Source: Microvelia longipes
Lineage: Eukaryota; Arthropoda; Insecta; Hemiptera; Veliidae
Assembly (NCBI GenBank): GCA_018340805.1
Contig: JACMZG010001913.1
Coordinates: 20,369,197 to 20,433,196, forward strand
Length of the DNA: 64,000 nt
Reading direction: 5' to 3'
Shown here: positions 1-64,000 of the stretch, piece by piece
Layout: each line of letters opens with the position of its first letter
How positions within the stretch are numbered: the first letter of the stretch is position 1
Notes under the pieces: model-generated
Told to the model about the DNA's origin: nothing
Databases searched by the model: none
The model's input: the letters and a program-made list of their open reading frames with translations, nothing else
Translations under genes and position numbers: made by a program

Positions 1-586
1 CTTCAATGTGTAAAAAGGGGGTTGCTAAGCATCTAAAGCAACATAATATATCTATTTTTTCAGTAATGAAGATATTTCTTTTTATTTTTGCTGAAACTCA
101 AAACAACAAATTTTTTATATGTTTCCATAATTGTAGCCACTATATTGAATGTTAAATTTTGTTAACCCATTTCTTGATTTCTGAAGGGCCTTTTAACAAT
201 GTATTACTCAACTTATTCTGCTTAATTGACCTCCATTTTAAAAAGATAAAGTTGTTTTAAAAATCTCAACTTGAGTTGTATATTTTTGTTGTCTGTCATT
301 CAAAGGATTTCAAACAATACACTCTGACTTTTAATTAGTAGTACATTTATACCAAATTTTATCCTAATTTGTTACCGCAGTTATTGGAGCACAAATAATT
401 GAATATCTATCCACATTTTCATATAAGAACTCACTGACTTAGGTTCAGTAAAATAATCATCTTATTGGTTGGTATCCTGAAGACATAAAATTTAATGTTC
501 CCCATTCAAATCTTGATGAAACTAAATAACTGACTTATGAAGAGTTACTTCTTTTGATACAGGATTTTATTTGATATCAAGAGTAA
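1..586. other. AT-rich intergenic, no gene seen
   Basis: No long open frame, no splice-bounded coding segment and no recognisable repeat. Compositionally like the other intergenic parts of the window. Confidence 0.5.
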
Positions 587-1046
587 TAAGGCGCGGTCGA
601 ATATCCACGGCCTTCTAGAACATTGGATCACCAACAAACTTTTTTATATTTTTCAAAATTTTCAGTAATTAGCCGGATTTGTGATAAATGAAGCCTATTT
701 CCGTAATCTGCACGCTCTTTTGGTTAATCTCAAAGAGTATTTACATTCACTCAACGATTTATTTTTTAATCTAACTCGGTACATACATAACTACTGTTAG
801 ACGTCAATATTTTGTGTTATATTTTGACATGTCATATTTGTTAACATTGACGTCTAACAGTATTATGTAAAAGTTAAATAAATTGTTGAGTGAATGTAAA
901 TACTCTTTGAGATTAGCCAAAAGAGCGTGCAGATTACGGAAATAGGCTTCATTTATCACAAATCGGCTAATTACTGAAAATTTTGAAAAAAAAAGTTTGT
1001 TGGTGATCCAATGTTCTAGAAGGCGTGGATATTCGACCGGCCTTAT
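587..1046. repeat. Inverted-repeat (foldback/MITE-like) element, ~220-bp arms
   Basis: The left arm (587-808) and right arm (846-1046) are reverse complements with a few mismatches and small indels. Both outer ends carry AAGGC/GGTCGAATATCCACG-type sequence and both inner ends TGTTAGACGTCAAT. About 37 bp separate the arms. A minus-strand 99-codon open frame overlaps the element and is an accident of the repeat, not a gene. A diverged single-arm relative lies at 25728-26130, so this is a family and not a local accident. I see no transposase and cannot assign a superfamily. Confidence 0.75.
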
Positions 1047-2219
1047 ATATTTAGTAATGAGAATTTCTTTAAATTTATTGTTAAGGGAAAAAGTAATAAA
1101 CAAGTATTATACATGCCTTGTCTTTAATTTGTCTTTGTACTAACCAGTTGGTAAAAGGGAGAGAGAAATAAACAATCCCCATTTAAAGTCAGGGCGTGTA
1201 AAGTGATAAGTGAATTTTTACTATTGTTGCCTCCACTGTAACAGGGAGGTGAGTGAAATTAGTGAAGTTTTTAAGTTACCACCTATTTAGAGTGGAGGGA
1301 TTAAAAAAGAGCTTGGAAAATTAAGTCCACTTCTAAAATCCACTGTTAAAATAACAAAAAACAATAATGATCTACTGTGTGAGATAATTCTACACAATGG
1401 CGAGCTAAAGTTAATTTAAAAGACAAGCCAGTATAAAATATCATAGATAGAAAGAGTTGTTATTATAAATTTAAAGCATTTTTATACAAATGTTTGTTGA
1501 TTTTATTTATTTTGTACTAAACTAATTCTTTGTAATATGCCTTTTAATAAAAACATGTAATGTATAAATTAATTATATAGTCTAATTATAAGTATTATTA
1601 AAAAGTATTTATTGTATGAAATATTCTGTAATCTGATATATTGCAATAAATTGTTCTTATAAAAAAATTGTTTCAGTGTTTTTTTTATTCATTCAATCTG
1701 TATTTAATAATAATTCTTACAAACAATAACATTAATGCCACAAACTTCTAAGATATTTCAATCAGAGATATCTGGTACTTAGTAAAAGTAGCAGTAAGTG
1801 GAACAAGGATAGAAAAAAGTAGAGGGTAGTGGGGGAAGGGGGAGGAGCTGCGGGGTGGAGGGGCGTATTAGTTCCAAAGGTGGTCATGTAGCGCTAGCGG
1901 TACTTCCTCCCCCATACCTTATTAAAGCAGTTTAACCCGTACTTGATACTCTTTTTTAGTCTATTCTCCCTGTGTAGTACTATCAGCAGTATCTACTTAC
2001 TATTACTACTAATACTTTCATTAAGACTACTCCTATTACAGTAATACTTGTAAAAATAATAAACTAATATTATTGACACAATATAATTGTGTTTTGCAAA
2101 ACTCGGTAGTATCAAATGATATAATAGTATTGATGTTACTCTTATTACTAGTGCTGATATATGATAAATAAATACCACGATTATTTATCACTTCTTATAT
2201 ATTAGATATAAGAAAAGTA
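1047..2219. other. Intergenic, no gene; purine-rich G tract near 1800-1865
   Basis: AT-rich sequence with short frames only. The stretch around 1800-1865 is unusually rich in G and A on the plus strand, standing out from the AT-rich surroundings. Around 1180-1320 there is a segment resembling the GTGAAAT/GGGAGGTG-type sequence found in the repeat block at 4.4-5.6 kb. Confidence 0.45.
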
Positions 2220-2815
2220 TTGTATTTGTGAAATAAAATCTGAAACCAGGATGACAATAGAATTATCCGTTTCAGGTCTTTTTAATACTTCCTGAGTAGT
2301 TTTCTCTAAGTTGTCTGTCTGTATGTGTGTGTCTGTTATCATCTTAGCTCTGTATGTGTGTTTCTGTTATACTAGAGAGTAGAAGCTTGCTACAAATATC
2401 AATCTTTTGTTATCATGAAAATATTTTTATGACGTCATTAACCAGCCATAATGACTCAGCAAAAATTTCTAAAAAAATAGTTAAATGCAGAAAAATGTTG
2501 TAGCTCACGCGTAGCTATGTATAAGACTAACATATGGGCCAAGTTTCATCTCATTATCAGCATTAGTTCGATTTTTATTATTGACTTTGTAAGTTTTTTA
2601 AAGAAATGTATAAAATTGGAAAATCATCAAGTGTGTAACTATAATTAATAAATAATTACATCAAGTTTCATTTCAATACATTATATCCATAATTTTTGTT
2701 GGATCATAAAAGTTAAAGTTAAACACTGTGCATCAAGGGTGTTCAATGCCTAGATAGGTGACCCCTGAGTATTTATGTATTAACTATCTGAGGACGAGCG
2801 AAATGAGCCTGAAGA
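2220..2815 (+). repeat. Dispersed repeat family R1, copy 1
   Basis: This segment recurs at 36480-37505 (same orientation, interrupted), 46905-47505 (opposite) and partly at 42597-42835 (opposite, inside an intron of COA8). Shared marks in order are an ACTCAGGA-type start, a TGTGTGTCTGTTATCAT tract, CATCTCATTATCAGCATTA in the middle, and GGGTGACC then TGAGGACGAG near the end. No coding capacity is visible. It is a non-autonomous dispersed element of unknown class; Helitron- or SINE-like origins cannot be separated from the sequence alone. Confidence 0.7.
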
Positions 2816-3081
2816 CATGTTGTAGTATAAATTAGGATAGGTTTACTATATAGGTAAATTTAATTATTTAGTATACCACATAATTGGTTATACTAAATAA
2901 TCTTTGGGTTTATTATGGCTCCAATAGCTTACCAGAATTAGGCATTTAGAGTCCTGTTAAAACTGATATAATATTATGGCTAAAATTGCCATGTATAAGA
3001 ATTATTTTATTTATAAAATAATTCTCAGATCTTGGTATTTTGCCCCTTCTTGTAACTAATTGTTTTATTTTTCTTTTTCAG

Positions 3082-3165
3082 ACGCAGGAGCGCAGTGCCT
3101 TTAGAAAACTTACGGGCAGACAAGATAATCATTTAAAGCGACATCCAAAAAAAAGTGATGCCTAG
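3082..3165 (+). pseudogene. Possible terminal exon or gene relic (28 codons)
   Basis: A pyrimidine-rich tract ending in CAG is followed directly by an 84-base open stretch ending in TAG. The encoded peptide is basic near its end (HLKRHPKK). It has the look of a 3'-terminal coding exon and less AT-rich codons than its surroundings, but no partner exon was identified upstream and I do not recognise the protein. It could equally be a decayed fragment or chance. Confidence 0.2.
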
Positions 3166-3287
3166 ATTCAATTATTTAGTAAGTATCATCTGACTCTTTA
3201 TTAATTTTTTATTAAGGAAAAGGAAGAATTAATAGAAATTTTAATTTAATTTTATTAATAGAATTTTTTTATTATTAATGGAAGGGA

Positions 3288-4135
3288 TGTGGAGTTGCTC
3301 AAACAGGGGTTTAAGGGCCTGTTAAAGCTAATGTAATATTATGGCTAAAATTGTCAAAAATTATGGAACGGGGGTTTTAGGGGTTGTTGAAGTTAATGTA
3401 ATATTATGACTCTAATTGCCAAAATATTTGGGAACAAGGGTTTGAGGGCTGTTGATGTTAATGTAATATTATGGCTTAAATAGCCAAAAATTGTGGAACA
3501 AGGGTTTAGGGAGCTCTTGATGTTAATGTAATATTATGGCTCAAATTGTCAAAAATTGTGAAATAGGGTTCAGGGGGCTGTTGATGTTAATGTAATATTA
3601 TGACTCAAATTGCAAAAATTAGGGAACATGGGTTTAGGGGCTGTTGAAGTAGATGTAATATTATGACTAAAATTGCAAAAAATGTGGAATGGGGGATGTT
3701 TAAGTTAATGTAATATTATGGCTCAAATTGCCAAAAATTTGGAAACAAGGGTTTGAGGGCTGTTGATGTTAATGTAATATTATGGCTTAAATAGCCAAAA
3801 ATTGTGGAACAAGGGTTTAGGGGGCTCTTGATGTTAATGTAATATTATGACTCAAATTGCCAAAAATTAGGGAACATGGGTTTAGGGGGCTGTTGATGAT
3901 AATGTAATATTATGACTCAAATTGCCAAAAATTAGGGAACATGGGTTTAGGGGGCTGTTGAAGTAGATGTAATATTATGACTAAAATTGCAAAAAAATAT
4001 GGAACGAGGGTTTCTGGGGTTGTTGAAGTTAATGTTATATTATGACTCTAATTGCCAAAAAAATAGGTTCAGGGGTGCAGGGGGCTGTTATGTAATATTA
4101 TGGCTTAAAGTGCTAAAAATAAGGGAACGGATCAT
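3288..4135. repeat. Tandem repeat array, ~62-65 bp unit, about 13 copies
   Basis: The unit contains a GGGGCTGTTGATGTTAATG segment, then TAATATTATGGCTCAAATTG, then CCAAAAATTAGGGAACA. The TAATATTATG core recurs about every 60-65 bases through the block (about 13 times). Copies vary by substitutions and small indels. An isolated related copy is near 2965 and further copies occur at 4840-5480. The short plus-strand frame at 3987-4217 lies within the array and is not a gene. Confidence 0.85.
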
Positions 4136-4269
4136 TCTATCTTTTGTCAGGAAGAGAGATGCAAGTAACCCTCACAGATTGAAAATTTGGTATGCTGTTG
4201 TATTTAGGAGAGAATAATTTCTATCCTTTCCCTTCTCTATGAGACCAGTAACTCCATTTTATTACAATC

Positions 4270-5610
4270 GTTTTTTTATTTGTGACGGTTTTTTATCAAA
4301 CATAATTTTTTCCTAAAAAGGACGAATTTTGGTAATTTTTTAAATTTTGACCACCCACACAGGGGTTTACATGTAGAGATTGATTTCACTTAATTAAAGA
4401 TGATGAATTAAGTGAAACGCAGGGAGGTGGAGGGTTACTATAGTATTATTTGTGACGGTTTTTTATCAAACATAATTTTTTCCTAAAAAGGACGAATTTT
4501 GATAATTTTTTAAATTTTGACCACCCACAGGGGTTTACATGTAGAGATTGATTCACTTAATTAAAGATGATGAATTAAGTGAAACGCAGGGAGGTGGAGG
4601 GTTACTATAGTATTATTTGTGACGGTTTTTATCAAACATAATTTTTTCTAAAAAGGACAAAATATAGTAGTTTTTTTTAAAGTTTTACCACCCATAACAC
4701 CCAAAACAAAATTTTCCAGTAAAACCATCTGGGAAACTTAGTTTCCCTCCTGGATAGAATATTATACCTAGTTTTCATGAAAATCTGCAAGGGTCACATG
4801 AAAAGATGTTTGGCCATTTGCCTGATTTTAGATGAAATGGTCCAAACAGGGGTTTTGGGGGCTGTAAAGCTGATATGATATTACGGCTCAAATTTTTAAA
4901 AATAAGGGAACAAGGGTTTAGGGGGCTGTTGAAGTAATATTATGGCTAAAATTGCCAAATTTATGGAACTGGGGTTTTGGGGGTTATTGAAGTTAATGTA
5001 ATATTATAGCTTAAATGCCATACGGATCATTCCATCTTGTCAGGAAGAGAGATGTCAGGTGACCCTCACAGATTTTCTTGAAAATTTGTTATGCGGTTGT
5101 ATTCAGGAGAGAATAATTTTCTTTATAGATCTATCCTTTCCCTTCAATACGAGACCAATAACTCCATTTTATCACAATCGTCTCTTTATTTGTGATGGTT
5201 TTTATCAAACATATTTTTTTCCTAAAAGGACAAAATTTGGTAATTTTAAAATTTGACCACCCATAACTCCCAAAACAAAATTTTCCAGTAAAACCGTTAA
5301 CTGGTTTTGGACAAAAATTTTGGCCATCTGCCTAATTTGAGATGAAATGGTCCATACTGGGGATTGGGGGGTTGTTAATGCTGATGTAATATTATGTCTC
5401 AAATTGCCAAAAATTAGGGAACAGGGGTTTAGGGGCCTCTTAAAGTTGGTGTTATATTATGGCTCAAATTTCCAAAAAAATTGGGAATTGGGTTTTATAT
5501 GTAGAGATTGTTTTCACTTAATTAAAGATGGTGTAATTAGTGAAACACAGGGAGGTGGAGGAGGAAGGGTTACTATAGTATTACATATGGTTATATTCAG
5601 TTGACAGTGT
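4270..5610. repeat. Composite satellite: ~170-bp unit interleaved with the 62-65-bp unit
   Basis: A unit of about 165-175 bp beginning TTTGTGACGGTTTTTTATC is present at about 4271, 4447 and 4614, with a later relative at about 5187. It includes an inner palindrome TTCACTTAATTAAAG...AATTAAGTGAA near 4388, 4553 and 5515, and a GGGAGGTGGAGGGTTACTATAG tail. Between and after these are more copies of the short unit seen at 3288-4135. A MITE terminus (CAGTTGACAGTGTGGG) abuts the right edge at about 5588-5640. No gene. Confidence 0.8.
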
Positions 5611-6504
5611 GGGGAAATATTATTGTGTTATACTATAGATGTAGTGTATAATAAAAACAGAATTAAAATTAATAATAGTTACAGCCTTAATTTTAATAAT
5701 GGTAGTAGGATTTGTTATGTTTAGTAAATAAATAAACAAACACCAATTTATAAGTAAATCTGGATAGTACATAAAACGGAAGTGACCGGGCTGGAACGTA
5801 CGAATGTGTATGAGTTTAAGGGTTGCCAACAAAACCATATTGTGAATATGGATCTAAATGCAGATCTCTGTTGGTGGGGATACACAGATTAATAGAAGTA
5901 TTAGTAATAAGAGTAATTTTTTAATTACTTTATTGTTTAATCGATAATATTAAACAAACAAGGTGATATTACTACTATTAATAATATTTCAATAATATAT
6001 AATATTTACACAATTACTACTAATAGATATCAACCACATCTGTGGTTGGCACACTTCTTTAAATATTTAGATGAATGTATGTTGACTTTTCTTGTAAACT
6101 TGCTTGCTTAATTGGCAATATCTTTAGCTCCTTTTATTTTTATCTTATCTTATCATTGTTACAATTATTGCTAATAACATATGTTTCATGTAGTTGCAAT
6201 ATTTAACAAAAAAGTTAAAAAAATATTTTTTTAAGCCTATTGGTAGAGAAGCCTTGTTCTATTAATGACAGCTTGTTTTTGCTATGATTAGCGTTTTGCA
6301 TATGTCTGAGTAGTCACCTTAAAAGTCTTATCGGGACCCGTTTGCAAATAATATGAGTTTAGAGATGATTGGAATCTAATTTATGGATCTTGACTAAACA
6401 TTTAAACAACTCATATTGACCCATTACATGTCTCAACAAAATTCCTTCACAGATAACAATAGAAGATTACATCTTCGAGAACTGAGCGTGAATGGAAGTT
6501 CATT
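5611..6504. other. Intergenic; MITE end fragment, no gene
   Basis: Besides the MITE terminus at about 5588-5640 I see only AT-rich sequence. The 72-codon minus-strand frame at 5620-5838 has no recognisable content. Confidence 0.5.
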
Positions 6505-7725
6505 CATAAATAAGTAAAATGAAATAAGTCTCTCCACAAAATAAAAACTTTATTGGCAAAAGCCGCTTTCAACCCGTAGCTAGAGGCCATCGTCATGTGG
6601 CAAACCTAACAACCAAGTAACCAATCGAATCAAATAACAGATATGACAAAAACCTAAAAGTAAAATAATAGGTAACAAATAAAAAGGAAAAGTATGGGCT
6701 AAAAATTAGAATAAATAGAAAGGGTACAATAAAATTACATATAGTCAAAAGGTAAAATAAAAAATATATAACCGTTGAAAATATAAAAGGAACGACGAGT
6801 GAAGTTATGATTTAGCATTAGTTTATTAGATTCAGACTACAAGAAGGAGGCGGCGGCGCAAGCAAATGGCTCGCAGTAGAGGGGAATGACTCCATTCTCC
6901 TCGTTGATGTTTTACTCGCCAACCCGTTGTTGACTTCTTTCTATTTCTAACTTTTTCCAAGAAATCCATTTTCCGGCCTTTATTAAACAAAATGAGACTT
7001 AAGAAAATACTTCTAAGCAGCGTCAAGCGACCCAGTGCCACATTACATCGAAGCGGTATCTACATGGTACAATGTGCAAATAAATGCAACGCAGAGTACT
7101 TGCCAAACTGAAGGAGGCATCACTTACTAGGCTCGGGAACATAAGTCGAGGACTAATAGCAAGTTCCATCAGCATTTCTATTAGAAAATCACTTTGACGG
7201 TCCTCATAAGGTTGGTTGCCTTCCATTTTGTTATAATAGGCGGAAAAATGGATTCTTGGGACAAAGTTTTAGAATAGAACAGAGTCAACAACGGGTTGGC
7301 GGGCTAAACATCAACGAGAAAGTGGAGTCCATTCCCCTCTACACTGCGAGCTCATGTTGCTTGTGCGCCGCCGCTCCTTCTGTTCTTAACGTCTGATATC
7401 TAATACCTAAAGCTAAATCATAGACTCACTCGTCTTCCTTATATTTCCAACGTTACTATGTTTATTACCTTTTGATATTATGGTATTTTATTGTACCATT
7501 TTTTCTTTTATTCTAATTTTTTAGCCCATCTGTTTCCTTATTTTATTTTGTTAGCTTATTATTTTACTTTTTTATTTTTGTCTATCTTTTATTTATTTCT
7601 ATTGTTACTTGTTTGTTAGGTTTTGCACTGCTGAATCCGGGCCTCTAGCTAGGTGAAAGCCGCTTTTGCCAATAAAGTTTTTCATTTTGTGGCCGAGACT
7701 TTTCTCATTTATTATTTATTAATAG
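6505..7725. mobile_element. Large inverted repeat, probable Penelope-like terminal-repeat pair with decayed hammerhead-like motifs
   Basis: The left arm (about 6505-7000) and right arm (about 7224-7725) are diverged reverse complements sharing an AATAAAGTTTTTATTTTGTGG-type outer part and an inner part with CAACAACGGGTTGGCGGG on the plus strand of the right arm. Near each outer end, pointing outward, is a motif like a hammerhead core. On the minus strand at 6560-6596 it reads ATGACGA, a stem, then GAAAGCGGC. On the plus strand at about 7628-7660 it reads CTGAATC, a stem, then GAAAGCCGC. Both have changed core bases, so are probably inactive. The 220-bp centre holds a 67-codon minus frame (7023-7226) that I do not recognise. 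Penelope-like retroelements are known to carry such ribozymes in their terminal repeats; the class assignment here is inference. Confidence 0.55.
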
Positions 7726-10067
7726 AAGATTAGTTTAAGAAATAAGTTTTAGATTCTTAAATATTGGAATCGAAATGATACATCTTAACTAAACTTTAAA
7801 CTTACACTACTCATGGGTCAGAATAAACATATTTTATGACTTATCGAAATCCGTTCTCAAATAGCCATAAGGAGTTAGTGTTAGGAAACAAATTTGAGTC
7901 TTATATCTCGAAATTTCATCAATAGAGCTTAACTAAACTTTAAACTTAAAATCATTATAAGTCAGAATGAAAGCATTTTATGCGTCATCAAGATCTTTTC
8001 TAAAATAATTATAGGGGTAAGTGTTAAAATGTTCAAAGCTAACAGATTGAATCTAAACCAATGTACGTTGTACACATGTATGTGTGTTGTGTTGTGTATT
8101 TCAATTATACCACTGCCTGTTCACAATGAACACCATTTGAGTCTAAAATAATATTTATATATTTCAAATAATACGGTGTTCTAAAATAATAGGCGTTTAT
8201 TGAAATTGTTCAATTCATGGCCTATTTTGTTGAGAATATTATTTTTATCTCATTAAAACTCAAAACAAGATTTAAGAATTCCTTTTTTTATCGTTAACTT
8301 ATTGAAACAAGGAACTTATCAAGCAATTATAAAGCACGGCTTGAGAATCGCCAGATAGATAAAAAACATCTTAAACAAAGAATTTTCTTGCTGTTACAGC
8401 TGTCAACAACTTCTATTTTTTGTAGTCCTCATAGGAATAATTAATAATTTGTTGTTTAATGGGTATAATAATAAATCAAATATTAATAATTAATGTTTAA
8501 TAATATTTTCCGTGCGAAGTTCAGGTATCACTGTTAGTTATAATTAATAAAATCAGAATTTTGATTGTATCTAATGCTAATCCTATGGTAAAACATAACT
8601 TGCCACCTTTTTGTTTTGCCAACTTACTTATAACATTGATAATTGTTGAGCAAAATATAGTTGACTAGTAGTCAACTATAAAATATAAGAATATAGATTA
8701 ATATAAAGATTTTGGGAGTAAATAAACATTCCTATTGGTTAGTCAAGTATTTTAGTTATTTTGGATGTAACAGGAGCACTGCTTTTCAACACTTGATTAT
8801 TAAGGTCCTAATCATAGAATAAAGAATACTAAGGTCCTAATTCAACTGAGGCAGGACTGATAACCTCTTTGGCATTAACTAACATCCTTAATGCTCTATA
8901 TCTTGTTTCAGTTTGCCGAAGAAGCTCAAGAATTATGAGGTGGGGGTCTATTGTTGAGTATGACGTCAGAAACATGGTCCTGAAATACCCTGTTTCCTTA
9001 TCAGACTGTACTTGGAGGGGTTTGGGGAAAACTGGTTTCATTTGGAAACTCTGATGAAGGTGATTATTTGTTTTAGTATAAAATTAATATAAAAGGGAAG
9101 GAGTTTAGCCCTAATTCGCTACCACTCAGAGTCTTTTTGTACAATCCCTTTGTGCGTCTAAATAATTGAAACTATGAATCTACAAGGGACTACTGTAAAC
9201 AAAAGTAAAAAGGACATTTAAAAATTTGCTGGATACTAAATAGTATGTACAAATAGGAAATAAAGCTGGTGAATGTTTTGAATGTTTCTGTTAGATAAAG
9301 ATTTTTTGTATTCTGGTCATATAGTGTCTAATAGTGAATGGTTATGAACTCTTTATTATGTTTATTATTGTAGGTTATTTCTCAGTGGTAAATTTGCCAC
9401 CTGATGATCTGTTTTACAACTGTGAGACAATCTATTCTTTGCTTTATTGCTGTTAGGTTTAACTGGTAGTCGAAGCCAGTCAGTAAAAACAATGCCTTAC
9501 TTTAAGTAACTCTTGTTTTCATAAGAGGCTAACTGCATTATTCACCTGGTATAATCCACATTTTTTAGCCATAGAAAATATGGCTGACTCAAGGAATCAC
9601 TTGGGCCTCATCCTTTTCTATCTTAGTCTCTGTGCTAAGATATAAATAAAGAATCATTATGATTTTTTTAAAATTCATTGCAATTTTTAAGGTTTTTATG
9701 GTTCATCATAAATTCAGCACTGAATAAAAGAGAAAGCTTAAACAATAATTTTCTTTCAGAAACATTGAAAAATAATTTTCCCTGAACACAGTTAAAGGGA
9801 ATGATTATAATTAATACTATCATTTGATACTTACCTCGAGTATTTGCAAAACATGAAATCAGTTGGACACAATATAATTGTGGCGAGGACACCTAGGAAA
9901 TGTAACAAGCAAAATGCAATGCTACATCTGGGAACTTGTTCCATCATCGACATTCGTCATCATGATGGCTCGACATAATGTCATGTCCCCATCTGTTTCT
10001 TACGTCTAACTCATCAGGGCGCCGACAGAGCCTGAACTCCCTGATCCTTCAATTTAATTCCGAAGAA
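7726..10067. other. Intergenic; overlapping unassigned ORFs at 8829-9054
   Basis: Mostly AT-rich. At 8829-9041 (minus) a 70-codon frame and at 8869-9054 (plus) a 61-codon frame overlap. The minus frame has a balanced composition (IDPHLIILELLRQTETRYRA) and could be a retroelement or exon remnant, but I do not recognise it. No other coding evidence up to the assembly gap. Confidence 0.4.
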
Positions 10068-10167
10068 NNNNNNNNNNNNNNNNNNNNNNNNNNNNNNNNN
10101 NNNNNNNNNNNNNNNNNNNNNNNNNNNNNNNNNNNNNNNNNNNNNNNNNNNNNNNNNNNNNNNNNNN
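10068..10167. other. Assembly gap of exactly 100 N
   Basis: One hundred N characters, the usual placeholder for a gap of unknown length. It falls inside the BEL/Pao pol gene, so the integrase and 3' LTR of that element are probably in the missing sequence. Confidence 0.98.
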
Positions 10168-11139
10168 TATCCTCCTGTTGACAACTTAAACAGCTTAGGG
10201 TGATTAGCAGCCCATTTACCTAACTGAAACTCTCCCTTGGCTAAAAATCAGCTGGTGCTGTAGCTCCAACGCAGCCTCTAAACTACGTTCACCTGTCGCT
10301 ACATCATCCACATAGCTGTCTCGTTTGATAGCTGTAGCAGCTAGAGGGTATAATTCACCTTCGTCCTTTACCAGTTGTCTCAAAGTTCGAATTGCTAAGT
10401 ACGGCGCTGGAGCCGTACCATACGTCACTGTTGAAAGCTCATAATCTTCTACAGCATCTTCTGGATTAAATCGCCATAAAATGTGAAGATACTGACGGTC
10501 TTCCTCGTGTACCAAAACTTGCCGAAACATCTTGACAATGTCTGTCGTAAAAACGTATTGATATTGTCTGAAATTCAGAACAATATCCACCATATTATTT
10601 TGCAGCTTGGGACCAACTGACAAGTAATCATTAAGAGACCCTTGAGAAGTTTTAGCAGTAGCGTCGAAAACTACACGGATCTTAGCGTTCTCGCCTTCAC
10701 CCTTAAAAACGCAATGGTGAGGAATAAATATCTTTCCAGAACGCTTAGCCAACTCCATGTGGCCTAAATCAAGGTATTCTCTCATGAAGCTATTATACTG
10801 AGAACGAAGAACAGGGTTTCGTTGCAGCTTAGACTCCAAATGTTCTAAACGTTTAAGCGCAAGCTTTCTACTTCCATACAGCTGAGGAACACCACTCTTA
10901 AAGGGTAACCTAACGACATAACGACCAGTAGGTAAACGTTGAACAGTTTCACGATAATATTTTTCACAATGCTCTTCTTCTGGATCAATAGTTAAAGCAG
11001 CTGAAGGTTCTTCTATTTCCCAAAATTTACTTAACTGTTTATTTAGAAGATCATTACAAGGAGGATCTACAACAGGACGCACTGTAGCAGTTAAACCACA
11101 CAAAGACGTAGCTGTGTTGATATCCTTAACACCACCCAT
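10168..11139 (-). pseudogene. BEL/Pao pol fragment: reverse transcriptase
   Basis: A 307-codon frame (10216-11139) encodes the connection and palm of a BEL/Pao reverse transcriptase. The run RLPFKSG is near residue 78, IRVVFDAT near 154, FTTDIVKMFRQV near 198 and the catalytic YVDD at about 277-280. At about 10240 a one-base frame change occurs, after which the minus strand continues in the same protein (GEFQLGKWAANHPKLF) down to the gap at 10168. Further domains are missing. It copies element RNA into DNA in cytoplasmic particles in intact relatives; this copy cannot make a functional protein. Confidence 0.9.
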
Positions 11140-11159
11140 AACGCTATAACCAAAAATTA

Positions 11160-11600
11160 CCTAATAACTTAGGCATACCAGGAATGACATTAACTAATTG
11201 ACCAGTCAGAACATCGGCTAATACGTCGCATCCGAGAAGTAAATCAATTGGTCGTACGACCCAAAATTCAGAATCAGCAAGATCATAATGAAGGAATGAT
11301 TGCCACATAGATTGATCAGATGAAAAACGAGGTAAATAAAAGTAATAGTATTAAAGAAGTTTCCAGAGGTGGGCAACTAGCATCAGTAGGAGAAAGAGAA
11401 CATCGAGTTCTACCTACAAATCCAGGAACTGGAACTGCTCCAAAACCATAAACTTTGCCTCGATGAGGCTCCATTTTCAAATTCAGTTTCTCAGCAAATG
11501 AACGGCTAATACTAGAAAAGTCACTGCCAGTATCAATAGCTAACCTTCTCATGTAGTTGACCATCGTTATCAGCAATATGGCAAATTGCTGTTCCAAGTA
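11160..11600 (-). pseudogene. BEL/Pao pol fragment: retroviral-type aspartic protease
   Basis: The frame reads AIDTGSDFSSISRSFAEKL, the active-site loop of a retropepsin, then a region with FGAVPVPGFVG. After a frame change near 11320 the downstream sheet continues (IDLLLGCDVLADVL, about 11210-11260), matching the usual second half of BEL/Pao proteases. Stops and a frame change separate it from the reverse transcriptase frame that starts at 11139. It overlaps the zinc-knuckle frame of gag, so the true gag-pol junction is blurred by indels. Confidence 0.85.
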
Positions 11601-13002
11601 GCTGATCAGCACCAATAGCATTAAGTCCAATAGCCGCTCTCTCTGCAACAGACAGCTTAGAATTATCTTCCTTAGATTTATCATCACTACCAGGAGACTT
11701 TCCGTCACTACTAGGAGACCTAGATGTGCTAGGGTCATATCCATGAAGAAGTGAATGATGACGTCCTCGACAAAACTTGCAAGTAAACTTTGAAGTGCAG
11801 TTTGTTGAATTATGGCTGGAAAATAAACAATTGCGACAGCCATCCCAAGATCGTAACATTCTATGTCTATCTGCCACTGAGGCACCACAAAATTTCACAC
11901 AATTTGCTATAGTGTGTGGACCTTTGCACACAAAGCACTGTTGAGGCTTTCGATAAGGACTAGCAGAAGAATTATAAGTTGATTCTCTATTATCAGTTTT
12001 ACCAGAACTATTCATTAGCAGAGATGATTTACCGGGTGTAGAATGTTTTCCATGCCACAGTTTTGTCTGAGATTTTCCATCGCCTTTGTCCGAAGAGCTA
12101 ATAGAACCAGTCCTACGGCAAGTTCAGCTGCATTACATCTGGACCTAAGATAATCGATCAATTTGTCAAAAGTAGGAAACTTGTCCCGATTTTGAAGTTC
12201 AAATTGCTCCCTAGTCATAGGGTCCAGACACCTATTTGCTATATGAAAATAGAGAAATTCTTCTCGATTAGCAATTTCAATTAATTTGAAAGCAGAAATA
12301 TTTTCTGAAAGTGCAGTAATTAACTGTGTTAGAGTAGCAGCATTGGGTTTAGATGGTAGAGGCTTTATATCTAAAAGTCTATCTAAATATGATGCAGCTA
12401 TGAGACGCTTATTGTCATACTGCTTCTCTAGAGCAGCCCAAGCAAGATTAAAATTATCTGAAGTTACATTATACTTGGCGATAACAGCTAAGGCAGGACC
12501 TTCCAATGCATCAAGTAAATAATGAAATTTTTTAATGTTAGGCAGAGAAGTATCATCAGTGACTAAGCTAACAAATGTGTCTTTAAAGCGAGGCCATTTT
12601 GTTCGATCACCATCAAATTTAGGGAACTGAATAGTAGGCAAATTTGAAGTAACATTAGATACCACAACAGTAGTGTTGTCAGAAACTCGTGATGGACCAG
12701 GAGTGTCACGAGCATCAATCATAGTTAAATAACCCATGGCTTTCGTGGAAATATCTTTTAACAGTGTTCCGTTGAAACTGATCAATATTGGAGAGAACAG
12801 TTTTATTTTCTTCATCAACATACAAAGACAAGTCGTTGTAAATAGTTTCATAAGTTGAAAACGTTTCTTTGATGTTGCACATCATTCCACGGAATAACCA
12901 GACCTCATTTGGGTCATCTTTCGCTTTTTTCCCTTGATCTCGTACTTCCCTGAGATCTTCCAATAACCTAGTCATCTGAGTACGCATAGTCTGAGGATCC
13001 AT
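11533..13002 (-). pseudogene. BEL/Pao gag
   Basis: Gag starts at ATG 13000-13002 (MDPQTMRTQMTRLL). This frame runs to about 12720, then the protein continues in the frame of 12015-12851, which has KFDGDRTKWPRFKDTF and a long helical DUF1759-type part. Another shift leads into the frame 11533-12015, with zinc-binding runs CFVCKGPHTIANC and CKFCRGRHHS. Gag forms the particle and binds element RNA. At least two frame changes make it nonfunctional, unless some are assembly errors. The start choice rests on the position of this Met, shortly after a non-coding leader. Confidence 0.88.
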
Positions 13003-13864
13003 ACTGATAAAGAAAGAAAAAAAAATAAAATAAAATCTGATGTAGCAAATCAAACCTTAAAATATAAATAAATATAACAACAGCTCTCCAAAAAACAACC
13101 AAAGAATAAATAGGATAATGACTAGTAAGTAAATCAAAATTATACTAAATAATAAATAAACAAAACAACAGACTAGTCTAAGTATCACAGGTTTGACAAA
13201 AGTATCCAAATAAACCAAAAAATCAGCTAAATTATAACTCTTATGGGCCAAATAGCACCAATAAGCCAATATAAAATCAAATAAATCAGTTAAAAACTGA
13301 CAAAAGCACATGCAAAGAAAAATAAATTACAATTAACGACAAAATAAATAATATTTTACCATAAAATGATTGACAAATAAATAATATGTACACCAAGTAC
13401 ATAAGCTAATACAGTATTCCAAATAATAATAAATATCTCTAAACAGCAAACCAAATGAGATATGAAACTACTTATACAGTATATAAACAATAAGTCCAAA
13501 ATGACTACCGCAAACCAAAATGAATATATACTGTAAAGCAAAAAACTGATTTTGTACAGCTGAGGTGATGTCCAAACAGAAAATCAAAATATCACCAACT
13601 GAAAGTACCAAAAATATCAACTGTACCTGCAATAGTAAAATTCAGCACAAATTTTACAATAACTGAAAAACTCAACCAATTGAGCACCAAAATATTCAAA
13701 GCACGACGGAGTGGGACGTCTGTACCTGAAAAACCGCTAAACCAAATAAGAAAACAAGTAACGACACAATACATCCAATTTTAAAGATAAAAAATATCCT
13801 GAAAATAATAAAACAAATAAATAAAAATAAGAAGACAACTGTAATCTAGGGGGCAAATAATTAT

Positions 13865-13882
13865 CCGGCTCGAAGCCGACCA
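13865..13882 (-). promoter_or_regulatory. Candidate tRNA primer-binding site of the BEL/Pao element
   Basis: The minus strand reads TGGTCGGCTTCGAGCCGG, starting with TGG as primer sites do. Its complement CCGGCTCGAAG-CCGACCA resembles the 3' end of insect tRNA-Tyr (CCGGCTCGAAGGACCA) with a small internal change. Position is right: upstream of gag, with a presumed LTR beyond. Confidence 0.4.
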
Positions 13883-13885
13883 ACA

Positions 13886-15400
13886 TGTAGGTGCACTAGG
13901 GGTGTAAGGCCCTTATAGTGACATCCTATCTAACAGCAAACCAAAATATAAAGCTAAATATCGAAGGACCACTCCTGCCAAAGTAGGAGACTGAAAAAAG
14001 GTAGGGTATGAAACGGAATAATAAGAATAATGAAAGGTGGAGTTAAGATGGTCTACTTAACTCCTCAAATAAATTATAATGAATAAATAAATACAAATTA
14101 ATATAATATAACATGCAAATTAAGAGGAATAAATAATATAATATTTGATTAATAATTAAAGTAATTTAAGTTTCATGCACTAAATTTGGTTAAACTACTG
14201 CTACAATTAATTAATACTACAAATGTAAGTAAAGAGTTAATAAAGTTAATTACAGTGAAGCATTACCTTGCATTGCAGAGCTATAGAAATTATAAAAAAT
14301 GTACAGAAAGCAACATCTCAAAGCCACATCTTAAGTCTAGGTAGGTAAGTACTTATAGTATCAGAGCTTAATTCTACAAAATATTTCCCACAGGGATCCC
14401 AGGGACCAATATGATAATAAAGCAAAATTAGACTAAATAAATAACAGATTTAAAAATGGTAAAGCATAACATGAAAATAAAGTAAATTTAAAGACTAAGC
14501 AAAGCCTGTTCAGAGATCAAGTAATTTAGATCATTAAATACATAAAATAAATAAAGCTTATAAAATTGATTATAATCCAGAGATCACAGCTAAAAGATTG
14601 AAGAAAATGGTGAAATAGTATGCAAGTAAAGCAGTATGAAGAGCTCCAAGCTGATCACAGTTACTGATCAGCCAAGTGGTCTCAGCCAGTAGGCAGTTAA
14701 AGCACAGAAAAGAGGTATATCTAATCTTACCCCAAAGTTATATAAGTCCAAATGTAATTGGTTAACCAACTTTAGCACAAAACTACACATAAAACTGATT
14801 TAAAACTATTATTTTAACTATAAATGTACGATCGTACTTGTTTCTTTAATACAGCTAAATTCCCACTAAAATTTAGAAGTTCGTTTTTTCTTAGCTATTT
14901 AAATTGACCAATGAGAATGAAGCAGAGGTGCGGTAACAGCGTTTCGGTCTAACGAATCACGCATTTGTTGCACTAGAGACGTGATGAAGAAGAATATCAG
15001 CAAAGAAGCACACTGAAGATCAGGAAGAAATAAACATAAAAACAAAAACATGGTCGTAGCTTCAGCATTAATTTGGCTATTTCCAATAAAATTAAATAAA
15101 ATAAATAATCATTCTGTAGTTTTCTGTAAATTTCATTTCTGTAGTTAAAGTAAGATTGAAGTTGTGAAGTGATGTGACGCTATGTAGATAAGGAGAAAAT
15201 AAGAGTGCCGTGATAACACAATGTAAAAAACGTACTTAAATCTAAATTATAATAAATAAAGCAAGCAGGTAAGCAAGTTCAAAATTAAAGCTAAGCAAAA
15301 AAACCAAGTGCAGAAATGAAATAAATAACAATAAAAAGTAAAAAACATGCATAACTAATAATAATAAGGAGAGGAGGGAGGGGAAAGTAAGGAGCCTTAA
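13886..15400. other. Probable 5' LTR of the BEL element and flanking AT-rich sequence
   Basis: No ORF of interest. The LTR of the BEL element should begin next to 13883, but its far edge cannot be found without the partner LTR. Somewhere before 15400 sequence passes into host or other repeat DNA and then into the viral insertion. The short minus-strand frames at 13057-13774 lie in the leader and are noise. Confidence 0.4.
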
Positions 15401-15587
15401 CAACCGATTATGATTACGACAAATAAAGAAGTATTTCCAAATAATGAAACTTTTAACTGTCGACTATTTAAATATGAGTGGAATGAATGTAAACTTCTAC
15501 AATCATACGATAAATGTATTCACCCAATGGCTTTGTACGCATTATTTAAGGAATTTGGATTAATAAATGAAATAACACATGTATAAT
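15401..15587 (+). pseudogene. Densovirus NS1-like C-terminal fragment
   Basis: The plus frame is open from 15401 to the stop at 15585-15587. It ends in a segment with a Cys-rich, aromatic composition (EWNECKLL, then HPMALYALFKEFG). Its place, converging on the 3' end of the capsid gene with 60 bases between stops, is where NS1 ends in ambisense densoviruses. The upstream part is lost at the junction with BEL/host sequence. Assignment is by position and general resemblance of the tail, not by a catalytic motif. Confidence 0.65.
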
Positions 15588-15647
15588 AGTTTTAATAATA
15601 TATATTTTTAATTTATAAATACATATAATATTTTATAACATTGGTTG

Positions 15648-17447
15648 TTATTTATCATGTTGGTACTTAGTACATAAAAACCCATTAAATGTCTCAGCGT
15701 TATATTGGACACCAGGGGCCATAGTGTTACCCCATAACTGTTCGCTGTTACTAGCATTGGATTCATAAGGATATAAATATTCTGTATTTAAGGCAATATC
15801 GATTTCAGTTTCGATTTGCCATATGGCGCTAGCATTAACAAAGTCAGGACTTGTATCATTTGGAGTATTACTTTGGACGGCTAATATGCCAAAATGGACA
15901 CTTGGTTGAGCAAGCACTTTATTGTTATTAGCAAAAGTAGTAAAGTTGGTACCCTTTTCTAATAATTGGAAATATGCCGAATTGAACTGATTCAAATTGG
16001 TGTTATTATCACTATGTGAAATATTTAAATCTTCATTACCAATACTGATAGACGCATTGGTCATGTAAGCGTTGCCCGTATAATATTGGACAGTTGTTCT
16101 AGTAGTATCAGCTATAGGATCAATCAGCGGCACTATAGTTTTGCCTTTTATATAACCTACTTTAGGCTTATAAGTATAATTAATACATGGCATGTTTACA
16201 TGTTCCATGAAATTAAATGTAGTAACGTATTGATCCAGTTGTGGCCACCCACTAAGTGAATGTGAATACTTATTATATTGACTACATGAAGGAATCATTA
16301 ATCCCAAATGAAATGGTATAGAACGAATGGCGCCCAAACTGCAAGGAATATCTTTATTGATTATTTCACTATCGACATTTCCTTTAGACTGAATATGACC
16401 ATAGAGTCTAGCAGGCCAATTAACATTTAAATCAACATCTTTAATCTCATTGGTTTTTGATATTACCATTTTATTGGTATCATCTCGTTCAATTTTTCTA
16501 TTTCTAATAACCAATTTATGATTTAAACCTATAGCAGATTGACCAAATACAATTTGCGCATTATTAGCAGACCCTGTTAATGAGGTACCAGTGTCAAAGG
16601 AACATCTTACTCCTTTTGGTGTTATTTTAACACGTACCTCTTTTACATAAGAACCTGGAGGTAAATTTTCATATTCACACTTGGTAATATACGAAGATAA
16701 TAATTCAACAGGGAAACAATGTAAACTTGTCATCATAATATGTGACATATTTTGTTTTTCTTTCGTTCCGAAAGAAAACCCTTTATTACTATTTCCCCAG
16801 GTAGACATTAAACGGGTTTTTCTGTATGTAGTAGTACCTTTACGGGGGAATGAACTTCGCATTAACTGAGGTCCGGGTGCACCGCTAACCTGTAGTCCAG
16901 AACCGGATCCTGTGAGATTTCCACTTTCATTTGCAGAGCGAGGTTTTCGTGCCAAACCACTATCGATTTCATCCATGACCTGATTTAAAGTTGTATCGCC
17001 AAACCCTTGAGAGTTATCATCTGTATTGTCAAACATATCTCGATCACTTGAATTAATTTTTGATTTTTTTGATTTCGATGCTCCTAATTTCGATATGCTC
17101 AATCGCTTTCTTTTTTGTGTACCGCTTCCACTGCCTGAAGCCGTACCGATAGACATCCGTTTATATTGAGGATATATAACACCAAATACCTTTTCAAATA
17201 AATATTTCACTTCCAAGCCACTAGCACCAAGTAACGAATGCCAATTACCAGTGGTTTTAAAATCCTGAATAAACGACTTGATCGCTGTTAAATCTGCCTC
17301 TTGAATATCAGAGTCCTTTAAGGCTTGACTATATTTAATATCATGAATCCGTGCTATGTAATCGTCGGTGTCAACGGGTGTACCGGCTTGTATACTATTT
17401 CCGGGACCTAAATAATGATGTCCAGGTAGAACAAAATCAAAAGGCAT
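15648..17447 (-). CDS. VP: Densovirus capsid protein VP with phospholipase A2 motif (intact ORF)
   Basis: This 599-codon ORF encodes the structural protein of a densovirus. Near the N-terminus is the parvoviral phospholipase A2: the calcium loop YLGPGN at residues 12-17 and the catalytic HDIKY at 35-39. In virus particles this activity lets the genome leave the endosome. A Gly/Ser-rich stretch at about 104-109 and a basic KRKR at 112-115 with a further Lys-rich run could serve nuclear entry. The rest matches a capsid jelly-roll in length. The start is the first Met after a TATA box and near the terminal hairpin. No stop or frame break is present, unusual for an old viral insertion. It may be recent, maintained, or not expressed. 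Confidence 0.9.
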   Translation of the reverse strand: MPFDFVLPGHHYLGPGNSIQAGTPVDTDDYIARIHDIKYSQALKDSDIQEADLTAIKSFIQDFKTTGNWHSLLGASGLEVKYLFEKVFGVIYPQYKRMSIGTASGSGSGTQKRKRLSISKLGASKSKKSKINSSDRDMFDNTDDNSQGFGDTTLNQVMDEIDSGLARKPRSANESGNLTGSGSGLQVSGAPGPQLMRSSFPRKGTTTYRKTRLMSTWGNSNKGFSFGTKEKQNMSHIMMTSLHCFPVELLSSYITKCEYENLPPGSYVKEVRVKITPKGVRCSFDTGTSLTGSANNAQIVFGQSAIGLNHKLVIRNRKIERDDTNKMVISKTNEIKDVDLNVNWPARLYGHIQSKGNVDSEIINKDIPCSLGAIRSIPFHLGLMIPSCSQYNKYSHSLSGWPQLDQYVTTFNFMEHVNMPCINYTYKPKVGYIKGKTIVPLIDPIADTTRTTVQYYTGNAYMTNASISIGNEDLNISHSDNNTNLNQFNSAYFQLLEKGTNFTTFANNNKVLAQPSVHFGILAVQSNTPNDTSPDFVNASAIWQIETEIDIALNTEYLYPYESNASNSEQLWGNTMAPGVQYNAETFNGFLCTKYQHDK

Positions 17448-17474
17448 ACTAACTACGTAACAGCTCCGATGCCC

Positions 17475-17491
17475 TATTTATATATAAAAAC
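17475..17491 (-). promoter_or_regulatory. TATA box of the densovirus VP gene
   Basis: The minus strand has TTTTTATATATAAATAG about 30-45 bases before the VP start codon at 17447, between the terminal hairpin and the gene. Ambisense densoviruses place the VP promoter in this spot. Confidence 0.7.
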
Positions 17492-17520
17492 CACTCCCCT
17501 CCAACTTAATCACTGGGAGC

Positions 17521-17633
17521 TTGTCCCAAACATTTTATGTTTGAGCCCCCAGCACCCGCGCCATCGCCCATTACGCGGCGTGGCGCTGTTCCAGATTCAG
17601 CGCGCCGGCCCTAATTTTAAAATTAGGGCGATG
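17521..17633. repeat. Densovirus terminal hairpin, copy A (one centre orientation, truncated)
   Basis: The left stem strand includes AGCACCCGCGCCATCGCCC (17551-17569). The central segment 17570-17625 contains the GCGGCGTGGCGCTGTTCCAG portion first and the 20-bp palindrome CCCTAATTTTAAAATTAGGG (17609-17628) second. The returning stem stops after CGATG, where sequence jumps into VP coding DNA; the three bases ATG are common to both sides of the junction. GC-rich against an AT-rich genome. Confidence 0.88.
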
Positions 17634-17981
17634 CTCAATCGCTTTCTTTTTTGTGTACCGCTTCCACTGCCTGAAGCCGTACCGATAGACATCCGTTTTA
17701 TTGAGGATATATAACACCAAATACTTTTCAAATAAATATTTCACTTCCAAGCCACTAGCACCAAGTAACGAATGCCAATTACCAGTGGTTTTAAAATCCT
17801 GAATAAACGACTTGATCGCTGTTAAATCTGCCTCTTGAATATCAGAGTCCTTTAAGGCTTGACTATATTTAATATCATGAATCCGTGCTATGTAATCGTC
17901 GGTGTCAACGGGTGTACCGGCTTGTATACTATTTCCGGGACCTAAATAATGATGTCCAGGTAGAACAAAATCAAAAGGCAT
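17634..17981 (-). pseudogene. Partial duplicate of the densovirus VP 5' end
   Basis: This repeats about the first 116 codons of the VP gene at 15648-17447 in the same orientation. It starts at the same ATG (17979-17981) and has the same phospholipase motif. Small deletions near 17700-17730 throw it out of frame after residue 86 (LFEK). It then runs into hairpin copy A. The duplication also includes the promoter (17982-18060). Since the two copies are nearly identical, the event is young or dates from viral replication just before insertion. Confidence 0.9.
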
Positions 17982-18007
17982 ACTAACTACGTAACAGCTC
18001 CGATGCC

Positions 18008-18024
18008 CTATTTATATATAAAAA
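18008..18024 (-). promoter_or_regulatory. Duplicate of the VP TATA box
   Basis: Same TATATATAAATAG run as at 17475-17491, in the duplicated segment upstream of the truncated VP copy. Confidence 0.65.
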
Positions 18025-18060
18025 CCACTCCCCTCCAACTTAATCACTGGGAGCTTGTCC

Positions 18061-18198
18061 CAAACATTTTATGTTTGAGCCCCCAGCACCCGCGCCATCG
18101 CCCTAATTTTAAAATTAGGGCCGGCGCGCTGAATCTGGAACAGCGCCACGCCGCGTAATGGGCGATGGCGCGGGTGCTGGGGTCAAACATAAAATGTT
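18061..18198. repeat. Densovirus terminal hairpin, copy B (opposite centre orientation, complete)
   Basis: The outer arms (about 18061-18103 and 18160-18198) are reverse complements apart from a 2-base deletion. The central segment is the exact reverse complement of that in copy A: the palindrome CCCTAATTTTAAAATTAGGG comes first (18101-18120) and the GGCGCGCTGAATCTGG portion second. This is the flip/flop relation produced by hairpin transfer in parvovirus replication. Symmetry ends at 18198, marking the junction with the NS1-like fragment. Confidence 0.9.
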
Positions 18199-18199
18199 A

Positions 18200-18394
18200 C
18201 ATCACAAAACATCGGCACTGGTTGGATGTCCAACTGCAGTCATGCCAGACGTGGAAGTGGTCAAATCCTGGAACGAGGTGTTTGCTGATGATGATTGTTC
18301 CTTCCCCTCGGTATCCTGATTGCAAGCGTGTAAATCTAGTATGCAACTCATGAAGTTGCTCAGGAGATTCGACTGGGACGATATCATGGACCAT
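18200..18394 (-). pseudogene. Densovirus NS1-like fragment with HUH nuclease motif, overlapping second frame
   Basis: The minus frame from 18394 encodes 65 residues containing HFHVWHDCSW, matching the His-x-His metal-binding motif of the parvoviral NS1 nicking nuclease, followed by CRCF. The frame ends at the hairpin junction, where the stop is created. A second frame (start at 18387, 61 codons, ends 18202) overlaps it fully, as NS2 overlaps NS1 in densoviruses; whether this is the true NS2 is uncertain. Its strand is opposite to the NS1 tail at 15401-15587, so it belongs to an inverted copy of the genome. Confidence 0.6.
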
Positions 18395-18398
18395 TGTT

Positions 18399-19378
18399 TT
18401 GTAATGAATTAAACCAAATAAATGTGGTTAAAGAGTTACTACAAATAGAGTTTGAAATGACTGATTTGCATGATGTACTATTTTTTAGGTCTAAAGCTGC
18501 AACATGACAGAGAAAAGGGAGAACTAGTAATAAGTCAAAAACAATTTATATTAAATCTTTTAAAGAAATTTAATATGGAAGAATGTAATTCAGTAAAAAC
18601 ACCAATGGAAGTTAAACTTGAAATAGATGATAAAGGAATAGTAGGAGATTACCCTTATAGGGAAGCTATAGGTTGTTTAATGTATCTAATGGTCTCATCT
18701 CGGCCTGATTTAAGTAATGTTGTAAATTATTTCAGTCAATTTCAAAGCAGGGCCACAGAATCCCATTGGATTCATCTTAAACGTGTGTTCCGATACTTGA
18801 AAGGAACTATTGATACAGTATTAGTGTATCGGAAGCAAGTAGGGGAAGGAAGTCAGGTTAAGGAGGGGATTCTGCATGGTTATGCGGATGCAGATTGGGG
18901 AAGTGATAGAGAAACACGCAGATCAGTTTCAGGATATGTATTTAAATTATTTGGCAACACTGTTTCTTGGGCAACAAGAAAACAGCAGACCATAGCGCTG
19001 TCTTCAACAGAAGCAGAGTATGTTGCTTTATGCTCAGCTGCCTGTGAAGCAATGAGGCTAAGGAATTTGATATCGGAATTAAAATTTAATTGTAACGAGC
19101 CAACTCTCATATATGAAGATAACCAATCTTGTATTGCAATTGCTGACAGTCCTCGTGAACATCAACGAATGAAACATGTAGACATAAAGTACAGTTTCAT
19201 ACGGGAAGCAATACAGAATAACACCATTACAGTAAAATACAAGCCTTCCGCAGAACAGTTGGCAGATGTATTTACCAAGGCTCTGCCAAAAGAAAAGTTT
19301 CTGAATTTTGTAAGAAGATTAGGGTTATCTCCAAAAGGTCAAGCTGAGGAGGGGCATTGTAAGACAGCTTTACCTTGA
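18399..19378 (+). pseudogene. Copia pol fragment: end of reverse transcriptase and RNase H
   Basis: The opening part (ELLQIEFEMTDL at about 18430-18470) is the reverse transcriptase just after its catalytic YVDD, followed by a one-base frame change near 18470. The ORF at 18470-19378 (302 codons) then has FLGLKLQHD, the RNase H motifs YADADWGSD (residues 138-146), SSTEAEY (178-184), EDNQS (216-220) and HVDIKYSFIRE (from 236). The RNase H domain is complete and open. The missing N-terminus and frame change make the whole inactive. Confidence 0.9.
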
Positions 19379-19431
19379 TATATATTTATATATCAAATGA
19401 CATTTGTCAATTTCATTTTATTTTGTAATCA
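18399..19431 (+). mobile_element. Ty1/Copia retrotransposon, 3' end (pol C-terminus and start of 3' LTR)
   Basis: Coding sequence of a Copia pol starts directly at the densovirus junction and runs to the stop at 19376-19378. A purine run (GAGGAGGGG near 19350) followed by TGTAAGACAG may mark the polypurine tract and the LTR start. The LTR is interrupted at 19431 by a LINE and resumes at about 22428. All upstream domains (gag, protease, integrase, most of the reverse transcriptase) are absent. Confidence 0.85.
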
Positions 19432-19473
19432 CCACCGTTATCAATGCCTTACTTCCCACCGCCCTAGCAAAGA

Positions 19474-20831
19474 CATGAACCCTCCAAATCCTCTAAAATC
19501 CTTAGTCATCCTTCTTTGGAACGCTAACGGAGTTAGCAAACACAGACAAGAACTAAACTTACTTTTACACGAAAAAAGAATAGACGTAGCACTTATTACA
19601 GAAACCCACTTTACATCTAGATCTAATTTTACAATAAAAGACTATATTACTTACCGAACTGACCATCCTGACGATTCTTCACATGGTGGAACTGCTGTGC
19701 TAATTAGAAATAACCTATCACATTACCTAAACCCTTCCTTTCCTACTAATTCAATCCAAAGCACGTGTGTAACACTATCCTCCTCACCTTTTGATTTCAC
19801 TATTTCATCCACATACTGCCCTCCAAACCATAATATATCTAGTTTAGAATTCCAAAACCTCTTCCATTCCTTCGGACCAAAATTCATTTTGTGGAGGTGA
19901 CTTTAATGCAAAGCATCCATACTTTGGCTGCAGAGCTCGCAACAGACGTGGTCCAACTCTTCTATCCGTTGTTCTTCACAAACGCTACCAAGCTCACTCT
20001 CCCAACAAACCTACCTATTGGCCGACAGATTCCAATAAGCTTCCAGACCTGCTTGATTTTTTCATAACCTCACCTATACACAATCTCCACCCAACAGTGC
20101 AATCCCTTCCAGACCTTTCTTCTGACCATAGCCCAGTACTCCTTCAACTAGAACTACCTTACAATGTCAACCCGAAAAAACAGACGTTAATCAACGGAAC
20201 AGTAGACTGGGACTACTTTCGAACACTTATTGACGCCAGAATCCAACTAAACGTACCTCTGAAGACTAAAGAAGACATTGACTTAGCAGTACAAACAATT
20301 ACTGAAACAATACAGACTTCAATTTGGGACTCTACAACGCCTTATAGACACAAAACGGACCACAATACGTACACACCACTACATTTACGCACTTTAATAA
20401 GTCAGAAAAGAAGAGCTAGGGCGAAATGGCAACAATCACGTCTACCAACTGACAAGCAAAATTATAACAAATTAAGACATCAACTTGACTCAGCATTAAC
20501 GGAATACAATCAGAAAGTATTTTCTAACTTCACTGAAAACTTGACAGCAGCTAACAAATCACTATGGGACGCTACTAGACGCATACTAAAACAAAAAACT
20601 ATTCCTTCGCCTATCCGAAAAGCGGACAACTCATGGGCAAAGTCAGATTTGGAGAAAGCTGAAGTTTTCTCCGACTTTCTCACTGAGTTGTTCTCTACTC
20701 ACGATGATATATCCGATCCTCAAGCAACATCCCAAATTGAATCCGACCTTTCTATCCCTCTTCCTCTCTCTCCTCCACCAAAATCCTTCCATCCTTCTGA
20801 CACACAAAACACCACTATTGTGTTTTATTGA
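19474..20831 (+). pseudogene. LINE ORF2, first part: apurinic-type endonuclease
   Basis: The start at 19474 opens with LVILLWNANGVSKHRQEL and contains DVALITETHF, standard Jockey endonuclease features that nick target DNA. A frame change at about 19891 breaks the frame, after which GGDFNAKHP (from 19893) continues the nuclease. The end motif SSDHSPVLLQLE (near 20120) supplies the catalytic Asp-His pair. The frame runs on as the linker to the reverse transcriptase and stops at 20829-20831, near a short palindrome. Confidence 0.88.
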
Positions 20832-20839
20832 TACACAAT

Positions 20840-22193
20840 AAAACACCTTCCTAGAAAAAAATCACCAGGCTTTGACCTCATAACTTCCGAAATCCTTAAA
20901 CAACTCCCTAAAAAAGGCATCGTCTTCCTCACAGCTATATACAATTCAGTTCTCCGTTCCACTTACTTTCCTGACATCTGGAAGTATTCCGTAATTATTA
21001 TGATACCTAAGCCAACCAAACCTTTAGAACTTACCTCTTCCTATCGTCCTATCAGTCTCCTCCCAGTAATGGGTAAAATCCTTGAAAAACTTCTTCTTCG
21101 TCGGCTAAATCCTATTATTTACTCCCAAAACATTATACCAAACCACCAACTTGGATTCCGAGCCCAACATTCCACCATACAGCAGTGTCATCGCATAGTT
21201 GATATCATTGCTTCCTCTTTTGAGCGGAAACAGTATTGTTCAGCTGTTTTTCTCGACGAATCTCAAGCATTCGATCGCGTCTGGCATGCTGGACTGCTGT
21301 GGAAGCTCAAACCCATCCTACCTTTTACCTACTACCTTATCCTTAAATCCTACCTCTCAAATAGACATTTCCAAGTGAGCGTCGGAGCATCTCTTTGTCC
21401 TGTTAGAGCAGGAGTCCCTCAAGGTAGTATCCTCGGTCCTCTCCTTTACAATATTTATACCTCAGATCTTCCTGAACATCCTTCTACCACTCTAGCATCC
21501 TTCGCTGATGATAAATGTATCCTTGCCGTACACCCTAATCACCAAACCGCTTCCCGACTTATCCAAAACCATCTCTTTCTTCTCCAACCTTGGTTTAGGA
21601 AATGGAGGATTAAGGTCAATCAGCAGAAGAGTGCCCATGTGACATTCGCACTGCGTCACTCGAATTGTCCTCCAGTCACCCTAAATCAAGAGCTTATTCC
21701 TCAAAAAGACAACGTTACTTACCTGGGACTTGTACTAGACAGACGACTTACTTGGGGACCTCATACTAAATCGAAAAGACAACAGACAAGTAGACGCTTC
21801 AAGCTGCTAGGTCGACTACTCAACAGACACACTAAACTTTCACTCACGAACAAACTACTGATCTACAATACAATACTTAAACCTACTTGGGCTTACGGGA
21901 CTGAAGTTTGGGGCTCCGCTAAGCTTTCCAACACCAACCGCATCCAAAGATTCCAATCCATCATCCTTCGCAAAATTACAGATTCCCCCTTTTATGTATC
22001 CAATCTTATCCTTCATAGAGACCTCAACGTTCCTTATGTCCAAGAGTATATTTCTTCACGTTATAAAAAATTCCATGACACCCTACTTGATCATACCAAT
22101 CCTCTTATCCAAAACCTTTCCTCGAGAATCATTCCAGATAACCCTCCTCGCCGACTTAGACGTCAGTGGCCTAGAGATCTTTTACAAGACTAA
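20840..22193 (+). pseudogene. LINE ORF2, second part: reverse transcriptase and C-terminal domain
   Basis: After a break at about 20823-20840 the protein resumes with IKHLPRKKSPGFDLI and runs without stops to 22193. Counting from the Met at 21000, motifs are FLDESQAFDRVW (84-95, where LDVSQAFD is usual), AGVPQGSILGP (137-147) and the catalytic FADD (168-171). The remainder has the usual C-terminal segment before the 3' UTR. With two frame breaks in ORF2 this copy cannot move by itself; the long uninterrupted part and clean target duplication show it is young. Confidence 0.9.
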
Positions 22194-22375
22194 ATAATCA
22201 TGTAAAACAGTTGTTTACTGTGCATACATTGACGGACGAAATAGGCCTGGTGTACGCACGCTAAACTCTGTCCAAGCCTGAAAGTGCAGTCGCTGGACTG
22301 TTTCTTTTGTCACGACTTGCAGGCCAAAATTACTCTTTCCGCAATATCACTAGATACACTCTTGCTGTAGTTGTG

Positions 22376-22421
<46 letters not shown>

Positions 22422-22427
22422 TAATCA

Positions 22428-23600
22428 ATATTATTTTCATTATTAAATTAGATTTCAATAGAAATATTAGAGTTTTAATTACAACGGTTTTTACTTTTCA
22501 AATTATGTAAGATGTAAAAATAAAATTTAAAACATGAATTAACATGTGACTGTAGATCACTGGACATATCATTTTTAGATCCCCTTCATATGTCCAGACG
22601 ACTAACAAAAATGTATGTTTATTAGTTGTCATAGGTCAAATTGTCTTAGCGACTTCTCAAATGTTTAGTGTTCAGATATCATAAGAGTTCTTACTGGGGA
22701 AAGAATACCTGGAATATGGGCTGGGGAACAAAACTATTTGTACAGACAATACCCCCAATTTTCAAAAACATGTATGTCAAGTAAACATAAATAAGTTACC
22801 TAGGGTTAAATCTTTATCAGTTACAGTGTGTCAATAAGACATATAAAAATGTGCTTAAGTTTAAAAAATTAATAAAGGGAAATCTCTTTACCTGACCAGA
22901 CTGGTGTCAAAATATAGTCAGCCATTGTAGGGCTTAGCGGGTGCAGTTTTCATTCCGCTTCTTGCTTTGACACGTTTAATATCGGCCTCAGTTAACATTG
23001 CTAACTGTTGTGACATTCACAGGTGCTGCTTTAATATAGCTGCAACAGTAGAAAATTATATTATTAGAATGTGAATTACATTATTTTATGTAAATGTAAC
23101 ACATTTACATACAATGTTTAAATGTATACATTCAATGTAAATATGGTAAATTTATTATAAGAAAAAACTGATAGCTTAAATACCAGGGTCTTAAATATAT
23201 TATAAAAAACTAATACAGCTTTACACACATAATATATTTTAGAAAAATGATCAAATCAGTCGTCAATCATTATGAATTATCAGGTAGATATTTATTTCAC
23301 GGGATTAAAGATGGTGAATCAAGTGAAATAATCAAGCAAGTCAAAGTAAAATAGAACGAGTATTTTACAATAAACACACGTCTTTAAATAAGCCTCAAAT
23401 AATGCTGTAAATGTTACATGAGGGTAGAATTGTAACCCCAGGGCAGGAGGGGTTAACATAAATGGGAAAAAGTTTAGATTCGATAATCGCAAGCTACTAA
23501 AAATTAGCGCTGCGGTGGACCGGTGCGGACAACTCATGAACTAAGCTCAATAGCTTTCTAAAAATTACCGATTATATTTTTATAATTAAATTTATTAATA
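22428..23600. other. Remainder of the Copia LTR (limit unknown) and AT-rich intergenic DNA
   Basis: The Copia 3' LTR continues after the LINE for an unknown distance. No coding sequence is recognised. At about 23290-23330 there is CACGGGATTAAAGATGGTGAAT, a relative of the satellite palindrome at 4.4-5.5 kb. Confidence 0.4.
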
Positions 23601-23609
23601 CCATGGCAA

Positions 23610-24170
23610 TATTTAGTAATAGACAAAGAGCCCAGGGGTGTTTTGTTAATAAAAAGTGTAATGGCTGGAATCGGTCTCAATTTTTCGTAAATACCTTCAT
23701 GAACAAGGATCTGCAATTCTGCCGACTCGTATCCAATGGGTGCCCCAGGCAGAACGCACTATACAGGTCAAATTTACTACCCAAGTTAATAAAAAGTGTA
23801 ATGGCTGGAAACAGGTTTAATTTTACGTAAATACTTTCCTGAACATGGATCCTCAATTCTGCCGACTCGTATCAGACAGGCGTCCAATTTACCACCCAAG
23901 TTAACAAACAGTGTAATAGCTGGAACCGGTCTCAATTTCACGTAAATACCTTCCTGAACAAGGATCTGCAATTCTGCCGACTCATATCAGATGGGTGTCC
24001 CAGGCAGAACCTTTGATCCCTAAAGTGGGTTCTGCCTGGGACACCCATCCGATACGAGTCGGCAGAATTGCAGATCCTTGTTCAGGAAGGTATTTACAAA
24101 AAATTGAGACCGGTTCCAGCCATTACACTTTTTATTAACAAAACATCACTGGGCTCTTGGTCTATAATGA
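23610..24170. repeat. Foldback element with three direct and one inverted subrepeats
   Basis: A subrepeat of about 160 bp (GTTAATAAAAAGTGTAATGG ... GGATCTGCAATTCTGCCGA) is present three times in direct order, starting near 23645, 23787 and 23900, and once in reverse at 24010-24145. The outermost ends, ACAAAGAGCCCAGGGGTG at 23625 and its complement near 24160, form terminal inverted repeats. The centre is GGTTCTGCCTGGGACACCCAT facing its complement at 23993-24050. The three short ORFs in this span are by-products. Structure is like that of foldback transposons, with no coding capacity. Confidence 0.8.
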
Positions 24171-24919
24171 CAGCAACATTTGTTGTTATTATAAAATGTT
24201 TGTTTTCTTTATTTACTTTTCACAAAAACGGTTTGCTGATGTCATGTTCTGCATTCAAAAATTCAGACTCTAAAAGTAAATAGAAGCCCTTTTAAAACTT
24301 TCACAAAACGCTACTGATGGCAGGTAAGAGCCAATTTCATTTAATTAATTTATTGATTTAGTTGACTTTATCAGGTAATTATATTTAATCACATGTGCGC
24401 AGCATCTTGCAGGTGTAATTAAAATACAGGCTGCATTAAATGCCAAAATCTATCTTCTAGCACAAGTAAACTTTAGCCACTATTTCATTATTACCTGATT
24501 GAATCAATTAAATTAATAAATTACTTGAATGAAAAACTTAAAAGTAATCAGAAGCGTTCTGTGTAAGTTTAAAGATGACGAAGGCTGTGCGAAGCGGTAC
24601 GGCTAGTTAGAAGTATGACAATACAAAGTATAAAAATTAAATTTCCAACTGACAGTGGGCAAAAAGCTGGAGTTAGATCACTGTGTCCCCACCCCTACTG
24701 TATGAATTTCTACATCACTTAAATCACAATCATTTTCATAAATACTTACTTTTAAAGAAATGTTTAACATATATAATTCAATCCAAGCCTGCAATATTTA
24801 GTTTAAGGCTCCAATAAACTCGGAAGTAAACAACAACAACATATACATATAACATATTCAACATATTTTTTTGTAGTTAGTTATGTACTTAGAATAATAC
24901 ATTGAAAGAGCACTACTAA
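24171..24919. other. AT-rich intergenic, no gene seen
   Basis: Short frames only. GATTGAATCAATTAAAT and its approximate reverse near 24340 and 24500 suggest a decayed inverted repeat. Confidence 0.4.
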
Positions 24920-25185
24920 CACGAAAGGCGGTTTACTGGTGGTCTTAAGTAATGCTGCCACCCTAACAATTTTCTTATAAAAAGTTGGCAATGCTTCCGG
25001 TTGCTGAATTATTATGTACTATTATTAATGATTGATTATTCATAAAATACTAATATAAATATCGGTGCTTTGCAATAATAATAATTTTAAGTTGCAGTTT
25101 AACGTTTTTAATTAAAATTATATTAAAAGTAGTCCTAGTCAACTAAATGTAGAATCTCGTATTCCGCTACCCTATGCTCCTTCCA
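24920..25185 (+). repeat. Dispersed repeat R3, copy 1
   Basis: About 260 bp shared in direct orientation with 61478-61730. Shared marks are ACTGGTGGTCTTAA, TAATGCTGCCACCCTAACAA, GTTGCTGAATTATTA and AAAAGTAGTCCT followed by GTCAACTAAATGTAG. Non-coding; class unknown. Confidence 0.75.
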
Positions 25186-25497
25186 TATTAGTATTATCCT
25201 AAGGTTATATATTAACAGTAATAGTTACAGAAGTGATATATTTATGGGAAGAACAAAAGTAAAGTGTTAGATGTAATAGTTATAGTAGATATACTATAAT
25301 AGAAATTATAGTAAAATGGTAATAAAAGAATAATATAAATATTCAAAATGGCTGAAGATTCAAAAGTAAAAAAGGAACGCCGAACATTTATTGCGTTCAA
25401 TCAACTTATAATAAATTTGCGAACTATTTTATAATTTGAGTCAAATATTCAATTAATTCCATTAAAATTAAATAAAAATAAAGTTTTCTAGACTTAC

Positions 25498-25580
25498 TTC
25501 ACTTCATCGGACAACCCACATTGCATGAAGACAAATGGACAACTGAATAGAGACGGCCGGGCTCCTCCCCCATCCGCCAT
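25498..25580 (-). other. Candidate first coding exon of an unseen minus-strand gene
   Basis: A GC-rich island in AT-rich DNA holds an ATG (25578-25580, context CAAGATGGCGG) followed by 83 open bases that end at a strong donor (GAA/GTAAGT at 25498). The peptide begins MADGGGARPSLF. No second exon could be found downstream on the minus strand, and I do not recognise the protein. Opposite, a plus-strand ATG at 25348 opens a 28-codon frame (MAEDSKVKKERR). Either could be promoter-proximal sequence of a gene extending elsewhere. Confidence 0.25.
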
Positions 25581-25727
25581 CTTGATTACCGTCATGACAA
25601 ATAATTTCCGAATAATTCAATTTTATTTTTATTAAAATTGATTTTATTATTTTTATAATTTATTATTATTTATTTATTTTATAATTTTTATCAAATATAT
25701 ATTTTACATTATTTATTTTTATAAGAC

Positions 25728-26130
25728 GCGGTCAAAATTTCCACGGCCTTTTAGATTTCTTATGGAATTTTTTGGAGTTGCGTTAGTTTTTTTCAAATTT
25801 TTCAACAATTAACCGGATTTGTGGTAAATAAAGCTTATTTTCGTAATCTAGAATGTTTTACGCTCATTACGAGCTATCAAGTTTAAGTTTTACGTTCGTA
25901 TCATTAAAGTTACAGGTCTTCAAAGTTGGGTGTCCTGTGGTTTTAAAGAACTGTTTGTTTACTTTAGTTCCCAAATATTTCACTTTATTAGAAATTTGTT
26001 CGAGTTATCATTATTTCATTCAACTGCACGTCCTTTTGGTTAATTTCAAGGATTATTTACATGCATTCAACGTTTTATTTTCAATTTAGCTTCGTACACA
26101 CATAACTAATGTTAGACGTCAATGTTATTT
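25728..26130 (+). repeat. Diverged single-arm copy of the 587-1046 element
   Basis: Shares in order ACGCGGTC...CCACGGCCTT, TTAACCGGATTTGTGGTAAAT, TTTTGGTTAAT, ATTTACAT...TTCAACG and GTTAGACGTCAATG with the left arm of the element at 587-1046. It contains a ~150-bp extra segment in the middle (about 25855-26025). A further relative of the inner end lies near 26450. Confidence 0.65.
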
Positions 26131-27154
26131 ACTTGATTTGTGTTTAAATTTATCTATGGTTCAAATTTTGAATGTATTGATGAAAATTAGAACAAATTGT
26201 TATTATTTTCAGTCAACTACATAGAGTTAATTTGTTTAGAAGTATGTACATCAGCTTTTGGGGTGTGGAATATCTGTAACTTTGTAGATAAGTTGCTCAA
26301 GTCACTTATGTGCTTTGTTGCACTAGACGATTAATGTGAATTACCAATATCTTCTTTTCAATTTTATTATCTGTAAGACTTGTATCCTAGAACTTGTTAC
26401 CTGATGAAGTTTGCATTCAAAAATTGGCACTAGTTGGATGAACTTCGTGCATACATAAATACTGCTTGACGTCAAGTTATTTACTTAATTGATGTTCAAA
26501 TCCTGCTTACAAGAGGATTATGTAAAGTCTAAACGTCATGACTGTTTCAACTACACAGCTGCGAAGCTATGCCCACCTTAAGAAAATCAAGTACATCTGG
26601 GGCGAAGACCTCAAGGGCATTAGTTTAAAAAAACGTAGATCAGCGTTTTAGACTTCGTTATAAAACGCTATTTGATCAGTGTGATTGATTGACTGATATG
26701 TGTTTAAATAAATAATTTAAAATTACTATTAAATTGCAGAGTAGACATCAAGACAGGTTATTTGGTTAAAATGTACATCAAAACTTAAAAATATAAGAGT
26801 TTAAAGACAAAGGGGGATCAGAAATGGATTTGAGTAAACCATGTAACATAAAAGATAAAGATGGTATAAAGAGTAACTGGTCAGCGTTTCCTGTTTTATA
26901 AAACACTGATTGTCCAGAGACAATAGAGTTATATGGCTGCAGACGTTATGTGTCCAACATATTTAATTTTTAGGTCGTCAAAAAAAGAAGAAGAATATTT
27001 GGTAAAATAGTAAACAAACATGTGCATTTTTTTAACATGATATGGAATAAATATTGCTTTTGTCCAATTTTTAAGTGTTAGTTATTAATCTTTTTTTTTT
27101 GTGTATAAACGTGAAGTTCATAAGGTACAACTTTGTTTTATTTATTGTTAAAAG
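26131..27154. other. Intergenic upstream of RRP8, no gene seen
   Basis: AT-rich sequence with two imperfect hairpins around AGCGTTTTAGAC...TATAAAACGCT (about 26640-26685) and AGCGTTTCCTG...ATAAAACACTGA (about 26883-26915), which are related and may be MITE remains. The RRP8 promoter and 5' UTR must lie in the last part, but I see no clear core element. Confidence 0.4.
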
Positions 27155-27955
27155 ATGAAATCTAAAAAGCAATCTAAGAGTCATATATCTGATAAAAAAT
27201 GTAAGCCCTCTGTGCAAAAACTTCCAATGAAAAAGACTGATCCGTCAGAAGTGACTCTTCAGAAATTTCGTAATCGAAAGAATCTGTCATTAAAAGAAAG
27301 AATGGAAATGAGAATTAAAGCCGCCAAATTCAGAATATTGAATGAAAGACTGTACACCACGGATAAGAGTGAAGTCAAAACTGTATTTGATAGTAAAACA
27401 GAGTTTGATCATTATCATGAAGGTTTTAGACAGCAGGTTAATCAGTGGCCGGTTAATCCCTTATCAATAATAATAAAATCAATTCAAAGGTATTTAGACA
27501 AGCATAAGGATGCAGTTGTCGCTGATTTTGGTTGTGGTGAAGCAGAGTTAGCCAAAACATTGAATTGTAAAGTTCATTCCTTCGATCTCTATGCATGTAA
27601 TGAATATGTAACTGCATGTGATATGGCTAAAACTAAATTACCCAACGAATGTGTAGATATAGCTGTTTTTTCTCTGTCTTTGATGGGATCTTCTAATTCA
27701 AGATACATCCAAGAAGCTAACAGGGTGCTCAAAGTCGGCGGAGTATTGAAAATTGCAGAAGTCGAAAGCAGATTTGATGATGTTAATAAATTTATAAATG
27801 AAATCAATAAACACGGATTTAAATTAGTCAGCCAGAATGAATCTCACGATGTTTTTTTCTTCTTCAATTTTAAGAAAGAGAGCAATATTAGTAAAAAAAG
27901 GAAAAATAAGTTACCTGAGGTCATGTTAAAACCATGTTTGTATAAAAAGAGATAA
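27155..27955 (+). CDS. RRP8: Ribosomal RNA-processing protein 8 (SAM-dependent methyltransferase)
   Basis: The 266-residue protein is the RRP8/nucleomethylin type. In the nucleolus the family adds a methyl group to adenine of large-subunit rRNA; the animal protein also acts in rDNA silencing. The N-terminus (1-60) is Lys-rich and would direct it to the nucleolus. The family block KFRILNERLYT at 58-68 is followed by YHEGFRQQVNQWP at 87-99. The SAM site is ADFGCG at 123-128, then SFDLYA (142-147), CDMA (155-158), DIAVFSLSLMG (168-178) and VLKVGGVLKIAEV (191-203). It ends PCLYKKR, the typical tail. It is shorter than the human protein only by a reduced N-terminus. No intron is visible. The start is the first Met after an in-frame AT-rich leader. 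The downstream neighbour converges on it. Confidence 0.95.
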   Translation: MKSKKQSKSHISDKKCKPSVQKLPMKKTDPSEVTLQKFRNRKNLSLKERMEMRIKAAKFRILNERLYTTDKSEVKTVFDSKTEFDHYHEGFRQQVNQWPVNPLSIIIKSIQRYLDKHKDAVVADFGCGEAELAKTLNCKVHSFDLYACNEYVTACDMAKTKLPNECVDIAVFSLSLMGSSNSRYIQEANRVLKVGGVLKIAEVESRFDDVNKFINEINKHGFKLVSQNESHDVFFFFNFKKESNISKKRKNKLPEVMLKPCLYKKR

Positions 27956-28033
27956 TATATGTTTATAAAAATATCTGCGTTTTTTTGCTACCTTGATTCA
28001 AAACTCTAATTAATTGCTGTTACTATGGTATTA

Positions 28034-28190
28034 CTTATAGTTATAATCAGTTGACAGTGTGGAAAAACATTGTTGAGCAACCAATGAGCTCTGCCTGATA
28101 TGAAATTGTGGGCGTAGCTTAACATCTAGGACTATGCTAATTGACCTCCTTGCATTATTTCCCCACACTCTCAGCTAATTTTAGCTATTA
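28034..28190 (+). mobile_element. MITE family M1 copy
   Basis: Terminal inverted repeats GTTATAATCAGTTGACAGTG and CACTCTCAGCTAATTTTAGC bound about 157 bp that contain AACCAATGAG and TGAAATTGTGGGCGTAG. The family has several copies in the window (34530, 46509, 54056, 54364). It lies just 3' of RRP8 and may form part of its 3' flank. Confidence 0.75.
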
Positions 28191-28669
28191 AAACACAGAG
28201 TCATCAGTGATAAGGTCCTTGATCCCCATGCATCAAGCTAAGGAAATTATTCAATAACCTTAAGATCAATCCATATTTTTTTGCTAATAAGCTGTATAAT
28301 TGGCCAATGTGATTTACTTAATAAGATATACAACAATATTTTCAATATTAGTAAAAAGCTTACTTGATGCTTTCAAGCAAGTATCTTGCTGGTTAGGTTA
28401 TCTCCCACTAAGTTTTCAGACCTTCTATTTTAATGATGAAATAGAATTTTCTTTCAATAACTGCAAGATTAATTTTGCAGTCATCATTGAGGATTTTAAT
28501 ATAAAATTATACATGTCAATTGATAAAATCATAACTAATTCTGCTTTGTCATTATTATGGGTTAATGGCATCATACACATTTCATAAAGAATAGGGTTCC
28601 AGACATTTATGTGTTTGATTTTTGTACCCAGTTTCATTCAAATGCAAAAAGTTATTACAATCCATTGTT
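28191..28669. other. Intergenic, no gene seen
   Basis: Overlapping plus (28300-28587) and minus (28425-28637) frames of 95 and 70 codons have AT-biased content with no recognisable domain; I treat both as chance. Confidence 0.45.
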
Positions 28670-29037
28670 TAGTTTGAAAATCTTTATGGTCATAAGCATT
28701 TTGGTGGTTGACCAATCAGAGAAGCCGATGCCAACCTCTTACTTGAAAAGAACAAAAATCCCTACACCATAACTGCTGTAGGGAAAGTTTCTAGTTCTTC
28801 TTCTGTTCACATTAGAAAGAGTAGTGAAAACTACTCCCTAATTTATCATAAAAATGACATTATAAAGTAAAACTAATCAAAAGAAACGTAACAAACATCA
28901 CCAAGAATTTTTTTTTCTAACAAAGTAATTTGTTATAACAAGTATTTTACTGCTCCCTTCTAGCAGAGATTTTTTTTTTAAAATCAGCGGTGCCTAAACC
29001 GACCTGTCAAGATTATTAAAGTAGTCGATAGACTGTA
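28670..29037 (-). mobile_element. MITE family M2 copy, reverse orientation
   Basis: Matches the 405-bp element at 36741-37145 in reverse. Shared marks are GACCAATCAGAGAAGCCG, AAAAATCCCTAC, CTGTAGGGAAA and, at the right end, GGTGCCTAAACCGACCTGTC then GTCGATAGACTGTA. The left end is eroded. Confidence 0.75.
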
Positions 29038-29093
29038 GTGTGCAATAGAAATGTCTATGAACAAAAATCTTGTACTTACATATACACACACAG

Positions 29094-29097
<4 letters not shown>

Positions 29098-29162
<65 letters not shown>

Positions 29163-29193
29163 ATATATGTATATTAATATATATATATAATAT

Positions 29194-29233
<40 letters not shown>

Positions 29234-29242
29234 TATAATATG
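29098..29242. repeat. (TA)n microsatellite
   Basis: About 145 bp of nearly pure TA with a few interruptions. Confidence 0.95.
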
Positions 29243-29394
29243 CTTAATCAGTGAGTCTCTCTCTTTAGAATATAACAATAACATAACCCTAGAATTCACT
29301 AAAAAACTAACAATATACCTTATGTATGTATAAGGGTCAATTGTTTAACCTTATGTATAAAGGTTACCTTATCTTATAATTATAGGGGAACACA

Positions 29395-29760
29395 ATTATA
29401 AAGTGACTTAAATCTTGTTTTTTAGGCAATTGATATGTCTGTGAATGTCAAAAAAAAATTTTTTTTGCTAGGGTAAATAATAGTTGAGGAGGTTATGCCA
29501 CTGTCATGTTCGCTATTATTTGTAAAGGTTACTTTGTGTGACAGAAATTCATACAATAGAGTAACAAACATACACAATTCGTATTTTTCAGATGCAAATA
29601 GAACAACACGGAGGGTTTGTTTACAAAATATTACAACATTTGACATTCTTCCCTTAATTACAGAGTGGCAGCCATTTTTAAAATATTGAGAAAACTCACT
29701 TCAAGAATTAAAAATTAAAAAATCAATTTTTCAAAACTAGCACTAGTTTTTTAGGGGAGT
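29395..29760 (+). repeat. Dispersed repeat R2, copy 1
   Basis: About 360 bp shared in direct orientation with 60036-60470: GAGGAGGTTATGC, GTTACTTTGTGTG, AGAAATTCATACAA, CACGGAGGGTTTGTTTACAAA and AGAGTGGCAGCCATTTT are common to both. The two opposing ORFs here (29422-29646, 29495-29689) are not conserved in frame between copies, so are not genes. Confidence 0.75.
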
Positions 29761-31700
29761 CAATTCACTTGTTTATGTATATAAATATACATACATATAA
29801 ACCGACAGGAATATTCGACTCACTATTCCTGTATATTAATAATTTAAAGAAAAAGAAATATTTTGCTTAAACATGATGTAGTTTAATTGCTTAAAAACAA
29901 TTATTTATTGCTTTTCTTCACATACAACAACGGAACTGTTTTTATTAGCTTTATGACATTACAATTAACTTTTACATAAGAAATAAACATTTTACTATTA
30001 GTTTTTACAGATTTATTTTTTTAATTATTTCATAGTAAGCAGTTAGAACAATAAGTCGTTGAGTACATTAATTTTTAGTTGCTATAATCTTTGGTTTGAA
30101 AATACTGCATTTTCTTTAAAGTTGTGATGCTTTTTTGAGTTGTGAGAGGAATTCCAAGTGAGGTAAAGTTAAATAATTAGAGCTTGGAGAATTAAACAAT
30201 TTTTAATCTGGCAAATAATTGATAAGATAAGAAGATTATATTTTTCCTTCAATCTTACAGGCAAATGCCAGGTTAATTTATAAAAAGTCAGTCCACAGAC
30301 TGCATAAGAAACCCTCTTTGACACTCCTGTAAACTCCCTTTACAATATAAACCTGTTTAAAATATTTTTTATAATATCATTTTTTGACAATCCTGCAAAA
30401 AAATAAAATACCCAAACCAAAAAATATAAAAGTATCCTTAACCCACAACAACCTTCTCACCCTAATAAATTACCCCAAACTAATAAATAAATTATGGCTC
30501 TGGCTAATACAAAATAAATATTGTATACTTTTTCCGATAAAAACTTGTTTAAAATATAATATGATGTATATCTTAATTGTCATAAAATGAGTACATTTTA
30601 TGTTATTTTTAGACACATTGTAGACTGAGGGGAAAGTCCAGCTTCAGCAGTCCACTACCCCCAAGGTAGTGCAGAAAATAGTGGCTTGTCAGTTATATAA
30701 AGTAAAACTCGTGTATTTCTGGCATGACAGAAAAACTCAAACATAGAATGTTTACTTGATGTGTAGATATGTTTATTTTATAACCATTTGAGTACGTTTG
30801 ATTGAAGAAATGTCTGTAGTTTTTCCTTTTGATAATTTCTTTTAAATCCTTTTAATTTTGCTTATTATATAGTGTAAGACATGGCAAAAACAGTTGACAG
30901 TGTGGGAAAATAATGCCAACCTCATTGGTTCTTCAACACATTTTTTCCATGCTGTCAACAAATTCAGTGAGGCATAAGTACACACTTTTACTTTACTTGC
31001 ATTACATAAATTAATACAATACATAAATACAAAGGAGCACTGAGTTTTTTCACTCTGTAATGTAACATTTCTTCCTATGGCACATTTTTTATTTATTGGA
31101 AATAAAGCAGGAAGTACCTAAGCTCTGCCGTTTGATGCCCCAATACAGCTCCAAGAGCTAATTTGTGCCAATTTCTGAAAGATCAAGTACAGGCTTGTAA
31201 AAAGGCGGGAGTGACTGTCATCTGTTTCCATTTTTTACTACCACTTTGAGACTCAGCGCTAGTAGTCTGTCAAGGTAGAAGAAAAGGGAAATTTGCAATC
31301 TAGCTGTATTATCTGTGATGTAGACCAAGTTAATGATTTGTAAACATGTTTGTGATGTACTTTACTGTTTTATATTTATTTGTAATCAATTGATTTGCAT
31401 TAAGAAATCAAGTACAATAAGATCTCATAAATCTTTTTGAAAATTGTACTGAATTTGGCGAATTAATTTTTAGTATTAATTTATCTGTAATCTTATTATA
31501 TTGGTACTTTGGGTAAAGTTTTTTAAGTTCTAAACCTTTCTTTTCTAAATAGAACAAATGGTTGAGTTTGCTTAGACCGTCTGCTATCAAAATCCATACT
31601 TCCAAGAGTTAAATGTAACTATTAAATATTTTTAACATATTTCTTTAAGTAAAATATTAAATATTTTTAACATAATTTTTTTTATGTCAAGGCCACAAAA
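29761..31700. other. Intergenic; short M1-type element at 30890-30960
   Basis: No coding sequence recognised. CAGTTGACAGTGTGGGAAAA near 30890 and its approximate complement ending near 30960 form a shortened M1 MITE of about 70 bp. The 3' flank of the aldo-keto reductase gene begins at the right edge. Confidence 0.45.
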
Positions 31701-31702
31701 AT

Positions 31703-31708
31703 TTTATT
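31703..31708 (-). terminator. Polyadenylation signal of the aldo-keto reductase gene
   Basis: AATAAA on the minus strand about 45 bases after the stop codon. Confidence 0.6.
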
Positions 31709-31751
31709 AAATTTCAAAAAACCAACCACCAAAAATAGCATCAAAGCAATT

Positions 31752-34700
31752 TCAATGAATGATAACTTCAGGGTTCCAGGCATATTTAGTAGTTTTTCCG
31801 ATATTGTCAAGGGTGTTCATTGCATCCTCAGACAAGAGGAAATCTAGCTGAGAATTGGTTATTATTCTCTCAGGAGTTTGTGATTTTGGTATTATACCTA
31901 AAACAAACAACATATTTTTTCGTTAAGTCAAGTATTGAAGAAAAATAAAAATTATAATTAATTAGAGCTAAGGCATTAAAAAGTAATAACAAATACAGGT
32001 ATTAATTAGACCTGTAGTCAATATGTGTTCCCTAAAGCCGAAGACCTTAGACTACAAGAACTATGAGGCCGTAGGATCCTCATTTATTTATTTTTAAAAC
32101 ATAAAATAATTAAACTAATTAAAAGAAGCGATCCTTACCTGTGCCATGCTGAAGTGCCCATCTAAGAAGTACTTGAGCAGGTTGTACATTCAGTTTAGCA
32201 GCAAGAGAAGTTACTACAGGGTCAGTAATAAGTTCTTTAGATCTGTTTCCACCTAGAGTTGAGTAAGACTGGATAAGAGTCCCTGTTTGAGCTGAGAGTT
32301 CAAATAATTCTGCATCCTGTTGCCAATGAGGGTGATATTCGACCTGAAAATAATCAAATATTTTTTACTGTTTAGATTTTTGGTCTCCATGATAGTTCTA
32401 TAAGTTATAGGTAAGGACACTGAAGATACTTTTCAGTGTCCTTACCTATAACTTATACAAATATTTATATTACATAGATTTTTATAGTTAAAGTAATATT
32501 TTCCTTGGATAGAAACATGTTAAGTAGAAGATAATAACATAGTTAGCTATACACAGTAAAAACAAAAATATAAAGACTTGTGTCAGTAGAGTATATAATA
32601 AAAGATTGTTTGGTTTGGTAAAACAAATTAAAACTTAATTTAAGTAAGAGTTGCTTTGTAAATTTTGTCAACAGCATTAAGGTTAATTTAAATGTAAATA
32701 TTGATAATGAGAAACTGACTCGGTAAAATTCTTAGGTATTTACATAGACAGACAACTTAAATACAGAGGTTGTATTTACCGCAGGTTGAAGAAGCAATTG
32801 AGGAATCAACCTTTGATAGTTGCAACAGTGAGTTTAGACAGTAGCTGATTTTTCAATTAACTTAAATACATGTTGATAGTTTATGTAGATATATGCAGAT
32901 CATCTTTCTTATTTTACAAACTTAAGCCAATATTATCAAAAGACATAGTATTACAAAGTTAAACACATAGTATTACAAAATATCGTATCGACTTATTCAT
33001 TGGGTACCTCTATTTAATTTTAATCAAGTATTTGTTTACTAGAAGAGAATTATTAGAATAATGTTTGGCTTAAAACCACTTGAGAGTTGTGTAGGTCATT
33101 TTAAAAACAACAAACTTTTAACTTTACCTTCTTTATTTATTTTAAATTGTTTACTTTTTCTTAAAAAACCCCTAATTATTTTACTGATTTTATAAGTTCT
33201 AGAAATAATGTTATTTTACGAATTCCAAAAACATGAGACAGCTCTATTTAAAAAAGGAGCTTATTAAATAATGTGTAATGCTGTCAAATATATTACCTGT
33301 TGATATTTAAAAAAATTTGATTTTGTTAAATTTAAAAAAGTTATTATTAAATATATTAAAATATTTCTCATTGAAAGAAATATATACTAATACTACATAT
33401 AAATGTCATTTATGTAGAAAAATTTTAAGGCATCTAGAAATCTATTGTTTATTTTATTATTTTTAGTATTGTGACTTGGCAAGTATCTTATGTTTATTTT
33501 GCTTAATTAATCATTTGAATTTAAAGGACCTCTCTCCCGATTATTATCCCAGCATTAAAGGATAGTAGATAAATTCATAAAATGAAATTTTATAACCAAG
33601 CTTATTAGAAGCTTTATATATTTATTAGCTTTAAATTAATTATATTTAAGCTTTTAATATATATATCCTAAGATCATTTAAAGTCTAAGTCATTCTCTCA
33701 TAGTCTAAATAACACTTTAATACAAGTCATGTTTAAGTGCAATCGTTGGCCTACATATAAAATTAGTTATGAGTGTTTATAAAGATTACTACATTAACAA
33801 GTTCATTAATTGATTTAATAATGAGTCAAATATAGATATTTATTGTTTAACGCGTTGTTATTTGTTACACCTAAGACAACACAATATTAATCTCTGTACA
33901 AGATTATTATCTCTCGCAAGCAAAGCGAGTCCCCCAAGCAACAAAGATGCGTCAGCAAGCGTACAGCGTTACAATATCTATGGTATAAAAGAGAAAAAGT
34001 AAAAAAAATGAAAACCGAAATTTAATAGTTTATAAAAATAATTTCGGTCTTAAATTTTAGTTTTATAAATTTGGCTCCATGGACACCTAATCGAGGGAAA
34101 GTGCTTTACCTATAAACTTTAGTTTTCTGCCTTGTTTAAATACAGTGAAATATACCTGATTAACTGCAGGAGGAACATTTGACTCTTTAAGAAGTTGCTT
34201 GATGTGCCTTGGTAGATAATTAGACACTCCGGCAGACCTTAGTTTGCCTTCTTTCACCAGTTCCACTAAACCTGACCATGATTCTCCTCTGGAAAAGAAA
34301 ACATTTAAATAATTTTTAAAGGATCTACAAGGATAGGATTTGTCATTGAAAAGTTTAACATAAGAAAACCGAGTACGTCATGGATTAAGCTGAGCCGTTA
34401 AATAACGGAAAATTTCCCAGATGTTTCAAAATTAAATTCCTTGGTGTCACTAGCAATTTTCAATTATTCAGTATTTAGATAAGTCCAATGATCTAATCAC
34501 ATTTTCCACTCTATTGTTACTATAGTCTAACACACGGCTAGGGAAAATAGTGTTGAACCAATGAGGTTGGTCCAATATGAAATCGTGGGTGTGGTTTAAC
34601 ATCCAGGACTAACCTCATTGGCATTATTTTCCCACGCTGTCAACTGATTTTAGCCGTGTGTTACTATAACATTACTGATATTCCAATTATTATGGTGAGG

Positions 34701-37700
34701 CAATTAAGGCCACACTTTTGGCCTTAAGACAGTTTTACCTGGTCTTTTTAATAATACAATTTGACTACTATCTAATAGGTTTTATGTTTTAACTACTCTA
34801 CAGAAAGGATTAAAACATAAAACAATACTTTTCCTTATACTAATGGAAGTAGGTGAGGAAATGAAAAAACATTCTTCCATTGTTTTTATGTCAATAAAAA
34901 ACCTTTTCTATTCAAGGAAGCTTTATTTTTACACAGAAGCCCCCTAAGGAAAAATATAAAGACAAGAAGGTCAGTTTTACCTAAGTTTTGAATTATCCTG
35001 ACTATCATTAGACAATTTAGATACACCAGGCCAGTGTATCAAATAAAGATCTAAATAATCTAAACCAAGTTTCTTCAGAGATAAATTAACAGCTGCTTTA
35101 ACTTTATCTTTCCCTTGATCTGATGGCGCTGTAACATGTCATTCAAACTTATTATTTTTTTATCAATTTTTTCAGGTAAGACTAAACTAAGGCAAAAGAG
35201 AGGTATTTAGCACCTCTCTTAAGCAAATTAAGTGGGGAAGGTAACTAACTATTCATGAAAGGGGGAACTCACTGATGAATATTTATATGAATATTTATAT
35301 ATGAATATTTATACATGAATATTTATTTATGAATATTTTGCTAAAAGACGGTTTGAGGAGAGGAGAGAGCTACTTAATATAGTTAAAAAACTATTACAAG
35401 ATTTTAAATATAGTCTAATTGACTTGTTTTAAGAAATCAAAATAAAGGACAGATATTGGATCGTTTTTTTATTGTAAGAACCTTTGTAAAGATTTTCCTG
35501 CCAGGTTTAATCCTAAATAAATAAATGTCCATTTTAGGGCCTTTCGTCCCATCAGGGTGTTCACCCTGTGTGAACCACCTCAGATGAGTTGCATCTACTA
35601 TCATCTACTAATACTACTATATAATACTATATCTACTACTATCAAGAATTTAATTTAAGTTGGCGACATTTACAATTCATATAATCTTAGAGCATAGCCC
35701 AGGCTGTGGACCCCGGACCTCCGGCATCATGTGTTTACACCAAACATGACTTATATTTTACTTTCTTTTTTCTTTAACTACCATAGGTATGTATGTAAAA
35801 CACTAAAATTTTATCATAATTTTCAGTTTCAGGCAATTTTAAGACTGCAATCCAACGGCAAATTGTATTTGACAAATACAATTTGCAAGAAGAGTTTAAT
35901 GTTACAAGGGTAATCAAAACCTACAGCAGTATTTAAGCTCAATTCATTAGAGATAATCTTATTTCTACAGAAATAATTAAAGTAATCTTATATTACTGCC
36001 GTTAATCTTTTTATTGTTTAACTTTAATTATCATAGTGTAGAGCTTACATAATTTTGAAGTAATAAATATATCTTCTCTTTTGAGATTGTATTTAGGAAG
36101 AAGTTCTTTCAAAGCTTTCCCAATATCCTCTTCATTTTCATAAACAGTTGCAGTATCTAAAAATATAGCAAAAAAATAGAGAATTAAACAACTTAGACTC
36201 GGCTATTAATGCTGTTAAAACTTTTAGACCCTTATTAATATTGAATAATTTAGTATTAAAAGACTGTATTTTTTCTGGTATATAAAATAAGTAATAAAAA
36301 ATGAATTTACAAGGAATTAAGATAATATTACCAAGTTGGCATTCTATTATGAGCTGCAAGATAGTCAGTAATTTTTTATTTCATTCTTAAGACATAAAAA
36401 CGCTAGTAATAAAATATATTAAATAGTAATAAAATATATTAAAAAAGTGACTACATTCTTTAATATATTTTAAGTGTATGCTTAAATGGTATATGTGTGA
36501 GTGTCTGTTATCATCAAAGCGCCCAGTGTATTTACGGTAAAAAGTTGAAACTTTGCACAAAAATTAGTCTACCTCTGTAGTTGTGCTATTCATATTTTTT
36601 ATATGATGTCAAAAACAATGACAAAAAAATAGAAAAATCACAATACACAAAAAATGATGCAATCAGATTGAGATTTGGTACACATTTAGCCATGTATAAG
36701 AATAACAAATGTGCTAAGTTTTATCTCATTATCAGCATTACAGTGTATCGACGACCTTAAAAATATTGACAGCTCAGTTTAGGCACCACCGATTCTAAAA
36801 AAAAAAATCCCTACAAAAAGGCAGCGGGGAAAAAACTTTGTAAACAAATCAGGTTATGTTACCCGTGTTTTCTTGGCGATGTTTCTACAATTCTTTGGTG
36901 TAGTTTTATTATTTAGGAATTATGCAAATGTGGAAAAAAATGAATTGTGAAGGGAAATAATAAACACAAGAAGAACCACAAACGAAGTGAACGAATGCCG
37001 GGAAGGAGGTTATTTCCCTACAGGGGTTATGGGAGTAGGGATTTTTTTTTTCTCTTTCAAGAGAGGGGTTGGCAGCGGCTTCTCTGATTGGTCGATCCCC
37101 AAAATGCATATGACCTTGGGGATTTTTATACTTGACGATACACTGTAGTTCAATTTTTAATAAATGACTTGTGTACGTTTTTTTTAAAAAAATGTCATAA
37201 ATCAAAAAACAATTCAATTGAGTTGAAATATAGTACAAGTATATACCTTTACATAATAAATAAGTACACTAAATTTTGTTTTAATACGACAAGTATACCC
37301 ATGATTTTTGCTTGATCATAAAATTTAAGCTGTATAAAAAGTGTGATCAGTGCTGTATGGGTGACCGCTGAGAATGAAACGGATGCATCTAATATTTGAG
37401 GACGCTATGATATATGCTGCAGGATAAATTTGGAGAATTGTATATTCTGAGGACGAGTAAAGCAAGTCTGAAACAGGGAGGATGAGCGTAGTGAATCCGA
37501 TGTGATGAGGAAAAGTTACGAGGTCCACCGTACCCAATTTTTTGTGTTATTATTAGAAGGGGTTTTAACGAAGAATAACTTCTATCCAACAATAATTATA
37601 AAAATGCAATATATATCAAACCCTTTCGGGCCATGTTCAGGTGAAACCAGAACATTTTTTACTGTTGACGAATATCTTTTATCGAAGATATGATTTGGTT

Positions 37701-38399
37701 TAATTTAATTTAATTTAGTTTTAGTTAGGTTATAAGATTTTTTGACGTCACTAGACAATGTACAGACATTGTAATGGTGGGAATAAGAATTATTATTATT
37801 ATTATTATTACACATCAGAACAATCACATTGAAATAAGAATAGAATTTGTACTTAACATAAGTGTTAAATCAACATACCAATTGAACGATATCCTGCTTT
37901 CAATGCCGTATCCAAAGCTGTGTAAAGTACATTGTAGTTTCCTCTTATTGTATAAGTTCCAACTAAAAATACATTATCACATAACAAAAATATATGTCAT
38001 CAAATTGAAAAAAAGAAACAATATTCAATATCTAATTAAAATCAGATTAAAAAGAAGTATTCTCTATATACTCATCTAAAGATTGGAACAAACTTCAAGG
38101 CTCCTTACAAGTTTTATTATTCTTCTCTATTGTTTGAAATGTCTCATTTTTTAATAAATGAATATCTATTTAAATTATTTTTTTTTAATCAAGTTATTTA
38201 TTAGCACAAGTGTACAGAATTTTTTTTGGAGCCATATAAATTTATTTTTATATTCTAAATTTATTTTATATTTTTATAATATAATAGACAAATACTTACA
38301 TCCAAGAACAGGCATTTTGTGCCCTGAGTTTAATATCACATCAGTATCAATAACTTTTACGCTAAAATCCAAAACTGGTTTAACACCTTGATAAGCCAT
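31752..38399 (-). CDS. Aldo-keto reductase, seven exons
   Basis: Exons are 38300-38399, 37879-37962, 36049-36156, 34981-35128, 34156-34288, 32139-32343 and 31752-31897, all with GT-AG borders and matching phases, giving 307 residues. The family reduces carbonyl compounds with NADPH in a TIM barrel in the cytosol. The catalytic tetrad is complete: Asp62 (DTATVY), Tyr67, Lys96 (TSKL) and His129 (LIHWPG). Other family marks are HKMPVLGFGTY (27-37), [20 protein letters not shown] (from 190), [11 protein letters not shown] and [11 protein letters not shown], the last binding the NADPH 2'-phosphate. Length is near the usual 310-320. The substrate cannot be told. An earlier in-frame Met (38493-38495) would add a basic N-terminal extension. 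Introns carry MITEs, R1 and a perfect 25-bp hairpin. Confidence 0.93.
32400..32456. repeat. Perfect 25-bp inverted repeat (intronic hairpin)
   Basis: Arms at 32400-32424 and 32432-32456 are exact reverse complements with a 7-base loop (GATACTT). It sits 57 bases upstream of exon 6 (minus-strand sense), so it could form in the pre-mRNA. The arms contain GTAAGG and its complement. Confidence 0.9.
34530..34661 (+). mobile_element. MITE family M1 copy inserted at TA
   Basis: Starts ACACACGGC and ends GCCGTGTGT, flanked by TA on both sides (34528-34529 and 34662-34663), as in Tc1/mariner-type insertions. Inside are AACCAATGAGGTTGG and its complement CCTCATTGG, a second inverted pair. Lies in intron 4 of the aldo-keto reductase gene. 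Confidence 0.8.
36480..37505 (+). repeat. Dispersed repeat R1, copy 2, interrupted by an M2 element
   Basis: The outer parts (about 36480-36740 and 37148-37505) align in order with 2310-2815, ending in TGAGGACGAGTAAAGCAAG. The interruption is the M2 MITE at 36741-37145. It lies in intron 2 of the aldo-keto reductase gene, opposite to the gene's direction. Confidence 0.8.
36741..37145 (+). mobile_element. MITE family M2, 405 bp, nested in R1 with TA duplication
   Basis: Terminal inverted repeats CAGTGTATCG and CGATACACTG, flanked by TA at 36739-36740 and 37146-37147. The corresponding uninterrupted site in the R1 copy at 2220-2815 reads CAGCATTAGTTCG, with one TA at the junction, so the insertion is exact. 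CAGT ends and TA target indicate a Tc1/mariner-type MITE. The 109-codon minus frame (36909-37238) crosses its edge and is not a gene. Confidence 0.85.
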
Positions 38400-38499
38400 C
38401 GTTTTATTAAAATTAAAAAAACAATTTGAATAATATATCTTTTTAAACAAAGCTGGAATCGTTGTTAGGCTTTTATAGGATCTATTTACCATCAAACCA

Positions 38500-41253
38500 C
38501 AAGGTCAGTTAGATAGTAAGTAAACCTCAATTAATCTGAAAAGTAAATAATACAAGATTAATAGTGGTTTAGAAAATTAATTAACTATTTTCCAACCCCA
38601 ATCTCTTATAATAGGCAAGGGCAGTGTTGCTGAAGGAATGTCAATGAGTTCTTCATTAGACGGCTAAATAGCACGATATTTGATTGTTTGTATATATGTA
38701 TGTTTAATTGTACGTCTCGTGATAACTGCCATCAAAATTGACTGATTTTGATCAAATTGGTGTGTGTGTGTAGAATTAATCACATGAGAGAGCAGTATAC
38801 TTTTTGGATAAAATTTGAGAATGGTTTAAAAAAATGGCGGCCAATATGGCGGACAACTTAAAAATTAATGTTGTGTGAAAAAATCAAGTAGTAAATCGCC
38901 TCAATGCTCTTAAAGAGTAGAAGAGTAAAATATATGGTTTATGGTCAACATTTTTAAAATTCATAGGAAAATGAGGGATTCTAAAAACTTTTAATAATAT
39001 CTTCCATTCTTTGCTTATATTTGATTTTCTTAAAATAATTTTTCATGAAATAAGAGTAGGTTTTACACTTAAAAAATATTTGTTCCTATATTTCTGTATA
39101 TATTGTTGTAATTATCATTTTTTTACATATTTTGTCTTGAGTATCCCAGGTATGCACGACCCAATTTTTTTAATACCTGTCATTTAATAAATATTTAACT
39201 AATTCTGATTATGATAGATACTCTGTCCCACTCAAATTTAAAATCCCACCAAAACTGAAATTGTACCACTATTACCTATTTTTAGATGATTTTTTTATCA
39301 AATACAAAAAAGGGCAAGAATTTTTTGTCTACAAAAAAAGCTAAAAAAAGCTTTGTCAGGTAAAAAAGCTGCTATTTTAAAGGAAGCAATTTATAATTTC
39401 AAAAACCAAACATACTTTTCAATTATTTTTAAATTTTTGTTAGTTTCTAAACAAGCTCATTGTTGTAAGCTCAAGTCAAAACAATTTCTTCTATACAGAA
39501 GAAATTGTTTTGACTAAACAGTATTTGTTTCTTACAATACAGTTTTACGAAGTAATGTCGCTTCAAAAAATTCATTTGGCTGTAAAGTGATATTTATTTT
39601 AAAATTATTATTGCCTCGCCAAAAAATTTCTACAGCAGTAATAAAATACTTTATACCCGAGTTGCATTATCTGTTATTTTAAGTATTACCCATATTTAGT
39701 AATTAATATGATCGTTCCCCCACTTGCCAGATTGTTTTATCCCACTCAACCAGCTGAAATCTAGCAACTATGGACTGATCATACTAAAAAAACACAAATT
39801 TTGCCACATATATGTAAGGCTTTATACAGGGTGGAGCTTAAAATACATCACCCTGATGACTCAGCTCCGTTTGGAGCAATAGTGATAAAATGAGTATCTA
39901 CCCACTAAGCCGACCACTGGAGAAACTGAGCCGACACGGGAGTTTAAATACTTAATTTTTTTAATCGTCTGGCATGTATGGTAATCTGAATACCAAAAAG
40001 TTTTTTCTACAGTAACTTTAAAAAGTTAAATCAAAGCATACCATAACATGGATCAGTTCTGAAACTGTGTCATATCCAGGACAATTTGATACTAATATCG
40101 CTGAATTCTGGTAATTTTTCTCATATCTTTATTTTTCCCTTTCAATATACTAGAAGTGATAAATTCTGGTGTATCCAGAAAGCTTATTTTCGGTAATAGC
40201 TCATAAATGAGTAATAGACTTTACAAATGTGTAATCATGGCTCAAGAAAAAATTAGAGACCCCCAGCGACCCAACGGCAGAGTTTTTATTTTAAGCTCCG
40301 CCGCAGATCACTTCTGCTACGGTACTGTGTATGTGAAGCCGACCCATTATATTCCAAGAAGTAGCTTATTCGGTGTGTTAACATTAAATTACCAGATAGG
40401 CACATTCATTGGTTAAAACTAAAGATAAAAATGTTTCCTACCACGAGTCTCCTTAATGATCTTGGTTAATCAAGTCAAATACTTTCTCTTATATATGATG
40501 TTAAACATGGGTTTATTTCATTTGCTTAGTTACGAGTTTAATAACATAGTTTTCTTGTTATTGACTGATAACAACAGATATCAAATGATATGATAAGAAA
40601 GTTTTTTGGGTCATAGAGATATGTTACTAGAGGAGGCATAGCAGCTCATTACATTGAGAGGTCTGAAACAAAGTTTTGGGGCTCTTAGGGGCTTTGTGTA
40701 ACCTGATTGACACCTCCTTTATGAGTAAGTTAAAATAAATCAACTGTTGGCTTTTCACTTATTGCTTTGTATTACAAACGTTTTACTATATATTAGCTAA
40801 TGTAATATTTGTTGTGTTTATTAGATTTAATAATAGTGAAAGGTGTTCAGGTTACTTTTTTGATGTTCAACCAATAGGGCCCTTCTAGTTATATATCTCT
40901 ATGTTCTAGGTCAGGTCCGTTTCGTCGAAATTCAACAGAAGGAATTTTCGGCGAAGTGGTCAGGGCTATACAAATTTACTTTTTGAAACCGCTCCGTAGA
41001 AAAGAACTTCTATTTCGACGGAAAGGACAAGGAACTTATATCAAGAACTTAGACCATTCTGTTGAAAAGCCAGGGACCGAGGCGGCAAACTCTGAGCTGC
41101 TAAAACGAATATTCGAAAAAGTGAAAACAATTTTTATCATAACCTGCTTGTAAATAACCTTTTTTTCTCAAAATATTATATTTTGCGTGCCATTTCTTAA
41201 TTATGGGTAATTTAACATTTAATATCATTTAGAAGGAATAATATTGATAATTT
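38500..41253. other. Intergenic region between the divergent aldo-keto reductase and COA8 genes
   Basis: Promoters of both genes must lie here. Visible structures: ATGGCGGCCAATATGGCGGA near 38830, typical of insect dispersed repeats; an 18-bp inverted repeat at about 39477-39525 (AGTCAAAACAATTTCTTC and its complement); and an imperfect inverted pair GTCCGTTTCGTCGAAAT / ATTTCGACGGAAAGGAC at 40915-41032. ORFs at 40207-40416 and 40956-41153 have no recognised content and overlap such repeats. Confidence 0.45.
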
Positions 41254-43467
41254 ATGGCTTTAAGTAACAGATGGAAGTTTCTTAAGGTAAGACATGTTAT
41301 TACTATTATTATTATAGTTAAACTTATCTGCTCGAATATCTCAAGTAGTTATCCATGACTGTACTTAATAAAATTGATTCCAGCGAAATATCTACACGAT
41401 TATAATCTAATGACAGCGTGGGAAAATAATAAGCTTACTCCTGGATGTTAAACTGCGCCCACTATTTCATAGCAGGTCAACATAACGACATACGCCAGTT
41501 AAATACTCTGTAAGAACCATACGAAGGGAATTCAGTTGAATATGCTAAACCTTTACAATGAAAGACGTGATGTTTTGGCGGGATCACTTACGATGTCATC
41601 TGACTCGATCAGATGAGTCATGCTTATCTTCATCAGTAAAAGGCAACATCTCGTAACGTTTATATCATTATGAATTCTCTTCAAATAGGGCACTTAATTT
41701 TTGCATAGTTGGTAGCAGTGAGTTAGTTGTAGCTCTATTGGCAGGGACCAATTGGAGCCCAGAGATCTCCATGTGTCAAAAACTAAGAGATATACCATTA
41801 ATAGAATTGACAAGTCCTCTTTGTAATTCTATCCTTATTAAATCAAAGAATCAGTTAGAGCTGTTAATTAGTTTGCTGTTTCTTTACTATCAGGTTCTAG
41901 CTCTGGGTGTGACCTGGAGAACTTTTAACATTTTTTTGGTGATAAAAGTTAACCTATTTATTTTCTAGTAATAAAAAAAATAAAAATAACCTTATTTTTA
42001 TGGTTAAAATTATGTAAAACAGTACTTTACTATGTTTTAATTAGGTAAAAAGTATAATTCTGAACAAATTTTAACCAACATCCACTCTAAATATTTTAAA
42101 TTCAATTTGCTAGTTTATATATTTTTGATTTTTATAAACAAGCAATTTGGAAAAATATTTGTTACAAAAATTACATTAATTTTTAAAATTGGTGTTGCAT
42201 AAGTAAATTTTTGTAAAATAAATACTCTTGGTGACAGGCAGTGCTTGAGGTGCCGTAGTTTATGTTACCAAGACTGTTTTATATAAGTATTACATTGGGT
42301 GTGAAAACTCTAAGAAGTTTCATTTCTTTTGTTCCAGTCACTAAGCAATGTGAAAAGTAGTCGTAGTAAACCAAGTAGCGAAGGCATTAATTTCAATGCC
42401 ATTGTGATATCAGTGAATGGAGACACGGTAGGACCACCTGACCCTGTCTCCAATCTCAGACCTGTAGTATTTCATGTTCCTAAAGATGAGAGTCAAATAG
42501 AAAACAAATTTAGAATTCACAGAGAAGCTGTACAGAAGTGGAACCAAGAATTTTGGACTATTCATAATGACAATTTCCAAAAGGTAATCAATTACATTAT
42601 GTTTAAAAATCGGGTACAGGGTATTACGGAACTTTTCCTCATTACAAAGTTTCAACCCTCTAGTATAAATACACTGGGAGCTACGATGATACACACACAC
42701 AGACAGACTACGTTGTGAAAATCACTCAGGAGGCCTTAAAACACTTGAAATTGATAATTCTGGTGACATCTTGGTTCCGGTTATTTTGCAAACACAATAC
42801 TTTTTTCCTATATACCTCAGTATAAATGAGGAAATGTAAAAAAGTACTCTACCTCTTAGGTATACCATAAAGTTGGCTCTACCTGATATTCTTACAGAAG
42901 TTGAGAATTAGAATAATTTAAGCATTTGGAATCACTGTAGTTTTGAAAATTTCTAACTTTATGGTATAATCCCATTGAAATGTTTAAAGTTAACAAAATT
43001 ACCATATTTGGGTAATGGTTAAATTTAACTTGCTCGAGTTAACTTGGGGTAAATAATAAATAAAATCTTTATTGCCGAGACTAAAAATTATACTAACAAA
43101 AAAAAAATTCTTTAAAGAGACTTTTAAGACCATTTTCAAAAGTCAAATGTTGGTTTATTTCAAATGCATGGTGTATAAAACTGTTTCATTTGAATAATTC
43201 TTTTGTCTTTTTTTCCAGGAACGTTCTAAATACATCAAGAGATTAACATCTAGCAATGAAAATTTACCTATATCATCAGACGAGATGTCTATATTTTATA
43301 AAGAATTTCTAGATCAACACTGGACTACTCATCTTCGATACAATAAGGAATGGTACAAGAGAAATTTTCAACTTTTACTACTGGCTCTTCAAGTCGAAGT
43401 GGATAGATTGAAGAAACGAACGCTTGATAAATACGTTACTGTAGATTATGTAAAAAAAGATAAATAA
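41254..43467 (+). CDS. COA8: Cytochrome c oxidase assembly factor 8 (APOPT1) homologue, three exons
   Basis: Exons are 41254-41286, 42338-42583 and 43219-43467 with GT-AG introns in phase 0, giving 175 residues (human about 206). COA8 is a mitochondrial matrix-side protein that protects assembly of respiratory complex IV under oxidative stress. The signature is VGPPDPVSNLRPVVFHVP in exon 2, then KWNQEFWTIHNDNF, and in exon 3 SSDEMSIFYKEFLDQHW with YNKEWYKRNF, all with close counterparts in the animal family. The N-terminal part (MALSNRWKFLK from exon 1, then Ser/Lys-rich) fits a mitochondrial targeting sequence. Exon 1 is short, so its assignment is less sure than exons 2 and 3. Introns contain an M1 remnant (about 41392-41495) and an R1 fragment. 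Confidence 0.92.
41392..41495 (-). repeat. Partial M1 MITE in COA8 intron 1
   Basis: Begins GATTATAATCTAATGACAGCGTGGGAAAATA and holds CTGGATGTTAAAC and GCCCAC in reverse order to other M1 copies. The right terminal repeat is missing. Confidence 0.6.
42597..42835 (-). repeat. R1 fragment in COA8 intron 2
   Basis: ACACACACACAGACAGACTA, CACTCAGGAGG, GATAATTCTGGTGACATC and GCAAACACAATAC match the first part of R1 (2220-2330) and the end of the 46905-47505 copy in reverse. Makes the exon 2 reading frame appear to run on into the intron. Confidence 0.65.
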
Positions 43468-44059
43468 ATAATTTTAGTAAAAATTTAGTCGTAGTTTTAG
43501 AGTGATCTATATAAAGTGTTGTATAAGTAGGATCCTCAAAGAATTTTGTTACATTATAATTTTTTGGACATAAAATAACACATAATAAGTGTTTAAAAGC
43601 TAAAAAAATTTATTGGAGCCTAGTCAAAAATAAAGAAATGAGTCCAATTTACTGGATGCCCTTGATTTTAGTAAACTTGAATAATCAAGCATAATAATCC
43701 TCCTAATAATCCTTTCTGATTAACATTTTTAACTTAGTATTTAGGTGGAATATTTTAAAAGTTTGGTGACAACATAAGTGCTATATATCTTCTTTTATTT
43801 GATTTTAAAGCTTATCACATTGCTTCTTCTTTGAGTATACTCTTTTAACCCATTTTATGTCGGAAAAATTGTAATTTTTGATGACGATTATCTTATAGCA
43901 ATTACTCTGGAACTATGTAGTACTTAAATTATTTTTGTTGTTGTTCCTTATGAAATAAATGAATTGTTAAATATTTTAAGACTATTTTTTTAAATTTTTC
44001 CTCTTTCATACTATAGGGCAGTTTTATTGGAACGAGAATCAAGCATTATGTTGACCTGG

Positions 44060-44650
44060 GAGGTTCCTTCACAGGTTTTTGTTAAAGTTCTACATGGTGT
44101 CAGACAAGGATCTGCATAAATGACCTGCCATATTGTATGCTTCATATCCTAGCTACAGCATTTTTGTTTGCTGATGATAACAATGTAATTTTAACTTCCA
44201 AATCTTTGTCGAACTTATATGAGCTGGTTCATATGAGTACATAAAAATTCTACTTGATTGGTGTAATGCCAATAAGGTTAAATTAAATAGTAATAAAGTG
44301 TCACGACTATTTTAAGAGTAATATCTTGTTGACACTTTATTCACGGTACTGCTATAAGTTACTCATATTTGTCCACTACATTAAGTTGAGTTTGTCCACT
44401 GTGAGGAATGTACATTCTTACTACACTAGACAGACTAGTCTGTATGTTGTGCCGAAGGTACAGATTGGCAAAAGCAGCTAAGTACAATTCCACAAATGCT
44501 GCCTTCAAATTATTTAATTTAATACCAGATAGTATTAGAACATTAGATAGTACTGAATTCAGCAATTATTGAAAAAAGGTTTTTGTAAATGGTCACAGTT
44601 TTTCTGAATTTAGCACCATTAAATTTTAATTTTATATTGTATGTAAGAGT
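44060..44650 (+). pseudogene. Decayed non-LTR retrotransposon fragment (reverse transcriptase and C-terminus)
   Basis: Broken frames give GVRQGS (about 44095-44115), then the catalytic region LFADDNNVILTSKS (44166-44210), then LLDWCNANKVKLN (about 44250-44290). After a gap, AAFKLFNLIPDSIR (44495-44540) resembles the C-terminal tail of CR1/Jockey-group proteins. Multiple stops and deletions show it is old. It follows COA8 downstream and is unrelated to the younger LINE at 19432-22418 in sequence. Confidence 0.75.
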
Positions 44651-45920
44651 TTAAATTGTTTGAAAAGGAACTATTTGTATGTAATGTATAACTGTAATAC
44701 AAGCCAGTAGCCAGTTAGGGGCATAGCCCTCTCTGACAAAGTAATTTTCATTGGAAGTTCGTTATAGATAAGTGAATATCGCTCCCCTCTGGGATTGGTC
44801 CTCCTCTACAAGTTTTGGCTTTTAGTCTCTAAAAGAATAATCCATAAAACCACATATATTTTTAATATTGTCATTGCTATCACCTGGCGCTATACACCAT
44901 CCATTAGTTTTAAGCTCCTCATATATTTCTATATAGAAATAAAACATGATATCTATTTTCTTTGATTTCAATTCTCTGTACTTTGTCACTTTTCTTATGA
45001 CGACCCCTAGAAATATAAGTATTTTTTAAAAATTTATCCTATTGACATCTAAAAAATCTTGTATTTTCTTAGTCTCAACGTCACTACACTTAAGGTTAAA
45101 TACCTTAAATTGTTAAAAAAACAGTATATGCACCTCAGGGTTTACAATTTAACTATTTGAAGTTAACAAAATAATAATTAGAAAAAAAACAAGCTGCCAA
45201 ATATGGAAATGAGCTTTCCTATCTATCTCATTTCTCAAAAACACAGAAAAACAGCCTGCCAGTTTGAATTACATATCTCAGAGACTGTGGAAGCCATAAA
45301 TACTAATTTTGTACTTGATTGAGGTCTTTTTGGACCCAGGACACTATAAACTAGCACTAGAGATATTTCTTTAAATCTCTATTTTTTGAAAATTTAAGCT
45401 GTCATCATTTTGAGACATTTCTGGAAATGCAATCAATTCTTCCTAAGCCCTTTGACTTGTCATTCACAATGGACAAAAAGTTAAACACGCTTTATAGTGC
45501 ATATATTTATAATGTGACTGTTTTTATATTATATTGGTGGTTATTTATTTACAAGTTATTACCAATCTTAAATAATAAAAAAAAACGTTTGAACTAATTA
45601 GAATATATATTTAAATAAACATTTTGTTTGATAAGGAAATCTAAAACACTGATATATAATTTATACAATTTATTATTGCCATCACAAAAATATAAATACC
45701 TACTTTTAGCATTAAAATATTAGGTATCATTATAAGCATTTTACCAGTAAGGAATCGGGACAAAGTAAATAATTAAGTGACATAATGAAATGAACAATTT
45801 ATTACAATTATTGACTATCTTAGAACCCTAAGATCACTTGGCTTTACAAAAAATAGTTTTTATACAAGTTGATCATCTAAAGAAAAAGTAAGGCGAGCCT
45901 TAATGGAGTTCATTTTAATA
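44651..45920. other. AT-rich intergenic, no gene seen
   Basis: Only short frames, no repeat recognised with other parts of the window. Confidence 0.45.
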
Positions 45921-46122
45921 AAAGAAGAAGAATAAGTATCTCTAAAAATATATTCCTTAATAGCAAAGCGCTTTCAACCTAATAAGAGGCCATCATCAGT
46001 GCTAGCCAAACAAACAAAAACTTTGTTTGTTAGGCTAGCACTGATGATGACCTCTTCTCAGGTTGGAAGTGCTTTGCTATGAAGAAATATATTTTTTTAG
46101 TAGAGATACTTCTTCTTCTTTT
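45921..46122. mobile_element. Short inverted repeat with paired hammerhead-like motifs (Penelope-like terminal piece)
   Basis: Arms of about 97 bp are reverse complements with some mismatches, meeting almost without a loop near 46016-46025 (CAAACAAAAAC). Each arm holds an outward-reading motif. The minus one (45963-45999) has CTGATGA, T, a stem GGCCTC...AGGTT, GAAA and GCGCTTT; the plus one (46041-46077) has CTGATGATG but GAAG in place of GAAA. The layout is a short version of that at 6505-7725 and 61783-63375. Confidence 0.65.
45963..45999 (-). ncRNA. Hammerhead-like ribozyme motif (variant)
   Basis: CTGATGA and GAAA boxes enclose a stem of about five pairs (two G-U). An AGCGCT palindrome follows GAAA and could be a minimal helix III, then TT at the cleavage position. 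One extra U lies between the CTGATGA box and the stem. Very short helix III forms are known in Penelope-like elements, where they cut as dimers. Confidence 0.45.
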
Positions 46123-46508
46123 TTTATCTCTTCTATGACCCTACTAGGTCATTTTCTAGGCTTTAAGAATGCAAACATATTAAAACAAAGTAAAAACCAT
46201 ACTATAAGAACCAATGATAATCAAATATATTAATAAATCCAGCGTTTAATCCAGGGTTTAAAATATTTTTTAAAGTGTTATTTTCTATTGAAAATTCACT
46301 ACAAAGAAGAATTTCATTATCTCACGACTAATTAATCACTTTTTTTTATTAATAAAAGGATGGGTTGTACATATAATATGCTTTGTTGAATTGACATTGG
46401 GTTTATGAATTATTAAATGTATTTATTTCTAAGAAATCAAAAAGGTAACTTATTAAAAAAACAATAATTAAAAACGAGTTAAAACATAAAAAATATTGGT
46501 CATAGTAT

Positions 46509-46645
46509 GACACACGGTTTAAATCAGTTAACAGTGTAGGAAAATGAGGTTGGTCTGATATGAAATTGTGGGCAGGGTTTAACATCCAAGACTACAGTCA
46601 TTGGCTCCCTTACATTATTTTCCCATGCTGTCAACTGTATCATAC
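46509..46645 (+). mobile_element. MITE family M1 copy
   Basis: ACACACGGTTTAAATCAGTT at the left and GCTGTCAACTGTATCATAC at the right, with TGAAATTGTGGG and CATTGGCTCCC inside. Flanks show ATAGTATG on the left and CATACTATAA on the right. Confidence 0.75.
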
Positions 46646-46904
46646 TATAAAAATGGTTAAAGAAGATACAGCATTTAACACAGTATAGTATAAATAATGT
46701 GTATAGAATACAATCAGTACTGATATCACATTAAGTCATAAAATATAAATTGGGACGAAATGAATCTATAAGGCAAGATGTACATTTATTTTAAAAAATA
46801 AATGTTTTCATTTAAAAAATAGTTTAAATGTATCTATCACTGATTGCTTGAAATGGGATGTCTGCCAAAATTATTTTAATAAAAATAGCTAAAAATACAC
46901 TCAT

Positions 46905-47505
46905 CCTTTCTGCTTCGGACTCGCTTCACTCTTTCTTAGATAGTAAACACACTCGTTTCATTCCAGCGGTCACCCATCCAGGCAATCGCCACGCTTGATG
47001 CTTGCCTTACTTTTATGATCCAATAAAAGTCATGGATATACTTGTTGTATTCAAATTAAATTTGGTACACTTATTTCTTAAGTAAAGTACTAAATTTCAA
47101 CTTAATTGGCTTATTTTACAATTTTTTAAAAATTGTATACAAGTCATCTGACAAAAATTGAACTAAGGCTGATAATGAGATAAAACTTAAAACATATGTT
47201 AGTCTTATACTACATGGGTGCCAAATCATAATCCAATTGCATAATTTTTCTGCGATTTATGATTTTTCTAAATTTTGCATTATTGAGGGTTAATGACATC
47301 ATAAAAAATTATTTTCCGAATAGCAAAATTACATCTTAGACTGATTTTTATAGTCTGTTATTATACTAACTATCTAGTCTGTTATCATTGTAGCACTGGG
47401 AGCTACAATCCACGTGTTTTTTACCTTAAAAACAGCTGAAACGAATAATTCGTTTCATATCTTTTCGCAAACACAATCCTTTTCCTATATACCATAAATG
47501 AGGAA
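46905..47505 (-). repeat. Dispersed repeat R1, copy 3, reverse orientation
   Basis: Reads in reverse of 2310-2815: GACTCGCTTCACTC, CGGTCACCCATC, TTTATGATCCAATAAAAGTC, CTGATAATGAGATAAAACTT. Its far end (CACTGGGAGCTACAATC ... GCAAACACAATCC) matches the COA8 intron 2 fragment. Confidence 0.75.
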
Positions 47506-48239
47506 AAGTAAAAACGGAGATGAATACACCACGTAACATAAGTCAACCACCACCAAGCACCATAAGTGCACCAGAAAGAAACTTAAAACTTGCTGTCATT
47601 AGAAAAACAAATGCTGTCTTAATTTTTTGATTTAGATCAGAATCATAGAATATAATAGGTATAGAATGTCTAAAGGTAATCGAGAGCGTCAGACAGAAGG
47701 GGGGATGAACTCGGTGCTGGCATCTAGAGGCAGCTCTAAAACTAATTTTCTTAACTAAAACATTCTTTCTCCCCACTTTTCTAAATTAGTGTGATAAAAA
47801 TCATCTCGCTATTATTATATAAAGGGAATATTTGGATAAATTAGTTTTGTGCCACAAATAAGACCACAGTGACAGATTCTTGTAGTTAGCATGGTGAAAC
47901 TACCAAATAAGATACTAGCGCTCCCCTTAACTGGCAATTGAACTAACCTTTTCTTGTCAGAAATAATAAATCCCAGGATCATCTTTCTTTATCTAAATAT
48001 TCTTTGACTCGAACTAGTAATTTTAGTCCAGTTGTTCTTCCTTAACAGAAAAAAAAATTTAAGTTGAAAAATAAACATGTATATACTTAATTTATAATTA
48101 ATGGGATACTAAACCTACTTTTCAACCAATGTACAAGCATCCTACAGATGCTCTGTTAGTAAGTACTGTTTTATAAACTTATAATCTGAATCCTCATTAA
48201 GCGCAAGGACTGTATCTTCTTTAATGTAATTAAATATAA

Positions 48240-48310
<71 letters not shown>

Positions 48311-49966
48311 ATCTTTTGTTTTAAATAAAAAAAAATCTTAGACTAGAAAGTTAGACTGAAATAAATTAACTGTTACAAATTTTAAGAGTTTTAACAAATC
48401 TTGCATATTTGTTGAAATTTTGTAAGTAAGGGAAAATAAAAATTCTCCATATTGTTACTTACTGAACGTTTAAAATGGCGATTATTTAGAGTCTATTAGT
48501 CATTCTAAATTAAATGAGACATTACATTAAAAAAAAGATAAACAAATATTATTTAAAATAATCTTTGAAATAACATTGATTATAAAAATGAAACGATTTA
48601 AACTAACAAGATTAAAAATTTTAAACATTAAAAAGTGAGGAAATTAAAAAAAAGTTAAAGGAAGACAAATTATTTAGTTATAAATCATAAATAAGGTACA
48701 CAAAAAAATTATTCTTTTCATTACTAAATGATTTTGTTTTAAAAACATATAGAATTGATTAAAGAAATTAACCAAACATATTATGAGATCAAACAATTTA
48801 AAAAACATATGTTATCTTCAGACAGTGTATAATGTGAAATTTATTGACTAGTCTTTAGGGATTAAAGAAACACTTTTTACTCTCAAGAGAGAAAAAATTA
48901 TTTTTTACTCTCTTGGGAGTATACCGCCAAATCTAGTAGAAGCAGGTATTTCCCATTGTTTGTGGGGGAGGGGTATCCTCTAAATTTCAAAGGGGGACAC
49001 CAAAATTGTATTCTTTTTTTTCAGAGGGGGCTCAAAATTAAAGTTGGGAACTTAATCGAAAAAAAAATTAATGGTTCAAAATTTATAACATCCAACATTA
49101 ATAAAGGGGACCAGAAGAAAAAACAACAAGACATCAAAAATAATAATACAACAATTATATAATTACATCAATGTCTGGAGATAAAATCTTGTACATACAC
49201 CTCGGGAGTAAAATGCTATTTTTACTCACAATAATTACCACTCTCGGTTTTGCCTAAGGAGTTTCCTTAGGCATTGGTTCCCTTAGTGTTCACCTTAGGG
49301 AACCAACTTACTTCTTAGGTAAATAATGACATTATTTATTCCCTTAGTGCATAAATAACTATACTTTTTAAACTAAATTTTAAAAAAGGGAATGTAGCAA
49401 AAGAGATCTTAAATCAGTAAAATTTTCCAAATGAAATTTAAATAATGTTAAAGCAGAGCTAACTCATACAAACAATAATATTATTTCACTACAATGGTAT
49501 CACAAAAAACAAGAATAACTCATATTATTTTTACTGAAATAAATAAAATAACATTTTAAGTAACAGGTTATTAAAACAAATGTTTCTTGTAGGAAAACAA
49601 AACAATATTTATCAGCAAATTACTTTAATTCTAAATTCAAAGCAATATCAAATCACTAAAAAAAGTTTTACTAGATGGAACATTCCAGATGAGCTAACAT
49701 TAATATCTGAAAAATATATTGATGCTGGATTTTTGAAAATAAACTCTTTTCTCAGCAAGTCAGCCTTAAAGAGTACGCATTTACCTTTTGGTAAATATTA
49801 CACAAATGGGATATATGCGTTACCATTTTTGTGTAATAGTTAAAAAAGAGCATAACATAAAAAAACTGTTTTGAAAATTACATTAGATCCTTTAATTAAA
49901 TTTAGAAATACAAAATTTGAAAATTATTAAATCCTTTAATTTCATTTAAAAATCCTTACAAATTTT
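47506..49966. other. Intergenic; (TA)n at 48241-48311; no gene seen
   Basis: Includes a TA microsatellite at 48241-48311 and imperfect hairpins near 48885-48925 (ACTCTCAAGAGAG region) and 49255-49310 (CCTAAGGAG...CTTAGG and GGTTCCCTTAG...CTAAGGGAACC... type). ORFs at 47543-47776, 48956-49162 and 49580-49843 have no recognised content. Confidence 0.45.
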
Positions 49967-50292
49967 GTAAATTAAACTATTTTTTCTGAGGTAGGGAGTT
50001 TAAGTTCACTTTTTTCCCTGCACAAAATTTGTTTGTAAATTAAACTATTCTTTCCCTGTTGCACAAAATGTGTTTGTAAATTAAACTATTCTTTCCCTGT
50101 TGCACAAAATGTGTTTGTAAATTAAACTATTCTTTCCCTGTTGCACAAAATGTGTTTGTAAATTAAACTATTCTTTCCCTGTTGCACAAAATGTGTTTGT
50201 AAATTAAACGTTGCACACGTTGCAAAAATGTGTTTGTAAATTAAACTATTCTTTCCCTGTTGCACAAAATGTGTTTGTAAATTAAACTATTT
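49967..50292. repeat. 41-bp minisatellite, about seven copies
   Basis: Unit TTGCACAAAATGTGTTTGTA followed by AATTAAACTATTCTTTCCCTG. The inner copies are nearly identical; one at about 50195-50225 is disturbed (ACGTTGCACACGTTGCAAAA) and edge copies are diverged. Confidence 0.93.
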
Positions 50293-52261
<1,969 letters not shown>

Positions 52262-52299
52262 TCTAGACACTTTCTTGTAACACTCTATCTTTCGAACGG

Positions 52300-52830
52300 A
52301 TAAATATTTTTTAACCAAACTTGGTACAAAAATCAACCTTGAGGAGGACACGAACCCTATTGAAAACCAGGTTTTTGTGACGTCATTAACCCGGTTAGCT
52401 GAGTCAGCGAAATTTTCAAAAAATCGGCAAAATTCAGGGTTAATATTTTTGCCGCAAAAAAGGTCAATATTTATGTTTTTGAGATGCTGAATCGAATGAA
52501 ACCGGTCCGAAGTCGATACGACCACTATAAGTGACCTAAAAATCGAATAAACCATTGTAAATTACCGAAAACCAAAATTTAGGTCGATTAAAAAATAAAT
52601 TTCGAGTAGGGTGTCGTTTTCTATGTAATTTTGGGCGCTGAATCGAATGAAACCGGTAACTTTTTGGTAACTTTAAGTTACCAAAAAGTCGAAAAAACCA
52701 CAAAAATTGTAGAAAACCAACATTACGGTCCTTGAAAAAATTTTGAGTAGGGTGTCGTTTTCAATGTTTTTTGGGCCTCTGAGTTGAATGCCAGTGGTCC
52801 GGAGTCAATACGACCACTCAAACTCGCTAA
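52300..52830. repeat. Tandem repeat of about 140 bp, three diverged copies
   Basis: CTGAATCGAATGAAACCGGT recurs at about 52487 and 52646 (with CTGAGTTGAATGCCAGTGGT at about 52779), each preceded by a GTCGTTTTC- or GTCAATATT-type stretch and followed by GTCGATACGACCACT or a relative. The first copy overlaps sequence like the R1 family (GACGTCATTAACC). Confidence 0.7.
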
Positions 52831-53099
52831 AACTTTTTAAAGATAAAAAGTTTTAGCGAAATGCGCTAAAACCTTTTAAAGATAACTGACTAAGCTTTAA
52901 TCTAGTGCAAATAATAGTGCGTACTTCTAATTTTAGAGGCATAGTTTTGTACAACCAACTGGATAATTATGCGCATTTCCTTTGGAAAATACAGACAAAA
53001 TGAGTTACGAGCAGTGCTTGACAATTGAGTAACTGCTTAGGTTCTAAAGCATGAACCGGAACCACGCAATGGGCATGGTTCTTGCATAAGCAAGAAATT

Positions 53100-53400
53100 G
53101 GTTGTTTAGCACGGAAACACGCATTCTGAATGAAATTCGCCCGACAGCGGACCACCGCGCCGGAACTATTTATTTACTAGTTGTAAACTTATATAATGTA
53201 AAAAGCACGGAAACACGCATCCAAAGGAAATTCGCCCGACATGCGGACCACCGCGCCAGAATTATTTCTAGTTGTAAACTTAATTAGGTAAAAAAAACGA
53301 TAAAAAATTATTGTCCCTACTAGGATTCGAACCCAGTACTCTGGGTTTGAGTGCTCGCATCCAAAGGAAATTCGCCGACATGCGGACCACCGCGCCAGAA
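53100..53400 (-). repeat. Cluster of tRNA-derived SINE pieces
   Basis: On the minus strand, TGGCGCGGTGGTCCGC (53382-53397) resembles an RNA polymerase III A box and GGTTCGAATCC (53323-53333) a B box, spaced as in tRNA genes. The segment is not a tRNA: the cloverleaf does not fold as expected. Two further copies of the A-box half, each with GCGAATTTC and GGAAACACGCAT-type ends, lie at about 53107-53166 and 53206-53272. Confidence 0.6.
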
Positions 53401-54055
53401 TTTTTATAACTACATAACTTGGACTGATGACAATAGGCTCATCATATAACATCCCCAAGAACTCGCCATACTCCAAGTTTTGTTTAGATTAGAAAAAACC
53501 TTTGATAGTTATTGTTTGTATAGATTTTTTACAATAGGAAATAGATCTGAAATAGATTTTTGACAATTTCAATCATCAACAAGAACCTTCCAAACAACCT
53601 TGTAAGCGTGATTTTCATGATAAAAGTATGTTATATAATTAAATAAGCTTAATAAAATAAATAATTAGCTAAAGCAAATAAAGGAAGCATAGCAAAGGAA
53701 GGAAGATGAATAAGTGAGAGATAGACGGTATCCACAAGTGATATATAGTGCTGGGAAATACTCTCATGATAAAGTTGTAACTACATTTAAGGCTTGATAA
53801 AAATGTACCCTTTTTAAACAATTCTAAATTTGATGTTTATAAAGGATTAATTAGCTTTAGTTCAATATTAATAATTTTTACCTATTAAATTTTGTAAATC
53901 TTTGTTTTCATCTTCATCTAAGTTTAAGTCATAAATGCATACAATATAAAAATATTTTAGTTAGCTTTGAAGATGTAAACAAAGATTTATGAAATTATAA
54001 TAAGCAAATAACATTTATTTCTAATATTTATATAGACTTAAAGCAAGTTATTATA
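53401..54055. other. AT-rich intergenic, no gene seen
   Basis: Nothing recognisable beyond one copy of the AATAAAGGAAG segment near 53680. Confidence 0.45.
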
Positions 54056-54236
54056 GTATAACCAACAGTTAAAATCAGTTGTCAGCATGAGAAAATAATG
54101 GGAGGGAACCAATGAGGTTCCTCCTTGATGTTAAACCACACCCACAATTTTATATCATGGCAAACCTCATAGGTTCTTCAACAATATTTTCCCTTCACTT
54201 TTAACTAATTTTAACCATGATTTATACCTTAGTCCT
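54056..54236 (-). mobile_element. MITE family M1 copy, reverse orientation
   Basis: TTAAAATCAGTTGTCAGCATG at the left, TTAACTAATTTTAACCATG at the right, with AACCAATGAGGTTCCTCC, GTTAAACCACACCCACAATT and CCTCATAGGTTC inside, in reverse order to the copies at 34530 and 54364. Confidence 0.75.
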
Positions 54237-54363
54237 TTATAAATATGGAGTTCAATAAAATATTGTTATCTACAAAGAAATTCTAAAATCTGATAGAATA
54301 CACTTTGAAAAATAAAGAAATAATATTATTTAAAAATATAAATACTGTACATTGTTATAGTAT

Positions 54364-54532
54364 TGCACACGGTTATAATCAGTTGACAGTGTTAAAATCT
54401 TGTTGAGAAATTAATAAGGTTAGCCCTATATAAAATTGTGGATGTGGTTTATCATCTAGGACTAACCTCATTGGCTTCCTTGCATTATTTTTCTACTCTG
54501 TCAACTGATTATAACTATGTGTTATACTATAA
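54364..54532 (+). mobile_element. MITE family M1 copy
   Basis: GCACACGGTTATAATCAGTT and CAACTGATTATAACTATGTG form terminal repeats around AAAATTGTGGATGTGG and ACTAACCTCATTGG. Only about 130 bp from the reverse copy at 54056-54236. Confidence 0.8.
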
Positions 54533-57500
54533 ATCTATCTGAAAACGCCATTCTAAACCCTTGAGGCCATGCTCAGTTGATTTTAGTGTTTTAAGCATAC
54601 TACTTACTTATAATTTACAGAGATTTTCAAAATAATTAGCAGAACCAAAACTAAAGTATAAAAAATAAATAAAAAAGTAAATCACATAACAAGGATGGAA
54701 CAAAATAACAAATTAAACTAAAAGATTATAGTTTGAGATACACACATATAGATAAACTTAATTTTTTTTAATAATGAAACTGTAGTTACTGATACATCAC
54801 TAATATTGGACTAGAGAGCATACTTTGTTCTAAATTAGAAAAGTATGATTACTTTAAGAAGTCAACATAAATTGGTGTCAGAGTTTGAAATTTATAAATT
54901 GGTGTATAACATCCACTCTCATTTCTTTTATCAGTGGCGTGGCCAAGGATGGTCTCGGAGACCCCACCCCAACTCTCTCAACTTTTTTTGATCCTTTAAA
55001 CTTTTCAGTAAATTAATAATTTAAGGAACTAAAATAAAAATTGTCTTTTTTAAGCTAAAAAAAAGCTTTTTTAGCTTGCTCTAAAATGTATTGGTTTTAA
55101 ATACCCACGTGAACGCTACACAGATGTAAAATGTACAGTTAAGTTTGAATTTAGAGCTAAGGTAGGAAAAAATTAGCTTAGGTCAAAGCTAGTAGACATA
55201 AATTTAACATTTATGTCCCCTACCAACAACAAATGTTTAGTAATAAAAAACTTCAAAACATTTCATAATCCAGTGATACATTTTCTCTTTAATGCATCTT
55301 TTAATTTAAAAAAGTGTTTAAAAAAAGAGAAAAATAATTTACGAGAAACCAAAGAATTTTGCATAAATTGATTTTCCCCAGGGAAAATCCTGGCCACACC
55401 ACCGTTTTTGATACAATAATTATAAATTAAACATTTACACAAATAATATTTGTTAAGTAAATTACATACAACAACTGATAGTTGTTTACATCTAACAACT
55501 AAATCAAAGAAATTCGGATTTTATTTATTAAAAACTAATTAAGAAGCTCCAATTTAAGTAGGAAGATCTAAATCAAATCAAATAATCAAGATATTTAGAT
55601 AAATACATAATTAGACATACAAGCTAGTACTTATAATTAGCTAAATATATCTGAACTTTTGGATTACAGTCTTATCATATTATAGAAACAATAGTACAAA
55701 TTATATTGTTTAGCCATGAATAAACAAAAACATGGTGATTTGCTTATTTCTTAAGTAATAAGTTTAAATGGACCAACCACAGTGTTTATGCTTTTGTTTA
55801 CCATCCTGTCAATGGATTCATTAGCATGCCCTCTATATAGGAGGGTATACATGGACTTTCAATAAAAAAAATTCCAATTGAGGACCATGTGTATAATAAG
55901 GCAAACTAGTAAAATACTGTTTTAATCTTAACGCTTACTGACGCTGTTTTTTGTATTCCCTGTATTGTTCCATTCCTATTAGATTAGAGTAGAATTTTCT
56001 ACTGGCGCTAAACAAATATTTAGATTAATCCTGTGTACCTTAAAAGAGACAAAATTTGTTTCTTTTTCCTCTATGATAATACCGCAATCCAAAAAAATAA
56101 TTTGAACTTTAATCACTTTCAATTTGAAAGTGAAAATCAATTAGCCTATTAACAACAAAAATAAATGAGACAATAATCTTCAAAGAAGATCATACTTCAA
56201 AGAATCATAAAAATAAAATTTAGAACATAACATATATAAAGCATAAATAGCTAACATTTAATTAAAAAAATAGACTAAAATTTTAAAATGAATTAAAATT
56301 TAATTAAAACAAAATCTCAAATTTAATAAAAATTCTTAAAGTACAATATTTGATGCTAATATATTTAAACAAGTGCAGAACACCTAGATATTAATAGTTT
56401 AACTTTGGTGATAGTAGTTATACAGCTATATATAATAAATTTAATAACTAAAATATAAATAAACACACAATGGTAAGTTAAAAATACCCTAAAATAAATA
56501 ATATTAACAACTATGTAAGCACTTATTTTTGTACATAAAATGATTTTGTCTTTTATAATTGAAACCTATAGATTAGATTTTAGGCAGTAAGTCTTAAAAG
56601 GTTTTACCAGTTTAAGGCATAGAGATATTATTACTAGAGAGGAGCTATCGATTAAATTTTGAAACATCGTAAAAATAATTTAAACACCCTTGATTATTAA
56701 TATAATCGAATAAAAAACAATAACTTATATAATACAAACTATTACGTTTGTAATAGAAAACAAAACATACAAAAATGTGTGACAAGCCAATTATTGATTT
56801 ATTATAACCTTAACTCACTCTTAGAGGATTAATAGGGTTACACAGAAACTTTGATAGCCCCAACAACATGTTGCAGGCGTCTAAAATAGGGCGAGGGTGC
56901 AGTCGTGAAGCCTGACAGGTCAGAGCACTCTCATCATTAAGTACGGAAGTGGAAAGGGATTGATGAGATTAAAATTAACCCACCATCGTACTGAATAGAA
57001 TCAATCTCAAGAATGCATTTTAACTGTCTCGTGTGATTATTCAATAGGTTACGTTGGTTATTGGCGTTATCAATTAAAAGAATTGAAGGGATGAAAAAAT
57101 GAGACACAAAACACAAGAATACAAAATAGAGAAATTATGCTGGTTGTTGTCATGTTTCTTGTTTATGCCCAAACTTAATTATGAAGAGCAATTATTAATT
57201 TGTGATAGCTAAAATTATACCTTCTTTGGTTTTCAATTGAGAATATGTAAACTGGAAGTTTGACTTTTTGGTTTTAGTGTCCTTGATTACTGACACCACT
57301 ATACTTTAAGTTTTCAGGTCTTTTGTACTGTTAATTCCATTTCTGTTGTTTTTTTTATTGAGTTCTATCTTGCTAAGTGTTTTATCAGATAAAAATTATC
57401 AAAGAGAGATTATGCAAATTTATTTTTAAAATTTTTGATTTTCCTGCTAGGAAAGTTTTATTATCACTGGAGTGGGGCAAAAGTGAACAAACTAGCAGTG

Positions 57501-60035
57501 AGCTCAGGGCATTTACTTTTGATCTGCCCCTCAACTAGATTTTTGCTTTGAGAGCGTCTAAGGCTCCACACTTGACTATGCCTTCTGAACCACCAAAGAA
57601 AACACCTTTTATTTAGAGAGTTCTGAATCATCAGACCTTGCAAATGCACTCAGAGATAGACTATGCCCTCTCTAGAAATATATCTCTATGATTGTAGGTA
57701 TGAAACATGGTAATGAACTCAGCAAAATTTCTTTGCATTATCTCAACCTGATAGAGTTCATAAGGTGATTCAATTGGAGGGTTTTTATGAATGAAATATT
57801 TTTTTTTACAAGTTATGTTACAGTCCGGAGTGGACATCATTGCAGGAATAAACAGCAAATTTTCAATGTTAACCTCCTATACTGATTTCTGCGATGAACG
57901 CACACCTCCGCATTTGGTTTGTTTACATCGAATTGAATCACCTTATAAATTTCAAACATCTTGGCGTTCTCTATAGTAAAATATTAAAATATTTAAGTAT
58001 ATACCAATTTTTTTTCTAGAAAATTGGCAACAGTTGAACTCACTGACACTTATAATGAGGATAATAAGATACAAGTTTTACGAAATTTTACCAAACCCTT
58101 AAAAGGCTGGTGCATTTTTCATTGGTATGTTGAATTCCATGTTCCTGGTGTTTCATACTATGAATTCATGTTAGAGACTATCTAGGAACTATGTTATTCT
58201 ATGTTAATCTAATCACTGCAATACTTAAACCATAACTGTTCTAAAATACCAACACATTCGTCATCATCTAATCTACTATTTTCATAGTGAAAATTGAATA
58301 TAATTTAAAGCATATTCGTAAAGTTACTTGGAAGTTAAGTTAGTTGCTTACAAGATTACAATCTAATTCGTAGCTAATTAAACTTGACAAATACATGTCG
58401 ACTAAAAAGTGTTAAAAGTTAAGATTATAAATACTAGATATGGTATTAAAGAGGATATACTATACTGAAATGGTACACCGAGGTTAAGTATATATTTGTC
58501 CAACATATTGAACAAATAGCTAAGCTATGAACAACCTGAACAGTAAATTGTACAGCAAGTTTCAAATAATAAATAATAAGTAAAATTAACCAAACTACTC
58601 AAATAAAAATATCTTTCTTGATATTAATACAATTTTTTTAATATTATTGGCATTGACCTTATAGATCATACAGCCATAAGAGCATCGGACTTTTATTACT
58701 TTTAAGAGCCAAATGGCAAAAATACTTTTATTACTAAAGGGAGGACTATGGTTGAATAACACAGTGATAAGGGGTCTGGTAGTGTTGGCAATATCCATAA
58801 CAGCTTACTCCTATACTACACTTACAGCTACCTACTCTTCAGAGCCAGGGACTCTCCATCCCTCTACAACCCCAGTCCTACAAGGCAGGCATTTTTCAGT
58901 GACATAACATAAAATCACTTTATACATCACAGATAATTAAGGGACATAAGCGATGGATATTAATTAAAACTTGTTTAAATTAATTTTACTTAATTTAAGA
59001 CAAAATCGTCAAAAAATTATGCAATATTTACGTGACACTGTAATTATTATTAAAAATAAAAAAATGACATCACCAATACAGTTATGGTGTCAAGTTACCC
59101 AAAGAATGGTAAGAGCTGTTGTATTCTCCATCTAAGTATTAGTCTCTTTGTATGTGACCAATTGTCACCTTACTTCCATAACAATACTAGAGAGAATTAC
59201 ATAAAATTTAATACTGTAGACAACTAAGAAGAACATTTAAAACTACTATTAGAATCAAATAAATAAATAAAACTTAGTCAAATTAAATACATAAAGCAGG
59301 ATTCTGTGGCAGGTTTTTTTAAGGGATTCCTATTTAATTTTTTTAGAAGATTGTTTACTGTCTATAGTTTAGCACACAGTTATAATCAGTTAACAACAAA
59401 GAGACTAAAACTATTAGAGGGAGGATACAACACTTCTTATCATTCCTTGGGTAGCTAGGTGCCGTAACGGTACAATGGTGATGTCATTTTTTTTATTTTT
59501 CCTAATAATTAGTTAGTGATATAAAAATCACATGTAAAACTAAAAGATTGTAAACCAATATAACAATCTTCAACTTTATTAAACATCCACTATACTAAGC
59601 TTAGACTCAACCCACTAAACAGCAACATTGAGTAATAAAAATCAATATTTTAGATAATAAAAAGAAATGACAGTAAACAAAGCCAAAAGCTTAGTTACTT
59701 CTAATATATATCAAAAACAATTTACATCCTTAGAACAACACTAGTATAGACAAAGCACACCCCACGTAATACACTGATACCAAGGGTGTTAGACTGGAGT
59801 CACTGCCAACCTAACAAATATAAATTATACATTTTTAAGAATATTTCCTATTAAAGTTGTTTAAAAAATAATAAAGCAATGCCAAGAAAACAAATATTTA
59901 ACACTTTAAGATAAAGTTTTTAATATAAGGTTGTTTCATAACTTTTATAGTCTAACATTACCTACCTCACTAAAGTATTTCATCCAAATCTTAAAAACTG
60001 TATTCTCAAAATAAAATAATGTGACCAAATACCAT
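54533..60035. other. Long AT-rich intergenic stretch, no supported gene
   Basis: No ORF above about 67 codons and none recognised. A 56-codon open stretch at 58018-58185 (plus, LATVELTDTYNEDNKIQ) and ORFs at 57464-57976 on both strands look like chance or old relics. ATAAGGTGATTCAATT near 57760 and its complement near 57940 form a loose inverted pair. An M1 end fragment lies near 59372-59395. Confidence 0.45.
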
Positions 60036-60470
60036 TAACTTGTGGAATAGAATCAACAAGTGACTTTACTCATGTTTTTTGGGCTATTGAAACATCTGCA
60101 AATGTCCAAATAAGAAAATTTTGGCCGCTAGAGCTAATTTTTAGCAACTACTGTAATCGTAGAGGAGGTTATGCTAACATCATTGATGGAGGTTGCCTGT
60201 CATTTATAAATGTTACTTTGTGTGGCAGAAATTCATACAAAACAATAAAATCATACAATTTTTATTTTTCTGGTGCAAATAAAACATCACGGAGGGTTTG
60301 TTTACAAAGTATTATAACATTTGACATTCTTCTGTCAATTAAAGAGTGGCAGCCATTTTAAAAATATTAAAACTTGATTCTTCTTAAAATTGATTTTTCA
60401 AATTCAACTATTTTTCCAACCGTTTTTTTTGGGGAGACAGTTCATTTGTTATTCTATTCCACTATAATCA
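60036..60470 (+). mobile_element. Dispersed repeat R2, copy 2, with terminal inverted repeats
   Basis: Same family as 29395-29760. This copy keeps both ends: GTGGAATAGAATCAACAAG near 60042 and its complement TTTGTTATTCTATTCCAC ending near 60468, so it is a DNA-transposon-like MITE of about 430 bp. No coding capacity. Confidence 0.75.
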
Positions 60471-61477
60471 GACAGTAACTTTTCTAGGTATAGTATATAC
60501 TATTTTACACATAGTAGTATACGATTAATAGTATACATAATCTTTGGTGAAAGGACAATTTTCTGGTGGAAGCCAAAATTTTAAGCTTTTTACATTAAAA
60601 AGGTATGAAAAATAAACATTTAGATATTTACTGATGTTTATTAAAAAATTACTCTTTTTTCGTTTATTTAGTAAAATGGATTTAAATTTGTTCAAGTCTT
60701 TAATTTTTATTCATCAGGAGTGTAAAGAGATAAAAACAAACATTAAGTTCGTCAAATTAAAAAACTGACAAATCAGCTTAGCCAGTAAAAATATAAACAC
60801 AGGCAAAGAAAAACATAACTATCTTTGTTATTGATGAGGGTAAAAGAGATACTTCTTCAATAATTAATTAATTTAATCAGTAAAAACAGGAGTAGAATCA
60901 ATAAATGTAAATATTAAAGATAAAAATAATCTCTTTTATAAAACTAAAGATAAACTAAAAATAATTGTCTCTAAAAAATTCTTAATATTGATACTGAATT
61001 CTTGTCTAAAAAACTAGAACATGAAAGAAAGATATTTTATCTTCACACTCTAGTAATAATTAATAAAAAAATAACTTGCTTTTGTCAGGTTTTCAATTTC
61101 ACAAACTTCCTGTAAAAAGTGAGGTATAGACAGATGGACAGTTATTACCTTAAATTGTTTAGAAACAAATGCCAGAGCTTAAAAGTGAATATAGTGTTGA
61201 CTTAGTAAAGTAACATTGTTGACTTTTATGAGCTCTGGCATTTGTTTAACTGGCTTATCCTGTATTTGAATTTTACAATATGTTTCCTATGTAAAAACAA
61301 AGTAACCAAAATGAGTTTAAAAAGTGAAATCATATGATTTAACTTTCAAAAAGGGAAGATGATATTTTAAGTGGTTCTATCTTAGAAATGAAGCGGTGTA
61401 GGTAAAAACTGAATATAAAAATATTTGCTTTCGCTTGTGCTACCCTTAGAATAGCATATAGAAGGAGCATAACTGAT
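60471..61477. other. Intergenic; inverted repeat at about 61159-61245
   Basis: AAACAAATGCCAGAGCT and AGCTCTGGCATTTGTTT face each other across about 50 bp. Otherwise nothing recognised. Confidence 0.5.
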
Positions 61478-61730
61478 AACAGTAAAGCTGGTTCACTGGT
61501 GGTCTTAATTAATGCTGCCACCCTAACAATATACAATTCTCTTATAACAAATTTGGCAATATTTCCAGTTGCTGAATTATTAATTTATGATCGATTGTTC
61601 ATAAAATAATTATAAATAAATATTGGAGCATTATAATAATTTAAACATTTTAAATTGTTTTTTAAGGTTTTAAATTAAAATTATTTTAAAAGTAGTCCTT
61701 GTCAACTAAATGTAGATTCTTGTATTCCTT
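61478..61730 (+). repeat. Dispersed repeat R3, copy 2
   Basis: Direct-orientation relative of 24920-25185, with TAATGCTGCCACCCTAACAA and GTCAACTAAATGTAG in the same order. Confidence 0.75.
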
Positions 61731-61864
61731 TACTTTTTTGCCATCTAAGACCGATTTTATAAAATACTTAGCATGTTTTTAATTTTATATAATTAATAAA
61801 ACACAATATTTAAAAAAGAACTTATTTATTATACTTTGTCTATCACAATATTACAATTTATTCA

Positions 61865-61894
61865 GACGCGTTTCGGGACGTTTCCCATCTTCAG
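61865..61894 (-). ncRNA. Hammerhead-like ribozyme motif (left arm)
   Basis: CTGAAGA, U, a four-pair stem GGGA-AACG-TCCC, GAAA, then CGCGTC, giving a GUC cleavage triplet behind a two-pair helix III (ACGCGT). Exact mirror of the motif at 63214-63243. Confidence 0.5.
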
Positions 61895-63213
61895 TGTATA
61901 AATAAACTAAACTTAAATTTACTGTTGCTGTATGGAAGTGAAGGAGGTAAGGTTCTAGGGGTGGGAGGGTACTTACATCTAAGGGACAAAGAAGAAAGGG
62001 TTTTTTCCTACCTGTACTTCTGTACTAGGGATTAACTATAAGTACCTTAGGTTAACAAAAACTTAGATACTAAGATTTTATTACACTTTTGACAAATTTT
62101 ATAAACTAATTATAACTATTATAAACTAATTATACTGAAACTATTATTACAAACTAATTAACAAATTAAACTATTATGACTGAGACTATTATAAACTAAT
62201 TATAATTTGTAGTGGTTGTCTAGTTGCTAGGTGACTTATACTATATGTAGTACTTGTTATAATTATATTTAAAAAGATAAAATAAAAATCAAGGGTACTT
62301 AATGTTATTGAGGATGATATTAATCTATAACATAAGATTAATATTGTTATCTGCACTTATATTATACTAAAGAAAAATAGTTATCATTTAATATATATTA
62401 CAAGTTATGGTCATGAGTTATAAGGTTGAATTATATTAATATTATAGGCTTCTTACAAACTAATCTTAAATTAATTGTTATTATTATTGTTGTTGTTGTT
62501 TATGGTTAGTGGTTCAATCATATAGAGCCCTAATATCAAATACCCCGTGTTTTAATGAACAAATTAGATTCAATAGACAATCACCACTAGTCAAACCACT
62601 AACCATAAACAACAACAACAATAATAATAACAATTAATTTAAGATTAGTTTGTAAGAAGCCTATAATATTAATATAATTCAACCTTATAACTCATGACCA
62701 TAACTTGTAATATATATTAAATGATAACTATTTTTCTTTAGTATAATATAAGTGCAGATAACAATATTAATCTTATGTTATAGATTAATATCATCCTCAA
62801 TAACATTAAGTACCCTTGATTTTTATTTTATCTTTTTAAATATAATTATAACAAGTACTACATATAGTATAAGTCACCTAGCAACTAGACAACCACTACA
62901 AATTATAATTAGTTTATAATAGTCTCAGTCATAATAGTTTAATTTGTTAATTAGTTTGTAATAATAGTTTCAGTATAATTAGTTTATAATAGTTATAATT
63001 AGTTTATAAAATTTGTCAAAAGTGTAATAAAATCTTAGTATCTAAGTTTTTGTTAACCTAAGGTACTTATAGTTAATCCCTAGTACAGAAGTACAGGTAG
63101 GAAAAAACCCTTTCTTCTTTGTCCCTTAGATGTAAGTACCCTCCCACCCCTAGAACCTTACCTCCTTCACTTCCATACAGCAACAGTAAATTTAAGTTTA
63201 GTTTATTTATACA

Positions 63214-63243
63214 CTGAAGATGGGAAACGTCCCGAAACGCGTC
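63214..63243 (+). ncRNA. Hammerhead-like ribozyme motif (right arm)
   Basis: Same motif as in the left arm, reading outward toward TGAATAAA. The four-pair stem and short helix III suggest a minimal variant that would need pairing of two molecules to cut. Confidence 0.5.
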
Positions 63244-63387
63244 TGAATAAATTGTAATATTGTGATAGACAAAGTATAATAAATAAGTTCTTTTTTAAAT
63301 ATTGTGTTTTATTAATTATATAAAATGTGCAATTATCACAAAATCTCAGTCGAAACAACAAATTTTGTTATTAATGCATGTTTTTAA

Positions 63388-64000
63388 GTTATTATATTTG
63401 TTTCTTATGATCTTTCTTCATTAGCAGTTATTTACAACACTTTTAAAAATAATTTTTCGCTCTTAAGAGTTGTACCCTTACTGAAGACCACTAGTCAAAT
63501 GGCTTTTGTGTCATCAGTTGAATTTCATTGTATTTATGGTCCTATGCTTCTTCTGTATAAGTAGTATTATTCTAAGAAGCTACCATATAGCCCTGACCTG
63601 TTAGAAACGGCCAGACCAGTGTTTTTCCAATAATACTCAACGGTCCTATAAATATTATGGTTGACCGTTGCCTGCTGCTTGTGACGTAGAAAATGACCCT
63701 AGCCCTTAGGCTTCCAGACAATACGTAATAAAAGTATGGATAAGATGGTAATCAAGGAAAGATTTTAAATGTTTAAAAATGTGAACAAAAGACAAAAAAA
63801 ATGATTTTTAAAATATAAAAAAAGAAGGTAAAATGATTTCAAGCCTGAGGTACAATCTGTTATTAAAAGATCATAAATCTGTAAACAACAAATCTGTAAA
63901 GCTGTAGTTTACAGATATAAAAATTTATTAAATAATCAAATATAATCTTTGCCTCAATCTCAGTTATGCTAATCTAAATATATGAAACATTAACTCATTT
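63388..64000. other. Intergenic, no gene seen
   Basis: AT-rich with a less biased part near 63590-63720, but no open frame or repeat recognised. Confidence 0.45.

Follow-up and report, generated by a model that had tools for sequence, protein, structure and literature searches.

Densovirus telomeric hairpins preserved in opposite flip and flop states at a single locus of the Microvelia longipes genome

In the 64,000-nt stretch of Microvelia longipes DNA analyzed here (the window; C564:20369197-20433196), an endogenous densovirus fragment carries two copies of the viral right-end hairpin, A and B, whose central segments are fixed in opposite orientations. We consider it probable that this locus is a rearranged fragment in which at least two pieces of viral DNA with telomeres in opposite states were end-joined and inserted into the host chromosome. 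The insertion spans positions 15404-18400 and its features are collected in Table 1.

Table 1. Features of the endogenous densovirus locus, in window positions.
Feature	Position	Strand	Remarks
Virus left boundary	~15403/15404		alignments with L095, L097 and L099 begin at window 15403-15404
3' end of NS-side reading frame, 60 codons to stop	15404..15586	+	adjoins VP at L095, L097 and L099
Capsid (VP) ORF, intact, 599 aa	15648..17447	-	N-terminal PLA2 domain and Denso_VP4 domain
VP promoter / inner ITR, copy 1	17448..17528		TATA-like run at ~17472-17489
Hairpin A ("flip", palindrome last)	17529..17633		core 17567-17628; broken after CGATG of the return stem
ATG microhomology between hairpin A and second VP copy	17631..17633		return arm GGGCGATGG, VP GATATGCTC, junction GGGCGATGCTC
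5' part of VP, second copy (repeats 17095-17447)	17631..17981	-	frame broken by two private 1-bp deletions
VP promoter / inner ITR, copy 2	17982..18062		identical to copy 1
Hairpin B ("flop", palindrome first)	18063..18198		complete, Y-shaped; core 18101-18162
Filler, 9 nt	18199..18207		between hairpin B terminus and inverted NS-side fragment
NS-side fragment, 193 nt	18208..18400	-	orientation reversed from the usual one; open frame on the minus strand

A first-pass annotation made from the sequence alone had described two densovirus hairpins in opposite flip and flop states at this place, and this description was confirmed. The 62-nt core of hairpin A is the exact reverse complement of the core of hairpin B, with the palindrome CCCTAATTTTAAAATTAGGG located at 17609-17628 in A and at 18101-18120 in B as annotated. 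The inverted match is exact over 87 nt in all (17547-17633 and 18096-18182), which is far beyond chance. Each inverted core closes one unit of a direct tandem repeat (~535 bp) and stands behind a VP start and promoter; copy 1 runs from 17095 and copy 2 from 17631. Aligned over 17095-17569 and 17631-18103, the two copies show 473 identities, no mismatches and two gap positions of one base each. Both gaps are private to copy 2, as L094, L095 and L096 match copy 1 at the two sites and L097 does so at the one site it covers. The lack of any substitution in 473 aligned sites together with the intact VP ORF suggests that the insertion is young.

Folding of both hairpins, proposed in the same annotation as a check, bore out only one of them. 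Hairpin B (18063-18198) folds at -61.2 kcal/mol (z -12.6) into a long stem with two side arms, but the sequence around hairpin A (17521-17640) reaches only -27.1 kcal/mol (z -4.3) and does not form the long stem; it ends 5 nt past the core and its return arm is lost. The outer stem of hairpin B is 2 nt shorter than its inner arm. We rejected the resulting 2-nt stem bubble as a viral feature, and since the close relative L093 has symmetric arms at this point in both of its telomeres, a private deletion or an assembly error is a simpler explanation for the asymmetry than inversion of the core alone. Three indels are peculiar to copy 2 and hairpin B; these, as well as single-base losses seen at L098, may be assembly errors, and the base-level detail of copy 2 is less sure for that reason. 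Less certainty at the level of single bases also follows from a 100-bp assembly gap (10068-10167) and a perfectly complementary inverted repeat of 733 nt with a 79-nt spacer (61782-63326) in the same window, the latter being either very young or a fold-back assembly artefact.

The locus is continuous with the host chromosome on both sides in the assembly (665 Mb in 1470 contigs), inside a contig of 42.9 Mb, and retroelement sequence borders the insertion on either flank. The left flank shows DUF1759, protease and weak RT matches and belongs to an element that we take to be BEL/Pao-like. The right flank contains a fragment with a weak RVT_2 match (copia-like), directly followed by a LINE at 19400-22420 that matches endonuclease and RT and contains a poly(A) run. 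An RRP8-like ORF elsewhere in the window has its closest protein at 74 % identity, and its first five named relatives are auchenorrhynchan Hemiptera (Nilaparvata lugens at 58 %, Cuerna arida, Graphocephala, Lycorma and Macrosteles), both statements referring to the best 120 of 814 matches. Tandem arrays were observed at 3237-5495 (period ~65 bp) and 49978-50301 (period ~41 bp), while a search of the window for RNA families and tRNAs found none.

Sequence comparison supports a densovirus of ambisense, homotelomeric organization as the source. Its identity is indicated by the capsid ORF, which matches Denso_VP4 (1.2e-48) and PLA2 (5.2e-11) and finds its best PDB match in the Galleria mellonella densovirus capsid (1dnv, 5.3e-15). 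The NS tail on the plus strand and VP on the minus strand converge with stops at 15586 and 15648, an order that is repeated at L095, L097 and L099; the tail shows no Pfam match and is labelled NS1 by position. One VP relative was found in the protein database (P0001, 32 % identity), and searches of the viral contigs with VP and with the NS tail gave no relative and no match, respectively. At L093, related telomeres stand at the NS side and the VP side of one element, as expected of a homotelomeric virus. An ITR of about 200 nt common to both genome ends is indicated by bases 17465-17528 (64 nt), which recur with 100 % identity at the NS-side end of L098. Apart from this, six matches elsewhere in the genome at 74-75 % identity cover nearly coincident stretches of 112-116 bp in the N-terminal region of VP (C1317:18255, C564:37692237, C564:37698020, C562:18230795, C558:64143137 and C558:64153758), and this piece may be an old amplified or possibly a retained one.

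Two junctions hold the locus together. After the ATG shared by hairpin A and VP, VP resumes from the base that corresponds to 17095, and the sequence then runs outward to hairpin B. A VP deletion breakpoint at L093 (4198/4199) corresponds to about window 17096, beside the start of the second VP copy, and may mark a fragile spot or be a coincidence. The second junction lies at 18198, where the first-pass annotation had ended its feature. This position holds as the outer base of hairpin B, but it is not the end of viral DNA, as filler and inverted viral NS-side sequence follow before the host is reached. The filler has no counterpart in the aligned loci, in which homology begins at 18208-18213 (18208 in the closest relatives L093 and L098).

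The segment 18208-18400 recurs at eight of the 28 loci fetched (L093, L095, L097, L098, L099, L109, L110 and L120) and in seven of these, all except L095, lies 0.97-1.13 kb from the inner ITR of the NS-side telomere. This recurrence inside other viral ends identifies the segment as viral, and we therefore rejected a reading of the right flank from 18199 onward as plain host DNA. In all five loci holding both parts (L093, L095, L097, L099 and L110) the segment is oriented opposite to VP, by comparison with which the window copy is inverted. On its minus strand a stretch of the form HxHxxHDC...CRC presumably recalls the HUH nuclease of NS1. The fragment has no match in Pfam, PDB or NCBIfam, the predicted fold of its product is of low confidence (pLDDT 45.6), and its open frame was discarded as coding evidence, 35 % of Markov-simulated sequences having one as well. 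Searched against the viral contigs it gave no credible relative; a 36 % match on contig L037 was taken as chance, since it lies opposite a long ORF on a phage-like contig. The HxHxxHDC pattern occurs in 25 viral contigs, none of which significantly matches VP or the fragment, and hairpin patterns returned 0, 36 and 0 stretches from the same contigs, with none of the 36 holding both the 17-mer and its reverse complement. L098 additionally shows a weak 58-bp match to the NS tail (73.8 %) in the orientation opposite to that at other loci.

The hairpins of the window belong to a large population of viral telomeres in this genome. The ITR query gave at least 71 genome matches and a query from a second lineage at least 73, many of them representing the two arms of one hairpin. 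From the listed places, 45 sequences were scanned, namely the window and L093-L136, L121 being the continuation of L099. The isomer was called from the distance between the inner ITR motif and the palindrome, which was readable in 30 of the 45 sequences and gave 32 readings, two each for the window and L099; the other 15 sequences, without a readable motif pair, were left out of the count. The distances are bimodal, with 52-69 nt in 19 readings (palindrome first, as in B) and 88-122 nt in 13 (palindrome last, as in A). This 13 to 19 split among readings from loci that may not all be independent (L119 and L122, for example, lie 24 kb apart) shows no significant isomer bias (binomial p 0.377). 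At least two viral lineages are represented, with cores GATTCAGCG (lineage 1) and CATATTATAG (lineage 2), and both isomers occur in both. Whereas the first-pass annotation held that endogenous copies usually lose such hairpins, a self-pairing palindrome of at least 120 nt persists in 17 of the 31 telomeres displayed from this genome, a count that leaves out a 125-nt microsatellite palindrome at L108. Many outer arms of lineage 1 stop at AAAATGTT or a few bases away, while L109 reaches TTTGGGACAA and L104 almost does so; this clustering suggests that the natural viral terminus lies near these sequences.

Among the 30 sequences with readings, the window alone holds a same-strand pair of telomeres in opposite states. 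L093 has one telomere per end of a single element, in state A next to NS and in state B next to VP, the NS-side state having been read by marker order as its palindrome is partly deleted. At each of L108 and L127, repeated telomere fragments share a single state and lie within microsatellite or satellite repeats. At L108 (C542:8195000-8200500, 2546-2944) a telomere and a partial telomere of the same state are separated and bordered by TA microsatellite; at L127 (C595:4638200-4639750) two like fragments of the telomere core lie ~600 bp apart beside tandem repeats of ~30 bp, an arrangement we read as a viral hairpin fragment copied within satellite-like DNA. At L099 (C558:2872000-2878000; telomere at ~2960-3160) inner ITR sequence stands on both sides of one hairpin, and the palindrome measures 201 bp compared with 123-157 bp in the other 16 hairpins. 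Judged from its sequence, this telomere looks like a head-to-head dimer bridge of rolling-hairpin replication kept in the germline, although a longer natural terminus is a possible alternative. The L099/L121 element may be recombinant or of mixed lineage, with a VP stretch (C558:2877644-2878896) 98.6 % identical to the window VP adjoining an NS tail of only 77 % identity. From the flip and flop fossils, including the window pair and L099, one might conclude that packaged genomes were not all that reached the germline, and that viral DNA still replicating, in the course of terminal resolution and hairpin transfer, was captured as well; we regard this as conceivable but lean against it.

The viral organization is familiar from free densoviruses. 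Acheta domesticus mini ambidensovirus (AdMADV) and the Lepidoptera ambidensoviruses are likewise ambisense with closely spaced NS1 and VP stops and a VP with PLA2, and share the Y-shaped hairpin with two flip/flop side arms and a TATA box in the ITR region, AdMADV also having an ITR of about 200 nt (PMC3820778). Unlike these free viruses, the element described here is a partial genome rearranged in a chromosome, and its hairpin measures 136 nt rather than 113 nt. Densovirus DNA is found in both isomeric forms, and a single genome may even carry one at each end (PMC3820778 and the accessible part of PMC12297876). The latter source describes Bemisia tabaci ambidensovirus (BtaDV), which resembles our virus in its hemipteran host, its homotelomeric genome and a core inverted between the genome ends; its endogenous copies form tandem arrays and keep part of the hairpin. 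Unlike the present locus, the endogenous BtaDV copy retains an incomplete ITR starting from 41 nt of the flip-flop palindrome, the hairpins are called I-shaped, and the accessible text describes no direct tandem pair of opposite isomers (PMC12297876). A telomere of the same kind is reported for Myzus persicae densovirus in the available portion of PMC11642819.

Rearranged integrants have been described as well. As described in PMC5978394, integrated (linear) JcDV vector DNA in Sf9 cells shows scrambled joins of NS, VP and ITR, some in opposite orientations and with short non-viral DNA between them, as at our locus, but these vectors were transfected into a cell line and the word "flip" is absent from the main text of that paper. 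Jumbled endogenous IHHNV elements of Penaeus monodon are similar in being rearranged parvovirus DNA with repeated terminal-region fragments, but their repeat units derive from 5'-terminal sequence and the excerpts available mention no flip/flop pair (PMC8982415). For AAV2, junctions cluster in one flip/flop arm, a 19-bp span holding 69.4 % of the viral junctions, and hairpin A, broken 5 nt beyond its core, fits this pattern; virus-virus recombinations were found in 18 of 100 sequences, and as the authors conclude that single-copy integration predominates, insertion of several pieces is not the rule for AAV2 (PMC3918229, as excerpted). Within the literature covered, which included few subscription journals and several papers in excerpt, we found neither opposite isomers within one endogenous locus nor an isomer count across endogenous copies.

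To arrive at the structure in Table 1, a germline cell would have been infected by an ambisense, homotelomeric densovirus, and two or more viral molecules, or copies made in successive rounds, would have contributed pieces whose right ends were in opposite flip/flop states and which were end-joined into host repeat DNA. The first piece would run from the NS1 end through VP to hairpin A, broken just past the cross-arms. The 3-nt microhomology would join it to a second right end comprising VP start, promoter and the complete hairpin B, the terminus of which was joined via the filler to an inverted NS-side piece. We infer the order of joining and the number of molecules, and also that the pieces were joined no later than integration, through host end-joining or by template switching, processes that fit the direct order, the filler, the microhomology and the inverted third piece. 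The two isomers were presumably made by rolling-hairpin replication, and given 13 against 19 of 32 readings, roughly every second encounter between molecules should bring opposite states together. As the first-pass annotation had stated, opposite isomers, a direct tandem and an inverted NS-side piece do not amount to a simple single-genome insertion. The pair also argues against copying around one circular template, because the six head-to-tail AAV2 reads described in the accessible part of PMC11575299 each carry ITRs of one state, whereas those in alternating repeats take random states; rolling-circle head-to-tail products would have all ITRs in the same state, and A and B are opposite.

The annotation had further taken the pair as proof of an intermediate of hairpin transfer, and a single replicating molecule could indeed produce it if the polymerase, on reaching the return arm of the right hairpin, switched back to VP at the ATG and recopied the end from a sister strand inverted by hairpin transfer, the intermediate then being integrated. 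One DNA lineage would be enough, the repeat is free of substitutions, the break falls within the hairpin, a place at which the replication complex halts according to a suggestion from the AAV2 study (PMC3918229, as excerpted), and the dimer-bridge-like remnant at L099 indicates that this genome may have taken up replicating forms. Rolling-hairpin replication, however, gives intermediates in head-to-head or tail-to-tail arrangement (PMC3087758, in the part available), and this mode of replication predicts neither the direct order nor the 9-nt filler nor the inverted NS piece, which are typical of end joining. No mirrored ITR, as in a dimer bridge, was found beyond the stem of hairpin B, where the sequence leaves the ITR after AAAATGTT. 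With both isomers at similar frequency among the fossils, two molecules from one infection suffice, and a viral population holding both explains the pair anyway. An isomer pair alone is no proof of a replication intermediate, and we regard a single replicating lineage as a possible but not required source of the pair and the single-molecule route as unlikely.

A two-step history after integration would give the identical sequence, if the host duplicated one integrated end in tandem and the core was then inverted in the chromosome, for instance by cruciform resolution at its 23-bp perfect stem arms. The near identity of the copies outside the core would agree with this, as would the stem asymmetry, inner GAGCCCCC being present in both copies and not inverted along with the core; given the symmetric L093 telomeres, a private 2-nt deletion accounts better for that asymmetry, two events are needed, and the repeated fragments at L108 and L127 have kept their state, which leaves such a history improbable. 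We give a slightly smaller chance still to an assembly artefact or chimeric read in which reads from the host locus were mixed with those of free virus or a near-identical endogenous copy. Dozens of related copies exist in the genome, all differences of copy 2 are deletions, several single bases are lost at L098, and the window also holds the gap and the inverted repeat described above. A 3-nt microhomology is nevertheless, as a matter of general knowledge, too short for an overlap-based misjoin, the closest match outside the locus among those listed reaches 98 % over only 171 bp, and the locus combines an intact VP ORF with a position inside a long contig. End-joining of at least two viral pieces in opposite states is consequently the reading we prefer.

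That parvovirus telomeres invert is already known from work on virions and infected cells. In this insect the germline has kept a record of the inversion, with hairpins still complete and ends readable at many loci, showing that densovirus hairpins can survive in chromosomes. Isomer ratio, terminus, breakpoint preference and the capture of dimer forms thereby become measurable from natural past infections, making this insect genome a natural archive of how a densovirus copies and inserts its ends.
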